From: Sphingomonas changnyeongensis
Lineage (GTDB): Bacteria > Pseudomonadota > Alphaproteobacteria > Sphingomonadales > Sphingomonadaceae
Length of the DNA: 64,000 nt
Reading direction: 5' to 3'
Assembly (NCBI RefSeq): GCF_009913435.1
Contig: NZ_CP047895.1
Location: 371,001 to 435,000, forward strand
Every line of letters begins with the position of its first letter. Position 1 is the first letter of the stretch. Positions 1 to 64,000 of this stretch are shown here, piece after piece. Position numbers and translations under genes: made by a program. The notes below the pieces were generated by a model. It did not search any database. It was not told the origin of the DNA and worked only from the letters and a program-made list of their open reading frames with translations.

Positions 1-538
1 ACAAGGTGGCAAAGCCGCGCCCCATCTGCCCGGTCAGCGCGGCATTGGCCTCGACCGATCCCCGGCTGCCCGCCGCCAGCTGCGCGGCCAGCGGGGCAAG
101 CTGATCCGGGGTCGCGCTGTCGAGCGCGATGGTGCCGGCCAGCGCGCCGGGCGCGAACAGCCCGGCCCCGCGCGTCACCGTCACCCGCCCCAGCCGTTCG
201 GGCTGATAGGCGGGAAAGGCCACCCAGCCGCCGAACGGATCGGCCTGGGGCACGCCGTCGAGCACCAGCAGCGCCCGGCTGGCGGCATTGCCGCCCAGCC
301 CGCGCAGCGTCAGCCCCTGCGAGGTCGGATTGGCGGAGCGCGCGTCGGAACGGCGAAACTGCTGCAGCCCGGCGACGTCGCGCAGCACATCCTCCAGCCG
401 GCCGCTCGCCGTCCCGGTCAGCCGGGCGCGGTCGATCACCGCCCGCGCCGCCGCCGCCTCGCCGCCCAGCGCGGCCAGATCGCGCCCGGTGACGACGATA
501 TCGGGGGCAGCGCCCAGCAACAGGGGGAGCAGCAGCAT
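1..538 (-). CDS. TonB-dependent receptor, N-terminal part (runs off left edge)
   Basis: Leftward reading frame opening with ATG at 538 and open to the window edge, about 179 codons. The product begins with a short hydrophobic leader (MLLLPLLLGAAP), then DIVVTGRD, then a plug domain: LEDVLRDVAGLQQFRR, a conserved GLTLRGLGGNAASRALL stretch and LDGVPQADPFGGW, followed by RVTVTRGAG. This order is typical of the plug of TonB-dependent outer-membrane receptors, which import siderophores, cobalamin or glycans using energy from TonB. The barrel lies outside the window, so the ligand cannot be guessed. It starts 10 bp after the maiA stop and may be the last gene of the mtnP-maiA transcription unit. 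Confidence 0.85.
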   Translation of the reverse strand, partial: MLLLPLLLGAAPDIVVTGRDLAALGGEAAAARAVIDRARLTGTASGRLEDVLRDVAGLQQFRRSDARSANPTSQGLTLRGLGGNAASRALLVLDGVPQADPFGGWVAFPAYQPERLGRVTVTRGAGLFAPGALAGTIALDSATPDQLAPLAAQLAAGSRGSVEANAALTGQMGRGFATL

Positions 539-548
539 GTGAGGACCC

Positions 549-1181
549 TCAGGCCGGGCCGACCCGCTCGGGATGGGCGGCGGCGAACGCCTCCACCTCC
601 TGCAGCGCCGCGTCAACCCTGACCAGCGTCGGGAACGGCGTCAGATCGAGGTTGAAGCGCCGGGCGTTGAACATCTGCGGCACCAGGCAGATGTCGGACA
701 GGTCGGGCCGGTCGCCGCCCAGATAGCGGCCACAGCCCTCGGCCATGCGTTCCAGCGCGACAAAGCCCTCGCGCACCCAGTGGCGATACCAGTCGTCGCG
801 CGCGGCGTCGCCCGCCCCCAGTTCGCGCTTCAGATAGCCCAGCACGCGCAGATTGTTGAGCGGATGGATGTCGCAGGCGATCAGCAGCGCGCGCGCCATC
901 ACCTGCGCGCGCGCAAGCGGCGCTGCCGGCAGAAAGCCGGGCTCGGGATGCGCCTGATCCAGCCAGTCGAGGATCGCGAGCGACTGGCTGACCGGCGTGC
1001 CATCGACATCGAGCGTGGGCACGAAACCCTGCGGATTGCGGGCCAGATTCTCATCCGACCGCTGCGCGCCGTCGAGCAGCGAGACATCGACCCGGCGATA
1101 GGCCAGCCCCTTGAGGTTGAGGCCGATCCGCACCCGGTAGCTGGCCGAGGACCGGTAATAATCGAACAATGTCAGCGTCAT
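549..1181 (-). CDS. maiA: Maleylacetoacetate isomerase (zeta-class glutathione S-transferase)
   Basis: A 210-residue protein, the usual length for MaiA/GST-zeta. The N-terminal thioredoxin fold carries RSSASYRVRIGLNLKG, matching the zeta-class SSCxxRVRI signature with Ala in the Cys position, a variation seen in bacterial members. NPQGFVPTLDVDG and the SLAILDWLD region form the rest of the glutathione site; a helical C-terminal domain follows. Known role: glutathione-dependent cis-trans isomerisation of maleylacetoacetate to fumarylacetoacetate in tyrosine/homogentisate breakdown; a general GST role is possible. Its ATG overlaps the stop of mtnP (TGATG), so the two are translationally coupled. 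No other homogentisate genes are in the window. Confidence 0.88.
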   Translation of the reverse strand: MTLTLFDYYRSSASYRVRIGLNLKGLAYRRVDVSLLDGAQRSDENLARNPQGFVPTLDVDGTPVSQSLAILDWLDQAHPEPGFLPAAPLARAQVMARALLIACDIHPLNNLRVLGYLKRELGAGDAARDDWYRHWVREGFVALERMAEGCGRYLGGDRPDLSDICLVPQMFNARRFNLDLTPFPTLVRVDAALQEVEAFAAAHPERVGPA

Positions 1182-2058
1182 CAGCTTCCCCTCTGTCCAA
1201 CCACCCTTGCCGTGATCGCATCCAGCCTGGCAAGCATGGCGGGATCGCGCGCCTCGGGCGCGGTGATCAGCGCGGCATCAAGACAGGTGTCGATCGGGCT
1301 GGCCGCGCGCGTCGCGGGCAGCGCTGCGGCCAGTTCGACGATCAGCCGCCGCGCCCGCGCCGCATTGGCGTGCATGACCGCGAGCACCGCATCGACCTCG
1401 ACATGCGCCTCGCCCGCGCGCCAGCAATCATAATCGGTCGCCATGCCGATCAGCGCATAGGGCAGCTCCGCCTCGCGGGCGAGGCGCGCCTCGGGCAGCG
1501 CGGTCATGCCGATCACGTCCGCCCCCAGGCGCGGTAGAGATGGCTTTCGGCGCGGGTCGAGAATTGCGGGCCTTCGATCGCAATATAGGTGCCCTGAGCC
1601 GCGACCTTGGCCCCGGCGGCGCGCCCGGCCTGCGCGGCGAGCGCGGACAGGCGCGGGCAGACCGGATCGGCCATCGACACATGGGCGACCAGCCCGGTTC
1701 CGAAAAAGCTCTGCGGCCGCCCGGCGGTGCGGTCGATGAACTGGTCGACCGCGACGAAATCGCCGGGCGCGATCTCCTCGCGCAGCGACCCCACGGCGGA
1801 CAAAGCGAGCACATCGGTGCAGCCCAGCCGCTTCAGCGCGTCGATATTGGCGCGGGCGTTGATCTCCGCCGGGGCGATGCGGTGGCCGCGGCCGTGTCGC
1901 GGCAGAAAGGCAAAGCCGATGCCGCCAATGCGTCCGGTCAGGATCTCGTCCGACGGCGCGCCCCAGGGCGTGTCGACCCGCTGCCACCGGGCATCTTCAA
2001 GCGCGTCGATCGCATACAGCCCCGACCCGCCAAGCACCCCGATCATCCAGTCCGCCAT
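1181..2058 (-). CDS. mtnP: S-methyl-5'-thioadenosine phosphorylase (one-base frameshift)
   Basis: Phosphorolysis of 5'-methylthioadenosine to adenine and methylthioribose-1-phosphate (methionine salvage). The first part has IGVLGGSGLYAIDAL and the purine phosphorylase motifs LPRHGRGHRIAPAEINARAN, SAVGSLREEI and IEGPQFSTRAES. After SHLYRAWG the frame is lost, and the rest (ADVIGMTALPEARLAREAEL, then IGMATDYDCW) continues in another frame to the stop at 1181. Restoring one C to the run at 1522-1526 gives a normal protein of about 292 residues. The ATG at 2058 follows a strong purine-rich site (AGGGGGGAGCC). The break is probably a homopolymer consensus error; if real, the gene is inactivated. 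Confidence 0.85.
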
Positions 2059-2131
2059 TGGCTCCCCCCTGTTTCGCCGGTCGCGCCCGTCTTGGCGGGG
2101 GAATGCGACGATGAAAAGAAACAAAGGCGCG

Positions 2132-2250
2132 GGATGGTTTTTGTGGTGCGGCTTACGGCGCGGGGGCGGGTTTTTTGTGGTGCGGCTCACGCCGCACAGG
2201 CGGCACCGGCCCGCTCCCGGTTGTTCGTTGCGCGCCTCACGGCGCGGAAG
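2132..2250. repeat. 50-bp hairpin units, copy A
   Basis: Left flank of palindrome copy A. Two complete 50-bp units (2171-2220 and 2221-2270, the second running into the palindrome) follow a truncated one from about 2132. Each unit is a short T-rich stretch, a 7-bp-stem hairpin or variant (GTGCGGC-TCAC-GCCGCAC at about 2180), and the box CGGCACCGGCCCGCTCCC. The same unit occurs at 6660, 25521, 40612 and 45569. The intergenic space 2059-2353 holds nothing else I recognise apart from the palindrome and the mtnP ribosome binding site. Confidence 0.8.
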
Positions 2251-2332
2251 CGGCACCGGCCCGCTCCCCCACCCGGCCTCCCATCGACAGGATATGCTAT
2301 GGGAGGCCGGGTGGGGGAGCGGGCCGGTGCCG
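2251..2332. repeat. Dispersed long palindrome, copy A
   Basis: Perfect 33-bp inverted arms at 2251-2283 and 2300-2332 enclose a 16-nt loop (TCGACAGGATATGCTA). The right end is 21 bp from the stop codon of the leftward diheme cytochrome gene. The loop has the same orientation as copy C and the opposite one to copy B. A transcript would fold into an extremely stable hairpin. There is no U-run next to it, so it is not a classical intrinsic terminator. Confidence 0.93.
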
Positions 2333-2353
2333 CGACAGATACGGGCGACCGCG

Positions 2354-3391
2354 CTATTTCATCTGCGCGATATAGGCACGGATTAGCGCCACCCCCTCGT
2401 CATGGGTAAGCGTGCGGCCGAGTTCGGGCATCGCGATCCCCGGTTCGGTGCTGGCCATGCGGTGGAGCAGGATCGACTGGTCGGGCGCGCCGGGCTGGAT
2501 GTCGAAGGCAAGGCCGGCGCTGCCCCGCCCCGCCGCGACCGGCCGCTTCAGCCGCCCGCGCGCCACCGGATCGGGTTCGTCAAACCCCAGATACAGCCCG
2601 CTGTTCGACGCCATGCCCGCGCGCGAATGGCAATGGGCGCAGTTGATGTCGAGATAGGCGCGGGCGCGCGCCGCAAGCGGCGCGGCGGGATCGTCCGCGC
2701 GCGGCATCGCGGCAAGGCCCGGCGGTGCCCTGTCCACCAGCCCAGCGGCGGCCAGCGCGCCCAGCTGATGCCCGTCATCCAGATTGCGCGCCTTCGGCCC
2801 GATCGGCACCAGCGCACCGGCCGACTGGTGGCATTCCTTGCACTGATTGGCGTTGGGCACGCCGTAGCTGACGGTGCGCGCCCGCCCGGCCTTGTCGGTC
2901 CAGCCGATCTCGAGGCGCGCGCCGCCGCGCCGGAGCACGGCATCGTCGCCCGACCACAGATAGGGCAGCGCGACCCAGCCCGAGGCGCGGCGCAGCAGCA
3001 CCCGCGTCTCGACCGTGCGGCGCGGCCCGTCCGGCTGGCGCGCATCGGCGGGGTAGGAAAAGCTTTTGATGAGCGCACTGCCGACCGGAAAATCGATCGC
3101 GCCATCGGCCCCATAACGCGCGCGGCTGCCGGCGGGGACGTAGATGAACCGGTCCTTGTCGGCATAATCGGAAAACAGCGGCGTGTTCAGCTGGTAACGC
3201 ACGACGCGCCGATTGGGGCGGCCATCGATGAAGAAGCGGAACTCCGACAGGCGCTGGGGCAGCGTATCGCCGGCGATCAGCGCATCATCGACCCCCGGCG
3301 CGGGCGGGGCGGCGCTGGCGAGCAGCAGCGCGGCCGCCGCCAGCACCGACGCGGCCAGCCGGCGGACGGGCGGCGTCCGGAGGGGGCGCAT
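2354..3391 (-). CDS. Exported diheme c-type cytochrome, SO2930/HNE_0200-like family
   Basis: A 345-residue protein with an N-terminal signal peptide (basic MRPLRTPPVRR, then a hydrophobic stretch ending in ASAAPPAP), so periplasmic. Two covalent haem motifs are visible: CKECH near residue 188 and CAHCH near residue 250. A Met ligand may lie in the C-terminal IAMPELGR segment. I recall this family as an uncharacterised diheme cytochrome that is often encoded beside a parallel beta-helix protein, which is the case here. It shares the ATG/TGA junction at 3391 with that gene, so the two are co-translated. Electron donor and substrate are unknown. It ends next to palindrome copy A. Confidence 0.82.
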   Translation of the reverse strand: MRPLRTPPVRRLAASVLAAAALLLASAAPPAPGVDDALIAGDTLPQRLSEFRFFIDGRPNRRVVRYQLNTPLFSDYADKDRFIYVPAGSRARYGADGAIDFPVGSALIKSFSYPADARQPDGPRRTVETRVLLRRASGWVALPYLWSGDDAVLRRGGARLEIGWTDKAGRARTVSYGVPNANQCKECHQSAGALVPIGPKARNLDDGHQLGALAAAGLVDRAPPGLAAMPRADDPAAPLAARARAYLDINCAHCHSRAGMASNSGLYLGFDEPDPVARGRLKRPVAAGRGSAGLAFDIQPGAPDQSILLHRMASTEPGIAMPELGRTLTHDEGVALIRAYIAQMK

Positions 3392-4629
3392 CAGCGGATG
3401 CGCTCTGCCATCCCGGCCGGCAGGACGACCGGGGCCGGTTCGCCGGGCAGCGCGCCGTCGGGGAAGCGTGCCGGCGCCGGGCGGGCGGCGGTCAGCGGCT
3501 GGCGCGGGTCGCTGAGCGCAAGCGTCAGCGCCGTCACCTTGTCGCGCGCCACCACGCGTTCGCCCGTCCCGTCCCAGACGATCGGCGGCAGCGTGCCGCC
3601 CATCGCCGCCGCCAGTTCGGCCCCACCGGGAAAGGCGGGGGCATAGCCGGCCCTGCCATGCACATTGTCGCGCACCACCACCTCGCGGATCAGCGGGTTA
3701 TAGGCCTTGTCGTCAAACGCCTCGCGATAGCCGACGAGCAGCACATTGGTCGTGCCATTCCCCGCCAGCGTGTTGCCGAACACATGCACGCGCGCATTGG
3801 CCATCACCATCACGCCGGTGCCGGTCGGCACGCTGGCGACGATGTTGCCGGCGGGGGCGAAGTTCGGCGTGTCATTGTCGGTGATCTGGTTCGCGAACAC
3901 GCGCACGCTGTGCCCGCCGGTCTGGGGCAGGTTGGGCAGATCGAAAACCAGGATCCCGCCGGTATTGTGCCGCGCCACATTGCCATGGACATCGGCATTG
4001 TAGCTGTTTTCGATCTCGATCCCGGCGACATTATATTCGGCAATCGAGCCGCGCACGACGATGTTGCGCGACTGGCCGACATAGATGCCGGCATCGGACG
4101 CGCCGCGCACCACCACCTTGTCGACCAGAATGTCGGACGAGGACACCGGATAGACGCCATAGGCGCCATTGGTCGCTTTCGGCCCGCCGGTCCATTCGAC
4201 GCGCAGATTGTGATAGACGATGCGGTCCGCGCCCTTGGACTTGATGCCGTCGCCGCGCGTGTCCTCGACCGCGAAATCGCGCAGCACGACATCGTCGGAG
4301 GTGACGAGCAGCCCCTCGCCCGCGCCCTGCTGCCCCTTGAAGCTGAGCACCGTCCGGTCCGGCCCGGCGCCACGCAGCTCGACCCGGTCGACGTCGAGCG
4401 ACAGCCCGTCGGTCAGCTCGAACCGGCCCGCGCCCAGCGTCACCGTGTCGCCGGGGCGGGCATCGATCAGCGCCTCCTGCAGCCGCGCCTGGGCATCCGG
4501 CCCGGGCGCGACCGCGATCACCCGCGCCGCCACCGGGGCGGACAGGAACGCGCATGACAGGATGGCGGCAGGCGCGGCCATCCGGCGGAGAAGGGCGATG
4601 CGTGCCGCCCCTGTTGCTGGCATCCTCAT
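3391..4629 (-). CDS. Exported parallel beta-helix repeat protein (NosD-like)
   Basis: A 412-residue protein with a signal peptide (LLRRM, hydrophobic core, cleavage near APVAA). The body is a right-handed beta-helix: repeats such as DDVVLRDFAVEDTRGDGIK, DILVDKVVVRGASDAGIY, NIVVRGSIAEYNVAGIEIE and RVHVFGNTLAGNGTTNVLL, each of about 22 residues with periodic Val/Ile and Asn/Gly turns. This fold is shared with pectate lyase-like and NosD/CASH proteins that bind or cut carbohydrates or help copper-protein assembly. It is coupled to the diheme cytochrome by a start/stop overlap, so a joint periplasmic role is likely. The function is not established. Divergent from the DUF2147 gene. Confidence 0.82.
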   Translation of the reverse strand: MRMPATGAARIALLRRMAAPAAILSCAFLSAPVAARVIAVAPGPDAQARLQEALIDARPGDTVTLGAGRFELTDGLSLDVDRVELRGAGPDRTVLSFKGQQGAGEGLLVTSDDVVLRDFAVEDTRGDGIKSKGADRIVYHNLRVEWTGGPKATNGAYGVYPVSSSDILVDKVVVRGASDAGIYVGQSRNIVVRGSIAEYNVAGIEIENSYNADVHGNVARHNTGGILVFDLPNLPQTGGHSVRVFANQITDNDTPNFAPAGNIVASVPTGTGVMVMANARVHVFGNTLAGNGTTNVLLVGYREAFDDKAYNPLIREVVVRDNVHGRAGYAPAFPGGAELAAAMGGTLPPIVWDGTGERVVARDKVTALTLALSDPRQPLTAARPAPARFPDGALPGEPAPVVLPAGMAERIR

Positions 4630-4645
4630 GCCGCAAGGCTATCCA

Positions 4646-4657
4646 TTCATTTATGAA
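4646..4657. promoter_or_regulatory. Small inverted repeat in a divergent promoter region
   Basis: TTCAT-TT-ATGAA, an unusually A+T-rich 12-mer just upstream of the leftward beta-helix gene and about 100 bp before the DUF2147 gene. A TTGACA hexamer lies at 4690-4695 on the + strand without a convincing -10. It may be an operator or part of the leftward promoter; one copy only, so this is a weak call. Confidence 0.25.
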
Positions 4658-4754
4658 AGGCAAGAGCGCTTGGTGCGGATCACGCGCGCTTGACAGGCGC
4701 ACACACCCTGCGGTCCAACCGGGCCCCGGAGCCCAAGACCCGGAGAGTGCCGCC

Positions 4755-5171
4755 ATGCGCCTGTTGCTGCCGCTGCTGATGACCGTGCCGCTTGCGCTGG
4801 CCGGCGCGCCTCTTGCCGCCAGCCAGCCGATCACCGGCCGCTGGCTGACCGACAGCAAGGACGGGATCATCCATATCGCCCGCTGCGGCGAGACGCTGTG
4901 CGGGCGGTTGCAGCGCTCGCTGGTGCCGATCGAGCCGCCGGGGACGGACATCAAGAATCCCGATCCGGCGCTGCGCGAACGCCGGATCCTCGGCCTTGCG
5001 GTGCTGACCGGCCTGCGGCTCGAGGACGGCAAATGGCAGGGCCAGGCCTATGACCCCAAGACCGGGCGCAGCTACCGCGCGGTCGTCGAGCGGGTGTCGA
5101 ACGAAGCGCTCAAGGTGACGGGGTGCCTGGCGATCTTCTGCCGCACCGTCACCTGGACGCGGGCGAACTGA
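4755..5171 (+). CDS. DUF2147 family exported protein
   Basis: A 138-residue product with a clear signal peptide (MRLLLPLLMTVPLALAGAPLAA). The mature part begins ITGRWLTDSKDGIIHIARCGETLCGRL, the usual opening of DUF2147 domains, and continues with GLRLEDGKWQGQAYDPKTGRSY and LKVTGCLAIFCRTVTW. Paired Cys (ARCGETLCG and GCLAIFC) suggest disulphides. DUF2147 proteins are small periplasmic beta-barrel-like proteins of unknown function. The ATG at 4755 was chosen because GGAGAG lies at the right distance and the leader starts there; the longer frame upstream adds no signal. Its 3' end overlaps the convergent permease by 23 bp. Confidence 0.85.
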   Translation: MRLLLPLLMTVPLALAGAPLAASQPITGRWLTDSKDGIIHIARCGETLCGRLQRSLVPIEPPGTDIKNPDPALRERRILGLAVLTGLRLEDGKWQGQAYDPKTGRSYRAVVERVSNEALKVTGCLAIFCRTVTWTRAN

Positions 5172-6564
5172 CGCGGCTGCGCGCCACGCCATAGCCCAGA
5201 TAGATCGCCAGCCCGATCGCGTTCCACAGCAGGAAATAGCCCTGGGTCTTGGCCGGCAGGCTGAGGAACAGATAGGCGCAGCCAAGCACCGCCCCCGCCC
5301 CGACCAGCAGGCCGAGCGGGGCGCGGAACGGGCGCGGCGCATCGGGCGCGCGGCGGCGCAGCACGATCAGGCAGGTGCCCACCGCGATAAAGGCAATCAG
5401 CGTGCCGGCATTGGCGAGCGCGGCGATCTCGTCGATCGGCAGGATGCCGGCGATGACCGCGACCAGCGCCGCGGTCAGCAGCGTGATGCGCACCGGCGTC
5501 TTGCGCACCGGCGACACCCGCGCCAGCCCCTGCGGCAGGAAGCCGTCGCGCGCCATCACCAGGAAGATGCGGCTCTGCCCGTAAAGAAAGGCGAGCAGCA
5601 CGGTCGGCAGCGCGATCACCGCAGCCCCCGCCACCACCGTCGCCACCGGCGCGCGGCCGATTTCGCGCAGAATCAGCGCCAGCGGCTCCGGGCTGTCGGC
5701 AAAGCGGCCAAAGGGCAGCGCGCCGATCGCAGCGGCGGCGACCACGACATAGATCAGCGTGCACGCCGCCATCGATCCGACAATGCCGATCGCCAGATCG
5801 CGCTCCGGCCGCTTGGTTTCCTCGGCCGCGGTCGAGATCGCGTCGAAACCGTAAAAGGCAAAGAAGATGATCGCCGCCGCCGCCATCACGCCGCGTTCGA
5901 CCCCGTCGGGGCTGACCGACTTGGCAAAGCCGAACGGCATGAACGGCGCCAGGTTCGCGGCGTCGAACGCCGGCAGGGTGACGGCGACGAACAGGATCAG
6001 CGTCGCGATCTTGACGACGACGAGCACCGCATTGAGCCGCGCGCTCTCGCGCGTGCCCAGCATCAGCAGCCCGGCGACGACCGCGATGATGAACACCGCC
6101 GGCACATTGACCAGCCCGCCCAGTTCCGGCCCGCGCGTCAGCGCCTCGGGGAAACCGAGCGGCAACAGCAGCGGCGCGGCATAGCCCGACCAGCCGACCG
6201 CGACCGTCGAGACGACCAGCGAATATTCAAGGATCAGGCTCCACCCGACGACCCAGGCGAACACCTCCCCCAGCACCGCATAGCTGTAGGTATAGGCGCT
6301 GCCCGAGGCGGGCATCATCGTCGCCATTTCAGCATAAGCGAGGGCCGCGCAGGCGCAGATCGCGCCCGCAATCGCAAAGCTCAGCAGCACCGCCGGCCCC
6401 GCCCGGTCGGCGCCGACGCCGATCAGCGTCAGAATGCCGGTGCCGACGATCGCGCCGACGCCAAGCGCCAGCAGATGCGGCCAGGACAGGGTCGCCGCCA
6501 GCCGCTGTTCCTGCGGCTGGTCCTCGCGCGCGATGATCGTCTTGCGGCGCAGAAGCTTGCTCAA
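5149..6564 (-). CDS. Amino acid permease, APC superfamily
   Basis: A membrane transporter of about 471 residues with some 12 to 14 hydrophobic helices. TM1 has the APC hallmark LALGVGAIVGTGILTLIGVGA, where the broken helix with GxGxI binds the substrate amino group. Later motifs include AEMATMMPASGSAYTYSYAVLGE and FFAFYGFDAISTAAEE, both typical of the cationic amino acid transporter (CAT/YfnA-like) branch. The substrate cannot be fixed from sequence. I chose the TTG at 6564 (LSKLLRRKTI), which follows AGAGGGA at good spacing; an ATG at 6600 would add 12 residues. Upstream lies palindrome copy B. Confidence 0.87.
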   Translation of the reverse strand: MSKLLRRKTIIAREDQPQEQRLAATLSWPHLLALGVGAIVGTGILTLIGVGADRAGPAVLLSFAIAGAICACAALAYAEMATMMPASGSAYTYSYAVLGEVFAWVVGWSLILEYSLVVSTVAVGWSGYAAPLLLPLGFPEALTRGPELGGLVNVPAVFIIAVVAGLLMLGTRESARLNAVLVVVKIATLILFVAVTLPAFDAANLAPFMPFGFAKSVSPDGVERGVMAAAAIIFFAFYGFDAISTAAEETKRPERDLAIGIVGSMAACTLIYVVVAAAAIGALPFGRFADSPEPLALILREIGRAPVATVVAGAAVIALPTVLLAFLYGQSRIFLVMARDGFLPQGLARVSPVRKTPVRITLLTAALVAVIAGILPIDEIAALANAGTLIAFIAVGTCLIVLRRRAPDAPRPFRAPLGLLVGAGAVLGCAYLFLSLPAKTQGYFLLWNAIGLAIYLGYGVARSRVSSPASR

Positions 6565-6659
6565 AACCCCATTCCCTCTGGCTGAACCCGGTGCCGGCAT
6601 GTCGCACCGGCGATGCCCGTTACGCACAACGGCGCGGCGCGACAAGCGGGGGTGTGGGG

Positions 6660-6690
6660 GTTGTTTGTGGTGCGGCTCACGCCGCACGGG
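6660..6690. repeat. 50-bp hairpin unit, copy B
   Basis: One unit, GTTTGTGGTGCGGCTCACGC and onward, with the perfect hairpin GTGCGGC-TCAC-GCCGCAC at about 6669-6687, merging into the palindrome at 6691. Related to the units at 2171, 25521, 40612 and 45569. Confidence 0.8.
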
Positions 6691-6772
6691 CGGCACCGGC
6701 CCGCACCCCCACCCGGCCTCCCATAGCGTATCCTGCCGTTGGGAGGCCGGGTGGGGGTGCGGGCCGGTGCCG
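6691..6772. repeat. Dispersed long palindrome, copy B
   Basis: Perfect 33-bp arms at 6691-6723 and 6740-6772 with a 16-nt loop (TAGCGTATCCTGCCGT). Compared with copies A and C both arms carry a matched change (GCTCCCCC/GGGGGAGC becomes GCACCCCC/GGGGGTGC), so pairing is kept. The loop is nearly the reverse complement of the copy C loop, so the core sits in the other orientation. It lies 53 bp from the stop of the leftward crotonase gene. Confidence 0.93.
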
Positions 6773-6825
6773 TTCTTCCCAAACAAGCAACTCCCGGTGC
6801 CGTTCTTCCCGCCAAACATCCTCCC
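6765..6825. repeat. 29-30 bp right-tail repeats, copy B
   Basis: GGTGCCGTTCTTCCC appears twice, 30 bp apart, each followed by an A/C-rich spacer. The same tail follows palindrome copies C (three times) and E. Confidence 0.7.
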
Positions 6826-7725
6826 TCAGCTATATCCCGGATCCTCCATCACCCCCGGCCAGCGCGGCAGGGCGTCGGAAACCCGGTCGGGGAACGCTGC
6901 CGGGCGCTTGGCGAGGAAGCTTTCCACCCCCTCGCGCGCATCGGCGCTGCCGCCGCGCACCCAGACGGCGCGGCTGTCGAGCCGATGGGCGGCCATCGGA
7001 TGATCGGCCCCCAGCATCCGCCACAGCATCTGCCGGGTCAGCGCGACCGACACCGGCGCGCTGTCGGCCGTCAGCTCGCGGGCGAGCGTGCGCGCCGCGC
7101 CGAGCAGATCGTCAGGGGCATGGACGCTGCGCACCAGCCCGGCGGCGCGGGCGTCCTCCGCGCCGAAGATGCGGCCCGAATAGCACCAGTCGAGCGCCTG
7201 GCCGATGCCGACCAGCCGGGGCAGGAACCAGCTCGATGCCGCCTCGGGCACGATGCCGCGCCGGGCAAAGACGAAGCCGAAGCGCGCATCGGCGCTGGCA
7301 AGGCGGAAATCCATCGGCAGCGTCATCGTCACCCCGACGCCGACCGCCGGGCCGTTGATCGCCGCGATCACCGGCTTCAGCGAGGAAAACAGCCGCAGCG
7401 CCAGCCGGCCGCCATTGTCCCGCACCGCCTCATGCCCCCAGTCGACCGCGCCATCGGGACCGATCGGCGATCCGTAAGCCAGCTTGTCGGGACGCTCGGC
7501 ATAATCGAAGGTCGCGCCGCCATCGCCCAGATCGGCCCCGGCGCAGAAGCCGCGCCCGGCGCCGGTCACGATCACCGCACGCACCGCATCATCGGCATCG
7601 GTGCGGTCGAACGCGGCGATCAGATCCGCCATCATCTGCGGGGTGAAGGCGTTGAGCCGGTCGGGCCGGTTGAGCGTGATCGTCGCAATCCCGTCATCGA
7701 CCGCCAGAGTGATCGTCTCGAACAT
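6826..7725 (-). CDS. Enoyl-CoA hydratase/isomerase family protein (crotonase fold)
   Basis: 299 residues. The N-terminal half has the crotonase core: TITLNRPDRLNAFTPQM, AVIVTGAGRGFCAGADLGD for the first oxyanion-hole segment, and VIAAINGPAVGVGVTMTLPM for the second. RFGFVFARRGIVPEAASSWFLPRLVG supplies the usual active-site region, with Glu in VPEA as a possible catalytic acid. Crotonases hydrate or isomerise acyl-CoAs, commonly in beta-oxidation; the exact acyl substrate is not evident. The ATG at 7725 directly follows the hydrophilic promoter side and the gene is divergent from the transporter at 7847. Confidence 0.87.
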   Translation of the reverse strand: MFETITLAVDDGIATITLNRPDRLNAFTPQMMADLIAAFDRTDADDAVRAVIVTGAGRGFCAGADLGDGGATFDYAERPDKLAYGSPIGPDGAVDWGHEAVRDNGGRLALRLFSSLKPVIAAINGPAVGVGVTMTLPMDFRLASADARFGFVFARRGIVPEAASSWFLPRLVGIGQALDWCYSGRIFGAEDARAAGLVRSVHAPDDLLGAARTLARELTADSAPVSVALTRQMLWRMLGADHPMAAHRLDSRAVWVRGGSADAREGVESFLAKRPAAFPDRVSDALPRWPGVMEDPGYS

Positions 7726-7846
7726 CGCGGTGCCTCTCCCTGTTCATGTCTTGTGGTTATGGTCTTGTGCCGGCGCGCATTGTTCCGGCTTTTGCCGCCG
7801 CTGTCAGCCGGATTCCCGCACGCCGCGATTTGGTCTAGCAGGCGGC

Positions 7847-9163
7847 ATGGCAGCACAGGCGAACGACGGCGCACCGCCCCTTCCCCCCGGCGACCGGAGC
7901 GCGCGGCTGCGCGCGATCCTGGGCGGATCGGCGGGCAATCTGGTCGAATGGTATGACTGGTATGTCTATGCCGCCTTCACGCTTTACTTCGCGCCGGCCT
8001 TCTTTCCGGCCGGCGATCCGACCGCGCAGCTGCTGCAGGCGGCGGCGGTGTTCGCGGTCGGGTTCCTGATGCGCCCGATCGGCGGCTGGCTGATGGGGGT
8101 CTATGCCGACCGGCATGGCCGCAAGGCGGGGCTGACCCTGTCGGTCAGCCTGATGTGCGGCGGCTCCTTCGCCATCGCGCTGACGCCGGGGCATGACCGG
8201 ATCGGCTGGGCCGCACCGGCGATCCTGCTGATCGCCCGTCTGGCCCAGGGGCTGAGCCTGGGCGGCGAATATGGTGCCAGCGCCACCTATCTGTCGGAAA
8301 TGGCCGGGCGCAGCCGGCGCGGTTTCTATTCGAGCTTTCAATATGTCACGCTGATCGCCGGGCAGCTGTCGGCGCTGGCGGTGCTGCTGGTGCTGCAGGC
8401 GGTGATGTCGCCGGCCAGCCTGGAGGCCTGGGGCTGGCGGATTCCGTTTGCAATCGGCGGCGCGCTGGCGGTCGTCGTATTCTGGCTGCGGCGCAGGCTG
8501 GCCGAGACCGAAAGCTTCCGCAACGCCCGTGCGGGCGCGGCGGCCCCCAGCGGCGCGCTGGCGCTGCTGCGCCACCATCCGCGCGCGGCGATGACGGTGA
8601 TGGCGCTGACGGCGGGCGGCACGCTCGCCTTCTACGCCTATTCGATCTACATGCAGAAGTTCCTCGCCAACACCGCCGGATTCAGCCGCGAGACCGCGAG
8701 CGCGATCATGACCGGCGCGCTGTTCCTGTTCATGCTGGCCCAGCCGCTGGCCGGCGCGCTGTCCGACCGGGTGGGGCGCAAGCCGCTGATGATCGGTTTC
8801 GGGGTCGCGGGGGTGGTGTTCACCTGGCCGATCTTCACCGCGCTCGAGACGGTGCGCGATCCGCTCGCCGCCTTTGCGCTGGTGACGGCGGCGCTGCTGA
8901 TCGTCAGCGGCTATACGGCGATTAATGCGGTGGTGAAGGCGGAGATGTTTCCCGCCCATATCCGCGCGCTCGGCGTGGCGCTGCCCTATGCCATCGCCAA
9001 CACGCTGTTCGGGGGCACCGCCGAATATGTCGCCCTGTGGCTGAAGCAGCAGGGCATGGAACGCGGCTTTTACGCCTATGTGACCGCGATGATCGGCCTG
9101 TCGCTGATCGTCTATCTGCGGATGCGCGACACCCGCGACCACAGCCTGATCCTCGAGGACTGA
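7847..9163 (+). CDS. MFS transporter, metabolite:H+ symporter (KgtP/ShiA-like)
   Basis: 438 residues with about 12 TM helices. The N-terminal GGSAGNLVEWYDWYVYAAF is the signature of the metabolite:H+ symporter family (ProP, KgtP, ShiA). The loop 2-3 motif is GWLMGVYADRHGRKAGL, and ARLAQGLSLGGEYGASATYL follows in TM4-5. The half-repeat loop is GALSDRVGRKPLM. Likely substrates are dicarboxylates or related organic acids; the sequence alone does not decide. The ATG at 7847 was chosen over the long upstream extension because the conserved N-terminus begins about 26 residues after it. Divergent from the crotonase gene across 121 bp, which should hold both promoters. Confidence 0.86.
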   Translation: MAAQANDGAPPLPPGDRSARLRAILGGSAGNLVEWYDWYVYAAFTLYFAPAFFPAGDPTAQLLQAAAVFAVGFLMRPIGGWLMGVYADRHGRKAGLTLSVSLMCGGSFAIALTPGHDRIGWAAPAILLIARLAQGLSLGGEYGASATYLSEMAGRSRRGFYSSFQYVTLIAGQLSALAVLLVLQAVMSPASLEAWGWRIPFAIGGALAVVVFWLRRRLAETESFRNARAGAAAPSGALALLRHHPRAAMTVMALTAGGTLAFYAYSIYMQKFLANTAGFSRETASAIMTGALFLFMLAQPLAGALSDRVGRKPLMIGFGVAGVVFTWPIFTALETVRDPLAAFALVTAALLIVSGYTAINAVVKAEMFPAHIRALGVALPYAIANTLFGGTAEYVALWLKQQGMERGFYAYVTAMIGLSLIVYLRMRDTRDHSLILED

Positions 9164-9200
9164 AGCGCTTTACCGCGGGGTAGCCAGGCCCCGCCCGGCG

Positions 9201-10526
9201 CTATTCGCTGCGCAGCGCGTCGATCGGCGACAGGCGTGACGCGCGGATCGCCGGATAGCCGCCGAACACCAGCCCGATGCCCCCGGCGAACAGGATGGCG
9301 AGCAGCGCCGTCCCCAGCCCGATCGGCGCCGGGAAATCGGCCAGCCGCTCGAACAGCGCCGCACAGCCATAGGCAAGCGCCAGCCCGGCGGTGCCGCCGA
9401 TCACGCACAGCACCGCCGCCTCGACCAGAAACTGGTTGCGGATGTCGCTGCGCCGCGCGCCAAGCGCCATGCGCAGGCCGATCTCGCGCGTCCGTTCGGT
9501 CACCGAGACGAGCATGATGTTCATGATGCCGATTCCGCCGACCAGCAGCGAGATCGACGCGATGGCAACCAGCACCGCCTGGAACACGGCGGTGACGGTG
9601 GCCGATGCCTCCATGAACTCGGCGGTGGTGTTGATCGTGAACGGGTTCATCTCGCCGCGCCCGATATTGTTGCGCTGGCGCAGCAGCCGGGTCAGCCGGC
9701 GCTTGGCATCGGCCAGATCGACCCCGTCCTCGAAACCGACGAACAGCACCGCCAGATCATCGGCCCCGGGCAGGTTGGAGGCGAAACGCTGACGCGCGGT
9801 GGTCAGCGGCACCAGCACCAGATCGTCATTGTCCTGGCCAAAGCTCGACCCCTTGCTTTCGAGCACGCCGATGACGGTGAAGGGCACGCGGCTGATCCTG
9901 ACCGTCTGGCCGACCGGGTCGAGATCGCCGAACAGCCGCCCGGCAACCGTCGGCCCGATCACGGTGACGCGCGCGGCGGTGCGCACATCGGCATCCTGCA
10001 CGAACCGGCCCTGGGCGACATCCAGCCCGGTGATCCGGCCATAATCGGGGGTCATGCCGATGGCCGTGGTGCTGGTGTTGCGCCCGCCCGAGACGAGCTG
10101 GACGGTCGAGCGCAGCTGCGGCGCGATGGCGGTGACGCCGGCGACGCTGCGCAGCACCGCGCGGGCATCGCGTTCGGTGAGCCGGCCGCGGTCCGACACG
10201 CGCCGCCCGCCGCGGTTTTCCGGCTGGGGCAGCACGATCGCCATGTTGGACCCGAGGGTCGAGATCGAATCCATGACCGACAGGCGCGCGCCTTCACCCA
10301 CCGCGACCGCGAGCACGACCGACAGCACCCCGATCATCACGCCGAGCGAGGTGAGCAGCGAACGCAGCATGTTGGTGCGCAGCGCCGTCAGCGCGATCGC
10401 GATATTGACCCCCCAGCCGCCGGCGATGCGCGCGATCCGCGCCGCCGCGCCGGCCGGTGCCGGGGTGCCGCCTGCGATCATCGCGTCTGCCGGTGCCGCA
10501 CCCGTCATCGCATCGCTCCCGCTCAT
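9201..10526 (-). CDS. ABC transporter permease, MacB/LolE type
   Basis: 441 residues with the MacB layout: one N-terminal TM helix (about residues 40-65, NMLRSLLTSLGVMIGVLSVVLAVAVGEGA), a large periplasmic domain, then three C-terminal TM helices including ISLLVGGIGIMNIMLVSVTERTREIGLRMALGAR, the FtsX-domain hallmark. It lacks the fused ATPase of MacB; that function comes from the next gene upstream, with which it overlaps by 4 bp. Together with the adaptor gene it forms a three-gene adaptor-ATPase-permease operon, inferred to export macrolides, peptides or lipoprotein-like cargo with an outer-membrane channel encoded elsewhere. Confidence 0.88.
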   Translation of the reverse strand: MSGSDAMTGAAPADAMIAGGTPAPAGAAARIARIAGGWGVNIAIALTALRTNMLRSLLTSLGVMIGVLSVVLAVAVGEGARLSVMDSISTLGSNMAIVLPQPENRGGRRVSDRGRLTERDARAVLRSVAGVTAIAPQLRSTVQLVSGGRNTSTTAIGMTPDYGRITGLDVAQGRFVQDADVRTAARVTVIGPTVAGRLFGDLDPVGQTVRISRVPFTVIGVLESKGSSFGQDNDDLVLVPLTTARQRFASNLPGADDLAVLFVGFEDGVDLADAKRRLTRLLRQRNNIGRGEMNPFTINTTAEFMEASATVTAVFQAVLVAIASISLLVGGIGIMNIMLVSVTERTREIGLRMALGARRSDIRNQFLVEAAVLCVIGGTAGLALAYGCAALFERLADFPAPIGLGTALLAILFAGGIGLVFGGYPAIRASRLSPIDALRSE

Positions 10527-11272
10527 TCCGCGCGCCGCCGCTCGGCGACCGGCAGATCCTCGATCACCTGGCCGTCGCGGAACACCAGCCGGCGCGCGGC
10601 ATAGGCGGCGATGTCCGGCTCGTGGGTGACGAGGATGACGGTCTTGCCGGCATCGTTCAGCCGCTGGAAAATCCCCATAATGTCCTCGGACGTCGCGCTG
10701 TCGAGAGCGCCGGTCGGCTCGTCGGCCAGGATCATCAGCGGATCGGTGACGAGCGCGCGGGCGATGGCGACGCGCTGCTGCTGGCCGCCCGACAGCTTGG
10801 CAGGGGTGTGCATCAGCCGCTCGCCCAGCCCCATCGCCTCGAGCGCGACGCGCGCCCGCGCCCGGCGTTCGGCCTGGCCCAGCCCAGCATAGATCAGCGG
10901 CGTCGCGACATTGTCGAGCGCGGTGGTGCGCGCCAGCAGGTTGAACTGCTGGAAGACAAAGCCGATCTTGCGGTTCCGAAGCGCCGCCAGCGCATCATTG
11001 TCGAGCTGCCCCAGATCGACGCCGTCGATCAGCATCTGGCCCGATGTCGGCACATCGAGCGCGCCGACCATGTTCATGAAGGTGGATTTGCCCGATCCGC
11101 TCGCCCCCATGATGGCGACGAACTCGCCGCGCGCGATCGTCACCGACACGCCGGCGACCGCGCGCAGCGTCTCGCCCCCCAGCCGGTATTCCTTGACCAG
11201 CGCGCGCGCCTCGACGAGCGGCGGCGCGGCGCGATCAGCCGTCATCGCCGCCATCCCCGTCGCCTGCATCAC
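10523..11272 (-). CDS. ABC transporter ATP-binding protein, MacB/LolD type
   Basis: 249 residues. Walker [11 protein letters not shown]-loop FVFQQFNLL, signature [15 protein letters not shown], Walker [15 protein letters not shown] and H-loop VTHEP are all intact. The spacing and [10 protein letters not shown] are typical of the MacB/LolD/FtsE-like branch that drives mechanotransmission rather than transport through the membrane. The frame opens at 11272, overlapping the adaptor gene by 38 bp; an internal ATG at 11245 (MTADRAAPP) would reduce the overlap to 11 bp and fits family length equally well. Overlaps the permease gene downstream by 4 bp. Confidence 0.9.
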
Positions 11273-12503
11273 GCGCGCCGTCCTCCCCGGCGCTGCGCGG
11301 GCGCGCGGTCGAGCGGCTGCGGACCAGCACCCGCTCGCCGGGCCTCAGGCCGGTCACGATCTCGACCTGGTCCTCACCCTGCAGGCCAAGCGTCACGCGG
11401 CGCGGCGACGGGCGATAGGCATCCTCGCCCGCCACCCAGACGATGGTGCCCGATGGCGGCCGCGCCGTGCCCCGGTCCTCGGCGCGCGGGCGGAAACGCA
11501 GCGCCGCCGCCGGGGCGCGCAGCACCTGGCGGCGCAGCCCGGTCACGATCTCGACATTGGCGGTCATGCCCGGCAGCAGCTTGCCGGCGCGGTTGTCGAC
11601 ATCGATCACGACTGCATAGCTGATGACATTCTGCGCCTCGCTCGGCGCCTTGCGGATCTGGCGGACGGTCGCGGCAAAGCGTTCGCCCGGATAGCTGTCG
11701 ACGGTGAAGGTGACGCTCTGCCCCTCGCGCACCTGGCCGATATCGGCCTCGTCGACTGCGGCCTCGACCTGCATCCGGTTGGTGTCGGCGGCGATTTCGA
11801 ACAGATTGGGGGTCTGGAAGCTGGCGGCGACGGTCGCGCCGGGATCGACCAGCCGGTTGATGACGACGCCCGCCGCCGGCGCGACGATGCGCGTGCGGGC
11901 CAGATCGAGCCGGGCGGCGCTCAGCTCGGCCCGGGCCTGGGCGATCTGGGCGCGGGCGCTGGCGATCTGGGCACGACCGGTCTGCAGGCCGGCGCGGGCG
12001 GCGGCACGGGCATTTTCCGCGCCATCGAGATCGGCGCGCGACAGGAAACCGCGCCCGGCCAGCGCCTGACGCCGGGCGAAATCCCGGTCCTGCACGGCGA
12101 TATCGGTCTGGGCGCGGGCAAAGCCGGCCTCAGCCTGGGCGAGCGCCGCTTCGGCCGAGGCGACCGCCGCCTCCGCCTGGGCGACGCGCGCGCGCGGGCG
12201 GGTGGGGTCGATTTCGGCGAGCAGCTGGCCGGCGGCGACCGGCGTGTTGAAATCGACATGGACGGCGAGGATCTGGCCGGAAATCTCCGCCCCGACCTTG
12301 AAGGTGTTGAGCGCGCGGATCCGGCCGCTTGCCGTTACGCGGCGGACGACATCGCCGCGCGCCACCGGTTCGGTGACATAGGCATAGGCCCGGCTGCGCG
12401 GCCGCAGCACCGACCAGCCGATGAGGATGATCCCGATAAGCACCAGCGCGCCTATGACCGGATGCGCCCGGACCCAGCCGCGCAAACGTGACAGCATCGA
12501 CAT
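11235..12503 (-). CDS. Periplasmic adaptor of MacA/HlyD family
   Basis: 422 residues with an N-terminal membrane anchor (HPVIGALVLIGIILIGWSVL), then a biotinyl-lipoyl half (VTASGRIRALNTFKVGAEISG), a long alanine-rich alpha-hairpin of about 100 residues (QAEAAVASAEAALAQAEAGF and on), the second lipoyl half (ARTRIVAPAAGVVINRL) and beta-barrel and membrane-proximal domains. This is the membrane-fusion partner that bridges the inner-membrane ABC exporter to an outer-membrane channel. The acidic, Gly-rich tail (DGDGGDDG) overlaps the ATPase gene. First gene of the operon, preceded by 220 bp shared with the clpA 3' end. Confidence 0.9.
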   Translation of the reverse strand: MSMLSRLRGWVRAHPVIGALVLIGIILIGWSVLRPRSRAYAYVTEPVARGDVVRRVTASGRIRALNTFKVGAEISGQILAVHVDFNTPVAAGQLLAEIDPTRPRARVAQAEAAVASAEAALAQAEAGFARAQTDIAVQDRDFARRQALAGRGFLSRADLDGAENARAAARAGLQTGRAQIASARAQIAQARAELSAARLDLARTRIVAPAAGVVINRLVDPGATVAASFQTPNLFEIAADTNRMQVEAAVDEADIGQVREGQSVTFTVDSYPGERFAATVRQIRKAPSEAQNVISYAVVIDVDNRAGKLLPGMTANVEIVTGLRRQVLRAPAAALRFRPRAEDRGTARPPSGTIVWVAGEDAYRPSPRRVTLGLQGEDQVEIVTGLRPGERVLVRSRSTARPRSAGEDGARDAGDGDGGDDG

Positions 12504-12646
12504 CCCCCCTTTGCTCAGGCCTTGCTAACCGGTCGCCGGGCGGCGCGCCAGCCATGGCCGCGCGACGATCCGGGGCGAGGGGTGCAAAAACATCCACAAT
12601 GACGCCAGTCTCCGGCGAAAGAGCCGCCGACAAAGGGGTCTGCGAC

Positions 12647-12680
12647 AAAAAAGGCGGCACCGGATCGCTCCGGTGCCGCC
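12647..12680 (-). terminator. Intrinsic terminator of clpA
   Basis: Perfect 12-bp stem (12653-12664 with 12669-12680), loop TCGC, followed on the minus strand by six T (12647-12652). It lies 43 bp downstream of the clpA stop. The rightward side also reads CTTTTG, but no rightward gene precedes it. The stem GGCGGCACCGG resembles the outer end of the dispersed palindromes. Confidence 0.88.
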
Positions 12681-12722
12681 CTTTTGTCCTGGGCCGGCCC
12701 GGAGGCCGGCGATCGGCGCGCG

Positions 12723-15041
12723 TCAGGCCTTGACGTCGGCCCTGGCCTGCCCGCCCTTCTTTTTCGGCCGCTTGGGCGCGGCAGGCGTGATCTGGAAGGC
12801 GAGCGCATCGTCCTTCAGATGCACCTTCACCTCGCCGCCATGCACGAGCTTGCCGAACAGCAGCTCCTCGGCCAGCGGCTGCTTGACCTTCTCCTGGATC
12901 AGCCGGCCCATCGGCCGCGCGCCGTAAAGCTTGTCATAGCCACGCGCGGTCAGCCATGCCTTGGCCTCGGCATCCAGATCGATATGCACCTCGCGGTCGG
13001 CCAGCTGCAGTTCGAGCTGCAGGATGAACTTGTCGACGACGCGCGCGACCACTTCGGGCGGCAGATAGCCGAACGGCACGATGGCATCGAGCCGGTTGCG
13101 GAACTCCGGCGTGAACATACGCTTGACCGCTTCCTCGTCCTCGCCCTCGCGGGTGACGGCGCCGAAGCCGACCGCCTCGCGCGCCATGTCGGCGGCGCCC
13201 GCATTGGTCGTCATGATCAGGATGACGTTGCGGAAATCAACGGTCTTGCCATGGTGATCGGTCAGCTTGCCATTGTCCATAACCTGCAACAGGATGTTGT
13301 ACAGGTCCGGATGCGCCTTTTCGATCTCGTCGAGCAGCAGCACGCAGTGCGGCTGCTGGTCGACCGCATCGGTGAGCAGGCCGCCCTGATCATAGCCGAC
13401 ATAGCCCGGCGGCGCGCCGATCAGCCGGCTGACCGAATGGCGCTCCATATATTCCGACATGTCGAATCGCTGCAGCGGGATGCCGAGGATCGTCGCCAGC
13501 TGACGCGCCACCTCGGTCTTGCCGACGCCGGTCGGGCCGGTGAACAGATAATTGCCGATCGGCTTGTCGGGATCGCGCAGCCCCGCACGGCTGAGCTTGA
13601 TCGCCGAGGCGAGCTTCTCGATCGCCAGATCCTGGCCGAACACGACCCGCTTGAGGTCGGTTTCCAGGCTTTCCAGCGTCTTCTTGTCATCCGACGACAC
13701 CGATTTCGGGGGGATGCGCGCCATCGTCGCGATCACCGCCTCGATCTCGCGCGGGGTGATCACCTTCTTGCGCTTGCCCGGCGCGACCAGCATCTGCATC
13801 GCGCCCACCTCGTCGATCACGTCGATCGCCTTGTCGGGCAGCTTGCGGTCGTTGATGTAGCGCGCCGACAGCTCGACCGCCGACTTGATCGCATCGGGCG
13901 TGTATTTGACCGAATGATGCGTCTCGAACGCGGTCCGCAGCCCGGAAAGGATCTTGATCGTGTCCTCGATCGTCGGTTCGTTGACGTCGATCTTCTGGAA
14001 CCGGCGCAGCAGCGCGCGATCCTTTTCGAAATGGTTGCGGAACTCCTTGTAGGTGGTCGAGCCGATGCAGCGGATCTGCCCGCCCGACAGCGCGGGCTTG
14101 AGCAGGTTGGACGCATCCATCGCCCCGCCCGAGGTCGCCCCGGCTCCGATCACCGTGTGGATTTCATCGATGAACAGGATCGCGTGCGGCATTTTTTCGA
14201 GTTCGGAGACGACGGCCTTCAGCCGCTCCTCGAAATCGCCGCGATAGCGGGTGCCGGCGAGCAGCGCCCCCATGTCGAGCGCATAGATGACCGCATTGGC
14301 GAGCACGTCGGGCACATCGCCCTCGATGATCTTGCGCGCCAGCCCCTCGGCGATCGCCGTCTTGCCGACGCCCGGATCGCCCACATAAAGCGGGTTGTTC
14401 TTCGACCGGCGGCACAGGATCTGGATCGTGCGGTCGACCTCCGGCCCGCGGCCGATCAGCGGGTCGACCTTGCCGTCGCGCGCCTTTTCATTGAGGTTGA
14501 CGCAGAACTGCTTGAGCGCGCTCTCGTTCTTCTGCTTGCCTTCGGTCTTGGCGGGCTTTTCCTCTTCCGCGCCCTTGACCTCGCGCGGCTCGGACGGCTG
14601 GCCGCCCTTGCCGACGCCGTGGCTGATGAAGCTGACCGCATCCAGCCGGCTCATGTCCTGCTGCTGCAGGAAATAGACGGCATAGGATTCGCGTTCGGAA
14701 AACAGCGCGACGAGCACGTTCGCGCCGGTCACTTCCTCGCGGCCCGACGACTGGACGTGCAGGATCGCGCGCTGGACGACGCGCTGGAAGCCGCTCGTCG
14801 GCGACGGATCGGTCTCGCCCTCGACGCGCAGCGCCTCAAGCTCGGTGTCGAGATAGCGGGTGACCGCGTCTTTCAGTTCGCCCAGATCGACGCCGCAGGC
14901 GACCATGACTTTCGAGGCGTCGACATCGTCGGTGAGCGCGAGCAGCAGATGCTCAAGCGTCGCATATTCGTGCCGGCGGCCCGATGCATGGGTCAGCGCC
15001 TTGTGGAGGGTGGTTTCGAGCGCGGGTGCAAAAGACGGCAT
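12723..15041 (-). CDS. clpA: ATP-dependent Clp protease ATP-binding subunit ClpA
   Basis: 772 residues, full ClpA length. The N-domain (residues 1-145, LETTLHKALTHASGRRHEYAT) binds substrates and ClpS. AAA1 has Walker A GDPGVGKTAIAEG and Walker B AILFIDEIHTVIG; AAA2 has GPTGVGKTEVARQ and VLLLDEIEKAHPD, with the sensor and arginine-finger region intact. The ClpP-docking loop appears as VGFG near residue 635. ClpA unfolds N-degron and other substrates and feeds them to ClpP. A GGAGTGAG site precedes the ATG. The clpS adaptor gene, which often sits next to clpA, is not adjacent here. Ends in a strong terminator. Confidence 0.96.
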   Translation of the reverse strand: MPSFAPALETTLHKALTHASGRRHEYATLEHLLLALTDDVDASKVMVACGVDLGELKDAVTRYLDTELEALRVEGETDPSPTSGFQRVVQRAILHVQSSGREEVTGANVLVALFSERESYAVYFLQQQDMSRLDAVSFISHGVGKGGQPSEPREVKGAEEEKPAKTEGKQKNESALKQFCVNLNEKARDGKVDPLIGRGPEVDRTIQILCRRSKNNPLYVGDPGVGKTAIAEGLARKIIEGDVPDVLANAVIYALDMGALLAGTRYRGDFEERLKAVVSELEKMPHAILFIDEIHTVIGAGATSGGAMDASNLLKPALSGGQIRCIGSTTYKEFRNHFEKDRALLRRFQKIDVNEPTIEDTIKILSGLRTAFETHHSVKYTPDAIKSAVELSARYINDRKLPDKAIDVIDEVGAMQMLVAPGKRKKVITPREIEAVIATMARIPPKSVSSDDKKTLESLETDLKRVVFGQDLAIEKLASAIKLSRAGLRDPDKPIGNYLFTGPTGVGKTEVARQLATILGIPLQRFDMSEYMERHSVSRLIGAPPGYVGYDQGGLLTDAVDQQPHCVLLLDEIEKAHPDLYNILLQVMDNGKLTDHHGKTVDFRNVILIMTTNAGAADMAREAVGFGAVTREGEDEEAVKRMFTPEFRNRLDAIVPFGYLPPEVVARVVDKFILQLELQLADREVHIDLDAEAKAWLTARGYDKLYGARPMGRLIQEKVKQPLAEELLFGKLVHGGEVKVHLKDDALAFQITPAAPKRPKKKGGQARADVKA

Positions 15042-15162
15042 TCAACTCACTCCTGCGGCGGGCGGAAGCCCGTTGCCGCTCTGTCGACGATGTTGGCGCT
15101 CGGGGGGCGCGGTGCAAGTCCGTAAAAGGCCCGACGGGCAGACGCGCGGCGCGGTCCCGCCC

Positions 15163-15360
15163 TTATTTCCTAAATAGCGCATCGGCGCTTGCACGGTGAT
15201 TAATCCGGCGGGTTATTTGTGCGCGGACGCGGGCAATCTCGCCCTCGAGCGCGGTGATCCGCGCTTCAAGCTCGTCGACGGAGAGCGGCCCCAGATCCTC
15301 GGCCAGGACCGCCGCCAGCGGCCCGCCGCGCGGCAGGTGGGAGGCAGGTTCGTCATCCAT
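15163..15360 (-). CDS. DUF1192 small protein
   Basis: A 65-residue protein starting MDDEPASHLPRGGPLAAVLAEDLGPLSVDELEARITALEGEI and ending in a basic segment, RRINHRASADALFRK. The LS(V)DELEARIxxLExEI core with a short coiled coil is the DUF1192 pattern, found widely in alphaproteobacteria; the function is unknown. The ATG at 15360 was preferred to an upstream start because the DUF1192 N-terminus aligns there. It is divergent from the quinone oxidoreductase gene. Confidence 0.82.
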   Translation of the reverse strand: MDDEPASHLPRGGPLAAVLAEDLGPLSVDELEARITALEGEIARVRAQITRRINHRASADALFRK

Positions 15361-15485
15361 GGCGGGAGCGTCGCGCGCGGCGCGGCCGGAGTCAACACGG
15401 GGGTGGCAGCATCCGTCCCGCTGTGGGAGCAAAGGTTGCACGCAAGCGGCTGACTTGTCGTCCTGTCCCCGCTAGGGAAGGCGCG

Positions 15486-16508
15486 ATGACTGTTCCGAAC
15501 ATGATGACTAAGGCCCTGCCGACCACCATGATCGCCATCGATCCGGCCATGCCGGGCGGGCCCGAGGTGCTGACCCCTGTCGAGCGGCCGGTGCCGGTGC
15601 CCGGGCCGGGCGAGGTGCTGATCCGGGTTGCCGCGGCAGGCGTGAACCGGCCCGACATCGTCCAGCGCCAGGGGGCCTATCCGCCGCCGCCGGGCGCGCC
15701 GACCATCCCCGGCCTTGAAGTCGCGGGCGAGGTGGTCGCCGCGCACGGGCTGGCCGAGGAATCGCTGATCGGCCAGCCGGTCTGCGCGCTGATCGCGGGC
15801 GGCGGCTATGCCCAATATGCGGTCGCGCCGGCCGGCCAGTGCCTGATCGTGCCCGAGGGGCTGTCGATGGTCGAAGCCGCGGCGATGCCCGAGACGCTGT
15901 TCACCGTCTGGGTCAATCTGTTCGAGCGCGCTTATGCCCGCGACGGCGACACCGTGCTCGTCCATGGCGGCACCAGCGGCATCGGCACGATGGCGATCGC
16001 GCTTGCCGGGCTGTTCGGGCTGAAGATCATCGTCACCTGCGGGTCCGACGAGAAATGCGACCGCGCCCGGGCGCTGGGGGCCGATGTGGCGATCAACTAT
16101 CGCACCACCGATTTCGTCGCCGCCGTGCAGCAGGCGACCGGCGGCCAGGGCGTGCAGGCGGTGATCGACATGGTCGGCGGCGATTATCTGCCGCGCAACC
16201 TCAAATGCCTGGCCGAGGAAGGCCGGCACGTGTCGATCGCGATCCAGCGCGGCGCGACCGCCGAAATCCCGATCTTCGACGTGATGCGCCGCCGGCTGAC
16301 GATCACCGGATCGACGCTGCGCGCGCGCAGCACCGAGTTCAAGACCCTGGTCGCCGACGAGCTGGACCGGATGGTGTGGCCACATGTCCGCGACGGGCGG
16401 CTGCGCCCGGTGATCGATTCGACCTTCCCGCTCGCCGCCGCCGCCGACGCGCACCGGCGGATGGAGGACGGCGACCATGTCGGCAAGATCGTGCTGACGC
16501 TCGACTGA
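15486..16508 (+). CDS. NAD(P)H quinone oxidoreductase, zinc-type ADH-like (PIG3/QOR)
   Basis: 340 residues. GroES-like N-terminal domain (VPVPGPGEVLIRVAAAGVNRPDIVQRQGAYPPPPG) without the zinc-binding Cys residues, then a Rossmann domain with VHGGTSGIGTMAIALAG, a variant of the GxGxxG nucleotide site, and CGSDEKCDRARALGADVAINY. NRPDxxQRxGxYPPPPG is the signature of the PIG3/TIGR02824 subgroup. It reduces quinones with NADPH by one or two electrons. The ATG at 15486 follows AGGGAAGG; a GTG at 15423 would add 21 poorly conserved residues. Confidence 0.88.
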   Translation: MTVPNMMTKALPTTMIAIDPAMPGGPEVLTPVERPVPVPGPGEVLIRVAAAGVNRPDIVQRQGAYPPPPGAPTIPGLEVAGEVVAAHGLAEESLIGQPVCALIAGGGYAQYAVAPAGQCLIVPEGLSMVEAAAMPETLFTVWVNLFERAYARDGDTVLVHGGTSGIGTMAIALAGLFGLKIIVTCGSDEKCDRARALGADVAINYRTTDFVAAVQQATGGQGVQAVIDMVGGDYLPRNLKCLAEEGRHVSIAIQRGATAEIPIFDVMRRRLTITGSTLRARSTEFKTLVADELDRMVWPHVRDGRLRPVIDSTFPLAAAADAHRRMEDGDHVGKIVLTLD

Positions 16509-16613
16509 CGGGGGCGCCGGGCGCGCCCCTCCCTGTCATGCCCCTGTCACCGCTTGATCGGCGGAATGTCATATTGATCGGCCATAGGCGCCCTGCCGAT
16601 GCGGGGGTCGCCG

Positions 16614-17537
16614 ATGATGAACGCCGTGATGCGGGTGCCAATGGACAGTGCCGGGACGGCCGATTTCGATCTGGCCGATTTCCACATCGCCGCACCGGCC
16701 CATCCGGAGCCGGAGGGCAATGAGCGGCGGCGGTTCCGCACCATCTGGATTTCCGACATCCATCTCGGCACGCGCGGCTGCAATGCGCGGCTGCTGATCG
16801 ACTTTCTCGACCATGTCGATTCCGACATGCTCTATCTGGTCGGCGACATCATCGACGGCTGGCGGATGAAGAAGCGCTTCTACTGGCCGGCCAGCCACAA
16901 TGACGTCGTCTGGCGGATCCTGAAGCGCGCCAAGCGCGGCACGCGGATCACCTATATCCCCGGCAATCATGACGAGATGTTCCGCCAGTTCACCGGGCTG
17001 AGCTTTGGCGGCGTGGCGATCCGGCGCAAGGCGATCCACGAGACCGCCGATGGGCGCAAGCTGCTGGTGCTGCACGGCGACGAGTTCGACGCGGTGATGC
17101 TTGCCCATCGCTGGCTCGCCTATGTCGGCGATGCCGCCTATGTCACGCTGATGCGGCTGAACGTGATCGTGAACGCGGTCCGCAGCCGGCTGGGCCTGCC
17201 TTACTGGTCGCTGTCCAAGGTCGCCAAGCACAAGGTCAAGAACGCGGTCGAGTTCATCGGCCGGTTCGAGGAAGTGGTGGCGCACGAGGCCGAGGCGCGC
17301 GGCGTCGACGGCGTGGTGTGCGGGCATATCCACACCGCCGAGATCCGGCGCATCGGCGGTGTCGATTATTACAATGACGGCGACTGGGTGGAGGGCTGCA
17401 CCGCTCTGGTCGAGCATTTCGACGGGCGGATGGAGGTGCTGCACTGGGCCGAGGAGGTCGAGCGGCGCAAGGCGGCACAGGCCGCCGAGGCAGAACAGGC
17501 CGTTCCGGCTGCGGCCGGGGCACTGGTCGCGGCCTGA
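16614..17537 (+). CDS. UDP-2,3-diacylglucosamine diphosphatase-like metallophosphoesterase
   Basis: About 307 residues with all calcineurin-like motifs: ISDIHLGTRG, LVGDIIDGW, YIPGNHDE, LVLHGDEFD and VCGHIHTAE, giving the two-metal site. The overall shape matches the LpxH-related COG2908 family in alphaproteobacteria. LpxH cleaves UDP-diacylglucosamine in lipid A synthesis; whether this longer paralogue does so is not certain. The gene is 5 bp from a GT4 glycosyltransferase, a pairing common in this group that suggests a shared role in envelope glycolipids. ATG 16614 sits 6 nt after a GGGGG site; an ATG at 16599 is possible. Confidence 0.82.
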   Translation: MMNAVMRVPMDSAGTADFDLADFHIAAPAHPEPEGNERRRFRTIWISDIHLGTRGCNARLLIDFLDHVDSDMLYLVGDIIDGWRMKKRFYWPASHNDVVWRILKRAKRGTRITYIPGNHDEMFRQFTGLSFGGVAIRRKAIHETADGRKLLVLHGDEFDAVMLAHRWLAYVGDAAYVTLMRLNVIVNAVRSRLGLPYWSLSKVAKHKVKNAVEFIGRFEEVVAHEAEARGVDGVVCGHIHTAEIRRIGGVDYYNDGDWVEGCTALVEHFDGRMEVLHWAEEVERRKAAQAAEAEQAVPAAAGALVAA

Positions 17538-17542
17538 GGCCG

Positions 17543-18562
17543 ATGCGCATCGCCCTTGTCACCGACGCCTGGGCCCCGCAGGTCAATGGCGTGGTGCGGA
17601 CGCTGGAGGCGGTGCGCGCGACGCTCGAACGCCAGGGTCACAGCGTCGCGGTGATCTCGCCCGATCTCTACGCATCGCTGCCCTGCCCGACCTATCCCGA
17701 AATCCGGCTGGCGATCGCCAGTTCGCGCTCGGTCGGTCAGCGGATCGCCGGGTTCGGCGCGGACGCCGTGCATCTGGCGACCGAAGGGCCGCTGTGCCTT
17801 GCCGCGCGGCGCTGGTGCCTCAGGCACGGCCTGCCCTTCACCACCGCCTATCACACCCAGTTTCCCGACTATGTCGAGAAACGCACCGGCATGCCCGCCG
17901 CCTGGATCTGGCGCTATATCCGCTGGTTCCACGCCCCGGCGCGCGCGGTGCTGGTGTCGACGCCGTCGATCCGCCGCACGCTCGCCGCGCACGGCGTCGC
18001 GCATCTGCGCCATTGGGGCCGGGGGGTCGATCTGGCCCAGTTCACCCCCGATGCGCCGCCGCCCCCGGCCTTTGCCGGGCTGGCACGGCCGATCCAGCTT
18101 TATGTCGGGCGGGTGGCGGTTGAAAAGAATATCGCGGCATTCCTCGCCACCCGCCATCCCGGCACCCGGGTCGTGGTCGGCGACGGCCCGGCCCGGGCGG
18201 AGCTGGAACGGCTTTATCCCGACGCGCTGTTTCTGGGGGCGCTCGGCGGCCGCGCACTCGCCGGGGCCTATGCCGGGGCCGATGTGCTGGTATTTCCCAG
18301 CCGCACCGACACGTTCGGGCTGGTGATGATCGAGGCGCTGGCCTGCGGCACGCCGGTCGCCGCCTATCCGGTGAGCGGCCCGGTCGATGTGCTGACCGCG
18401 GCGACGGGTGCGATGCGCGAGGATCTGGGCGCGGCGATTGCCGAGGCGCTGACCCGCGACCGCACCGCCTGCGCCGCCTATGGCCGCAGTTTTTCATGGG
18501 AGGCGAGCGCGGCGCAGTTCCTGTCGGCGCTCGCCCCGATCGCGGCGGCCGAGGCGGCCTGA
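17543..18562 (+). CDS. Glycosyltransferase family 4 (GT-B fold)
   Basis: 339 residues. N-terminal Rossmann domain begins IALVTDAWAPQVNGVVRTLE, with FTTAYHTQFPDYVEKRTG in the acceptor region. The C-terminal domain carries QLYVGRVAVEKNIAAFL, VVVGDGPARAELERLYPDA and the donor motif FPSRTDTFGLVMIEALACGTPVAA (E-x7-E). This set is typical of GT4 enzymes acting on lipids, for example glycolipid or mannosyl transferases related to MgtA/SqdX. It follows the LpxH-like gene by 5 bp and is presumably co-transcribed. The sugar and acceptor cannot be deduced. Confidence 0.87.
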   Translation: MRIALVTDAWAPQVNGVVRTLEAVRATLERQGHSVAVISPDLYASLPCPTYPEIRLAIASSRSVGQRIAGFGADAVHLATEGPLCLAARRWCLRHGLPFTTAYHTQFPDYVEKRTGMPAAWIWRYIRWFHAPARAVLVSTPSIRRTLAAHGVAHLRHWGRGVDLAQFTPDAPPPPAFAGLARPIQLYVGRVAVEKNIAAFLATRHPGTRVVVGDGPARAELERLYPDALFLGALGGRALAGAYAGADVLVFPSRTDTFGLVMIEALACGTPVAAYPVSGPVDVLTAATGAMREDLGAAIAEALTRDRTACAAYGRSFSWEASAAQFLSALAPIAAAEAA

Positions 18563-18575
18563 GCCGGCTTGGGGG

Positions 18576-18597
18576 GCGCCGCCGGATCGGGCGGCGC
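18576..18597. terminator. GC-rich hairpin between convergent genes
   Basis: Stem GCGCCGCC/GGCGGCGC (18576-18583, 18590-18597), loop of 6, located between the stop codons of the glycosyltransferase and ribF. There is no T-run, so termination activity is only inferred from position. Confidence 0.35.
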
Positions 18598-18601
18598 GCA
18601 A

Positions 18602-19540
18602 TCAGCCCGCCGGCGTCGCCTTCAGGATCGCCCGCGCCTCCGCACAGTCGCGCTCCATATGCGCGACAAGGGCATCGAGGCTGTCGAACCGCGCCTCGGG
18701 CCGCAGATAGGCGATCAGTTCGACCTCGATCGTCTGGCCGTAGAGATCGCCGGAAAAATCGAAGAAATAGGGTTCGAGCAGCTCGACCGGCGGATCGAAG
18801 CTCGGCCGGATGCCGAGATTGGCGGCCCCGTCCACCAGCTGCCCGCCCGGCAGCCGGCCGCGCACCGCATAGATGCCGTAACGCGGCCGCAAATAGGCAC
18901 CCAGCTCCAGATTGGCGGTCGGATAGCCGATCGTGCGGCCAAGCTTGGCCCCGTGGCGGACCTCGCCGGCAATGGCAAACGGGCGGGTGAGCAGCCGCGC
19001 CGCCGCCGCACAGTCACCGGCCTGGAGCGCGGCACGAATCCGGCTCGACGACACCGGTTCGTCGCCCAGCATCACCGGGGCCACCGCCTCGGCGGCAATG
19101 CCATGAGCGGGGCCGAGCGTGCGCAGCACCTCGACATTGCCGCCGCGGCCCTGCCCGAAGGTGAAATCCCCGCCGGTCACGACGCCGGCTGCGCCCAGCA
19201 TGCCGGCCAGCCGTTCGGCGATGAACGCCTCGGCGGACAGAGCGGCGAGCGCGGCATCGAAACGGAACACGATCATCGCATCCGCGCCCGCCTCGGCAAA
19301 AAGCCTTGCCCGCTGGTCGAGCGTCGTCAGGCGGAAGGGTGGGGCATCGGGCTTGAAGAACCGCACCGGATGGGGATCGAAGGTCGCGACCAGCGCCGGC
19401 CGCCCCTCGGCGCGGGCGCGGGCAACCGCCCGGCCCACCACCGCCTGGTGCCCGAGGTGAAACCCGTCGAAATTGCCGAGCGCGACAATCCCGCCGCGCA
19501 GCTGCGCCGGAACCGCCGAGCCGCCGTCCAGCCGCTCCAT
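18602..19540 (-). CDS. ribF: Bifunctional riboflavin kinase/FAD synthetase
   Basis: 312 residues. FAD synthetase domain first: GIVALGNFDGFHLGHQAVV with the nucleotidyltransferase HxGH motif, TFDPHPVRFFKP, GGDFTFGQGRGGN and PVSSSRIRAAL. The riboflavin kinase domain follows: GRTIGYPTANLELGAYLRPRYGIYAV and DFSGDLYGQTIEVEL. It makes FMN and then FAD from riboflavin with ATP. ATG 19540 places the NFDG motif at the usual distance from the start; the longer open frame upstream runs through the promoter region of the CHAP gene. Confidence 0.94.
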   Translation of the reverse strand: MERLDGGSAVPAQLRGGIVALGNFDGFHLGHQAVVGRAVARARAEGRPALVATFDPHPVRFFKPDAPPFRLTTLDQRARLFAEAGADAMIVFRFDAALAALSAEAFIAERLAGMLGAAGVVTGGDFTFGQGRGGNVEVLRTLGPAHGIAAEAVAPVMLGDEPVSSSRIRAALQAGDCAAAARLLTRPFAIAGEVRHGAKLGRTIGYPTANLELGAYLRPRYGIYAVRGRLPGGQLVDGAANLGIRPSFDPPVELLEPYFFDFSGDLYGQTIEVELIAYLRPEARFDSLDALVAHMERDCAEARAILKATPAG

Positions 19541-19715
19541 GGCCGGGCCTATAGTCACAAGCTTGCCCGCTTCCAAGCGCGCGGTCTGCGCGGCGCTGCG
19601 ACGAACTGCACGGTCCGCGCGGCGAACCGGAAGGGCCTCCCGGCTCGTCCCGCTGCTGCCGCATTTCGTCGCGCGGCTAAAGATTTGGGTAATCTTTGTC
19701 CCTAGCCAGAGGCTC

Positions 19716-20249
19716 GTGACGCAGACGACTCCCCTCACCCGCCGGCTTGTTGCCGCCCTGATCGCGCTCTTTGCGGCCATGGCAGCCGCTGCGCCCGCTC
19801 AGGCGCAGTTCTGGCAGTGCGCGCCCTTTGCGCGGATGGTGTCGGGCATCGATCTCTACGGCAATGCCGGCAGCTGGTGGGCGCAGGCCGAGGGCCGGTT
19901 CGCGCGCGGCAGCCGCCCGGAGGCGGGCAGCGTTCTCGTGATGAAGCCGCATGGCCGGATGCGCGTCGGCCATGTCGCCGTCGTCAGCCGGATCGTCTCG
20001 GCGCGCGAAATCACCGTCACCCACGCAAACTGGTCGCGGCCCGGCCAGGTCGAACAGGATGTCCGCGTGGTCGACGTGTCGCCGGCGGGCGACTGGAGCC
20101 AGGTCAAGGTCTGGTATGCGTCGCTGGGCGATGTCGGCTCAACCGTCTATCCGGCGCACGGCTTTGTCCACGCCCCGCGCGCCGCCGGGGCCGTGCAGGT
20201 GGCACAGGCCGACACCGGCGGTGCCGGCCTGCGCGCCGCGCTGCGCTGA
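19716..20249 (+). CDS. Exported CHAP-domain protein
   Basis: 177 residues from a GTG start at 19716 preceded by an AGAGG site. Signal peptide RRLVAALIALFAAMAAAAPAQAQ. The mature part has a CHAP-type cysteine peptidase/amidase core: FWQCAPFARMVSGIDLYGNAGSWW (Cys nucleophile), then GSVLVMKPHGRMRVGHVAVVSRI (catalytic His) and ITVTHANWS. CHAP proteins cut peptidoglycan peptides, and short exported ones of this type are common in sphingomonads. No cell wall-binding domain is present, so specificity is unknown. Confidence 0.85.
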   Translation: MTQTTPLTRRLVAALIALFAAMAAAAPAQAQFWQCAPFARMVSGIDLYGNAGSWWAQAEGRFARGSRPEAGSVLVMKPHGRMRVGHVAVVSRIVSAREITVTHANWSRPGQVEQDVRVVDVSPAGDWSQVKVWYASLGDVGSTVYPAHGFVHAPRAAGAVQVAQADTGGAGLRAALR

Positions 20250-20270
20250 TCCAGCGCACGCCCAAGCATT

Positions 20271-20723
20271 TCAGCCGCAGACGCGCACCCGCCGCCAGCG
20301 CCCGCGCCAGTCGTCCCAGACCCGCTCGCGCCAGCAGCGCACGCCCGGTCCCCAGCGGCCGCCGTCATGCCAGCCCCCGCCCCAAGCTGGTCCGGCCCAG
20401 CCCGGCCCAGCCCAGCGCGGACCATCAAAGCGCGGATCCCAGCGGCCGCGCCAGCCGGGGCCCCAGCCCCAGCGGTCGCGCCGGTCCCAGCGATCCCACC
20501 GGTCGCGACGATCCCATCTGTCCCAGCGGTCGCCGCGCGACGAGGCCAGCGCCGCGCCCGCGGCCAGGCCGACAATGCCTGCGCCGATCGCCAATGCCGC
20601 CCGGTCATCGCCCCGGTCACGCCGCCAGCGGTCGCGCCACTGCGCCTCGGCCGGCGCGGTCGCCCCGATCAGGGCCGCCGGCAGCAGCAGCCCGGCAATC
20701 CAGCGATGTCTGAACTGTGTCAC
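20271..20723 (-). CDS. Exported Trp/Arg/Asp-rich repeat protein
   Basis: 150 residues. A signal peptide (LLLPAALIGATAPAEAQ) precedes a glycine-alanine helix-like stretch (ALAIGAGIVGLAAGAALA, glycine-zipper type) and then a low-complexity region built from DRWDRWDRR and DRW repeats, a Gly/Pro/Trp-rich segment, and a C-terminal basic tail with two Cys (VRCWRERVWDDW). I recognise no named family; similar exported Gly-zipper/WDR proteins are often called hypothetical in this group. The frame is real rather than a shadow because it alone carries a signal peptide. Convergent with the CHAP gene. Confidence 0.65.
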   Translation of the reverse strand: MTQFRHRWIAGLLLPAALIGATAPAEAQWRDRWRRDRGDDRAALAIGAGIVGLAAGAALASSRGDRWDRWDRRDRWDRWDRRDRWGWGPGWRGRWDPRFDGPRWAGPGWAGPAWGGGWHDGGRWGPGVRCWRERVWDDWRGRWRRVRVCG

Positions 20724-20879
20724 CCTTCGCCTCCATGCTCGCGTTGATGGCGGCGATGCTGCCCGGCCATGGCTGAACCGCAGCGGAACGCCGCGTTCAG
20801 CTTTGCCCCGTCCCCTCCCCGCATCGCCCGGAGCGCGGCGTTAGCCTTGTTTTAGCCTGAGGCCGCCTAGAGCACCGGC

Positions 20880-21182
20880 ATGGCAAGCCTTGATCCCGAA
20901 GCAGCACTCGACCGGCTGATCGCGACCCGCCAGCAGGTCGCCCAGATGTGCGGCGAGCCCGCGACCCAGCCGATTCCCGGCCAGATTGGCGAACGCTATC
21001 AGCGCGCGCCCAGCCTCGCGCAGCGGCGCTTCGACCGGCTGGCCGGCGAGACGGCGCGGATCGCGGCGGCCGGCATGTCGGCGCTGATGACCCGCGACCA
21101 GAGCGCGCGTCCGCCCGCGGCCCGGCTGCTCGCCCAGACGCTCGACCGCGAGATCGGCCAGCTGTTACGGCTGGTGCGCTGA
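20880..21182 (+). CDS. Conserved hypothetical protein, 100 residues
   Basis: A small, hydrophilic, largely helical protein, MASLDPEAALDRLIATRQQ and on, with no signal peptide or membrane segment. It contains a single Cys (QMCGEP) and heptad-like Leu/Ala spacing in the second half. I do not recognise a family. It converges on metC, with which it overlaps by 18 bp, and is divergent from the WDR-repeat gene. The ATG has no strong Shine-Dalgarno site. Confidence 0.6.
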   Translation: MASLDPEAALDRLIATRQQVAQMCGEPATQPIPGQIGERYQRAPSLAQRRFDRLAGETARIAAAGMSALMTRDQSARPPAARLLAQTLDREIGQLLRLVR

Positions 21183-22385
21183 TCCGTCCCTGAGCGCGCG
21201 GAAGCGCGCCAGCCCGGCGGCGAGATCGGCGATCAGGTCGCCGGGATCCTCAAGCCCGACATGCAGGCGGACGAGCGGCCCGGCGGCGGCAAAGCGCGTC
21301 GCCGTGCGCAGGCTCTGCGGATCAGCGGGAATGGCCAGGCTTTCAAAGCCGCCCCAGCTATAGCCGATGCCGAACAGCTTCAGCCCGTCGATCAGCGCGA
21401 CCCGGGCGGCATCGTCGCCGCCCGCCAGCACGAACGAGAACAGGCCGCTCGCGCCCCGGAAATCGCGCGCGAACAGGTCATGCCCCGGACAGCCGGGCAG
21501 GCCCGGATGGAGCACGGCGGCGACTTCGGGCTGTTCGGCCAGCCAGCGCGCGACGCGCAGGCCATTGTCGCGGTGCGCGGCCAGCCGCACGCCCAGCGTG
21601 CGCAGCCCCCTCAGCCCCAGCCAGGCATCGTCCGGCCCGACATGCTGGCCAAGCTGATAGCTTGCCTGGCGCAGCGCCTGCCAGCGGCCCGGCGCGGCGG
21701 TGACCGAACCGAGCAGCGCGTCCGAATGGCCGACGACATATTTGGTGCAGGACAGGATCGACAGATCGACCCCCAGCGCCAGCGCGGGCAGGAACAGCGG
21801 CGTCGCCCAGCTGTTGTCGATGAGCGTCGTGATGCCGTGCGCGCGCGCGACCGCGACGATGGCGGGCACGTCCTGCACCTCGAAGGTCAGGCTGCCCGGG
21901 CTTTCCAGAAAGATCGCACGGGTGCGCGGCCCGATCAGTTCGGCAATGCCGCCGCCGACCAGCGGGTCGTAATAGCGCGTGACGATGCCCATGCGCGCCA
22001 GCAGCCCGTCGCACAGGCTGCGCGTCGGCTCATAGGCGCTGTCGACCATCAGCAGTTCATCGCCCGCCGACAGCACGCTCATCAGCGCCGCCGCGATCGC
22101 CGCGACGCCGGAGGGGTAGAGCAGGGTTCCCGCCGCCCCCGGCTCCAGCGCGGTCAGCGCATCCGCGAGCGCCCATTGCGTGGGCGTGCCGCGCCGGCCG
22201 TAATAAAGCTTGTGATGCGTGTCGTGCTGGCGCGCGCGCATTTCGGCGACGCTGCCGTAAAGCACGGTCGAACCGCGCCACACCGGCGGGTTGACAAGGG
22301 CATCGGTCCATTCGGGCCGCCGCCCGGCCAGCACCAGGCGGGTGGCGGGATCAAGCCCGTCCCCCGCCCCGGAGTCTCCGCTCAC
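21165..22385 (-). CDS. metC: Cystathionine beta-lyase, PLP-dependent
   Basis: 406 residues of the Cys/Met metabolism fold-I family. Key features: YGRRGTPTQWALADAL (substrate region), LLYPSGVAAIAAALMSVL, the cofactor ring Asp in TTLIDNSWATPLFLPAL, the PLP Lys in ILSCTKYVVGHSD, and FGIGYSWGGFESLAIP near the C-terminus. The enzyme cleaves cystathionine to homocysteine, pyruvate and ammonia in methionine synthesis; the YGRRGTPT and SWGGFESL variants are typical of MetC. The GTG at 22385 overlaps the TGA of sseA (GTGA), so the genes are co-translated. Confidence 0.9.
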   Translation of the reverse strand: MSGDSGAGDGLDPATRLVLAGRRPEWTDALVNPPVWRGSTVLYGSVAEMRARQHDTHHKLYYGRRGTPTQWALADALTALEPGAAGTLLYPSGVAAIAAALMSVLSAGDELLMVDSAYEPTRSLCDGLLARMGIVTRYYDPLVGGGIAELIGPRTRAIFLESPGSLTFEVQDVPAIVAVARAHGITTLIDNSWATPLFLPALALGVDLSILSCTKYVVGHSDALLGSVTAAPGRWQALRQASYQLGQHVGPDDAWLGLRGLRTLGVRLAAHRDNGLRVARWLAEQPEVAAVLHPGLPGCPGHDLFARDFRGASGLFSFVLAGGDDAARVALIDGLKLFGIGYSWGGFESLAIPADPQSLRTATRFAAAGPLVRLHVGLEDPGDLIADLAAGLARFRALRDGSAHQP

Positions 22386-23220
22386 GCCGCCGCGCCGACT
22401 TCCTTGGGAGTCGAGGGATCGGCACCCCATTCGCTCCACGAGCCGTCATAAAGGGCGATGTCGGTCTTGCCGAGCAGATGCAGCCCGAAGAACAGCACCG
22501 CCGCGGTCATGCCCGAGCCGCAGCTGGTGACGACCGGCCGGTCGAGATCGACGCCCGCCCCGGTAAAGGCGGCGCGCAGCGCGTCGCCGGTCTTCCAGGT
22601 GCCGTCGGCGTTGAACAGCTGCTCATAAGGCAGGTTGCGCGCGCCCGGGATATGGCCCGGCGCAACGCCCGGCCGCTCGATCGCCTGGCCGGCAAAGCGG
22701 GTCGCGCCGCGCGCATCGACAACCTGTTCGGCGCGGCTGCCGATATTGGCCTTCATCTGGTCGAGCGTGCGCACGCCCGTCGCGTCGTTCCAGGCGGTGA
22801 AATGACGGTGGCGCAGCGTCGGCTTGCCCGACTCGACCGCGCGGACCTCCGCCTTCCACTTGGCAAAGCCGCCATCGAGGATCGCCACGTCATGCGCGCC
22901 GAAGGTGCGCAGCATCCACCAGGCGCGCGCCGCGCTCTTGTAGGGCGACTGGTCGTAAACGACGATGCGGCTGCCATCGCCCAGCCCCAGCGACTGCATG
23001 CGGCTGGCAAATTTTTCCGCCGGGGGCAGCATGTTGGGCAGGCTGGTGGAGCTGTCGGCGATCTCGCGCAGGTCCATGAACACGGCCCCGGGATATGCGC
23101 CTGCTCATAGGCGGCGGCGGCATCGCCCTCGCCGTCCATCAGCCAGGTCGCATCGACGACGCGCAGATCGAACGCCCCAAGCTCCTTTTCCAGCCAGTCG
23201 GTCGAAACAAGCGCGTCCAT
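22382..23220 (-). CDS. sseA: 3-mercaptopyruvate sulfurtransferase (one-base frameshift)
   Basis: Tandem rhodanese protein of about 279 residues when corrected. The first frame gives MDALVSTDWLEKELGAF and DATWLMDGEGDAAAAYEQ up to AHIPG; the second gives FMDLREIADSSTSLPNMLP and on to the stop. The break is at CCCC 23086-23089, where one more C restores AHIPGAVFMDL. The active-site loop CGSGMTA near residue 240 is the MST-type loop rather than the thiosulfate type. It transfers sulfur from 3-mercaptopyruvate to thiols or cyanide. Coupled to metC, which fits sulfur amino acid metabolism. Probably intact in the organism. Confidence 0.86.
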
Positions 23221-23252
23221 GATCGTCTCCCTTGTGCTTTCTGTTTTGCTCT

Positions 23253-23287
23253 TAGAGCCTGATCGCCTGGGGTGGAAGCGCGATGCG
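23253..23287. repeat. 35-bp dispersed repeat, copy 1
   Basis: Begins TAGAGCCTGATCG and ends GGTGGAAGCGCGATGCG; 31 of 35 positions match the copy at 55865-55899. It lies between the sseA start and the photolyase stop. Confidence 0.7.
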
Positions 23288-23324
23288 CCGCCACCTCAGG
23301 CGTGACGCACAAAAACACCCCCGC

Positions 23325-24848
23325 TCAGTCGAGCTTGGCAAGAAAGCTCTCGGCCTGGGCGATCAGCCCGCGTTGCCGGTCGGGCGCCATCCGGTCCCAG
23401 CTGCGATAGGGCATGGCGAGGCGCGGATTGCCGCCCAGCACCGGCCGGTTGCGGTCGAGGAAATGCCAGTAAAGGCTGTTGAACGGGCAGGCATCCGGCC
23501 CGGTCTTGGCCGCCACCTTGTATCGGCAGCCGCCGCAATAATCCGACATGCGGTCGATATAGGCACCCGATGCCGCATAGGGTTTGGAGGCGAGCAGCCC
23601 GCCATCGGCAAACTGGCTCATCCCCAAGGTGTTGGGCAGCTCCACCCATTCATAGGCATCGGCATAGACGGCCAGATACCATTCATGCACCGCCACCGGA
23701 TCGGCACCGATCAGCAGCGCGAAATTGCCGGTGATCATCAGCCGCTGGATGTGATGGGCATAGGCAAGGTCGAGCGTCTGGCCGACCGCCTCGGCCAGGC
23801 AGCGCATGTCGGTCCGCCCGGTCCAGTAGAAAGCGGGCAGCGGCCGCGTCGCGCCCAGCGCATTGCGCTGCGCATAATCCGGCCCCGCCCACCAATAGAT
23901 GCCGCGCACATATTCGCGCCAGCCGATCACCTGACGGATAAAGCCCTCCGCCGCGTTCAGGGGCACGCGCCCGGCGCGATATTCGGCCTCGACCGCGCGG
24001 CACAGCTCCAGCGGGTCGAGCAGCCCGGCATTCAGATAGGGGCTGAGCACCGCGTGCCACAGATAGGGCCGCCCGGCGAGCATCGCGTCCTGATAGTCGC
24101 CGAACCGGGGCAGTGCATCGGCCAGAAACCGCGCCTGGGCGGCAAGTGCGCCCGTGCGCGTCACCGCAAAGGCGAAACGGTCGATCCGGCCCGGATGATC
24201 GGCAAAACGCGCCGCGACCAGCGCCAGCACCTCGGCCGTCACCGAATCGGGCGCTTCGGCATGGGGCACCGGCACGAACAGATCGGCCGAGGCGGGCTTG
24301 CGGTTGTCGTGATCGTAATTCCACTGGCCGCCCTCGGGGGCGTCGCCATCCATCAGCAGCCCGGTCTGGCGGCGCATGTCGCGGTAGAAATATTCCATCC
24401 GCAGCTGCTTGCGCCCGTCCGCCCAGCGCGCGAACGCCGCCGGGGAACAGATGAAGCGGTCATCGCCCCGGATCTCGACCGACAGGCCGAACAGCGTTTC
24501 CCAAGCATCGATCATCGCCTGCACCCGCCATTCGCCGGCATGGGTGACGATGATTCGCGCGGGCGCATGACGGGCGATGGCGCGCGCGACCTCGCCGGTC
24601 AGGCTGCCGCTGTTGTCGGGATCGTCGAGGCGGACATAATCGACACGCCAGCCGGCCTCGCGCAGCGCATCGGCATGATGCCGCATCGCCGACAGGACAA
24701 AGGCGATCTTGGCCTTGTGGTGGCGGACATAGACGGTCTCGTCCGCCACCTCCATCATCAGGATGACGGCATCGGCCGGGTCGACGCCGCGCAGCGCCGA
24801 CAGCCCGGCCGACAGCTGGTCGCCGAGCACGGGAACCAGAATCGTCAT
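23325..24848 (-). CDS. FeS-BCP type (6-4) photolyase / cryptochrome-related protein
   Basis: 507 residues, the length of bacterial (6-4) photolyase PhrB. All four Cys that bind the [4Fe-4S] cluster in that family are present at the matching positions: Cys350 (TDMRC), Cys438 and Cys441 (DYCGGCRYK) and Cys454 (PDACPFN). The N-terminus (MTILVPVLGDQLSAGLSAL) and the FAD-binding region (IRQVIGWREYVRGIYWW, HHIQRLMITGNFALL) fit the deoxyribodipyrimidine photolyase-related group. It repairs (6-4) UV photoproducts with light; a light-sensing role is the alternative. It starts 25 bp after infC and may be read through from it. Confidence 0.92.
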   Translation of the reverse strand: MTILVPVLGDQLSAGLSALRGVDPADAVILMMEVADETVYVRHHKAKIAFVLSAMRHHADALREAGWRVDYVRLDDPDNSGSLTGEVARAIARHAPARIIVTHAGEWRVQAMIDAWETLFGLSVEIRGDDRFICSPAAFARWADGRKQLRMEYFYRDMRRQTGLLMDGDAPEGGQWNYDHDNRKPASADLFVPVPHAEAPDSVTAEVLALVAARFADHPGRIDRFAFAVTRTGALAAQARFLADALPRFGDYQDAMLAGRPYLWHAVLSPYLNAGLLDPLELCRAVEAEYRAGRVPLNAAEGFIRQVIGWREYVRGIYWWAGPDYAQRNALGATRPLPAFYWTGRTDMRCLAEAVGQTLDLAYAHHIQRLMITGNFALLIGADPVAVHEWYLAVYADAYEWVELPNTLGMSQFADGGLLASKPYAASGAYIDRMSDYCGGCRYKVAAKTGPDACPFNSLYWHFLDRNRPVLGGNPRLAMPYRSWDRMAPDRQRGLIAQAESFLAKLD

Positions 24849-24873
24849 CCACGCGGTCCCCGGCCCGCGCGCC

Positions 24874-25419
24874 TCACTTGGGCGCCAGCACCATCAGCAT
24901 CTGCCGGCCTTCCATGCGCGGATGCGCCTCGACCTTGGCGATTTCGGTGACATCGCCCTGCACGCGCTGGAGCAGGATCATGCCGAGCTGGCCATGGCTG
25001 AGTTCGCGGCCGCGAAAGCGCAGCGTCACCTTCACCTTGTCGCCGTCACCGATGAACTCGATGATCTTCTTCATCTTCGTATCATAATCATGATCGTCGA
25101 TGTTCGGACGCATTTTGATCTCCTTGATCTCCTGCGTCTTCTGCGACTTGCGGGCGAGGTTGGCCTTTTTCTGCGCCTCATACTTGAATTTGCCGACGTC
25201 GAGAAACTTGGCGACGGGCGGGTCGGCGTTGGGCGACACCTCGACCAGATCGAGCCCGACGCTCTGCGCCTGCTCCATCGCCTCGCGCGTGTACATCACG
25301 CCGAGATTCTCGCCATTCTCATCAATCACCCGCACCTTGGGCGACTGGATGAACTCATTGTACCGCGGACCATTGATCGGCGGGGGCGCCATCGGACGCC
25401 GCATCATGGGAGGACGTAT
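24874..25419 (-). CDS. infC: Translation initiation factor IF-3, probable AUA start
   Basis: About 181 residues. N-domain [20 protein letters not shown], linker [22 protein letters not shown], and C-domain [20 protein letters not shown] with [20 protein letters not shown], all canonical IF-3. IF-3 binds the 30S subunit and checks start-codon pairing. No ATG has a ribosome site: the ATGs at 25407 and 25404 follow a pyrimidine tract. ATA at 25419 sits in frame, 7 nt after AGGAG (25431-25427). A TTG at 25440 would lie upstream of that site. Rare start codons on infC are known to give autoregulation. rpmI and rplT do not follow; the photolyase does. Confidence 0.9.
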
Positions 25420-25431
25420 AGAGCTTCTCCT
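25417..25431 (-). promoter_or_regulatory. infC ribosome binding site and ATA start codon
   Basis: AGGAG on the minus strand at 25431-25427, a 7-nt spacer (AAGCTCT) and ATA at 25419-25417, in frame with IF-3. This arrangement decides the start. Confidence 0.7.
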
Positions 25432-25520
25432 GTTGAGCAATCGAACTGCCCCAACCTAATGGTTCAGGGCGGGCATTGAAAGCGGCTTTGACCGGTGCGG
25501 GGGTGTTTGTTGCGCGGGAG

Positions 25521-25599
25521 TGTTTGTGCTGCGCCATGCGGCGCGGGGGCGGCACCGGCCCGCTCCCGGTTGTTTGTGCTGCGCCTTGCGGCGCAGGGG
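25521..25599. repeat. 50-bp hairpin units in tandem, copy C
   Basis: Two head-to-tail 50-bp units (25521-25570, then 25571 onward into the palindrome) that differ at two positions over 47. Each carries the stem GCGCC-NTGC-GGCGC, where copies A, B and D have GTGCGGC/GCCGCAC: both sides of the stem differ in a paired manner. The intergenic space between infC and thrS consists almost wholly of repeats. Confidence 0.88.
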
Positions 25600-25681
25600 C
25601 GGCACCGGCCCGCTCCCCCACCCGGCCTCCCAACGGCAGGTTACGCTATGGGAGGCCGGGTGGGGGAGCGGGCCGGTGCCG
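25600..25681. repeat. Dispersed long palindrome, copy C
   Basis: Perfect 33-bp arms 25600-25632 and 25649-25681, loop ACGGCAGGTTACGCTA. The arms are identical to copy A; the loop is the reverse complement of the copy B loop but for one base. It sits within the thrS-infC intergenic space, 68 bp from the thrS stop. Confidence 0.95.
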
Positions 25682-25749
25682 TTCTTCCCGACAAACAACA
25701 CCCGGTGCCGTTCTTCCCAAACGGAAACACCGGGTGCCGTTCTTCCCGA
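25674..25749. repeat. Right-tail repeats, copy C
   Basis: GGTGCCGTTCTTCCC occurs three times (starting at about 25675, 25704 and 25734), spaced 29-30 bp, the last touching the thrS stop. A- and C-rich spacers (ACAAACAACACC, AAACGGAAACACC) separate them. Confidence 0.75.
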
Positions 25750-27764
25750 TCAGCGCAGATCCGGCGCCAGCGCCTCCGCCGCCAGCCGGGCCGCCACCTC
25801 ATCGAGCGACAGCACCTCCTGCCGGGCATCGGCGCCGAGCGGGCGCAGCGCGACCATGCCCTCTTCCGCCTCGCGCTTGCCGATCACGAGCAGATAGGGG
25901 GTCTTGGCCAGGCTGTGCTCACGCACCTTGTAGTTGATCTTCTCGTTGCGCAGATCGGCCTCGACGCGCAGCCCCAGCCCCTTCAGCCGCTCGACGACCG
26001 CGCGCGCATAGTCATCGGCGTCGGACACGATGGTCGCGACCACCGCCTGCACCGGCGCCAGCCAGAGCGGGAAGCGCCCGGCATAATGCTCGATCAGGAT
26101 GCCGATGAAGCGTTCGTAGGAACCGAAGATCGCGCGGTGCAGCATCACCGGCCGGTGACGCTCGCCATCCTCGCCGACATAGGACGCGTCGAGCCGTTCA
26201 GGCAGCACCCGGTCCGACTGGATGGTGCCGACCTGCCAGGTGCGGCCGATCGCATCGGTCAGGTGCCATTCGAGCTTGGGGCATAGAATGCGCCCTCGCC
26301 CGGCAGCTCCTCCCAGCCATATTCGGGCGTCGCCAGCCCCGCCGCGGCGACGGCATTGCGCAACTCGGCCTCGGCCTTGTCCCACATCTCGTCGGTGCCG
26401 AAACGCTTTTCGGGGCGCAGCGCGAGCTTGATCGAATAGGTGAAGCCGAAATCCTTGTAGATCCGGTCGGCAAGCGCGCAGAACGCCCGCACCTCCTCGA
26501 CGATCTGGTCCTCGCGGCAGAAGATATGCGCATCGTCCTGCGTGAACTGGCGCACCCGCATCAGCCCGTGCAGCGCGCCATGCGGCTCGTTGCGGTGGCA
26601 ACAGCCATTTTCATACAGGCGCAGCGGCAGATCCCGATAGGATTTGATGCCCTGGCGGAAGATCAGCACATGCGCCGGGCAGTTCATCGGCTTCAGCGCC
26701 ATCCAGTCGGCATCGGCCGACACGATCGGGCCGTCATCATCGACGTTCGGCACCTCGTCGGGGATGACGAACATGTTTTCGCGATATTTGCCCCAATGGC
26801 CGGACTGTTCCCATTGCCGGGCGTCCATCACCTGCGGCGTCTTGACCTCGCGGTAACCCGCGCCGTCGATCGCGCGGCGCATATAGGCCTCGAGCGCGCG
26901 CCAGATCACATAGCCGCGCGGATGCCAGAACACTGAACCATGCGCCTCGGCCTGCAGGTGGAACAGGTCCATCTCCTGCCCCAGCCGGCGATGGTCGCGC
27001 TTGGCCGCTTCCTCCAGCCGGGTCAGATGCTGGTCGAGCTGCTTCTTGTTAAGCCAGCCGGTGCCGTAGATGCGCGTCAGCTGGGCATTGCGCTGGTCGC
27101 CGCGCCAATAGGCCCCGGCCACGCGCATCAGCTTGAACGCCTGCGGATCGAGCCGCCCGGTCGAGGCCAGATGCGGCCCCCGGCACATGTCGAGCCAGGA
27201 ACCGGGCGCGCCCGGCTGGCCCGACCAATAGACGGTCAGCTCCTCGCCTTCGGGCAGTTCGCGCGCCCATTCGGCCTTGAACCGCTCGCCCTCGGCCTCC
27301 CATTTGTCGATCAGCCGCTGGCGGGACCAGACCTCGCGGACCAGCGGCTTGTCGGCGCGGATGATCTCGCGCATCTTCTCCTCGATGGCCGGCAGGTCGT
27401 CCATCGAGAAGGGCGGCCGCGACGCCGGCGCCATCACGTCATAATAAAAGCCGTCATCGGTCGCCGGGCCGAAGGTGATCTGCGTGCCCGGATAAAGCGC
27501 CTGCACCGCTTCGGCGAGGACATGGGCGTAATCGTGGCGCACCAGCTCAAGCGCATCGGCCTCGTCGCGCGCGGTGATCAGCGCCAGTTCGGCATCGCCG
27601 TCGATCGGGCGGCCAAGGTCGCGCAGCTCGCCATTGACGCGCGCGGCCAGCGCCGCCTTGGCCAGGCCGGGACCGATCGCGGCGGCAATGTCGGCCGCGC
27701 TGGTGCCCGGCGGCACATCGCGCACGGAACCATCGGGCAGGGTGATGCGGATCATCTCGGACAT
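25750..27764 (-). CDS. thrS: Threonine-tRNA ligase (one-base frameshift)
   Basis: About 671 residues once corrected, normal ThrS size. TGS domain [21 protein letters not shown], then the editing domain ([20 protein letters not shown] with the HxxxH-type site), class II core ([17 protein letters not shown] [50 protein letters not shown]) and the anticodon-binding domain ([16 protein letters not shown]). The frame breaks in GAFYGPKLEW, where a base is missing at 26278-26282 (GGGGC for GGGGCC). ThrS is essential, so this should be a consensus error. The start is ATG 27764 (MSEMIRI). Upstream of infC in the classical order. Confidence 0.93.
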
Positions 27765-27886
27765 GGGCTTCCCATAGCGGCTGGCGCAACGGGGACAAGA
27801 GACGGAAATGGATGCGCTCATGGCTTGCGAGGGCGGCGAGGCTGGGCCAACCTGAGCGGTGAAGCCGTTCAATATGGGGGATTTAG

Positions 27887-28960
27887 ATGAACATGGCAGC
27901 GCATGATGCCGGCTTTGACACGCCGGACAGCGCTTTTGTCTTCACCGGCAGATGGCGGGAGTTTCTGCCGATCGCCGTCACCAACCTGCTGCTGACGATC
28001 GTCACGCTCGGCATCTACCGGTTCTGGGCGACGACACGCACGCGGCGTTATCTGTGGGCGAACACACAGTTCATCGACGACCGGCTGGAATGGGCCGGCA
28101 CCGGCGGCGAGATGTTTCGCGGCTTTCTGGTCGTGCTGCTGCTGTTCGTGCCGGCGCTGCTCATCGTGCAGTCCGGGATAGAGGCGCTGGCCATGCGCGG
28201 CGAGCTGGCGCTGGCCGGGCTGATCGCCGTCATTGCCTATGCCGGGCTGATCATGCTGGTCGGCGTCGCCCGCTATCGCGCGCTGCGCTACCGGCTGTCG
28301 CGCACCTATTGGCACGGCATCCACGGCGGCGGCACCAGCGGCGGCTGGGGCTATGGTGCCAGCTATCTGGCCAAGTCGCTGCTCGGCGCGCTGCCGCTCG
28401 GCCTTGCCATTCCCTGGTCGATGACCGCGCTGTGGAACGAACGCTGGAACGCCATGGGGTTCGGTCCGCACCGCTTTGCGGCGGAGGCGAGCACGACGGG
28501 GCTGATGGGCCGCTGGCTGCTGGTGCTCGCCAGCCCGGTGTTGGTCGTCCTGTTTCTGGTGCCGATGCTCGGCCTGGGGGCGGTGGCCGGCGCCACGCCG
28601 TCGCCGGTCACGGCGGTGTTTGCCGTCCTGCTCGCCTATGCCCTTATCGCCCTGCTCGGCGCGGGCTATTATGCCGCGTTCATGCGCGAGGTGATCGGCA
28701 ATCTCGCCCTCGGCCCGCTGCGCTTCACCTTCACCGCGCGCACCGCCGACTGGATCAGGCTGTTCCTCGGCCATGCGCTGCTCGTCATCGGCACGCTGGG
28801 GCTGGGGGCCGGGTTCATCGCCTATCGCAACTGGGCGTTCTTTATCCGCCATCTGGAGGCGATGGGGCATGTCGATCTGGATGCCCTCACCCAGTCGCCC
28901 GACGCGACCGGCGGCGATGCCGAGGGGCTGGCAACGGCGTTCGACATCGGCGCGATCTGA
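27887..28960 (+). CDS. DUF898 (YjgN-like) membrane protein
   Basis: 357 residues with about 6 to 8 TM helices. After a short cytosolic start, FVFTGRWREFLPIAVTNLLLTIVTLGIYRFWATTRTRRYLWANTQF is the DUF898 signature, repeated in a weaker form at RFTFTARTADWIRLFLGHALLVIGTLGLG and FIAYRNWAFFIRHLEAMGHV. Family function is unknown. It is followed 15 bp later by an M48 protease, an arrangement seen for DUF898 genes in other genomes; a joint membrane function is a guess. First gene of a long rightward run. Confidence 0.85.
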   Translation: MNMAAHDAGFDTPDSAFVFTGRWREFLPIAVTNLLLTIVTLGIYRFWATTRTRRYLWANTQFIDDRLEWAGTGGEMFRGFLVVLLLFVPALLIVQSGIEALAMRGELALAGLIAVIAYAGLIMLVGVARYRALRYRLSRTYWHGIHGGGTSGGWGYGASYLAKSLLGALPLGLAIPWSMTALWNERWNAMGFGPHRFAAEASTTGLMGRWLLVLASPVLVVLFLVPMLGLGAVAGATPSPVTAVFAVLLAYALIALLGAGYYAAFMREVIGNLALGPLRFTFTARTADWIRLFLGHALLVIGTLGLGAGFIAYRNWAFFIRHLEAMGHVDLDALTQSPDATGGDAEGLATAFDIGAI

Positions 28961-28975
28961 CTGGGCGGTCGCGCC

Positions 28976-30004
28976 GTGGCAGCGCTCTATGACGGGCAGA
29001 CGGGCGTCCGCCGCGACGTCGAGGTGACGGCGGCGGACGGCATGTTGCTGCTGTCCGACGCATCAGGCGGGTGCAAGGCGATCCCGGCCGGCGAGCTGAG
29101 GCTGGTCGACCGGCAGACCGGCGGGATCACGCTGATGCGCCCCGGCCATGACGGCTGGCGGCTGCGCGTGCCGCCGCCGGTCGACCCGGCGGTGGATGGG
29201 CTGTTCCCCCGCCGCCACGGCTATGGCCGCTGGATCGACCGGATCGGCCCGGGGCGGGCGCTGCTGGTCTTCGCCGCGCTGTCGGCGGGCGTCGTGGCGC
29301 TGGGTTTCTACGCCCCGGTGCTGCTCGCACCGCTGATCCCCGAATCGGTCGAGCGGGCCTATGGCAACGCGATGGTCGGCGATTTCGGCGGCCATTTCTG
29401 CCGGTCGGCGAAAGGGGAACAGGCGCTCGCCCGGCTGGTCGCGCGGCTCGATCCCGGTGCCGGTGACCTGCGCGTCAGGGTGGTCGACCTGCCGGTCGCC
29501 AATGCCGCCGCCCTGCCCGCGCGCCAGATCGTGATCTTCGCGCCGCTGATCCGCGATGCCGCCGGGCCGGACGAGCTGGCCGGCGTGCTTGCCCATGAAA
29601 TCGCCCATGTCCGCCGCCGCCATGTCACGCAGGCGATGGTCAGGCAGCTGGGGCTGGGCATGTTCGCGGCGACGCTCGGCGGATCGGTGGGCGGCAATCT
29701 CGACGGGCTGGCGCAGCTGAGTTTCACCCGCGCCGCCGAGCGGGAGGCGGATGACGATGCCATGGCCATGCTCGCCCGGGCGCAAATCTCGCCGCTGGCG
29801 ACGGCGCGGTTCTTCGACCGGGTGGCGGGCGAGGACGCGACCACCAGCCTGCCGGGCATGACCTATCTGTCGACCCATCCCGATCCCGCCGGCCGCGCCG
29901 CCCGGTTCCGCCGCGCAGGCGCAGGCGCCCCGGCCAGCCCGGCGCTGTCCGCCCGCGACTGGCAGGCGCTGCGCCGGATCTGCGACGGGCCGCCAACCGG
30001 TTAA
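28976..30004 (+). CDS. M48 family metalloprotease
   Basis: 342 residues from a GTG at 28976. The N-terminal part, about 85 residues, has no obvious relatives and may bind membrane or substrate. One TM helix follows (RALLVFAALSAGVVALGFYAPVLLAPL). The peptidase domain holds zinc motif LAGVLAHEIAHVRRRHV (HExxH) and the downstream Glu ligand in FTRAAEREADDDAMAML. Related to Oma1/HtpX-like M48 peptidases that degrade membrane or periplasmic proteins. It follows the DUF898 gene by 15 bp and is likely in the same operon. Confidence 0.87.
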   Translation: MAALYDGQTGVRRDVEVTAADGMLLLSDASGGCKAIPAGELRLVDRQTGGITLMRPGHDGWRLRVPPPVDPAVDGLFPRRHGYGRWIDRIGPGRALLVFAALSAGVVALGFYAPVLLAPLIPESVERAYGNAMVGDFGGHFCRSAKGEQALARLVARLDPGAGDLRVRVVDLPVANAAALPARQIVIFAPLIRDAAGPDELAGVLAHEIAHVRRRHVTQAMVRQLGLGMFAATLGGSVGGNLDGLAQLSFTRAAEREADDDAMAMLARAQISPLATARFFDRVAGEDATTSLPGMTYLSTHPDPAGRAARFRRAGAGAPASPALSARDWQALRRICDGPPTG

Positions 30005-30074
30005 GCGGCTGGGATTTGGCCGCCCGGCTGTGCTAGATGCGGTGCCAGACCCAGACGACAAGGAAACATCCGCG

Positions 30075-30329
30075 ATGTTCGACCGCCTGTTCCGCGACCA
30101 TCCCCGCCAGGTCGGCGAAACCTATGCCGAGCATTTCGCCGCCGCCGGCGGGTTTGGCGTGCGGATGGTGGCGGGCGGGCTGGCCTGCATGGTCCATGCG
30201 CTGGTGCCGGCGCTGTTCGTGACCACGGGCAGCGGCACGGTGAAGCGGCTTTATGACCAGATGGTCGCCAAGCGCGATGCCAAGCGCCGCGCCAATATCG
30301 AGATGCTGTCGATCGAATGGGTGATCTGA
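30075..30329 (+). CDS. Small DUF6356-like protein
   Basis: 84 residues, MFDRLFRDHPRQVGETYAEHFAAAGGFGVRMVAGGLACMVHALVPALFVTTGSG. The HPxxVGExYxEH opening and one hydrophobic helix (MVAGGLACMVHALVPALF) are a common pattern in small alphaproteobacterial proteins that I associate with DUF6356. Single-pass inner-membrane location is inferred; function unknown. It overlaps the next gene by 13 bp. Confidence 0.75.
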   Translation: MFDRLFRDHPRQVGETYAEHFAAAGGFGVRMVAGGLACMVHALVPALFVTTGSGTVKRLYDQMVAKRDAKRRANIEMLSIEWVI

Positions 30330-31057
30330 CCCCGCCCGAGCGGCTGGAACGGCCTGGCCGCCCGGCGCTCGCCTTCCGCCACCGGCCGGGTGCAGGCCCG
30401 ACCATCCTGTTCCTGCCCGGCTATGCCAGCGACATGGCCGGCACCAAGGCGGTGGCGCTCGACGCCTGGGCCGCGCGCCATGGCCGGGCGATGCTGCGGT
30501 TCGACTATGCCGGCTGCGGCGACAGCGCGGGCCGGTTCGAGGACGAGACGCTGGCGAGCTGGCGCGACGACGCGCTGGCGATGATCGACCGCACGACGGG
30601 GCCGCTGATCCTGGTCGGATCGTCGATGGGCGGCTGGATCGCGCTGCTGGCGGCGCTCGCCCGGCCCGAACGAATCGCCGGGCTGGTCGGCCTCGCCGCC
30701 GCGCCCGATTTCACCGACTGGGGCTATGACGCCGCCGACAAGGCGCGGATCATCGCCGAGGGGCGGATCGCCCGACCCTCCGATTATGGCGCGCCGCTGG
30801 TCACCACCCGCGGTTTTTTCGAAGCGGGTCAGAAACTGCGCCTGCTGGACAGCGTTATTGCGATCGATTGCCCGGTGCGGCTGGTCCAGGGCCAGGACGA
30901 CCCGGATGTACCATGGCAGATCGCACTGGATCTGGCCGCGCGTCTTCGTTCATCTGAGGTTCGGACAATCCTGGTCAAGAATGGCGATCACAGACTGTCG
31001 CGGCCGCAGGACCTTTCCCTGATCGAAGCGACGGTTGCAGAACTGACCGGGGACTGA
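30317..31057 (+). CDS. Alpha/beta hydrolase
   Basis: 246 residues. TILFLPGYASDMAGTKAVALDAW (oxyanion region), nucleophile elbow LVGSSMGGWIALL with Ser in GSSMGG, LVQGQDDPDVPW for the acid, and NGDHRLSRP for the His. This resembles the BEM46/ABHD10 esterase-thioesterase group. No substrate is implied by the context, which combines a small membrane protein, a TPR protein and the glyoxalase pair. No signal peptide, so cytosolic. Confidence 0.84.
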   Translation: MGDLTPPERLERPGRPALAFRHRPGAGPTILFLPGYASDMAGTKAVALDAWAARHGRAMLRFDYAGCGDSAGRFEDETLASWRDDALAMIDRTTGPLILVGSSMGGWIALLAALARPERIAGLVGLAAAPDFTDWGYDAADKARIIAEGRIARPSDYGAPLVTTRGFFEAGQKLRLLDSVIAIDCPVRLVQGQDDPDVPWQIALDLAARLRSSEVRTILVKNGDHRLSRPQDLSLIEATVAELTGD

Positions 31058-31063
31058 GCACCG

Positions 31064-31780
31064 ATGCTCATGATGCTGATCGCCGCCGAAGCCTCCTGTC
31101 TTGACGAGGTGCGCGCCGATCCGGTGCGTGCAGCGCAGATCGCGGGTGCCTGGCATCTGAAGGGCGGCGGCGTGCTCGCCCGCCAATGCCTTGCCTTTGC
31201 CTATCTGGCGCAGCAGCGCTGGCCGTCGGCGGCGACCGCATTCGAACAGGCGGCGCGCGAGGCGGCGGCCGGGCGCGACGAGGCCGTTGCCGCCAATCTC
31301 TGGGTGCAGGCGGGCAATGCGCGGCTGGCCGGGGGCGAATATGCCGCCGCGCGGCTGGCGCTCGACAAGGCGCTCAGCGCGCCCGACCTGACCGGGATGG
31401 CGCGCGGCGAGGCGCGGCTGGACCGCGCCCGCGCCAATGTCGGGCTGAATGCGCTCGCCGAGGCGCGCACCGATCTGGACGAGGCGCTGAAGCTGGCGCC
31501 CGATGATCCGCTCGCCTGGCTGCTGTCGGCGACGCTTGCGCGGCGGATGGGCGATCTCGACCGCGCCCGCGCCGATATCGCCGCTGCCGGCACCCGCGCG
31601 CCCGACGATGCGATGGTCGCACTCGAAGCCGGGCAGATCGCGCTTGCCGCCGGTGCGCCGGCTGCCGCGCGGCTGGCGTTCGAGGCGGCGATCAAGGCGC
31701 AGCCCGGCAGCGATGCTGCCGGAATGGCGCAAGCTGCCCTTGACCGATTGGCCCCTGCGGGCCAGCCAGAGGCACCATGA
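31064..31780 (+). CDS. Tetratricopeptide repeat protein
   Basis: 238 residues, all helical. TPR-like units can be followed from about residue 45: [89 protein letters not shown] and [15 protein letters not shown]. There is no classical signal peptide. TPRs mediate protein binding; partner unknown. The TGA overlaps the ATG of gloA by 4 bp. Confidence 0.8.
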
Positions 31781-32208
31781 AATATCTTCACACGATGATC
31801 CGCGTGTCCGATCCGGACGCGACCGTCCGCTTCTTCCAGCTGCTCGGGCTTGAGGAGGTGCGCCGGTTCGACAGCGAACAGGGGCGTTTCACCCTGATCT
31901 TCCTTGCAGCGCCCGGCCAGGCCGGGGTCGCCGAGGTCGAGCTGACCTATAACTGGCCGGCAGAGGACGGCAGCGCCGAAACCTATACGGGCGGGCGCAA
32001 TTTCGGCCATCTCGCCTACCGCGTCGACAATATCTACGACACCTGCCAGCGGCTGATGGACGCCGGGGTGACGATCAACCGCCCGCCGCGCGACGGGCAT
32101 ATGGCGTTCGTGAAGACGCCGGACGGCATTTCGGTCGAACTGCTGCAGGACGGCTATCTTCCCCCGGCAGAACCCTGGGCATCGATGCCCAATACCGGCA
32201 GCTGGTGA
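31777..32208 (+). CDS. gloA: Lactoylglutathione lyase (glyoxalase I)
   Basis: 143 residues. [32 protein letters not shown] is the vicinal-oxygen-chelate start with His ligand; [21 protein letters not shown] supplies a Glu; [22 protein letters not shown] the second His; and [14 protein letters not shown] the last Glu. It turns the hemithioacetal of methylglyoxal and glutathione into S-lactoylglutathione. It is directly followed by gloB, so the full detoxification pathway lies in one operon. Confidence 0.92.
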
Positions 32209-32212
32209 TCCG

Positions 32213-32944
32213 ATGCGGCTCGAGATCATCGCCGTGCCGGTGCTGGCGGACAATTATGTCTGGCTGGCGCATGATCCGGCCTCGGGCGACACGGCGGTGA
32301 TCGATCCGGCGGTGGCCGAGCCGGTGCTGGCCGCCGCCGCCGCGCGCGGCTGGACGATCGGCCAGATCTGGAACACCCACTGGCACCCCGATCATGTCGG
32401 CGGCAATGCCGCGATCAAGGCGGCGACCGGCTGCACGATCACCGGCCCGGCCGGCGAGGCTGACCGTATCCCCGGCATCGACCGGGCGGTCGCGGGCGGC
32501 GAGACGGTCAGCCTGGGCGCATTCACGGGCGAGGTGATCGACGTGCCGGCCCATACGGCGGGCCATATCGCCTATCACCTGCCCATGGCCGGGGCGGTGT
32601 TTGTCGGCGACACGCTGTTCGCCATGGGCTGCGGGCGGCTGTTCGAGGGCGATGCCGCGCAGATGTTTGCAAACATGCAGCGCCTGTCCGCCCTGCCCGG
32701 CGAGACCGAGGTTTACTGCGCGCATGAATATACGCTCGGCAATGCGCGGTTCGCCGTGACCGCCGAGCCGGACAATGCCGCCATCGCCGCGCGGCTCGAC
32801 GAGGTGATCGCCGCGCGTGCAGCGGGGCGCGCGACCGTGCCGACGACGATCGCGCGCGAGCGGGCGACCAACCCGTTCATGCGCGCCCGCGACGCCGACG
32901 AGCTGGCGGCGCGGCGTGCCGCCAAGGACAGTTTTGCCGGTTGA
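32213..32944 (+). CDS. gloB: Hydroxyacylglutathione hydrolase (glyoxalase II)
   Basis: 243 residues. Metallo-beta-lactamase fold with IWNTHWHPDHVGGNAAIK (THxHxDH), VPAHTAGHIAYHL and FVGDTLFAMGCGRLFEGDAAQM (further His and Asp ligands), and the C-terminal YCAHEYTLGNARFAV plus PTTIARERATNPF helices that bind glutathione. It hydrolyses S-lactoylglutathione to lactate and glutathione. Only 4 bp from gloA. Confidence 0.94.
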   Translation: MRLEIIAVPVLADNYVWLAHDPASGDTAVIDPAVAEPVLAAAAARGWTIGQIWNTHWHPDHVGGNAAIKAATGCTITGPAGEADRIPGIDRAVAGGETVSLGAFTGEVIDVPAHTAGHIAYHLPMAGAVFVGDTLFAMGCGRLFEGDAAQMFANMQRLSALPGETEVYCAHEYTLGNARFAVTAEPDNAAIAARLDEVIAARAAGRATVPTTIARERATNPFMRARDADELAARRAAKDSFAG

Positions 32945-32979
32945 GTGCGTATGGAGTGTGAAGCGAAGGAGAGACAGCG

Positions 32980-33425
32980 ATGGCAAAGGGTATCGGACTG
33001 AAGGCCAAAGCCGCGCTCGCGGTCGTGGCCGGTGTGGCGGCGCTCAGCGCATCGACGGTGGCGCAAGGCGATGCGGGCACCGCGAAGGAACGCCCGGTTC
33101 ATCCGAACGACGCGAAGATCGAGGCGCAGTGGCTGGCGGGCAAGACGGCCGGCAAGCCGGTCAACTGCATCTCGCTGACCGAAGCGCGCAGCAGCCGCCA
33201 TGTCGGCGACCGCACGATCCTCTACCGGGTCAACAGCAAGCTCGTCTATCGCAACGACCCGCCGGGGGCTGCCCGGGCCTTGCCCCCGGTTCGACGCTGA
33301 TCAGCCAGACGCCGACCACCAGGCTGTGCCGCGGCGACATCCTGACCGTGAGCGATCTGGTCGCCGGCTTCAGCGGCGGCAGCTGCGCGCTCGGCGAGTT
33401 CGTGCCCTACCGCACGCCCGGCTGA
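32980..33425 (+). CDS. Exported DUF6491-like protein (one-base frameshift)
   Basis: Corrected length about 148 residues. A signal peptide (LKAKAALAVVAGVAALSASTVAQG) precedes AQWLAGKTAGKPVNCISLTEARSSRHVGDRTILYRVNSKLVYRNDPPGG. The rest (CPGLAPGSTLISQTPTTRLCRGDILTVSDLVAGFSGGSCALGEFVPY) lies one frame over; one G missing from GGGGG at 33264-33268 accounts for this. The Cys-x-SLTxxRSS and LCxGDI pattern resembles DUF6491 proteins, with probable disulphides. Function unknown. Last gene of the rightward run; a GGAG site precedes the ATG. Confidence 0.78.
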
Positions 33426-33437
33426 GGTCTTTCTTTG

Positions 33438-33504
33438 GTCGCGGCACCGGCCCCTGCGCCGCGAGGCGCAGCAAAAACAACCGGTCGCGGGCCGGTGCCG
33501 CGAC
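33438..33504. repeat. Short variant of the mosaic palindrome, copy F
   Basis: Outer arms of 16 bp (GTCGCGGCACCGGCCC at 33438-33453 and its complement at 33489-33504) enclose an inner hairpin CTGCGCC-GCGA-GGCGCAG (33454-33471) and CAAAAACAACCGGTC. The inner part equals the 50-bp hairpin unit of copy C in reverse orientation. It sits 25 bp from the stop of the leftward acyl-CoA synthetase. Confidence 0.85.
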
Positions 33505-33529
33505 AAACAAGACGCGAGAGCCAGCCCCC

Positions 33530-35326
33530 TCAGCCCCGGTAGAGCGCGTCGAGCCTTTCGCCATAGGCCTGTTTCAGCACATGGCGGCGGATCTTCATCG
33601 ACGGGGTCAGCTGCTCATTCTCGATCGAAAACGGCGCGTCGGCGACGATGATCCGGCGCACCTTCTCGATCACCGACAGGTCGCGATTGACCCGGTCCAC
33701 CGCCGCCATCAGCGCCTGGCGATAGGCCGGATTGTCCGACAGCGCGGAAAAATCGCATTTATAGTCGTTGGCGACCGCCCATTCCGCCGTCCATTCGGGA
33801 TCGGGAACGATCACCCCGACCAGATAGGGCCGCCGGTCGCCATAGACCATCGCCTGCAGGATTTCGGGCTGCAGGGTCAGCATACCCTCGACCTTCTGGG
33901 GCGAGACATTGTCGCCCTTGTCGTTGACGATCAGGTCCTTTTTCCGGTCGGTGATGACGATCCGCCCGGCTGAATCGAAATGGCCGATATCGCCGGTGTG
34001 CAGCCAGCCATCCTTCAGCACCCGCGCCGTCTCGGCCTCGTTGCGCCAATAGCCGTGCATGACGAGTTCGCCCCGGCACAGGATCTCGCCATCCTCGGCG
34101 ATCCGCACCTCGACCTTGGTGAGCGGCGGGCCGACCGTGTGCATAGCCAGCCCCGCCTTGGGCCGGTTGCAGCTGATCACCGGGCCGCTCTCGGTCTGGC
34201 CATAGCCCTGGAGCAGGGTGATGCCGAGCGCGTGGAAGAACACGCCGATTTCGGGGTTGAGCGGCGCGCCGCCGGAGACGAGCGCCTTGATGCGGCCGCC
34301 GAACTTCGCCTGCACCTTGGGCCGGAACAGCCGCCCGAGCAGCAGGTCCATCGGCCGGTCCCAGATCGGAATGCCGCCGGCCAGATCCTTGGCCCCCAGC
34401 GCCAGCGCGCGGCGCAGCAGCTGCGGCGCCAGTCCGCCCTGCTTGTCGATGTTCTTGACGATGCGCTGACGCAGCACCTCGAACAGCCGCGGCACCACGA
34501 CCATGATGGTCGGGCGCACCTCCTCGATATTAGCGGCAAGCTTTTCGAGGCTCTCGGCATAATAGATCTGCCCGCCCAGCCCGATGGGAAGGAACTGGCC
34601 GCCGCTATGCTCATAGGCGTGGGACAAAGGCAGGAAGGACAGGAACACCTCGTCCCCCCAGCCGAAATCCTCGCTGATGATGTCGATGCAGCCCTCGACA
34701 TTGAGCAGGATCGCACCATGATGCTGGCACACGCCGCGCGGCGCGCCGCCGGTGCCGCTGGTATAGATGATGCAGGCGGTGTCGCCGCGCGCCATCGTCG
34801 CCGCCACCCGCGCCGCGCGGCCGGCGACGTCGGGCGTCTCGGCGGCGATCAGCGCGTCCCACAGATGAAACTCCTGCGCGCCGGCCTGGGCGGGGCGCAG
34901 CGGCTCGATCGAGATGACGTGCCGGGCCGTGTCGGACCGCAGCACGGCGGGCAGCAGGCTCCGCGCCAGCTTGTCGCTCGACACGATCACGGCGGCAGCC
35001 CCGCTATTGTCGAGGATGTGCTGGTGATCGCGCTCGGTATTGGTCGTGTAGGTCGGCACGGTGACGCAGCCCGCCGCCATGATCGCCAGATCGGCGATGC
35101 ACCATTCGGGCCGGTTTTCCGACACCAGCATCACCCGGTCGCCGGGTTTCAGCCCCATCCGCTCGAGCGCCTGGGCGAGCGCAGTCACGCGCCGCGCTGC
35201 ATCGGCCCAGCTGATCGACTGCCACGTCCCCCCGCGCCGCGCCCACAGGAAGGGCGCATCGCCGCGTTCTTCAGCGCGGGTGAAGAACATCGTCACCAGA
35301 TTGGGGAATTGCTCGAACTGCCGCAT
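33530..35326 (-). CDS. Long-chain fatty acid-CoA ligase (AMP-forming)
   Basis: 598 residues, like FadD15-type enzymes. AMP-binding motif IIYTSGTGGAPRGVCQHHGAI, adenine region GYGQTESGPVIS, then GEILCRGELVMHGYWRNEAET, DGWLHTGDIGHFDSAGRIVITDRKKDLI and the catalytic-loop segment NVSPQKVEGML. It activates long-chain fatty acids as acyl-AMP and acyl-CoA at the membrane, for beta-oxidation or lipid synthesis. The ATG at 35326 follows a strong AGGAGGAT site. Upstream of it a 59-bp gap separates the ggt stop, so the two may share a transcript. Confidence 0.91.
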   Translation of the reverse strand: MRQFEQFPNLVTMFFTRAEERGDAPFLWARRGGTWQSISWADAARRVTALAQALERMGLKPGDRVMLVSENRPEWCIADLAIMAAGCVTVPTYTTNTERDHQHILDNSGAAAVIVSSDKLARSLLPAVLRSDTARHVISIEPLRPAQAGAQEFHLWDALIAAETPDVAGRAARVAATMARGDTACIIYTSGTGGAPRGVCQHHGAILLNVEGCIDIISEDFGWGDEVFLSFLPLSHAYEHSGGQFLPIGLGGQIYYAESLEKLAANIEEVRPTIMVVVPRLFEVLRQRIVKNIDKQGGLAPQLLRRALALGAKDLAGGIPIWDRPMDLLLGRLFRPKVQAKFGGRIKALVSGGAPLNPEIGVFFHALGITLLQGYGQTESGPVISCNRPKAGLAMHTVGPPLTKVEVRIAEDGEILCRGELVMHGYWRNEAETARVLKDGWLHTGDIGHFDSAGRIVITDRKKDLIVNDKGDNVSPQKVEGMLTLQPEILQAMVYGDRRPYLVGVIVPDPEWTAEWAVANDYKCDFSALSDNPAYRQALMAAVDRVNRDLSVIEKVRRIIVADAPFSIENEQLTPSMKIRRHVLKQAYGERLDALYRG

Positions 35327-35385
35327 CCGATCCTCCTGCCCGCGGCGCAGTCCCGTGGCTGCGCCCTGTTTTATGGTCGTTGTCG

Positions 35386-37103
35386 TTACTGTTTGAAGGC
35401 CGCGCCTTCGCTGCGCCGGTCGGCAGCCCCGCTCCACGCCCCGTCGCGCCATTCGGCGGCATTGCCCTTGAGCGGCAGCGTGCGCGCAGCCGGCCGGTGG
35501 CCGAGCGCGGTCAGCGCCGGGGCCAATGCCTCGAGAGCACTGCCCTGTTCGATCACCAGCGTGTCGCCGGTCGCATAGATTTGCGGCGCGGCGATCGCGG
35601 CCTCGGCGGTCATGCCCCAGTCGAGCACCGCGATGATCGCCTTGGCCACCTGGGCGATGATCGTCGACCCGCCCGCCGCACCCAGTGCCAGCCGGACATG
35701 GCCGTCGGGGGCATAGACGATCATCGGCGCCATCGAGCTGCGCGGCCGCTTGCCCGGCTCCACCCGGTTGGCGACGCGGCGGCCGTCCTTTTCGGGGGCG
35801 AAGCTGAAATCGGTGAGCTCGTTGTTGAGATAAAAGCCCGCCGCCGTCAGGCCGGAGCCGAACGGCCCCTCGATGGTTGATGTCAGCGTGGCGACATTGC
35901 CCGCGCCGTCGACCGCGACCATGTGCGACGTCGATGCCGGTTCGGGCGCGGGGGCGCGCATCATCTCGCTCGCGCCCGGCGGCGCCCCGGCCGGGGCGTC
36001 GGCCATCCGCCGGTCAGGCGCGATCAGCGCGCTGCGTTCGGCCAGATAGGCGGAATCGATCAGCCCGGCGACGGGCACGGCGACGAAATCGGGATCGGCG
36101 ACATGCGCGTCGCGATCCGCATAAGCGAGGCGCATCGATTCGGCGATCAGGTGCCAGGCGCGCGGATCGCCCGGCCCCATCGCCTGCAGATCGAACCGTT
36201 CGAGCTGTTTCAGGATCTGGATGACGGCGATCGGGCCGGATGCGGGCGGCCCCATGCCGCAGATGCGGTGCGCGCGATAGGTTGCGCACGGCACCGGCCG
36301 CTCGCGCGCCGCATAGCTGGCAAGATCGCCGGGGGTCATACGCTGCGGGTTGCGCGGCGCGCCGGTGACCGCCGCGACGATGGCGCGCGCCGGCGGCCCG
36401 GCATAGAAATGATCCGGCCCGAACCGCGCGATCTTCGCCAGCGTATCCGCCAGCACCGGATTGCGGACCAGCGTGCCCGCCGGATGCGGCTGGCCGGCGG
36501 CATCGAAGAACAGGTCGCGGCCAAAGGGGTGAAGGCCGCCCCGCGCCCGCGATTGACGAGAAACTCGTGCAGGCGCGGCGTGATCCGGAACCCGTCGCGC
36601 GCCAGCGCGATGGCCGGGGTGAACAGCGCCTTCCAGGGCAGCCGGCCATGGCGCTGATGCGCGAGCGCGAACATGCGGATATTGCCCGGCACGCCGACGC
36701 TGCGCCCGCCCGGCACCGCATCGCCCCCGGACATTGGCCGGCCATCGGGGCCGAGGAACAGGTCCGGCCCGGCGGCGAGCGGCGCGGTCTCGCGCCCGTC
36801 AAAGCCGCTCAGCCGCCCGGTCCGCGCATCGTGATGGACAAGGAACCCGCCCCCGCCAATGCCCGAGCTTTGCGGCTCGACCACGGTGAGCGCCAGCGCG
36901 ATGGCGATCGCCGCATCGGCAGCGCTGCCCCCCTTGGCCAGGATCTGCCGCCCGGCATCGGCCGCGCGCGGATCGGCGGCGGAGACGACGCCGCCGGCAA
37001 GCGGTGCCGGGGCGGCAGAGCGGGCGGCGGCCGGCTGGACGCCAAGAGGCTGGGCGGCCGCGACCAGCGCGGCAAAAGCGAGAGCAAGGGCGCGGCTGAA
37101 CAT
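35386..37103 (-). CDS. ggt: Gamma-glutamyltransferase (one-base frameshift)
   Basis: About 572 residues once corrected. A signal peptide (FSRALALAFAALVAAAQPLGVQPA) sends it to the periplasm. GGVVSAADPRAADAGRQILAKGGSAADAAIA, SSGIGGGGFLVHHDARTG and the autoprocessing Thr in STSHMVAVDGAGNVATLTSTI (the new N-terminus of the small subunit), plus PRSSMAPMIV and GGSTIIAQV, are typical of GGT. It cleaves glutathione and transfers gamma-glutamyl groups. The frame breaks at FTP-FGRDL: GGGG at 36526-36529 needs one more G. Starts at ATG 37103 where the leader begins. Confidence 0.9.
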
Positions 37104-37135
37104 CGCTCGCGACACTATCGGGCTTTCAGCCAAGC

Positions 37136-38185
37136 TCAAGCGGCTGCGAGCGGCGCATCGACGCCGACCGCGTCGGCGACACGCACAAAGCCGTCGCGCT
37201 TCAGCCGCTCGGCCAGGCCGCGCGCGATGCGCCGCGCCAGCCCCGGCCCTTCATAGACCAGCGCCGAATAAAGCTGGACCAGGCTCGCCCCGGCGCGGAT
37301 GCGGCGATAGGCCTCGTCCGCGCTGTCGATCCCGCCGGCTGCGACCAGCGGCAGCCTGCCCCCGGTCGCGGCGCGGAACGCGGTGAGCGCGGCAAGCGCG
37401 ATGGGGGCCAGCGGTGCGCCCGAAAGCCCGCCCTGTTCGCCCGCATCAGCGGCGGCCAGCGGCGGCCGCTGCACGGTGGTGTTGGACACAATGAGCGCGC
37501 CCACCCCACCCTCGATCGCCACCCGCGCAATCGCGTCGATCTCATCAGCGGCAAGATCGGGGGCCACTTTCAGGAACACCGGCACCGGCCGGTCGGCCAG
37601 CGCGACCCGCACCCCGGCGAGCAGATCGGCAAGCGCGTCCGCCGCCTGCAAGGCGCGCAGCCCCGGCGTGTTGGGCGAGCTGATGTTGACGGTCAGATAA
37701 TCGGCGACCGGGGCCATGGCGCGCGCGCCGGCCGCATAATCGGCGATCCGGTCCGCCGCATCCTTGTTCGCGCCGATATTGACGCCGACCGGCCCCGCGC
37801 GCCGCCGGAATGCGCTCAGCCGCGCCAGCGCCGCTTCCTGCCCCTGATTGTTGAAGCCCATGCGGTTGATGACCGCCCGGTCCTCGGCCAGGCGGAACAG
37901 GCGCGGGCGCGGATTGCCCGCCTGCGGCCGGGGGGTGAGCGTCCCCACCTCGACAAAGCCGAAGCCGAGGGCGAACAGCCGGGCCGGCACCTCGGCATCC
38001 TTGTCGAACCCCGCCGCCAGCCCGACCGGATTGGGAAAATCCAGCCCCGCAACGCGGCAGGCCAGCACCGGATCGCTCTCCGGCCTGCCGCCAAGCGGCG
38101 CAAGGCGGAGCGCCGCAATCGTCAGCCGGTGCGCGGTTTCGGCATCGAGCGCATGGATGGCGGGGCGAAGCAGCGGATAAAGCAT
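37136..38185 (-). CDS. pyrD: Dihydroorotate dehydrogenase (quinone), class 2
   Basis: 349 residues. Class 2 features: N-terminal amphipathic helices that sit on the membrane (LYPLLRPAIHALDAETAHRL), FMN barrel with NPVGLAAGFDKDAEVP, FVEVGTLTPRPQAGNPRPRLFRL, and the Ser base in LTVNISSPNTPGLRALQ, plus LIVSNTTVQRP. It oxidises dihydroorotate to orotate in pyrimidine synthesis and passes electrons to ubiquinone. Divergent from maeB; 33 bp before the ggt start. Confidence 0.95.
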   Translation of the reverse strand: MLYPLLRPAIHALDAETAHRLTIAALRLAPLGGRPESDPVLACRVAGLDFPNPVGLAAGFDKDAEVPARLFALGFGFVEVGTLTPRPQAGNPRPRLFRLAEDRAVINRMGFNNQGQEAALARLSAFRRRAGPVGVNIGANKDAADRIADYAAGARAMAPVADYLTVNISSPNTPGLRALQAADALADLLAGVRVALADRPVPVFLKVAPDLAADEIDAIARVAIEGGVGALIVSNTTVQRPPLAAADAGEQGGLSGAPLAPIALAALTAFRAATGGRLPLVAAGGIDSADEAYRRIRAGASLVQLYSALVYEGPGLARRIARGLAERLKRDGFVRVADAVGVDAPLAAA

Positions 38186-38311
38186 CACGCCTCAGCACTA
38201 AGGCGATGTCGCCGGGCTGGAAACCCCTTCGCCATCGTCCTAGGGAGCCTGTCAGGCCCCCGGCGCGCACGCGATGTCGTGCAAGCCGTAGCGAGAATAG
38301 CGGAGGAAAGA

Positions 38312-40576
38312 ATGAGCGAAGGCGCCAATGTCCAGTTTTCGGAGCGCGAGGCGCTGCTGTTCCATTCCCATGGCCGGCCGGGAAAGCTGGAGATCGTCGC
38401 ATCGAAGCCGATGGCCACGCAGCGCGACCTGAGCCTTGCCTATTCCCCCGGCGTCGCCGTGCCGGTGCGCGCCATCGCCGCCGATCCGGCGACCGCTTAT
38501 GACTATACGGCCAAGGGCAATCTGGTCGCCGTGATTTCGAACGGCACCGCGATCCTGGGCCTCGGCAATCTGGGCGCGCTTGCCTCCAAGCCGGTGATGG
38601 AAGGCAAGGCAGTGCTGTTCAAGCGCTTCGCCGATGTCGACGCCATCGACCTTGAGGTGGCGACCGAGGATGTCGACCAGTTCATCAACGCGGTCGCCCT
38701 GCTCGAGCCGAGCTTTGGCGGCATCAACCTGGAAGACATCGCCGCCCCGGCCTGTTTCGTGATCGAACAGGCGCTGCGCGAGCGGATGAACATTCCGGTG
38801 TTCCATGACGACCAGCACGGCACGGCGATCATCACCGCCGCCGGGCTGATCAACGCCTGCATGCTCACCGGCCGCGAGCTGCGCGATGTGAAGGTGGTGG
38901 TGAACGGTGCCGGGGCCGCCGCCATCGCCTGCACCGAACTGATCAAGGCGATGGGCGTGGCACCCGACAATGTCATCATGTGCGACCGGCAGGGCGTGAT
39001 CTATCAGGGCCGCACCGACGGGATGGACCAGTGGAAATCGGCCCATGCCGCGCGCACCGACCGCCGCACCCTGGCCGAAGCGCTGGAGGGCGCGGACATT
39101 TTCCTCGGCCTGTCGGCGGCACGCGCGCTCGCGCCCGAAATGGTGATGAAAATGGCCCCCCGGCCGATCATCTTCGCCATGGCCAATCCGGACCCGGAAA
39201 TCACCCCGCCCGAGGCCAAGGCCGCGCGCCCCGATGCCATCGTCGCCACCGGCCGGTCGGATTATCCCAATCAGGTCAACAACGTCCTCGGCTTCCCGTT
39301 CATCTTCCGCGGCGCGCTCGACGTGCGCGCGACGACGATCAACGACGAGATGAAGATCGCCGCCGCCCATGCGCTCGCCGAACTGGCGCGCCAGCAGGTG
39401 CCGGAAGAGGTCGCCGCCGCCTATGGCGGGCGCACGCACAGCTTCGGGCCGGACTATATCATCCCCGCCCCGTTCGATCCCCGGCTGATGGAGGTCGTGC
39501 CAGCCGCCGTCGCCCGCGCGGCGATGGATTCGGGCGTCGCGACGCGCCCGATCCTCGACCTTGCGGCCTATCGCGACACGCTGAAAGCGCGGCTCAACCC
39601 GACCACCTCGGTGCTCACCCTTGCCTATGAAGCGGCGCGCGCCCAGCCCAAGCGGGTGCTGTTCGCCGAGGGCGAGGAGGAAGTCGTGCTGCGCGCGGCG
39701 ATCCAGGTGCTCGAAGGCGGCTATGGCGTCCCGGTGCTGGTCGGGCGCGACGATGTGCGCGACCGGCTGGCCGCGCTCGGCTATGCCGACGCCGACCGCA
39801 TCGAGCTGCACAACAGCCGCACCTCGCCGCTCGTCCCGCAGATGGTCGACCGGCTTTATGCGCGGCTGCAGCGGCGCGGCTATCTGCGCCGCGAATGCGA
39901 GCGGATGGTCAATCAGGACCGCAACATCTTTGCCTCGCTGCTGCTCGACATGGGCGAGGCGGATGCGATGATCACCGGCGTCACCCGCACCTTTGCGCAG
40001 ACGATGCGTGAGGTGCGCCGCGTGCTCGACCCGGTCGACCAGTCGATCGCCTTCGGCATCCATGTGCTGGTCGGCCAGTCGCACACGGTGTTCATGGCCG
40101 ACACGACGGTCAACGAACGGCCCGAGGCGCATGAACTGGCCGACATCGCCGAACGCACGGCCGCGGTCGCCCGGCGCATGGGCCATGAACCGCGCGTCGC
40201 CTTTCTCAGCTATTCGACCTTCGGCAACCCGCCGGGCACCTATCTGGACAATATCCGCGGCGCGGTGGCGCTGCTCGACCAGCGCGGGGTCGGGTTCGAA
40301 TATGAAGGCGAAATGGCCCCCGACGTCGCGCTCAACCCGCGCGTCATGGCCAATTATCCGTTCAGCCGCCTGTCGGGCCCGGCCAATGTGCTGGTGATGC
40401 CGGGCCTGCAATCGGCCAATCTGTCGGCGAAACTGCTGCGCGAACTGGGCGGCGATTCGATCATCGGCCCGATGCTGGTCGGCATGGAAAAGCAGGTGCA
40501 GATCGCGACCATGGGCTCGACCGCGTCGGAACTGGTCACGCTCGCCGTGCTGGCGGCCAGCGGCATCGCGCGCTGA
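38312..40576 (+). CDS. maeB: NADP-dependent malic enzyme with C-terminal phosphotransacetylase-like domain
   Basis: 754 residues. Malic enzyme domain to about residue 430: [36 protein letters not shown], the substrate/metal region [13 protein letters not shown] and [16 protein letters not shown], and NADP site [20 protein letters not shown]. The C-terminal half resembles phosphate acetyltransferase ([45 protein letters not shown]), usually regulatory. It decarboxylates malate to pyruvate with NADPH. ATG 38312 follows GGAGGAAAG. Divergent from pyrD. Confidence 0.94.
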
Positions 40577-40600
40577 GGATCAGGGGGGAGGTGTTTGCGC

Positions 40601-40612
40601 GGGGGGGGGGGG
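40601..40612. repeat. Homopolymer of 12 G
   Basis: A run of 12 G in the intergenic space, 25 bp after the maeB stop and directly before the repeat unit of copy D. Long G tracts may vary in length or be miscounted. Confidence 0.7.
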
Positions 40613-40640
40613 TGTTGTTGTGCGGCTTATGCCGCACGGG
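40612..40640. repeat. 50-bp hairpin unit, copy D
   Basis: One unit, GTGTTGTTGTGCGGCTTATG and onward, with stem TGCGGC-TTAT-GCCGCA, leading into the palindrome at 40641. Confidence 0.75.
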
Positions 40641-40720
40641 CGGCACCGGCCCGCACCCCCACCCGGCCACCCAACGGCAGTATCATATGGGTGGCCGGGT
40701 GGGGGTGCGGGCCGGTGCCG
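40641..40720. repeat. Dispersed long palindrome, copy D
   Basis: Perfect 33-bp arms 40641-40673 and 40688-40720 with a 14-nt loop (ACGGCAGTATCATA). The inner arm end is CCACCCA/TGGGTGG where copies A to C have CCTCCCA/TGGGAGG, a paired change. Located between the stops of convergent maeB and bamE, 37 bp from the bamE stop. Confidence 0.93.
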
Positions 40721-40757
40721 CGACCAACTAAGAAACACCCCCCAAAAAAACCCCGGC

Positions 40758-41246
40758 TTACGGCCCGCCGGTATTGTCGTTGGGCATCTGGCCCTGCGCG
40801 CCCGGCGCGCCGACCCGGCCGATATTGCCGAACAGTTCGGCAAAGAAGCCGCGTTCGCGGCCGAGCGTCGGGGTCTTGTCCTTGATCGGATCGATGCGGG
40901 CGATCCGTTCGACCCCGCTGCGCCCGACCGAGGCGACATTGCCATTGGCATCGAAATGCACATGGAACAGCGTCTGGTCGGTCGCGCTCGGGCGACTGAA
41001 GGCAAGCTGGCGCGTCTCGATGCCCAGATAATACCAGTCGCGATTGGCGAACTGGCCGACAAAGCTCGGGCGGCCGAGCACGCGCTGCACCGAATCGCGA
41101 TTGTCGACGCCCGGTTCGACGGTCGCGATCAGCTGGGTGTCGATCAGATAGCCCTGATGCCCCTTGATGCGGGTGCAGCCCGAGGCGCCGACCGCGATGG
41201 CGAGGATCGCGACACCGATGCGCAGGCGCCGCCCAAACACACTCAT
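40758..41246 (-). CDS. bamE: Outer membrane protein assembly factor BamE
   Basis: 162 residues starting at ATG 41246. Lipoprotein signal AILAIAVGASGC with a lipobox Cys, then a SmpA/OmlA domain: IDTQLIATVEPGVDNRDSVQRVLGRPSFVGQF and DWYYLGIETRQLAF. It is a lipoprotein of the BAM complex that inserts beta-barrel proteins. It has the usual alphaproteobacterial neighbour: the divergent ubiquinol-cytochrome c chaperone/DUF177 pair. A Gly/Pro-rich tail ends the protein. Confidence 0.92.
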   Translation of the reverse strand: MSVFGRRLRIGVAILAIAVGASGCTRIKGHQGYLIDTQLIATVEPGVDNRDSVQRVLGRPSFVGQFANRDWYYLGIETRQLAFSRPSATDQTLFHVHFDANGNVASVGRSGVERIARIDPIKDKTPTLGRERGFFAELFGNIGRVGAPGAQGQMPNDNTGGP

Positions 41247-41355
41247 TCCTGTCTCCCGGACATGGCCGGTGCGGCCAAGCATTGCGCTTGCCGCCCTGCG
41301 CCTCAATATGCGGGGCAACGCCCCGGCACAAGGCAGCGGGGCCGATGGAGCCGCC

Positions 41356-41868
41356 ATGTCCTTCCTTTCCCGCCTGTTCGGGTCCAATGACGCCCGCGAG
41401 GCGATGCGTCCGCTCTACAACGCCGTGGTCGCGGCCGGCCGCGAACCGCACTGGTACCGGCTGGGCGGCGTCGCCGACACGATCGACGGCCGGTTCGAAA
41501 TGATCAGCGCGGTGCTTGCGCTCGTCTATGCCCGGCTGGAAGACGAGCCGGGCCAGGCGCAGAACATCGTCTGGCTGACCGAGCTGTTCGTCGACGACAT
41601 GGAGGGCCAGCTGCGCGAGATCGGCATCGGCGACATGGTGGTCGGCAAGCATATGGGCCGGCTGATGGCGGCGCTGGGCGGGCGGATCGGGGCCTATCGC
41701 GACGGCATGGCGACCGGCGAACTGGACGCGGCGCTGGTCCGCAACCTTTATCGCGGGCAGGAACCGCCGGCCGCCGCCCTCACCCACACCGCAGACCGGC
41801 TGCGCACGCTGCGGCTGGCGCTGGACGGCATGGGGGCGGACCGGCTGGCGGCGGGGGAAATGCCGTGA
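41356..41868 (+). CDS. Ubiquinol-cytochrome c chaperone family protein (CBP3-like)
   Basis: 170 residues: MSFLSRLFGSNDAREAMRPLYNAVVAAGREPHWY, then a helical domain with GRFEMISAVLALVYARLE, LFVDDMEGQLREIGIGDMVVGKHM and GRIGAYRDGM. Matches the bacterial relatives of CBP3/UQCC1, which help assemble cytochrome b of the bc1 complex. It overlaps the DUF177 gene by 4 bp (GTGA). The ATG at 41356 starts the conserved region; upstream frame is non-conserved. Confidence 0.87.
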   Translation: MSFLSRLFGSNDAREAMRPLYNAVVAAGREPHWYRLGGVADTIDGRFEMISAVLALVYARLEDEPGQAQNIVWLTELFVDDMEGQLREIGIGDMVVGKHMGRLMAALGGRIGAYRDGMATGELDAALVRNLYRGQEPPAAALTHTADRLRTLRLALDGMGADRLAAGEMP

Positions 41869-42428
41869 GTGCGGCCAAGGTTTCAGGCACGGCCTGTTCC
41901 GGGCCCGAGTTTTCCCGGCCCGTCGAGGCATCGACCATCGGCGCTGAACCGCGCGCCATCACGGTGACCGCGACCGACGAGGAACGCCGCCGGCTGGCGG
42001 GCCGGTTCCGGCTGGCCGCGATCGGGCGGCTGGAGGCGGAGCTGCGCCTCGTCCGCCGGGGCGAGGCGATCCATGCCGACGGCACCGCATCGGGCGAGGC
42101 GGTGCAGCACTGCGTCGTCACCGGCGATCCGGTGCCGGTCGCGCTCGACGTGCCGATCGCGGTTCGCTTCGTTGCCGATGCCCCCGCCGCCGGCCCGGAG
42201 GAGGAGATCGAGCTCAGCGCCGAGGATCTCGACACGCTGCCGGTCGAGGACGGGCGGATCGATCTGGGCGAGCTGGTCGCCGAAAGCTTCGCGCTTGCGC
42301 TCGATCCCTATCCGCGCGCGCCCAACGCCGATGCCGCGCTGGCGGCTGCGACGCCAAACGGCAGCACGGGTGGCGGGGCCTTTGCAGCACTCGCCGCGCT
42401 CAGGGGCCGGATGCCGCCCGCCGATTGA
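41865..42428 (+). CDS. DUF177 (YceD-like) protein
   Basis: 187 residues from a GTG that overlaps the previous stop. AEASGEAVQHCVVTGDPVPV-type segment (EAVQHCVVTGDPVPVALD) with Cys for the zinc-like knuckle, then a strongly acidic middle (EEEIELSAEDLDTLPVEDGRIDLGELVAESFALALDPYPRAP), the DUF177 signature. In many bacteria the gene precedes rpmF and is linked to 23S rRNA accumulation; in alphaproteobacteria it follows the CBP3-like gene as here. Confidence 0.87.
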   Translation: MSAAKVSGTACSGPEFSRPVEASTIGAEPRAITVTATDEERRRLAGRFRLAAIGRLEAELRLVRRGEAIHADGTASGEAVQHCVVTGDPVPVALDVPIAVRFVADAPAAGPEEEIELSAEDLDTLPVEDGRIDLGELVAESFALALDPYPRAPNADAALAAATPNGSTGGGAFAALAALRGRMPPAD

Positions 42429-42485
42429 CGTCCCACGTTCCGCCCGGCCATGCTCGGCCAAAAGCGAGGCAAGGGCACGCGGGTG

Positions 42486-43448
42486 ATGGACAGGCTGACA
42501 ATCGACAATCACGGTGTGCGCCTGCACATGATCGCGGCGGGCCCGGAAGGCGGCGCGCGGCCGCCGATCCTGTGCGTCCATGGCTGGCCCGAACTGGCGC
42601 AGAGCTGGCACCATCAGATCGCCCATTTCGCGGCGCGCGGCCACCGGATCGCCGCCATCGACGTGCGCGGCTATGGCGAGAGCGACAAACCGCATGACAT
42701 CGCCGCCTATCGGCTGAGCGTCATCGCCGGCGACGTCGCGGCGGCGATCGACCGGCTGGGCGGGCGGGCGATCCTGTTCGGCCATGACTGGGGGGCACCG
42801 ATCGTCTGGCACACGGCGCTGCGCCACCCCGAACGGGTGATCGCGGTTGCGGGGCTGAGCGTGCCTTATGCGCCGATGGGCGACACCCCCTATCTGGCGC
42901 AGATGCGCGCGCTGCATGCCGGGCGGTTTTTCTACCAGCTCTATTTCCAGGACGAGGGCGTGGCCGAGGCCGAGCTTGGCGGCGATCCCGACGCGCTCCT
43001 CAAAATCTATTACGGCATTTCGGGCCCAGGCATGTCGGCCGGGGCGATGAAGCCCAAGCCCGAGGGCGCGACCTTCCTCGAAGGCATGCCGCTGCCCGAA
43101 CGCCTTCCCGACTGGCTGGGGCGCGACGAGCTGGAAGCCGCCAAGGCCGCCTTTGCTGCCGGCGGCTGGCGCGGGCCGCTCAACCGCTACCGCGCCCAGG
43201 ATCTCGATTTCGACGAGCGCGCGCCGGTCCGGGGCCGGTCGATCCCCCAGCCGGCCTGCTTCATCGGCGGCGCGCTCGATCCGGTGCGGCTGTTCGTGCC
43301 CGGCCTCGACCTTTACGCGCTCGCCGGCGCGCACTGCGCCGATTATCGCGGCACGACGATCATCGACGGTGCCGGCCACTGGGTGCAGCAGGAGGCACCG
43401 GCGGCGACCAACGCCGCGCTGGAGGCGTTCGTCGCCGGGCTGGGCTGA
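42486..43448 (+). CDS. Alpha/beta hydrolase, epoxide hydrolase-like
   Basis: 320 residues. ILCVHGWPELAQSWHHQIAHFAARG (HGxP oxyanion motif), AIDVRGYGESDKP, the nucleophile Asp in LFGHDWGAPIVWH (GHDxG), Tyr-rich cap, and DGAGHWVQQEAP with the His base. The HGWP-DRGYGxS-GHDWG series is typical of soluble epoxide hydrolases and haloalkane/fluoroacetate dehalogenase relatives. It starts at an ATG inside a longer frame because the hydrolase fold begins there. Substrate unknown. Confidence 0.86.
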   Translation: MDRLTIDNHGVRLHMIAAGPEGGARPPILCVHGWPELAQSWHHQIAHFAARGHRIAAIDVRGYGESDKPHDIAAYRLSVIAGDVAAAIDRLGGRAILFGHDWGAPIVWHTALRHPERVIAVAGLSVPYAPMGDTPYLAQMRALHAGRFFYQLYFQDEGVAEAELGGDPDALLKIYYGISGPGMSAGAMKPKPEGATFLEGMPLPERLPDWLGRDELEAAKAAFAAGGWRGPLNRYRAQDLDFDERAPVRGRSIPQPACFIGGALDPVRLFVPGLDLYALAGAHCADYRGTTIIDGAGHWVQQEAPAATNAALEAFVAGLG

Positions 43449-43468
43449 ACCGGCCGGCGCAAACTGGC

Positions 43469-44269
43469 TTAATGCGCCAGCAGCAGCGGCAGGCGGCTTG
43501 CGCCGAGCATCGTGCGGGTGACGCCGCCGAACAGCGCCTCGGCAATCGGGCGGTGCTTATAGGCCCCCATGACCAGATAATCGGCACCCCAGCGTTCGGC
43601 CTCCGCCGCCAGCGCGGCGGCGATGGTGCCGGGCGCGGCCAGGATCGCCGCCTCGACCGCGCGGCCATGGCGGGACAGATAGGCGGCCCCGTCCTCGATC
43701 GGGATGCCCGCGTCGCGCTCGCCGATCTGGACGATGCGGACTTCGGCGGCGGCGAGCAGCAGCGGCAGCGCGCGCTGCACGGCGTTCATCGCCTGATTGG
43801 AGCCGTCCCAGCCGATCAGCGCGCGCCCGAGCGGGCGGAAGCCGCGCAGGTCATCGGGCACCGCCAGCACGAGCGCGTCGCAATCGGTCAGCACCTGGGT
43901 GGCGACGGCGCGCATGTCGGGGGCCGGAAACGCCTCCATCCGCCGGTTGAGCACAATCACGTCCGCCGTGCCGGCGGCATCGACCAGCGATGCGCCAAGG
44001 TCACCGATCGATTCGCGCCATGACCAGCTGACATCCTCCTGCGCCAGCCGGACCTCCAGCCGCGCGCGATTCTCCCCCTCACGGGCGCGGGCTTCGTGGA
44101 GCAGCGACACCTCGCCAAAGCCGCCATAAACGCCGTCGACCATCGCGGGCATCTCGACGACGCCCAGACAGGTCAGATGGCCGCCCACCGCGCGCGCCAG
44201 ATCAAGCGCCGCCTGCAGCCGCGCCTCCTGGCCGGCATCGTCATGCACCAGCAGCAGAATGTTCTTCAT
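43469..44269 (-). CDS. Universal stress protein, tandem UspA domains
   Basis: 266 residues. Two UspA-like halves: the first MKNILLLVHDDAGQEARLQAALDLA, the second ALIGWDGSNQAMNAVQRALPLL ending with the nucleotide-binding GAYKHRPIAEALFGGVTRTML (G-2x-G-9x-G-type). Universal stress proteins respond to starvation and low oxygen and many bind ATP. It is divergent from an alcohol dehydrogenase, an association seen in FNR/FixK-controlled regions, but I see no clear FNR box between them. Confidence 0.86.
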   Translation of the reverse strand: MKNILLLVHDDAGQEARLQAALDLARAVGGHLTCLGVVEMPAMVDGVYGGFGEVSLLHEARAREGENRARLEVRLAQEDVSWSWRESIGDLGASLVDAAGTADVIVLNRRMEAFPAPDMRAVATQVLTDCDALVLAVPDDLRGFRPLGRALIGWDGSNQAMNAVQRALPLLLAAAEVRIVQIGERDAGIPIEDGAAYLSRHGRAVEAAILAAPGTIAAALAAEAERWGADYLVMGAYKHRPIAEALFGGVTRTMLGASRLPLLLAH

Positions 44270-44504
44270 CGCCCATCCTCCTTTGCGCCGGCCCCTGTCC
44301 AACTGATGTCACGCCAGACGGCCGGGAACGGGGCAAGGCTAAGGAGGGTCCCCGGCGCGTCCTATCCGCAAAGCTACGGATCGGCGCGCGCGTCCCCGCC
44401 CGGCGCGGACATTGCGTATTTCCAGACGCCGGGCGCCGCGATTGTCTGCCCGCCGGCCCGCGCGGGCAGAACCGCCCGCAAGGGACCGATTGGAGAGGAC
44501 CGAC

Positions 44505-45530
44505 ATGCCCCGGACGATGCGCGCGGCGGTGGCCCGCGCCTTTGGTGCGCCGCTCACGATCGAGGAGGTGCCGGTGCGCGCGCCCGGCCCCGGCGAGGCG
44601 CTGATCCGCGTCCTCGCGTCGGGCGTCTGCCACACCGATCTGCACGCGGTCAGCGGCGACTGGCCGGTCAAGCCGCGTCTGCCGCTGATCCCGGGACATG
44701 AAGGCGTCGGCCGGGTGGTCGCGCTCGGCCCCGGCGTTGCCGATCTGAAAGAGGGCGACGCCGTTGGCGCGCCCTGGCTGCACGATGCGTGCGGACGCTG
44801 CGAATATTGCCTGACCGGGTGGGAGACGCTGTGCGCGCAGCAGCGCAACACCGGCTATGGCGTCGATGGCGGCTTTGCCGAATATGTGACCGCGCCGGCG
44901 GCGTTTCTCGGCCGCCTGCCCGACGGGGCGGACATGGCGCTGATGGCCCCGATCCTGTGCGCCGGGGTGACGACCTATAAGGGGCTGAAGGAAACTGAGG
45001 CCCGGCCCGGCCAGTGGGTGGCGATTTCGGGGATTGGCGGGCTGGGCCATGTCGCCGTCCAATATGCCAAGGCGATGGGCTTGCTGGTGCTCGCCATCGA
45101 CATTTCCCCGGCCAAGCTGGCGCTCGCGACCCGGCTGGGTGCGGATGCGGTGGTGGACGGCAGCACGCCCGACGCGGTGGCGACGGCCCGGCGCATCACC
45201 GGCGGCGGCGCGCACGGCGTGCTGGTCACGGCGGTGTCCAACGCCGCATTCGGCCAGGCGATTGCCCTCACGCGGCCGCGCGGGACGGTGGCGCTGGTCG
45301 GCCTGCCGCCGGGCGATTTTCCGACGCCGATCTTCGACGTGGTGCTGAAACGGCTGACGATCCGCGGCTCGATCGTCGGCACGCGCAAGGATCTGGAAGA
45401 AGCGATCGCCTTTGCCGCCGCCGGCAAGGTGGTGCCGCAGGTCGAGACCGCGCCGCTCGATCAGGTGAACATGGTGTTCGACCGCATGCGCGCCGGTACC
45501 ATCGACGGGCGGATCGCGCTGATCCCCTGA
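44505..45530 (+). CDS. adhP: Zinc-dependent alcohol dehydrogenase (AdhP type)
   Basis: 341 residues. Catalytic zinc ligands in SGVCHTDLHAVSGDW and LIPGHEGVGRVV, structural zinc Cys in DACGRCEYCLTGWETLC, and NAD site ISGIGGLGHVAVQYAKAMG (GxGGxG). This is the class of AdhP/ADH-A ethanol dehydrogenases that interconvert primary alcohols and aldehydes. ATG 44505 follows GGAGAGGACC. The 235-bp space upstream (44270-44504) is shared with the divergent universal stress gene. Confidence 0.92.
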   Translation: MPRTMRAAVARAFGAPLTIEEVPVRAPGPGEALIRVLASGVCHTDLHAVSGDWPVKPRLPLIPGHEGVGRVVALGPGVADLKEGDAVGAPWLHDACGRCEYCLTGWETLCAQQRNTGYGVDGGFAEYVTAPAAFLGRLPDGADMALMAPILCAGVTTYKGLKETEARPGQWVAISGIGGLGHVAVQYAKAMGLLVLAIDISPAKLALATRLGADAVVDGSTPDAVATARRITGGGAHGVLVTAVSNAAFGQAIALTRPRGTVALVGLPPGDFPTPIFDVVLKRLTIRGSIVGTRKDLEEAIAFAAAGKVVPQVETAPLDQVNMVFDRMRAGTIDGRIALIP

Positions 45531-45568
45531 GCCGAGGGTATTGCGCGCCCGCAGGTGTGGGGTGCGGC

Positions 45569-45637
45569 GTGTTTGTGGTGCGCCTTCCGGCGCAGGGGCG
45601 GCACCGGGTTTTTTGTGGTGCGGCTTGCGCCGCACGG
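45569..45637. repeat. 50-bp hairpin units, copy E
   Basis: Two units: a shortened one (from 45569, stem TGCGCC-TTCC-GGCGCA) and a second from 45609 with TTTTTTGTGG and the stem GTGCGGC-TTGC-GCCGCA. The two stem types, each fully paired, sit side by side in the same copy. Confidence 0.8.
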
Positions 45638-45717
45638 CGGCACCGGCCCGCTCCCCCACCCGGCCTCCCACATGATACTGCCGTTGGGTGGCCGGGTGGG
45701 GGAGCGGGCCGGTGCCG
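45638..45717. repeat. Dispersed long palindrome, copy E
   Basis: Arms 45638-45670 and 45685-45717, 14-nt loop CATGATACTGCCGT. The left arm ends CCTCCCA (as copies A and C), the right arm begins TGGGTGG (as copy D), leaving a single T-T mismatch in an otherwise perfect 33-bp stem. The loop is the reverse complement of the copy D loop but for one end base. Confidence 0.93.
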
Positions 45718-45747
45718 TTCTTCCTAAACGAACACACCCGGTGCCGC
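45711..45747. repeat. Right-tail repeat, copy E
   Basis: GGTGCCGTTCTTCC followed 29 bp later by GGTGCCGCGAC, the alternative tail also seen after copies A, D and F. Confidence 0.65.
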
Positions 45748-45769
45748 GACACACACCCGCACTCTCCCG

Positions 45770-47071
45770 TCAGGGGATTGCGCGGGCCAGTTCGTCGCGG
45801 AACCGGGGATGGGCGATCGCGGCCAGCGCCTCGGCGCGCTGGCGCAGGCTTTTGCCATCGAGATCGACCGCGCCATATTCGGTGACGATGGTCTGCGCGT
45901 CGTTGCGCGGCGTCGTCACCGGTCCGGCGAGCGCGGGCACGATGCGCGACACAGTGCCGTCGCGCGCGGTCGACGGACAGGCGATGATCGACCGTCCTCC
46001 GCGCGAGGCGCGCGCGCCGCGCACGAAATCAAGCTGTCCGCCCGCGCCGCTATACTGGCGGCCGAGCAGATGTTCGGAGTTGCACGCCCCCGACAGATCG
46101 ACCTCCAGCGTCGCATTGACCGACACGACGCCGTCATTCTTGGCGATGTGGCGGGGATCGTTGACGATATCGACGGGTGCCGAATGGATCGACGGATTGT
46201 CGTCGAGGAAATCATAAAAGGCGCGATCCCCCATCGCGAAGGTGAACACGCTGCGCCCCTGAAAGGTCGTCTTGCGCCGGTTGCTGACCGCGCCCGAGGC
46301 GATCAGCGCCGCCATCGCCGGGGTCATTAGCTCGGTATGGATGCCCAGATCGCGCCGGTCGCCGAGCAGCGCGCACACCGCATTGGGCAGGCCGCCAATG
46401 CCCATCTGCAGGCACGCCCCGTCGCCGATCATGCCGGCGACGATATGGGCGATGGCCTGTTCCTCAGCCGAAGGCGGCGGGAAAGCGAGATCGGGCAGCG
46501 GTGTTGCGCTTTCGACGATCGCATCGACTTCGGACACATGCAGCAGCGAATCGCCCAGCACGCGCGGCATGTTGGGATTGACCTCGACGATCAGCCGGCG
46601 GGCGGCGCGGGCGACACGGGTCGCATAGTCGTTGGACGTGCCGAAGGTGAACCAGCCATGCCGGTCCATCGGCGACACGGTGACGATGAACGCATCGGGC
46701 TGCACGCACGCGGCAAGCAGCCGGGGCGCGGCGCTGAACGCGGTCGGCACGAACTCGACCGGGCGGCGGCCCTCGGCATCGCCCTTGCGGATCAGCGCGC
46801 GCTCGATTGCGGTCAGGAACATGCAGTGGGGGCGGATGCGGTCGAGCAGCTCGTAACGCAGCACGGTCTGCGCGGCATGAACCAGCGAATGGAAATACCA
46901 GAGGTTGAACCCGGCGAGCCCGCCGCCTTCCACCCGCGCGGCCAGCGCCGCGAGCAGCGCCGGCGGCTCGGCAATCGCCATGCCCATCACCACATTGGCG
47001 CCGGCGGCGATGCCGGCGACCGCCGCCTCCGCGCTGACCAGCCGCGACCGGTAATCCTCGGCGGCGCTCAT
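45770..47071 (-). CDS. Acetyl-CoA hydrolase/transferase family protein
   Basis: 433 residues. Class I CoA-transferase fold: GANVVMGMAIAEPPALLAAL in the N-half, and the C-half CLQMGIGGLPNAVCALLGDRRDLGIHTELMTPAM plus the catalytic Glu region VSVNATLEVDLSGACNSEHL, and GGSQLDFVRGA-like GGQLDFVRGARASRGG. Members act as acetate:CoA, succinyl-CoA:acetate or 4-hydroxybutyrate CoA-transferases. The acyl donor is not clear. The ATG at 47071 overlaps the stop of the upstream gene by 4 bp. Confidence 0.88.
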   Translation of the reverse strand: MSAAEDYRSRLVSAEAAVAGIAAGANVVMGMAIAEPPALLAALAARVEGGGLAGFNLWYFHSLVHAAQTVLRYELLDRIRPHCMFLTAIERALIRKGDAEGRRPVEFVPTAFSAAPRLLAACVQPDAFIVTVSPMDRHGWFTFGTSNDYATRVARAARRLIVEVNPNMPRVLGDSLLHVSEVDAIVESATPLPDLAFPPPSAEEQAIAHIVAGMIGDGACLQMGIGGLPNAVCALLGDRRDLGIHTELMTPAMAALIASGAVSNRRKTTFQGRSVFTFAMGDRAFYDFLDDNPSIHSAPVDIVNDPRHIAKNDGVVSVNATLEVDLSGACNSEHLLGRQYSGAGGQLDFVRGARASRGGRSIIACPSTARDGTVSRIVPALAGPVTTPRNDAQTIVTEYGAVDLDGKSLRQRAEALAAIAHPRFRDELARAIP

Positions 47072-47439
47072 TGCGCCATCTGGCCCTCGCACACCACGAC
47101 CCGGTAGGGCAGCCTCTCTCCGTCCGGCTCGGTGATCGTCACATATTCGCCGGGCTTCAGCCGGTGGGTTTCGAGGTGGAACAGATCCTCGTCATCGGCA
47201 TCGCCCAGCGCATAGCTGAACGCCCAGCCCCGCCCCTTGCGGACCAGATAGCCGGACCGGTCGCGCTCGTTCGGCCAGTGGCGGCGCACGGTCGCCAGCG
47301 CCGGCTGGCGGCTGAGCGCCGCCTCGTCCAGCAGCCCCTCACCGTCGAGCGGCAGATGCAGCAGATAGGCCCGGCTCGCCGACCCGTTGGGAAAACCGGG
47401 GGCGCGGGCAAGTTCGAGGCGGACGGTTTTCCAGCTCAT
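47068..47439 (-). CDS. Conserved hypothetical protein
   Basis: 123 residues, MSWKTVRLELARAPGFPNGSASRAYLLHLPLDGEG and on, with Trp/Tyr and charged residues, no signal peptide or TM helix. The C-terminal part (LKPGEYVTITEPDGERLPYRVVVC) looks like a small beta-barrel. I do not recognise a family. It starts at an internal ATG of a longer frame because the Met has the conserved-looking start; it is divergent from fixL and coupled to the CoA-transferase gene by a 4-bp overlap. Confidence 0.65.
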   Translation of the reverse strand: MSWKTVRLELARAPGFPNGSASRAYLLHLPLDGEGLLDEAALSRQPALATVRRHWPNERDRSGYLVRKGRGWAFSYALGDADDEDLFHLETHRLKPGEYVTITEPDGERLPYRVVVCEGQMAQ

Positions 47440-47516
47440 GGCACGAAAGCTGCCCGAGCGGGCCGCCGGGCCGATATACGCATTGATACGGAGCGCCAAT
47501 CTGGCAAGGAATGCCC

Positions 47517-48655
47517 ATGGCCTTTTCCAAGTCGTCAATGGCCCGGCTGTCGGACGCGCATCTGCGCTCGATCCTGTCGACCGTGCCCGATGCGATGGTG
47601 GTGATCGACTCGAGCGGGACCATCCAGTCGTTCAGCACCGCCGCCGAGCGCATGTTCGGCTATGGCGAGGCCGAGGTGCTGGGCGAGAATGTCAGCATGC
47701 TGATGCCCTCGCCCGACCGCGAGCGGCACGACAGCTACATGCACCATTACATGACGACCGGCGAACGCCGGATCATCGGCATCGGCCGGCTGACGACCGC
47801 GCGGCGGCGCGACGGCACGACCTTTCCGATCGAACTGGCGATCGGCGAGGCGCGCGCCGGCGCGGAACGGCTGTTCACCGGCTTCATCCGCGACCTGACC
47901 GAACGCCAGCAGACGCAGCGCCGGTTGCAGGACCTGCAGGCCGAACTGGGCCATGTCGGCCGGGTGAGCGCGATCGGCACGCTGGCCGCGGCGCTGGCGC
48001 ACGAACTGAACCAGCCGCTGTCGGCGATCTCCACCTATATGGAGGCGGCGCGCGACCTGCTCGACGATCCGACGCCCGAGACGCTGGCGATGATCCGCGA
48101 GGCATTCACCGAAAGCGCGGCGCAGGCGATCCGCGCCGGGCAGATCGTCCGCCGCCTGCGCGACTTCATCGCCCGCGGCGAGGCCGAACGGCGGATCGAA
48201 AGCCTGAGGGTGCTGCTCAACGAAGCCAATGCGCTGGCGCTTGCCGGCGGCGGCGATCACGGCGTCGACGTGCTGGTGGATCTGGCCCCGGCGGCCGATC
48301 TGGTGCTGGTCGACCGCATCCAGGTGCAGCAGGTGTTCCTCAATCTGGTGCGCAACGCCATCGAGGCGATGGAGGGGGCCGAGGTCCGCAAGCTCGAGAT
48401 TCGCGCCGAGCCCGCGCCGGACGGCATGGTCCATATCAGCATTGCCGACAGCGGCCCCGGCCTCGCCCCCGCCATTGCCGCCAATCTGTTCGAACCCTTT
48501 CAAAGCACGAAGGAAAGCGGCATGGGGCTGGGGCTGTCGATCTGCCGCACGCTGATCGAGGCCCAGGGGGACGGATCTGGGCCGAGCCGTCGGCGCTGGG
48601 CGGGACGGCGTTTCATTTCACCCTGATCGCGGCCAATGGAGAGGCGCATGGCTGA
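47517..48655 (+). CDS. fixL: FixL-like oxygen sensor histidine kinase (one-base frameshift)
   Basis: About 379 residues once corrected. Haem-PAS domain at residues 15-125 with the proximal His in RERHDSY (His71) and Arg in IIGIGR (Arg91), matching Bradyrhizobium His200 and Arg220. Its Arg206 and His214 equivalents are His and Arg. The kinase has H-box [12 protein letters not shown] (His162), N-box [13 protein letters not shown], and [12 protein letters not shown]. Near the end, GGGGG 48566-48570 needs one more G to join IEAQG to [19 protein letters not shown]. It signals low oxygen to FixJ. Start ATG 47517 lies 6 nt after AAGGA. Confidence 0.9.
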
Positions 48656-49307
48656 ACGGCAAGTCTATGTGGTCGACGATGACGAGGCGATCCGCCGGTC
48701 GCTGAGCTTCATGCTGCGCACCTCGGGCCACAAGGCGGACCTGTTCACCTGTGGCGAGGATTTCCTGAAGGCGGGGCCGAAGCTCGCGCCCGGCTGCGTG
48801 CTGCTCGACATCCGCATGGACGGGATGGACGGGCTGCAGGTGCAGGCGGCGATGGCCGAACGCGGCATCGGCCTGCCGGTGATCGTGATGACCGGGCATG
48901 GCGACATTGCCCTTGCCGTCCGGGCGATGAAGGCGGGCGCGGTCGATTTCCTTGAAAAGCCGTTTGAAAAGGCGGTGGTGCTGGCCGCGCTCGACCAGGG
49001 CTTTGCCCGCATCGACCGGTCGGACCTGAGGCGGCTGCGCGCCGACGAGGCCCGCACCCGGATCGAGGCGCTGACCCCGCGCGAGCGCGACGTGCTGCGC
49101 GGGCTGGTCGAGGGGCTGCCCAACAAGTCGATCGCCTATGATCTGGGCATCAGCCCGCGCACCGTGGAAATCCACCGCGCCAATGTGATGCAGAAGCTTG
49201 CCGTCAAAAGCCTGTCGGAGGCGCTGCGCATCGCCTTTGCCGCCGAACTGGGCGAGGAACGCGAAGGCGGCGGGGACACCGAACCCGGCGGCGACACCGC
49301 GTTCTAG
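48648..49307 (+). CDS. fixJ: FixJ-like response regulator
   Basis: 219 residues. Receiver domain YVVDDDEAIRRSLSFML, phospho-acceptor Asp in VLLDIRMDGMDGL, VIVMTGHGDIALAVRAMKAGAVDFLEKPFE; then a LuxR-type HTH, EALTPRERDVLRGLVEGLPNKSIAYDLGISPRTVEIHRANVMQKLAVKSL. It overlaps the fixL stop by 8 bp. In the family, phosphorylated FixJ turns on fixK and other microaerobic genes. A Gly/Glu-rich tail ends the protein. ATG 48648 follows GGAGAGG. Confidence 0.92.
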   Translation: MAERQVYVVDDDEAIRRSLSFMLRTSGHKADLFTCGEDFLKAGPKLAPGCVLLDIRMDGMDGLQVQAAMAERGIGLPVIVMTGHGDIALAVRAMKAGAVDFLEKPFEKAVVLAALDQGFARIDRSDLRRLRADEARTRIEALTPRERDVLRGLVEGLPNKSIAYDLGISPRTVEIHRANVMQKLAVKSLSEALRIAFAAELGEEREGGGDTEPGGDTAF

Positions 49308-49346
49308 AGCCGCCGGGCGATCCCACCCGGCTTGAAAACGCTCTAG
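49304..49346. repeat. Nested palindrome at the fixJ stop
   Basis: Outer arms CTAGAGC/GCTCTAG (49304-49310 and 49340-49346) enclose GCCGGG/CCCGGC (49312-49317 and 49326-49331). It overlaps the fixJ stop codon. It may be a terminator-like or REP-like element; there is no T-run. Confidence 0.55.
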
Positions 49347-49422
49347 GTAGCTTTCCGGGTCGCATCGCCCCGCGTGCAGGCCCATCATCCGGCCACCGGC
49401 AACCGGACGGGAGGGCGGGGTG

Positions 49423-49683
49423 ATGCGCGAAGATGCGGCAAATGCGGCCGGGCGGTCGGGCGCGGACAGAATGTCGCACGCCCCCGGTTCGGACGGGTCG
49501 CCCCGGGCGGCTGGGTTCGCGGACGTCGCAATCGCGATCTGGTTCTGGCCCTGGCTGCTCGCACCGGCGATCGCGGGGGCCGCGCAGGCGCTGTTCGGTC
49601 TGGCGTCCCATCCGGCCCATCATGCCCAGCTGCCGATGCCCGACACCATTGCCGCGCATGACGATCATGGCCTGTTCGCCTGA
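49423..49683 (+). CDS. Small membrane protein of unknown function
   Basis: 86 residues, with a disordered polar first part (REDAANAAGRSGADRMSHAP) and one hydrophobic segment, VAIAIWFWPWLLAPAIAGAAQALFGLA, followed by a His-rich tail (HPAHHAQLPMPDTIAAHDDHG). A GGAGGGCGGGG site precedes the ATG. I recognise no family. It lies between fixJ and the Crp/Fnr gene and shares their direction. It is a candidate gene only. Confidence 0.45.
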   Translation: MREDAANAAGRSGADRMSHAPGSDGSPRAAGFADVAIAIWFWPWLLAPAIAGAAQALFGLASHPAHHAQLPMPDTIAAHDDHGLFA

Positions 49684-49764
49684 GCGCGGGCCGCGTGCGC
49701 GGCCGCCTGACCCGCATAACATAGATGAGGGTTGTCGGGTCATTCGGTCGTTAACGGAGCATGG

Positions 49765-50505
49765 ATGACATTTGGCCCCCTTGTCCTGAAACTCGCGGCC
49801 TTTGCCCGGCTGTCGCAAGACGATCGGGCGGCGCTTGACAGGCTGGCCCGCAACCAGCGCGACATCGCGCCGCGCCGCGACCTGATCCGCGAGGGCGATC
49901 AGCCGCGCTTCGTCCATCTGATCGTCGATGGCTGGGCCTGCCGCTACAAGACGCTGCCCGATGGGCGGCGACAGATCGTCGCGATCTTCCTGCCCGGCGA
50001 TCTGTGCGACCTCAATGTCTATGTGCTGCGCGAAATGGATCACAGCGTCGGTGCGATCACGCGGCTGCGCGTCGCCGATATCTGCCGCGAGGACATGGCC
50101 GGGCTGACCGAGGCGCATCCGCGCATCACCCAGGCGCTGTGGTGGCATGAGCTGGTGACCGCCGCGATCCAGCGCGAATGGACGCTCAATCTGGGCCAGC
50201 GTTCGGCCTATGAGCGGATCGCCCATCTGCTGTGCGAGCTGTTCATGCGGCTGCAGCTGGTCGATCTGGTGCGCGCCGATTCCTGCGATTTCCCGATGAC
50301 GCAGAACGACATTGCGGACGCCACCGGCCTGACCCCGGTGCATGTCAACCGCACGCTGCAGGAGCTGCGCCGGGCGGGGCTGATCGTGCTGCAGGGCCGC
50401 ACCCTCACCATCCCCGATCTGAAGGCGCTGCAGGCAGCCGCGCTGTTCAGCGCCAATTACCTGCATCTGGGGCGGGACGGCCGCCATCTCGACGCCAATG
50501 ACTGA
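49765..50505 (+). CDS. Crp/Fnr family transcriptional regulator
   Basis: 246 residues. cAMP-binding-like fold (LIREGDQPRFVHLIVDGWACRYKTLPDGRRQIVAIFLPGDLCDL), C-terminal winged helix FPMTQNDIADATGLTPVHVNRTLQELRRAGLIVLQGRTLTI. The N-terminal region lacks the Cys cluster of FNR, so it does not seem to hold an Fe-S cluster. It is placed after fixLJ, like FixK, and has an ATG at 49765 preceded by GGAG. The next gene, an HWE kinase, overlaps it by 8 bp. Confidence 0.87.
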   Translation: MTFGPLVLKLAAFARLSQDDRAALDRLARNQRDIAPRRDLIREGDQPRFVHLIVDGWACRYKTLPDGRRQIVAIFLPGDLCDLNVYVLREMDHSVGAITRLRVADICREDMAGLTEAHPRITQALWWHELVTAAIQREWTLNLGQRSAYERIAHLLCELFMRLQLVDLVRADSCDFPMTQNDIADATGLTPVHVNRTLQELRRAGLIVLQGRTLTIPDLKALQAAALFSANYLHLGRDGRHLDAND

Positions 50506-51535
50506 GGCCGCCGAAGACCCCGAGCGCGAGCGGCTGAGGCTGGCGCTCGAGGTCGGGCGGCTGGCGACATGGGACTGGGAACTCGACAGCGGCCATGTCG
50601 TCTGGAACGACGAGCATTACCGGATGCAGGGCTATGCGGTGGGTGAAGTCGCGCCCAGCTTCGCCGCCTGGGCGGCGCGCGTGCATCCCGATGATCTGGA
50701 CGCGGTGGTGGCGGCGATCGAGGCGGCGCGCGACAGCCGCACCGACTATCGGCGCACCTTCCGCAACCTGCTGCCCGGCGATGTGGTGCGCTGGGCCTCG
50801 GCGCGCGGGCGGTTCTTCTACGCCGCCGACGGCAAGCCGCTGCGCATGATCGGGGTGATGGAGGACGTGACCGAGGCGCGGCTGGCGCAGGAAGCGCTGG
50901 CCGACCGCGAACGCCGGCTGCGCGCGCTGGTGGCCGAGCTGCGCGACCGGGTGCGCAACACGCTGGCCCGCATCCGTGCGATCGTGCGCAGCACCGCAGG
51001 CGCAGCGGGATCGGTCGAGGATCTGACCGCGCGGCTGATCGGCCGGGTCGAGGCGGTGTCGCGCATCCAGAGCGCGGTGACGCGCGACCCGTCAGCCGGG
51101 GTCGATCTGGCCGGCCTGATCCGTGACGAGCTGCTTGCCCATGCGCTGCGCGACGGCCCGGTGATGACGGTGCGCGGGCCGGATCTGCTGCTGGCCGTCC
51201 CGGTTGCCGAGATGATGAGCCTCGCGGTCCATGAACTGACGGCCAATGCCGTCGCCCATGGCGCGCTGGGCAAGGATGATGGCCGGCTTGATCTGGGCTG
51301 GGATATCGACGGCGATGGCCATTTCCACCTGCGCTGGCGCGAATATGGCAGCGTCGCCCCGCCTGCCCCCAGCGAAGGGTTCGGGCTCGATCTGCTGCTG
51401 CGCACCTTGCCGCGCGATCTGGGCATGACCACCAGGCTGGCGTTCGAGCCGCATGGCATCAGCTTCGACCTGGAGGGACCGGCGGCCAGGCTGACCATGC
51501 CCACGGACACCCAGGCCGCAACCGCACGCGGCTGA
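50498..51535 (+). CDS. PAS sensor with degenerate HWE-type histidine kinase domain
   Basis: 345 residues. PAS domain at about 15-130 (ATWDWELDSGHVVWNDEHYRMQGY, HPDDLDAVVAAI, RFFYAADGKPLRMIGVMEDVTEA). The HWE dimerisation box reads AELRDRVRNTLARIRAIV where the family has NHRVKNTLA: residue 150 is Asp (codon GAC, 50945-50947) in place of the phospho-accepting His. The ATP-binding part is kept: HELTANAVAHGAL (N-box) and WREYG (WxE). It is probably a signalling module without autophosphorylation on this site, or one using another residue. Overlaps the Crp/Fnr gene. Confidence 0.85.
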   Translation: MTEAAEDPERERLRLALEVGRLATWDWELDSGHVVWNDEHYRMQGYAVGEVAPSFAAWAARVHPDDLDAVVAAIEAARDSRTDYRRTFRNLLPGDVVRWASARGRFFYAADGKPLRMIGVMEDVTEARLAQEALADRERRLRALVAELRDRVRNTLARIRAIVRSTAGAAGSVEDLTARLIGRVEAVSRIQSAVTRDPSAGVDLAGLIRDELLAHALRDGPVMTVRGPDLLLAVPVAEMMSLAVHELTANAVAHGALGKDDGRLDLGWDIDGDGHFHLRWREYGSVAPPAPSEGFGLDLLLRTLPRDLGMTTRLAFEPHGISFDLEGPAARLTMPTDTQAATARG

Positions 51536-51631
51536 GCGTCTCCACCGACACGATCCCCAGTCGCGGATGACGACAGGGGTTCGGCCGGGGTTCGGCAGGG
51601 ACGGCCCTGGGGGGGCCGCCCCCGGCCGGGA

Positions 51632-52306
51632 TCAGTTGCCCGGACTTGCTTCCGGTGCCGGATCAGCAGCAGCGGCGCGCGGACGACGGGTGCGACGGCG
51701 CGGGGCCTCGGCGCCACCATCGTCATTCCCGGCATCGCCCCCGCCAGCGGCAGGTTCGATGGCGATGGCGGGCGGCAGGCGATCGGCCTCGATCGCGGGC
51801 GCGTCGCCATTCTCGTCTTCCTCGCGGCGGCGGCGCGGGCGGCGGGTGCGGCGCGTTTCGCCATCCCCATCGGCATCGGCCTCGGCCGGCGACGGCGCGG
51901 CGGGCGCGCTGCCCTGCCCGTCATCGGCGCTGCGCCGGGGGGCGCGTTCGCGCTGTTCGGGGCGACGCTGGGGCCGGGCCTCGGGCGCGGCGTCAAACTC
52001 TTCGCCCTCGTCGAAATCATCCTCGGCGGCTTCGTCGCGCGGGCGGCGCTGATCCTCGAAACGGGCGCGGGATTCGCTCAGCACGCGGAAATAATGATCG
52101 GCGAACTGGAGATAATATTCGGTGGTGACCCGATCCCCCGCCATCTGGGCGTCGCGCGCGAGATTTTTATATTTCTCGTGCAGCTGCTGTGCATTGCCGC
52201 GGGCGCGATTGTCGATCCGGTTGCCCTGCTCGGGACGCCCCGGATTGCCCTGCGGCCGCTGGCCGCCACGACCGCGACGGCGGCCGCCCTGACGATTGTT
52301 GATCAA
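51632..52306 (-). CDS. DUF4167 domain protein
   Basis: 224 residues. The N-terminal 90 residues, rich in Arg and Gly then helical (RRRGRGGQRPQGNPGRPEQGNRIDNRARG, QLHEKYKNLARDAQMAGDRVTTEYYLQFADHYFRVL), form the DUF4167 domain; the remainder is a low-complexity acidic and Arg-rich tail (RRPRRRREEDENGD). Function is unknown; an RNA-related role is guessed from composition. It is typical of the prmC-prfA-hisS neighbourhood in this order. The start at 52306 is followed by 302 bp without a gene on the 5' side. Confidence 0.85.
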   Translation of the reverse strand: MINNRQGGRRRGRGGQRPQGNPGRPEQGNRIDNRARGNAQQLHEKYKNLARDAQMAGDRVTTEYYLQFADHYFRVLSESRARFEDQRRPRDEAAEDDFDEGEEFDAAPEARPQRRPEQRERAPRRSADDGQGSAPAAPSPAEADADGDGETRRTRRPRRRREEDENGDAPAIEADRLPPAIAIEPAAGGGDAGNDDGGAEAPRRRTRRPRAAAADPAPEASPGN

Positions 52307-52608
52307 CGGATTTCCTCGTCTTAAGCCCAGTTACGTTACGTTCGGCTCCGCCTGTTCGCCTTGCGGCCCCATGCGGCACGCCCGGCGACGGACCGGGCGT
52401 CATGGCACCGGGCGTCGTGCGCGTCCGCCATCTGCCAGCGCGGCCGGGTGATACCGCGTCACAGCTTTGGGGATGAACGGGACGCCCACTGCTCTGGAAC
52501 CGATGCCTGATGGAGCGCTGGTTCGAACGAAGGGGGCCCTGTTCTGGCTCCGCATGTAGAGGCTCAAGGGTTAAAAACCAAGCGCAAAGATCGCCGCGGA
52601 CAGCCAAA
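52307..52608. other. Gene-free spacer upstream of DUF4167
   Basis: 302 bp between the prmC stop and the DUF4167 start, both leftward. It contains TTACGTTACG near 52331 and GC-rich stretches, and should hold the DUF4167 promoter. I see no tRNA, mosaic palindrome or convincing terminator in it. Confidence 0.6.
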
Positions 52609-53463
52609 TCACACCGCATCCGGGGCGGGCGGACGGGTGAGAATCAGGCACCGGTCACGCCCGCCAAGATCGCGGCGGCAGGCAACCGCCAGCCCGGCCC
52701 CGGCGAACAGCGCCCCCGCCCCGGCGCGCTGGTCCGCCCCGATCTCGACCGCCGCCACCCCTGCGGGCGCAAGCAGCGCGGCAATGATGGGGGCGAGCCG
52801 GCGATAATCGTCCAGCCCGTCGGCGCCCGCGAACAGCGCCGAGGCGGGTTCGTGCCGCGCCACCTCGTCCGGCAGGTCGGCATCCGCCTCGACATAGGGC
52901 GGGTTGCACAGGATGAGATCGAACCGGCCGGTGAGCGCCGATGCCCAGTCGCCCTGCACCAGCGCGGCGCGGCCGCCAAAGCCCCGCGCATTGGCGCGCG
53001 CATAGCCAAGCGCGGCGTCCGACCGGTCCACCCCCACCCCCCATGCGCCGGGCCAGTGATCGAGCGCGGCGAGCAGCAGCGCCCCCGATCCGGTGCCGAG
53101 ATCGAGGATCCGCTCGGGCGCGCGCGCACCGAAATGGTCGATCGCCGCCTCGATCAGCGTCTCGCTGTCGGGCCGGGGAATGAGCACGCCGGGGCCGACC
53201 GCCAGATCGAGCGTCCAGAAGGCGCGCGTACCGGTCAGATAGGCGACGGGCGTGTGCGCCAGCCGCTGCGCGACCAGCCGGTCGAACGCGGGCGGCACCG
53301 CCGCCGCGCCGCCCAGCAGCAGCGCCTCGCGCGTGATCCCAAGCGCATGGGCAAGCAGCAGCTCGGCATCGAGCCGGGGGGTCGGCGACACCGCCGCCAG
53401 CCGGCCGGCCGCCTCACGCAGCGCGCCGGCAGCATCGGGGGCAGACGCGGAGTCAGGGGGCAT
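52609..53463 (-). CDS. prmC: Peptide chain release factor N5-glutamine methyltransferase
   Basis: About 284 residues. Helical N-domain (LREAAGRLAAVSPTPRLDAELLLAHAL), then an SAM Rossmann fold with PVAYLTGTRAFWTLDLAVGPGVLIPRPDSE, ILDLGTGSGALLLAAL and the catalytic FDLILCNPPYVEAD (NPPY). It methylates the Gln of the GGQ motif in release factors. It directly follows prfA in the operon, 13 bp away. ATG 53463 is preferred; a GTG at 53472 is possible. Confidence 0.93.
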   Translation of the reverse strand: MPPDSASAPDAAGALREAAGRLAAVSPTPRLDAELLLAHALGITREALLLGGAAAVPPAFDRLVAQRLAHTPVAYLTGTRAFWTLDLAVGPGVLIPRPDSETLIEAAIDHFGARAPERILDLGTGSGALLLAALDHWPGAWGVGVDRSDAALGYARANARGFGGRAALVQGDWASALTGRFDLILCNPPYVEADADLPDEVARHEPASALFAGADGLDDYRRLAPIIAALLAPAGVAAVEIGADQRAGAGALFAGAGLAVACRRDLGGRDRCLILTRPPAPDAV

Positions 53464-53476
53464 GGCCGCCACCGGC

Positions 53477-54555
53477 TCAGCCGTCGAGATTGGCGAGCCG
53501 CGCCGCCTGATCCTCGGCGATCAGCGCGTCGACCAGCTCGTCAAGCTGCCCCTCCAGAATCTCGGGGAGCCGGTGCAGCGTCAGGTTGATCCGATGGTCG
53601 GTCACCCGGCCCTGCGGGAAGTTGTAGGTGCGGATCCGCTCCGACCGGTCGCCCGAGCCGACCATCGACCGGCGCGCGCCGGCGCGTTCATTGGCCAGCC
53701 GCTCGCGCTCCAGCTCATAGAGCCGGGTGCGCAGCACCTTCATCGCCTTGGCGCGGTTCTTGTGCTGCGAGCGTTCGTCCTGCTGGATGACGACCAGCCC
53801 GGTCGGCAAATGGGTGATGCGCACCGCCGAATCGGTGGTGTTGACGTGCTGTCCCCCGCGCCTGACGAGCGATAGATGTCGATCCGCAGATCCTTGTCGT
53901 CGATCTGCACATCGACATCCTCGGCCTCGGGCAGCACGGCGACCGTCGCGGCAGAGGTGTGGATGCGCCCGCCGCTCTCGGTCGCGGGCACGCGCTGCAC
54001 GCGGTGGACGCCGCTTTCATATTTCAGCCGCGCGAACACGCCCTGCCCCGCCACGCTGGCGATCACTTCCTTGTAGCCGCCGATATCGGACGCGCTGGCG
54101 GAGATGATCTCGACCCGCCAGCCGCGCTGGTCGGCATAGCGCTGATACATGCGCAGCAGATCGCCGGCGAACAGCGCCGCCTCGTCGCCGCCGGTGCCGG
54201 CGCGGATTTCGAGCATCGCCGCGCGCTCGTCGGCGGCGTCGCGCGGCAGCAGCCGGATCGCCAGCTCGCGCTCGGCATCGGGCAGGCGCGCGCGCAGCAG
54301 CGCCAGCTCGTCACCGGCCAGTTCGCGCATCTCGACCTCGGCCGCCGGATCGTCGATCAGCGCGGCAAGCGTCGCCAGCTCGTCACGCAGCTGGCGCACC
54401 ATGCCCGCCGCCTCAGCAACCGGCTCCAGCTCGGCATATTCCTTGGACGTCTGGACGAACCGCTCGGGCGGCAGGTCGCCGGTCGCCATCAGCGCCTGCA
54501 ACTCATCCCGCCGCGCCTCGATCGCAGCGATCCGCTCGGCGGAAATGCGGGTCAT
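53477..54555 (-). CDS. prfA: Peptide chain release factor 1 (one-base frameshift)
   Basis: About 359 residues after correction, standard RF1 size. Helical N-domain, tRNA-mimic region with [27 protein letters not shown], the PxT-like stop-codon segment [25 protein letters not shown], and the GGQ loop [29 protein letters not shown]. The frame is lost exactly inside GAGGQ: the run CCCCC at 53853-53857 needs one more C. RF1 is essential, so a consensus error is the best explanation. Its start overlaps hisS by 4 bp, and prmC follows. Confidence 0.93.
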
Positions 54556-55853
54556 TCGGCCTTCGGAGCCTCGGCAGCAGGCCCAGTGGTCAAGGCGTTA
54601 TATGGCGCAGGCAGATCTGCTAGAACGTTCTTATAGAGGATGCTGCCGTCGGTTCGGTCGCCATGGACGGCGGTGAGGTGCAGCCGGTCAGATGCCGTCG
54701 TCGGGCGAACGTACAGGACCGCTTGCACACCCTTTTTCTTGGCAGCTTCCAGCCGCTTCTTGGCATTCCCGCGATACGCCATTTCGATCTCCCATCCTGC
54801 GCGCCGCAGATGGGCGGCAATGGAGATCGCTTCGCCCTCGACGTTCGGATCGTCTGGAATCACCGCAAGAAAACGGGATCGATCGACCACCGGCGCGTCG
54901 ATCAGCATCGCCAGCCGTTCGATCCCCGCCGCCCAGCCGACAGCCGGGGTCGCGGGACCGCCCAGCGCCTCGATCAGCCCGTCATAACGGCCGCCGCCCA
55001 GCACCGTGCCCTGCGCGCCCAGCCGGTCGGTCACGAACTCGAACGCCGTGTGGCGGTAATAATCGAGCCCGCGCACCAGCCTGGCATTGCGCGTCCAGGC
55101 GACGCCGGCGGCGTCCAGCCCACGCGTCACCGCCTCGAAAAACTGCCCGGCCTCGACCGACAGATAATCGTCGATCACCGGCGCGGCATCGGCGAGCGCG
55201 CGGTCGCGCGGGTCCTTGGAATCAAGGATGCGCAGCGGATTGCGGTCGAGCCGGTCGCGGCTGTCCTCCGACAGCGCATCGCGGTGGGCATCGAAATGGG
55301 CGATCAGCGCCGCACGCCACGCATCGCGGCTGGCGGCATCGCCCAGCGTGTTGAGCTGCAGCGTCACCCCTTCGGCCACGCCCAGCGCATGGAGCAGCTG
55401 GTCGGCCATCGTCAGGATCTCGACATCGGCGGCCGGCTCAGCGGCGCCGATCACCTCGGCGTCGATCTGGTGAAACTGGCGGAACCGGCCCTTTTGCGGG
55501 CGTTCATAGCGGAACAGCGGGCCATGGGTGACGAGCTTGAGCGGCGCATATTGCTGCCACCCCTCGGTCAGATAGGCGCGCGCGATGCCCGCGGTGAACT
55601 CGGGCCGGAGCGTCAGCGAATCGCCGCCCCGGTCGAGAAAGCTGTACATTTCCTTGGACACGACATCGGTGGTCTCGCCCAGCGAGCGGGCGAACACGGC
55701 GGTCGCCTCGAACACCGGCACCTCGACGCGCTGGAACGCGAACAGCCGGCGCACCGCCTCGAACGTGTCGACCACTTTCTGGAACCGGGCCTGGGTTTCG
55801 CCCAGCATGTCCTGCGTGCCCCGGATCGGCCGGGGCGTTTCGATTTTCGCCAT
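54552..55853 (-). CDS. hisS: Histidine-tRNA ligase
   Basis: 433 residues. Class II motifs: [15 protein letters not shown] and [24 protein letters not shown] (motif 2), HisA-like [16 protein letters not shown], and motif 3 [15 protein letters not shown]; anticodon domain at the C-terminus ([32 protein letters not shown]). It charges tRNA-His. First gene of the hisS-prfA-prmC operon; overlaps prfA by 4 bp. Confidence 0.96.
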
Positions 55854-55864
55854 GGCCCGCTCTC

Positions 55865-55899
55865 TAGAGCCTGATCGGTTGAGGTGGAAGCGCTATGCG
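55865..55899. repeat. 35-bp dispersed repeat, copy 2
   Basis: TAGAGCCTGATCGGTTGAGG followed by TGGAAGCGCTATGCG, 31/35 identical to 23253-23287. It lies just upstream of hisS and could affect its promoter. Confidence 0.7.
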
Positions 55900-55999
55900 C
55901 GGTCGCGGGGCGCGTCGATCAGCCTCGCTCCGCTGCGCTCGGGGCGGCCCATGCGGATCGGGGCTTTGCGGCGTGGGACGAAGGGGTTAGCGATGGCGC

Positions 56000-57958
56000 A
56001 TGACCAAGATGCTGACTGCCCTCCTCCTCGGCACCGCGCCGCTTTCCGCCGCCACAGCGCTCCACACCCCGCTGGCCGCCCCTCACGCCGACGGCGCGGG
56101 CGCGCCGGGCAACAGCCAGCCTGCGGCCTTTGCCATGGACCAGCGCCTGCCCCAGCCGCGCGACATCGCCTATCCGGGCACGATCCGGCTGGACGTGGAC
56201 GCGACCGACACGGCGCGCGGCATCTTCCGCGTGCGCGAGCGGATTCCGGTCGCCGCCCCCGGCCCGATGACGCTGCTGTTCCCCAAATGGCTGCAGGGCA
56301 ATCACGCCCCGCGCGGCGAGATCGAAAAGCTGGCCGGCCTGACCATCCGGGCGCGCGGCCGCGAGCTCGCATGGCGGCGCGATCCGTTCGACGCCTATGC
56401 CTTTCATGTCGATGTGCCAACGGGGGTCGAGGCGCTGGAGCTGAGCTTTGAGTTCCTGTCCGCAACCGCGCCGGGCCAGGGGCGGATCGTCGTCACGCCC
56501 GACATGCTGAACCTGCAGTTCAACTCCGTCTCGCTCTATCCGGCGGGCTATTATGCGCGCCGCATCCCCGTGGAGGCGCGGGTGACCTATCCGGCCGGGT
56601 GGACGGCGGCATCGGGCCTGCCGGCGACGGTCGACGGGCAGGTCTATCGCTATCAGCGCACCGATTACGAGACGCTGCTCGATTCGCCGGTGTTTGCCGG
56701 GCGGCATTTCCGCGCCGAACAGCTGGCCCCGGACGTGCGGCTGAACATGGTCGCCGATTCCGCCAGCGACCTGGCCGCCGCGACGCCCGAACAGATCGAC
56801 GCGCATCGCCGGCTGGTCGATCAGGCGATCAAGCTGTTCGGCGCGCGCCATTACGACCGGTACGAGTTTCTGCTCGCGCTGACCGACCAGATGGGCGGGA
56901 TCGGCCTTGAACATCATCGCAGCTCGGAAAATGGCGTCGATCCCGATTATTTCCGCAAATGGAATGACGGGCCGGGCCGGCGCAACCTGCTGCCGCACGA
57001 GTTCGCGCACAGCTGGAACGGCAAATATCGCCGCCCCAAGGGGCTGTGGGTGCCCGATCACAACACCCCGACCCGCAACAGCCTGCTCTGGGTCTATGAA
57101 GGCCAGACCCAGTTCTGGGGCTATGTGCTGGGTGCGCGGTCGGGGCTGTTCACGAAGCAGGAGACGCTCGATGCCTTCGCCGCCATCGCCGCCGGGCTGG
57201 ACCAGCGCCCGGCGCGCAGCTGGCGGCATCTGGAAGACACCACCTATGATCCGGTGATCTCCGCGCGGCGGCCCAAGGGCTGGACCAGCTGGCAGCGGTC
57301 CGAGGATTATTACAGCGAGGGGATGCTGATCTGGCTGGAGGCCGATGCGCTGCTGCGCCGGCTGACCGGCGACGCGCGCGGGATGGACGATTTCGCCCGG
57401 GCGTTCTTTGGCGGCCGCGACCGCGACTGGGGCGTCGTCACCTATGATCTGGACGACATCGTCCAGACGCTTGGCCAGCTCGCCCCCTATGACTGGGCGG
57501 GCTTCCTGAAAGCGCGCCAGTTCGAACATGCCAAGGGCGCGCCGCTCGCCGGGCTGACCGAGAGCGGCTATCAGCTGGTCTATACCGACGAGCCGACCGC
57601 CTATTGGCGCGACGTTGAAAAGCGCAGCGGCACCATCGATCTGAGCTTTTCCGGCGGGCTGAGCGTCGACAAGGACAAGAAGATCGCCGGAATCGTCTGG
57701 GACAGCCCCGCCTTCAAGGCCGGGCTGACCGTCGGCACCGAGATCGTCGCGGTGGGCGACCGGCCCTATGCGCCCGAACTGCTCAAGGACGCCATCGCCG
57801 CCGCGGCGCGCGCGAAGCTGCCCATTCCGCTCACCATCCGCCGCTTCGGCCGGTTCGAACAGCTAAGCCTCGACTGGACGGGCGGGCTGCGCTACCCGCG
57901 CCTCGCGAAGACTGGCCCCGCAGAGGGGCCGCTCGACAGGCTGCTCGCCCCCAGGTGA
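56000..57958 (+). CDS. M61 family glycyl aminopeptidase with PDZ domain
   Basis: 652 residues. A signal peptide (LTALLLGTAPLSAATA) and an N-terminal beta domain precede the gluzincin motif LLPHEFAHSWNGKYRRPKGLWVP (HExxH) and the third ligand Glu in LLWVYEGQTQFWGYVL. A C-terminal PDZ-like segment is seen at KIAGIVWDSPAFKAGLTVGTEIVAVGDRPY. M61 peptidases of this type remove glycine-rich N-terminal residues in the periplasm. ATG 56000 starts the leader. Divergent from hisS. Confidence 0.9.
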   Translation: MTKMLTALLLGTAPLSAATALHTPLAAPHADGAGAPGNSQPAAFAMDQRLPQPRDIAYPGTIRLDVDATDTARGIFRVRERIPVAAPGPMTLLFPKWLQGNHAPRGEIEKLAGLTIRARGRELAWRRDPFDAYAFHVDVPTGVEALELSFEFLSATAPGQGRIVVTPDMLNLQFNSVSLYPAGYYARRIPVEARVTYPAGWTAASGLPATVDGQVYRYQRTDYETLLDSPVFAGRHFRAEQLAPDVRLNMVADSASDLAAATPEQIDAHRRLVDQAIKLFGARHYDRYEFLLALTDQMGGIGLEHHRSSENGVDPDYFRKWNDGPGRRNLLPHEFAHSWNGKYRRPKGLWVPDHNTPTRNSLLWVYEGQTQFWGYVLGARSGLFTKQETLDAFAAIAAGLDQRPARSWRHLEDTTYDPVISARRPKGWTSWQRSEDYYSEGMLIWLEADALLRRLTGDARGMDDFARAFFGGRDRDWGVVTYDLDDIVQTLGQLAPYDWAGFLKARQFEHAKGAPLAGLTESGYQLVYTDEPTAYWRDVEKRSGTIDLSFSGGLSVDKDKKIAGIVWDSPAFKAGLTVGTEIVAVGDRPYAPELLKDAIAAAARAKLPIPLTIRRFGRFEQLSLDWTGGLRYPRLAKTGPAEGPLDRLLAPR

Positions 57959-58029
57959 GCCGATTGACAGCATAGCTTCGCCGCCCGCCGCGCCGACCCG
58001 CGCGGCGGGCGGCGGCCATGGAGACTGGG

Positions 58030-58575
58030 ATGAACATCGAACTGATTCCGGTGGGCAAGGATCCGCCCCACAACCTCAACGTCGTGATCGAAGTGCCGGT
58101 GGGCGGCGAGCCGGTGAAATATGAGTTCGACAAGAAGTCGGGCGCATTGTTCGTCGACCGCATCCTGCACACGCCGATGCGCTATCCGGCCAATTACGGC
58201 TTTGTGCCCGGCACGCTGTCGCCCGATGGCGACCCGCTCGACGCGCTGGTCGTCGCGCGCTCGCCCTTCATTCCGGGCTGCGTGGTGCGGGTGCGGCCGA
58301 TCGCGGTGCTGATGCTGGAAGACGAAGCCGGCGGCGATGAAAAGCTGCTGACCGTGCCGGTCGACCAGACCTTCCCTTATTATTCAAACGTCGAGGAACA
58401 TCACGACCTGCCCGAGATCGTGATGAAGCAGATCGAGCATTTCTTCACCCATTACAAGGACTTGGAGTCCGAGAAATGGGTGCGCGTCGGCCATTGGGAA
58501 AATGCCGAATATGCGCGCAAGATCGTGGTCGAGGCGATCGAACGCGCACAGGCGGCCAAGGCCGGCGCGGCCTGA
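58030..58575 (+). CDS. ppa: Inorganic pyrophosphatase
   Basis: 181 residues. ELIPVGKDPPHNLNVVIEVPVGG, YEFDKKSGALFVDRIL, MRYPANYGFVPGTLSPDGDPLDALVVAR (with the DxDPxD metal-binding box) and LLTVPVDQTFPYY, EKWVRVGHWEN fit the family I enzyme. It hydrolyses pyrophosphate to drive biosynthesis. ATG 58030 follows GGAGACTGGG. Confidence 0.96.
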   Translation: MNIELIPVGKDPPHNLNVVIEVPVGGEPVKYEFDKKSGALFVDRILHTPMRYPANYGFVPGTLSPDGDPLDALVVARSPFIPGCVVRVRPIAVLMLEDEAGGDEKLLTVPVDQTFPYYSNVEEHHDLPEIVMKQIEHFFTHYKDLESEKWVRVGHWENAEYARKIVVEAIERAQAAKAGAA

Positions 58576-58604
58576 CCGGCCGGGCCTCCGCCCGCTGACA
58601 CGAA

Positions 58605-58638
58605 AAAAGGGCCTCTCCCCGGCGGGAGAGGCCCTTTT
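58605..58638. terminator. Bidirectional intrinsic terminator
   Basis: Perfect 15-bp stem AAAAGGGCCTCTCCC / GGGAGAGGCCCTTTT (58605-58619, 58624-58638), loop CGGC. It ends in TTTT rightward and TTTTTT leftward, between the convergent ppa and SDR genes. Confidence 0.92.
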
Positions 58639-58658
58639 CCTGTGCCGGATCGTGCCGG

Positions 58659-59441
<783 letters not shown>

Positions 59442-59540
59442 GCTGCTCCTCTCTCTTTTGTTCAGCGCCCGGAGCCACTCCGGGGTTCGGGGATGGAAAG
59501 CGGCCCCGGCTGCGTCATGCCGCGCCGGGGCCGGATGCGG

Positions 59541-60710
59541 TCAGAGCCGCTCGATGATGGTGACGTTGGCGAGGCCGCCGCCTTCGCACATCGTCTGCAG
59601 GCCGTAGCGGCCCTTGTGGCGGCGCAGCGCATGCACGAGCGTCGCCATCAGCTTCGCCCCCGACGCGCCGAGCGGATGACCGAGCGAGATCGCGCCGCCA
59701 TGGACGTTGAGCTTGGCCGGATCGCCGCCGACATGCTTGAGCCAGGCGAGCGGCACCGGCGCGAACGCCTCGTTCACCTCGTAAAGATCGATGTCGTCGA
59801 TCTTCAGCCCCGCGCGCTTCAGCGCCCTGTCGGTCGCAAACAGCGGCTCTTCGAGCATGATGACCGGATCGCCGCCGGTGACGGTGACATTGTGGATGCG
59901 CGCGAGCGGCGTCAGGCCATGGTCCTTGAGCGCCTGTTCCGACACGATCATCACCCCCGACGCGCCGTCGCAGATCTGCGACGCGTTGGCGGCGGAAATC
60001 ATGCCGCCTTCGGCCAGCAGCTTGACCGACTGGATGCCCTCGAACGTGGCGTCATGGCGGATGCCTTCATCGGTGCGGTGCAGCTCGGTGCCCTCGGGCG
60101 TTTCGATTTCGAGTGCCACGATCTCGTCGGCAAAGGCGCCGGCCGCGGTCGCCGCCGCTGCCCGGCGATGGCTTTCGAGCGCGAACTGGTCGAGCTGGTC
60201 GCGGGTGAAGCCATGCTTGCGGGCAAGCATCTCGGCGCCCATGAACTGGCTGAACTGGATGCCCGGATAACGGGCCTCCTGGCGCGGGCTCTTCGCCTTG
60301 CCAAGGCCCGCCTGCGCGAACAGCGCGCCCGTCGAGCCCATCGGCACGCGGGTCATCGATTCGACGCCGGCCGCGATCACCACATCCTGGGTGCCCGACA
60401 GCACGGCCTGGGCGGCGAACTGGATCGACTGCTGCGACGAACCGCACTGGCGGTCGATGGTGACGGCCGGGATGCTTTCGGGCAGCTTCGACGCCAGCAC
60501 CGCGCCGCGCCCGACCTGGAAGCTCTGCTCGCCCCCCTGACTGACACAGCCCATGATCACATCGTCGATCGCCCTGGGGTCGATCCCCGTGCGGTCGACC
60601 AGGCTGTTGAGCACTTCACCCGCCATGTCGGCCGGATGCCAGCCCGCAAGCTTGCCACCACGTTTGCCGCCGGCGGTGCGGACCGCCTGAACGATATAGG
60701 CTTCTGCCAT
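59541..60710 (-). CDS. Acetyl-CoA acyltransferase (thiolase)
   Basis: 389 residues. Catalytic Cys in DRQCGSSQQSIQFAAQ, His in VHGGAISLGHPLGASGAKL, and the second Cys in QTMCEGGGLANVTII: the standard thiolase triad. ATG 60710 (MAEAYIVQAVRTAGGKRGG) begins the conserved N-terminus. It cleaves 3-ketoacyl-CoA with CoA or runs in reverse. The length and sequence are of the biosynthetic-like/FadA group; precise chain length unknown. Divergent from the nitroreductase gene, with the ACGT repeat in between. Confidence 0.92.
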   Translation of the reverse strand: MAEAYIVQAVRTAGGKRGGKLAGWHPADMAGEVLNSLVDRTGIDPRAIDDVIMGCVSQGGEQSFQVGRGAVLASKLPESIPAVTIDRQCGSSQQSIQFAAQAVLSGTQDVVIAAGVESMTRVPMGSTGALFAQAGLGKAKSPRQEARYPGIQFSQFMGAEMLARKHGFTRDQLDQFALESHRRAAAATAAGAFADEIVALEIETPEGTELHRTDEGIRHDATFEGIQSVKLLAEGGMISAANASQICDGASGVMIVSEQALKDHGLTPLARIHNVTVTGGDPVIMLEEPLFATDRALKRAGLKIDDIDLYEVNEAFAPVPLAWLKHVGGDPAKLNVHGGAISLGHPLGASGAKLMATLVHALRRHKGRYGLQTMCEGGGLANVTIIERL

Positions 60711-60776
60711 CGCTTCCTCTCCCGTTTTCGGTTTCGTCATCAACTCTTGCCGATCCGCTCGCGCCCGGCAAGAATA

Positions 60777-60795
60777 AAGTGACGTTTACGTGAGG
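60777..60795. promoter_or_regulatory. Candidate operator with tandem ACGT
   Basis: The sequence AAGTGACGTTTACGTGAGG between divergent thiolase and nitroreductase genes contains ACGT-TT-ACGT (60782-60791). It resembles the ACGT-repeat sites I associate with regulators of branched-chain acyl-CoA degradation such as LiuR. Only one copy noted; it overlaps the nitroreductase leader. Confidence 0.35.
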
Positions 60796-60807
60796 GGAAA
60801 AGGTGAC

Positions 60808-61479
60808 ATGACCATGACAGTCAGCGCGGCACTTGCCGCGCGCCGCTCGGTGCGGGGATTTCTCGACCGGCCGGTCGATCCGGAGCTGATCCGCGATCTG
60901 GTCGGGCGCGCGGCGCGGGCGCCCTCGGGCGGCAACCTGCAGCCCTGGCATATCGACGTGGTCGGCGGCGCGGCGCTGGAAGGGTTCAAGCGCGAAATGG
61001 CCGCGCAGATCATGGCCGGGCACAGCGAGACCCCGGCCTATGACATCTATCCCCCCGAGCTGAAGGAGCCTTACCGGTCGCGGCGCTTCGCGGTCGGCGA
61101 GGCGCTTTACCAGCGCCTCGGCATCCCGCGCGAGGACAAGGCGGCGCGGCGCATGTGGTTTGCGCGCAATTTCGCCTTTTTCGGCGCGCCGGTGGCGCTG
61201 TTCTGCACGGTCGACCGGCAGATGGGCCCGCCGCAGTGGAGCGACCTGGGCATGTATCTGCAAAGCCTGATGCTGCTGCTGGTCGAAGCCGGCCTGGCAA
61301 GCTGCCCGCAGGAATGCTGGGCGGTTTATCCCGACAGCGTGACGCGGTTCCTGGGCACGCCGCCCGAGCGGATGCTGTTTTGCGGGATGGCGATCGGCTA
61401 TGAGGCCGCGGACGAGCCGGCCAATGCGCTGCGCGCCGACCGTGCACCGCTGGACGAATGGGCGCATTTTCGTTTCTGA
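60808..61479 (+). CDS. Nitroreductase family protein
   Basis: 223 residues. FMN-binding N-terminus ALAARRSVRGFLDRPVDPELIRDLV, RAARAPSGGNLQPWHIDVV, the central WSDLGMYLQSLMLLLVEAGLASCPQECW and PERMLFCGMAIGYEAADEPAN. This is the NfnB/oxygen-insensitive nitroreductase fold, with NAD(P)H and FMN. Natural substrate unclear. The ATG at 60808 follows AGGTGAC. Divergent from the thiolase gene. Confidence 0.88.
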   Translation: MTMTVSAALAARRSVRGFLDRPVDPELIRDLVGRAARAPSGGNLQPWHIDVVGGAALEGFKREMAAQIMAGHSETPAYDIYPPELKEPYRSRRFAVGEALYQRLGIPREDKAARRMWFARNFAFFGAPVALFCTVDRQMGPPQWSDLGMYLQSLMLLLVEAGLASCPQECWAVYPDSVTRFLGTPPERMLFCGMAIGYEAADEPANALRADRAPLDEWAHFRF

Positions 61480-61691
61480 CCGGGTGGATCATGTCGGGGG
61501 CGGCACGCGCCGTCCCGGCCTGTGCCCACGGCGCCGTCGTCGCCTGACGCGGTGAGGCCGGGGCTGGCGCCCCCGCATCGTGGCCACGCGTTTCCGGCGC
61601 GGATCCGCCAGCGTGTTTCTGGGCCAGCACGGCTTGGGGCCAGCCCGGTTTTGAGAATGTGCGGCAACGGATTGGCCGCTATCCCGACAGG

Positions 61692-62810
61692 ATGATCATC
61701 GGCCAGCTCGACCTCGCAGTCCGCCTCGGCGCCGCGAGCATCTTTCTCCTGCTCGCATTGCTGCTGCTGGGCCATCGGCGGCAGCTGGGGCTGCCACCGC
61801 TTTTGTTTGCGCCGCTGGCGGTGTGCGTCACCGGCTTCGTCCTCGGCAACACGCCGATTTCGGCGCTCCAGCCGGTCGGGCTGGCAAAGGACCTGGCCCA
61901 TGCCGCAAGCGGCTTCACGGTCATTTTTCTGTGGTGGTTTTCGTTGTCCTGCTTCGACAGCCGCTTCAGGCTGAAGGGCGGCGTCCTGATCATGGGATTG
62001 ATCTGGGCGGCCCTTGCCATTTGCGATCGCGGCCTGTTTGGCAAGGCGATCGCGGATGTGGAGCTGTCGCGGTGGCTGGTGCCGCTCGGCTTTGCCATTG
62101 TCGGCCATCTCGTCTGGCGACTTCTTGGCGAGCGCCAGGGCGATCTGATCCAGCAGCGCCATGACGCGCGGATCCTGGTCGCCATCGTGCTGGGCGGGAT
62201 GCTCTTCATCGATCTCGCGGCAGACGCGCTGTTCGGCACCGCCTGGCGGCCGCTCGCTTTCTCGCTGGCCCAGAATGTCATGATCCTGATGTTCGGCCTG
62301 TGGCTGTCAGTGCGCCTGCTCACCGTGCGGGCCGGGGTGCTGAGCTTCGGCGTGGCCGAACCGGCGGCGGTGCCCGGCATGTCGCCGCCGCATGACGCGC
62401 AGGGCGCTGATCAGGAACTGCGCCGCCGATTGTCGGTCCTGATCGACACCGACCATGTCTATCGCGACCCCGAACTGACCTTCGCCCGCTTCGTCGACCT
62501 GATGGGCGCGCCGGAACGGTCCGTCAGGATGCTGGTCAATCAGCAGCTGGGATATGATCATTTCCGCACCTTCCTGAACACCCACAGGGTCAGGGAGGCG
62601 CGTCGCCTGCTTGAGGAGCGGGATGGCGAAGAGAAGCTCATCGCCATTGCGCTGGACAGCGGCTTTGCCTCGCTCGCCAGTTTCAACCGCGCCTTCCGGG
62701 CAATCCAGGGATGCACGCCAAGCGCATACCGGACCGCTGTTCGCCAACATGGCCCGACCGCCCACTATCGGGAACAGCCGGGTTCTGAGGAACGAAAACC
62801 CGCCTTCTGA
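61692..62810 (+). CDS. Membrane-anchored AraC family regulator
   Basis: About 372 residues. The N-terminal 210 residues are hydrophobic with about 6 to 7 TM helices (LAVRLGAASIFLLLALLLLG, LLFAPLAVCVTGFVLG, LVAIVLGGMLFIDLAADALF). The C-terminal AraC DNA-binding domain is YDHFRTFLNTHRVREARRLLEE and LIAIALDSGFASLASFNRAFRAIQGCTPSAYR. Such membrane AraC proteins sense an envelope signal. A GTG at 61659 would add 11 residues. It is followed by a CPBP protease 60 bp away. Confidence 0.85.
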   Translation: MIIGQLDLAVRLGAASIFLLLALLLLGHRRQLGLPPLLFAPLAVCVTGFVLGNTPISALQPVGLAKDLAHAASGFTVIFLWWFSLSCFDSRFRLKGGVLIMGLIWAALAICDRGLFGKAIADVELSRWLVPLGFAIVGHLVWRLLGERQGDLIQQRHDARILVAIVLGGMLFIDLAADALFGTAWRPLAFSLAQNVMILMFGLWLSVRLLTVRAGVLSFGVAEPAAVPGMSPPHDAQGADQELRRRLSVLIDTDHVYRDPELTFARFVDLMGAPERSVRMLVNQQLGYDHFRTFLNTHRVREARRLLEERDGEEKLIAIALDSGFASLASFNRAFRAIQGCTPSAYRTAVRQHGPTAHYREQPGSEERKPAF

Positions 62811-62870
62811 GGAGCCGGATCGGCCCGCACCGTTTAGTTCGGGCGCACACAAGGCGGGAAAGGCAGGCGT

Positions 62871-63584
62871 GTGAACGGATTGATCGGACTGGCGGGAACC
62901 CTGGCGGTTCTGCTGCTGCTGGGAACAATGCTGGGTTGTGCGGATCGCCGCAATTTCGCGCCACGGTGGCTGATCATCGCTGCGCTGATGGTGGCGTTCA
63001 ATGACGCGCTTCTGACCCGGTGCTACGGCCTGGTGCCCGACCTGATCGGTGGCGAATGGAACTGGCAGGGCAAGCTTGCCGCGCTGCTGGCGACCATCGC
63101 GATTGCGGGCCTGCCGGCGCTGGGCTTTCGCCGGGCCGGTTTCACCTTGTCCCACGAACCGGGCAGCATGACCGCCGCGCTGCCGGTCGCCGCCATCTAC
63201 TGCGCGTTCTTCATGGTGATCGCCATGGCGTTCCCGGCAGACCGGCCCAATGCGGAGCATATCGCGTTCCAGCTGACCATGCCCGGGTTGGAAGAGGAGC
63301 CGTTCTACCGCGGCATCCTGCTTCTCGCCCTCGATCAGGCGTTCAGGGGCCGGAAGCGGGTGTTCGGCGTCGACTGGGGCTGGGGCGCGGTGCTGTCATG
63401 CGTGCTGTTCGGCATGGCGCATGCCTTCGGCTATTCGAGCGGCGGCTTTTCCCTCGATCCCGTCACCATGGCGCTGACCGGCATTCCGTCGCTGATCGCG
63501 ATCTGGCTGCGCCTGCGGACGGGAAGCCTGCTCCTCCCGATTGCGCTGCACAACTTCGGCAACGCGTTTTCGTTGCTTGTCTAG
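62871..63584 (+). CDS. CPBP family intramembrane glutamic endopeptidase
   Basis: 237 residues from a GTG, with about 7 TM helices. Motif 1 LEEEPFYRGILLLALDQ (EExxxR), motif 2 VLFGMAHAFGYSS (FxxxH), motif 3 IALHNFGNAFSLL (HNxxN). These residues form the active site of the CAAX-protease and bacteriocin-processing (Abi) family. Co-directional with the AraC regulator, so possible joint action on a peptide or membrane protein; not shown. No terminator is evident in 63585-63783. Confidence 0.86.
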   Translation: MNGLIGLAGTLAVLLLLGTMLGCADRRNFAPRWLIIAALMVAFNDALLTRCYGLVPDLIGGEWNWQGKLAALLATIAIAGLPALGFRRAGFTLSHEPGSMTAALPVAAIYCAFFMVIAMAFPADRPNAEHIAFQLTMPGLEEEPFYRGILLLALDQAFRGRKRVFGVDWGWGAVLSCVLFGMAHAFGYSSGGFSLDPVTMALTGIPSLIAIWLRLRTGSLLLPIALHNFGNAFSLLV

Positions 63585-63783
63585 CAACGAAGGCCGGGTT
63601 GGCGGTCATGGTCGAGAGTCGATCGTGAGCATGGGGCGAAGACGGGGCGATGTGAAGCGCCAGTGCCGACCGCCGGGTCAGGTATTGCCTCGGGCCTCGT
63701 CGATTTTGCCGATCCATCCGGTGAGCCCGCACGGTCGTTGGCGTGGGCCTTGGCGTGCGCTTGCGATGGGCCTTTGCTGACCC

Positions 63784-64000
63784 TCAGCGTTCGTCCAGCG
63801 TCGTCTGCCCCGCGTTTTTGCCCGTGATGCCGCGATAGAAGGCGAAGGCCGGGGCCATGTCGGCCTCATAATCGCCCGTGGGGATGATGACCGGACCGAT
63901 CCCCGAGCGACGCGTCGCATAGTCCATATAGCCGCACACGATCGGCACGCCCGCGCCCAGCGCGATCTGGTAGAAGCCGGTGCGCCAGCGCGTCGCGCGG
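63784..64000 (-). CDS. Lysophospholipid acyltransferase-like protein, C-terminal end
   Basis: Leftward frame with stop at 63784-63786, open to the window edge, about 71 residues. It ends RTGFYQIALGAGVPIVCGYMDYATRRSGIGPVIIPTGDYEADMAPAFAFYRGITGK and a short polar tail. The TGFYxIAxxAxVPIV and GxxxPTGDxEADM pattern matches the C-terminus of PlsC-like 1-acylglycerol-3-phosphate acyltransferases. The catalytic HX4D lies outside the window, so the call is by C-terminal similarity only. Confidence 0.72.
   Translation of the reverse strand, partial: RATRWRTGFYQIALGAGVPIVCGYMDYATRRSGIGPVIIPTGDYEADMAPAFAFYRGITGKNAGQTTLDER

Follow-up and report, generated by a model that had tools for sequence, protein, structure and literature searches.

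Composite palindromes in the window

The window analysed here is a 64,000-nucleotide stretch of Sphingomonas changnyeongensis DNA, positions 371001-435000 of contig 1 of a 3.0-Mb genome in two contigs (G000). Six copies (A–F) of a palindromic element lie within it, and the six-copy family proposed in an earlier, sequence-only reading is confirmed: the arms of A to D are perfect over 33–35 bp, and those of E have one mismatch. Copies A to E consist of a core palindrome, to which no strand is assigned, and of side modules of two kinds, H and T, which all read on the plus strand. As had also been claimed, a hairpin unit lies to the left of each of these five cores, and GGTGCCGTTCTTCCC units lie to the right of B, C and E.

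The core of copy A (2250..2333) has arms of 35 nt (2250-2284 and 2299-2333, 100% matched) with 14 nt between them; if the arms are taken as 33 bp, the loop is TCGACAGGATATGCTA. The H module on its left (2200..2249) contains the arm-like GCGGCACCGGCCCGCTCCC, followed by GTTGTTCG and a hairpin, GCGCGCC/GGCGCG. Copy B (6691..6772; arms 6691-6723 and 6740-6772, 33 nt, 100%, 16 nt between) is preceded by an H module (6660..6690) composed of GTTGTTTG and the hairpin GTGCGGC/GCCGCAC, and is followed by T modules (6773..6810) in which TTCTTCCC, a spacer and GGTGCCGTTCTTCCC succeed one another. Copy C (25600..25681; arms 25600-25632 and 25649-25681, 33 nt, 100%, 16 nt between) has the loop ACGGCAGGTTACGCTA and three TTCTTCCC tails as T modules on its right (25682..25749). 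The H modules left of C (two, 25520..25599), of D (one, 40612..40639) and of E (two, 45570..45637) were delimited from the sequence. Copy D (40640..40721; arms 40640-40673 and 40688-40721, 34 nt, 100%, 14 nt between) has the loop ACGGCAGTATCATA, and to its right CGACCAAC, a version of T with CGA; a run of about 12 G residues lies just left of its hairpin module, at about 40602-40613. Copy E (45638..45717; arms 45638-45670 and 45685-45717, 33 nt, 97%, 14 nt between) is the copy with the arm mismatch, and its T module (45718..45747) is made of TTCTTCCT, a spacer and CCGGTGCCG.

Copy F (33435..33507) had been described as a short variant. That description stands, with the addition that the copy has outer arm remnants (33435-33453 and 33489-33507, 19 nt, 95%, 35 nt between) around an H hairpin, and that the corresponding site of a sister genome, G003, is occupied by a full core. 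Predicted DNA folding of copy C (25569-25715) pairs GTTGTTTGT with ACAAACAAC, enclosing the hairpin together with the core, and the RNA fold of the same copy is very stable (z -11.1, with 0 of 200 shuffles equally stable).

Copy number and composite anatomy

The genome contains 48 exact matches to the two-arm pattern and 0 to the pattern read backwards; a single arm with up to three mismatches gives 76 and 74 matches on the two strands, against 0 for the backward control, so that a chance origin is excluded. Searching the genome with the core showed the family to be larger than had been claimed, with at least 80 cores in the examined part of contig 1 (742,713 of 2,869,229 bases, including the surroundings of every located core) compared with six in the window. 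Seventy-three were located directly, with arms identical over 33 bp in 46 and differing by one mismatch in 15, and in seven further cases a seemingly unpaired arm belonged to a core whose second arm is defective. The genome holds many intergenic copies of palindromic units paired in inverted orientation, which is the layout of REP/BIME elements.

From our reading of the 80 copies, what had been described as a 50-bp hairpin unit and a 29-30 bp tail occupy, as alternatives, a single side slot. The slot consists of CCGGTGCCG, a filling, and a spacer resembling CAAACAAC, and slots repeat outward from the core. The filling is either H, a small hairpin (for example TGCGCCGCAAGGCGCA, GTGCGGC/GCCGCAC or GCGCGCC/GGCGCG), or T, which is TTCTTCCC or CGA; by eye, CGA takes the place of TTCTTCCC in about 20 of the 80 copies. 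Since H and T mostly take opposite sides of the core, the composite has a direction. Loops are mainly of two types, ACGGCAGGTTACGCTA and ACGGCAGTATCATA, and the direction of the loop is independent of the H/T direction (p 0.64). Side modules away from cores are nearly absent from the examined part of contig 1 (3 T and 0 H), and the four nucleotides preceding the H hairpin vary (TGTG 23, TGTT 15, TGCG 5, TGCT 4 and six others once each, among 53 units recognised by one regular expression).

GTTGTTTG and CAAACAAC are able, in the predicted fold, to close a stem around hairpin and core. Allowing at most one mismatch, GTTGTTTG is present on the left in 49 of the 80 copies, CAAACAAC on the right in 37, both in 24, and either the wrong way round in 0. 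An enclosing inverted repeat of at least 9 bp is seen at 21 of 107 loci, compared with a rate of 4.0% in flanks that were re-dealt; at 48 of the 107, at least one flank has a side hairpin of at least 7 bp, compared with 1.9% per shuffled flank. Several of the loci belong to one genus. The junction shape is therefore enriched among these loci and is not universal: folding predicts that at part of them, where a short inverted repeat encloses the locus, one strand can adopt a three- or four-way junction.

Distribution and conservation of the core

A core found in this assembly alone would have refuted the sequence-only reading, and this is not the case. Its pattern is present in 74 of 397 genomes of the family (36 of 96 genera), with up to 84 hits per genome, and a slightly looser pattern in 18 of 385 genomes of the class Alphaproteobacteria (12 of 277 genera), so that most sampled genomes of the class are without a detectable core. 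In a sample of the phylum the looser pattern matched 6 of 398 genomes, all six within the class, and 0 of the 263 genomes of other Pseudomonadota, as counted by hand; the family, class and phylum counts include G000, and backward controls were 0 in every row listed. Named hosts among the matches listed are Sphingomonas, Sphingopyxis, Sphingobium, Novosphingobium, Hephaestia and Erythrobacter, together with Neoroseomonas, Acidisoma, Roseospira, Minwuia and Kordiimonadales. Five other members of the genus were searched by pattern and BLAST, and in four of them neither method detected a core. Phage records gave no core matches and plasmids gave 3 records of 72,556, all from sphingomonads (NZ_CP079204.1 with 4 places, NZ_CP017076.1 with 6 and NZ_AP017899.1 with 2), a possible route of transfer.

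The core palindrome is common to several alphaproteobacterial orders, and the side modules are lineage-specific; other genera have the same core with other inverted ends and hairpins. In G262, a genome of a second genus that is probably akin to Parasphingopyxis, to judge from ends common to loci L209 and L237, the usual composite is TTTGTCAGA, hairpin, core, hairpin and TCTGACAAA, with TTTGTCAGA and TCTGACAAA around most copies (by eye) and no T-rich tail adjoining the core. Locus L147, from the same genus (g96), has this layout and folds as a cloverleaf (z -15.8). At locus L052 (G009:C8) the right arm plus CCCCAAAG is present three times in tandem just right of the core, which suggests amplification of the arm.

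The pairing of the arms is conserved across 110 cores, with 3284 of 3520 cells Watson-Crick paired compared with a maximum of 2954 in 200 re-dealings, where 13 of the 32 positions were fixed by the search pattern in real and re-dealt arms alike. Ten arm positions have at least five Watson-Crick double changes each (249 in total); the same ten have 178 cells that are G-T or unpaired, 104 of these at outer positions 6-9, and positions 17, 19 and 25 together contribute 100 double changes versus 27 such cells. As G-T cells number only 50 of 3520 and A-T/T-A swaps are frequent at inner positions, copying of the arms at the DNA level seems to fit better than selection on RNA.

Position relative to genes

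Genes were called with our own codon-usage script, which is not a validated annotation, and by these calls all 80 located cores are outside genes. The gaps that hold them are convergent in 43 cases, tandem in 24 and 12, and divergent in 1; among 346 background gene pairs the corresponding numbers are 50, 102 and 147, and 47 (convergent share, p 1.3e-12). In G262, 16 of 38 copies are in convergent gaps, compared with 30 of 217 background pairs (p 1.3e-4), and 4 are in divergent ones.

An element so placed could act on transcript ends, as a bidirectional terminator or a stabiliser of mRNA 3' ends in which TTCTTCCC serves transcripts running from H to T. The excess of convergent and the near absence of divergent gaps in G000, the convergent share in G262, the stable RNA fold of copy C, and the occurrence of other small hairpins at junction D in two relatives all speak for this, as do three terminator-like sites found by a scan around copy C, all in its H module, compared with a shuffle mean of 0.5. 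The scan is silent on the core, because it allows loops of 3-8 nt and the core loop is too long. Against this explanation, TTCTTCCC follows the core in only part of the G000 copies, CGA replaces it in the approximately 20 copies noted above, the G262 copies have no T-rich tail beside the core, and the orientation of the composite tracks replication and not transcription, as described below. We regard it as unlikely, though not negligible, given that the copies sit at gene 3' ends and that the H module contains terminator-like sites.

Orientation and replication

Most copies of the composite point one way relative to the replication fork. The origin of G000 was marked by its sole exact parS-like match, at 649,953, with an antipode at 2,084,574; parS-like sites are matches to what we take to be the parS consensus, and the origin is set by one such match. 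The H module is on the left in 33 of 35 copies of the left replichore and in 7 of 42 of the right, with 3 of 80 ambiguous (Fisher, 1.7e-12), and 9 of the 77 scorable copies are contrary. The switch in orientation falls between the copies at 609 and 717 kb, an interval that contains the parS-like site. GC skew, a noisy second witness, has the sign expected for these replichores in 8 of 10 and 7 of 10 sample stretches.

Transcription was rejected as the cause of this orientation on three grounds. The polarity is present in convergent gaps, where transcription is symmetric (H-left in 18 of 18 versus 3 of 23, with 2 ambiguous; p 7.5e-9); in tandem gaps the H/T orientation is independent of gene direction (p 0.72); and the genes called on the same stretches have no replichore bias (195 plus and 174 minus in one, 190 plus and 159 minus in the other).

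A weaker polarity is seen in G262, where a parS-like site is at 2,398,202. The script placed the A side origin-proximal in 24 of 32 copies, 6 of 38 being ambiguous; without the copy at 2600348, which is ambiguous by eye, the count is 23 of 31 (binomial p 0.011, 2x2 Fisher p 0.032), and four contrary copies stand in a row at 2.96-3.04 Mb. Cores in this genome are clustered locally on one side of the parS-like site, at 2569-2770 kb of contig C1. The polarity counts cover G000 and G262; a further genome with 25 copies, G615, does not enter them.

Such an orientation might be maintained by selection, if the composite acted on the fork or on segregation in the manner of an oriented skewed motif. 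The strong polarity of G000, with its switch in the interval holding the parS-like site, and the weaker one of the second genus are both in keeping with a selected signal. We think it quite improbable nonetheless: the core is dispensable, being absent from four of the five other genus members searched; the conserved core is itself unpolar, loop direction and replichore being unrelated (p 0.35); and there is no accumulation of copies near the antipode of parS, their numbers per 150-kb bin of distance from parS being 9, 20, 11, 6, 6, 5, 16, 3, 4 and 0. The unpolar core also leaves room for a polarity acquired once copies were in place, through side modules that grow or are exchanged in a preferred direction.

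Turnover among relatives

Copies at gene 3' ends differ between related species. None of the relatives G001, G002 and G005 has a core at locus C, D or F. At F all three have a spacer a few bases long, as does G002 at D; unrelated hairpins occupy D in G001 and G005 as well as C in G001, and C in G002 and G005 holds other sequence. In G001 (L283) the hairpin repeats at junctions C and D are GC-rich ones of different kinds, CCCCGGCGAAAGCCGGGG-like and CTCCTGCGAAGGCAGGAG-like, where G000 has the element. The search for empty sites in relatives that the sequence-only reading had proposed thus yielded sites without the core, which are too diverged for a junction duplication to be read, and no target-site duplication was seen in G001, G002 or G005.

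The sister genome G003 matches G000 at 89-94% identity. In addition to its full core at F, it has the opposite orientation at D, and it lacks both element E and the neighbouring gene (window 44386-45766). The G003 assembly is 80% complete in 280 contigs, and 16 cores on its examined contigs were compared: seven coincide with the locus of a G000 core, one corresponds to F, another maps 2.2 kb from the nearest G000 core, and the remaining seven have no match in the examined part of G000. Six of the seven shared loci are readable, and the length class or direction of the loop differs at three of them, with a different right-hand module at two of these three. The earlier suggestion that the parts are reshuffled like building blocks is borne out by these differences.

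Comparison with known repeat families

No Rfam 15 family matches the window at gathering score. Below that score, and at copy C only, there are 13 matches to hairpin models—11 microRNAs, 1 snoRNA and 1 rhizobial sRNA—and membership of a known RNA family was rejected. The rhizobial RIME and ABC elements are alphaproteobacterial mosaics of palindromes, and to that extent the present element resembles them. Caulobacter CIR elements are named for CcrM sites, GANTC, from which the present element differs in that GANTC is found in 0 of its 80 cores, a count that rises to 18 of 80 when 60 nt of flank on each side are included. It resembles CIR in being alphaproteobacterial and intergenic, CIR being reported as strictly intergenic in PMC10969869. 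The open-licence PMC literature, to the extent that its texts were accessible, yielded no description of the element, which is weak evidence of absence; together with the Rfam result this agrees with the earlier statement that no named family was known.

Comparison with other families gave partial likenesses. Like REP, BIME and REPIN elements, the family is intergenic and of high copy number, with inverted paired hairpins and mosaic composites (PMC6006769); unlike REP/BIME, it is without a Y1 match in its genome and, judging by the varied tetranucleotides noted above, apparently without a constant foot of the GT[AG]G type before the H hairpin, and it has an 80-bp core palindrome and a replication-polar composite. 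With MITEs such as ERIC and QMITE2 it shares a short, intergenic, gene-less form, variable copy number and, in part of the copies, possible inverted ends (PMC10969869). MITEs are described there as typically AT-rich, whereas this element is GC-rich and a three-part mosaic, with no target duplication seen at the diverged empty sites. The PIT motif (TM-ECO) is also a GC-rich intergenic repeat, found in many genomes and tied to local instability, and is set apart by its description: it is 37 nt long, it is reported to lack strand-orientation bias, and the string "Sphingo" occurs 0 times in the main text (PMC4666352). A parallel to the orientation is IS608, of the IS200-IS605 group, which targets the lagging-strand template and is therefore oriented with replication (PMC5371812); IS608 is autonomous and encodes TnpA, whereas the present element is gene-less.

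REP, BIME and REPIN elements with RAYT (TnpA-REP) are proposed in PMC6006769 to be mobilised as single strands. The RAYT-type transposase that the sequence-only reading had suggested looking for was not found: the Y1 domain (PF01797) has 0 matches in G000, in a search whose control matched in 5 of 14 genomes, and membership of a RAYT-mobilised REP/BIME system was rejected for the G000 element on this ground. Among 52 chosen genomes, Y1 matches were obtained in 8 of 26 carriers with at least three pattern hits (7 over the cut-off) versus 4 of 26 genomes with none (all over the cut-off), and Y1 is not a marker of carriers. The family might still be a relic of a RAYT/REP system or of an IS (a MITE), its transposase lost or residing in another host. 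The BIME-like layout, the Y1 matches in those eight carriers and the cores on three plasmid records lend this something, and yet there are multi-copy genomes without a Y1 match (G000 with 70 pattern hits, G021 with 84, G262 with 37 and G111 with 21), and no arm pair encloses a gene among the located copies. A relic of this sort appears very improbable to us.

Discussion

On balance, and with modest confidence, we favour the view that these are non-autonomous, REP/MITE-like mobile repeats that spread through fork-linked single-stranded DNA with the help of a putative enzyme acting in trans, and that are tolerated at gene 3' ends. The combination of transcription-independent polarity, empty sites, turnover and a strand that can fold suggests single-strand mobility linked to the fork and resembling that of IS608 (PMC5371812 and PMC6006769). 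New copies would be made from single-stranded DNA that folds on one of the two template strands at the fork. The enzyme would be something other than a recognisable Y1 (RAYT/IS200) transposase of G000. Insertions would persist mainly at sites where promoters and reading frames stay intact, and an influence on transcript ends, if there is one, would be a by-product. The near-perfect arms and the swapped or flipped loops and modules may reflect use of the arms as homology for hairpin-templated repair and for exchange between copies.

Several observations count against this fork-linked mobility. No copy has been caught moving, no target-site duplication was seen at the diverged empty sites, Y1 has no match in G000 and does not mark carriers, 9 of 77 scorable copies are contrary, and the polarity of G262 is weaker, with its row of four contrary copies; the orientation at locus D is opposite in G003, and the enclosing repeat is present on both sides in only 24 of 80 copies. 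The shortage of copies far from parS counts against it as well: 7 of the 80 lie beyond 1.05 Mb, where approximately 21 would be expected from an even spread, whereas a preference for termination sites is reported for IS608 and Tn7 (PMC5371812).

The earlier claim of a mosaic family holds, and its scope was too narrow, as the core occurs in other alphaproteobacterial orders and the composite is polar with respect to replication. A broader proposal is tentative, and we would sooner expect it to fail than to hold: that these are class-wide, junction-shaped elements whose core is old and shared and whose lineage-specific arms can be exchanged, mobilised at the fork in trans by an enzyme other than Y1/RAYT, in which the orientation of each copy is a readable record of fork direction.

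Repeats of this kind break short-read assemblies, as at the very start of G003 contigs 31, 37, 82, 117 and 215, where matches to the element are found, and they could be of use in locating the origin and terminus of draft genomes. If our interpretation is right, a repeat family spanning several alphaproteobacterial orders has stayed unnamed, its replication polarity offers a handle on how gene-less repeats multiply, and it becomes testable which enzyme mobilises repeats in genomes without RAYT.
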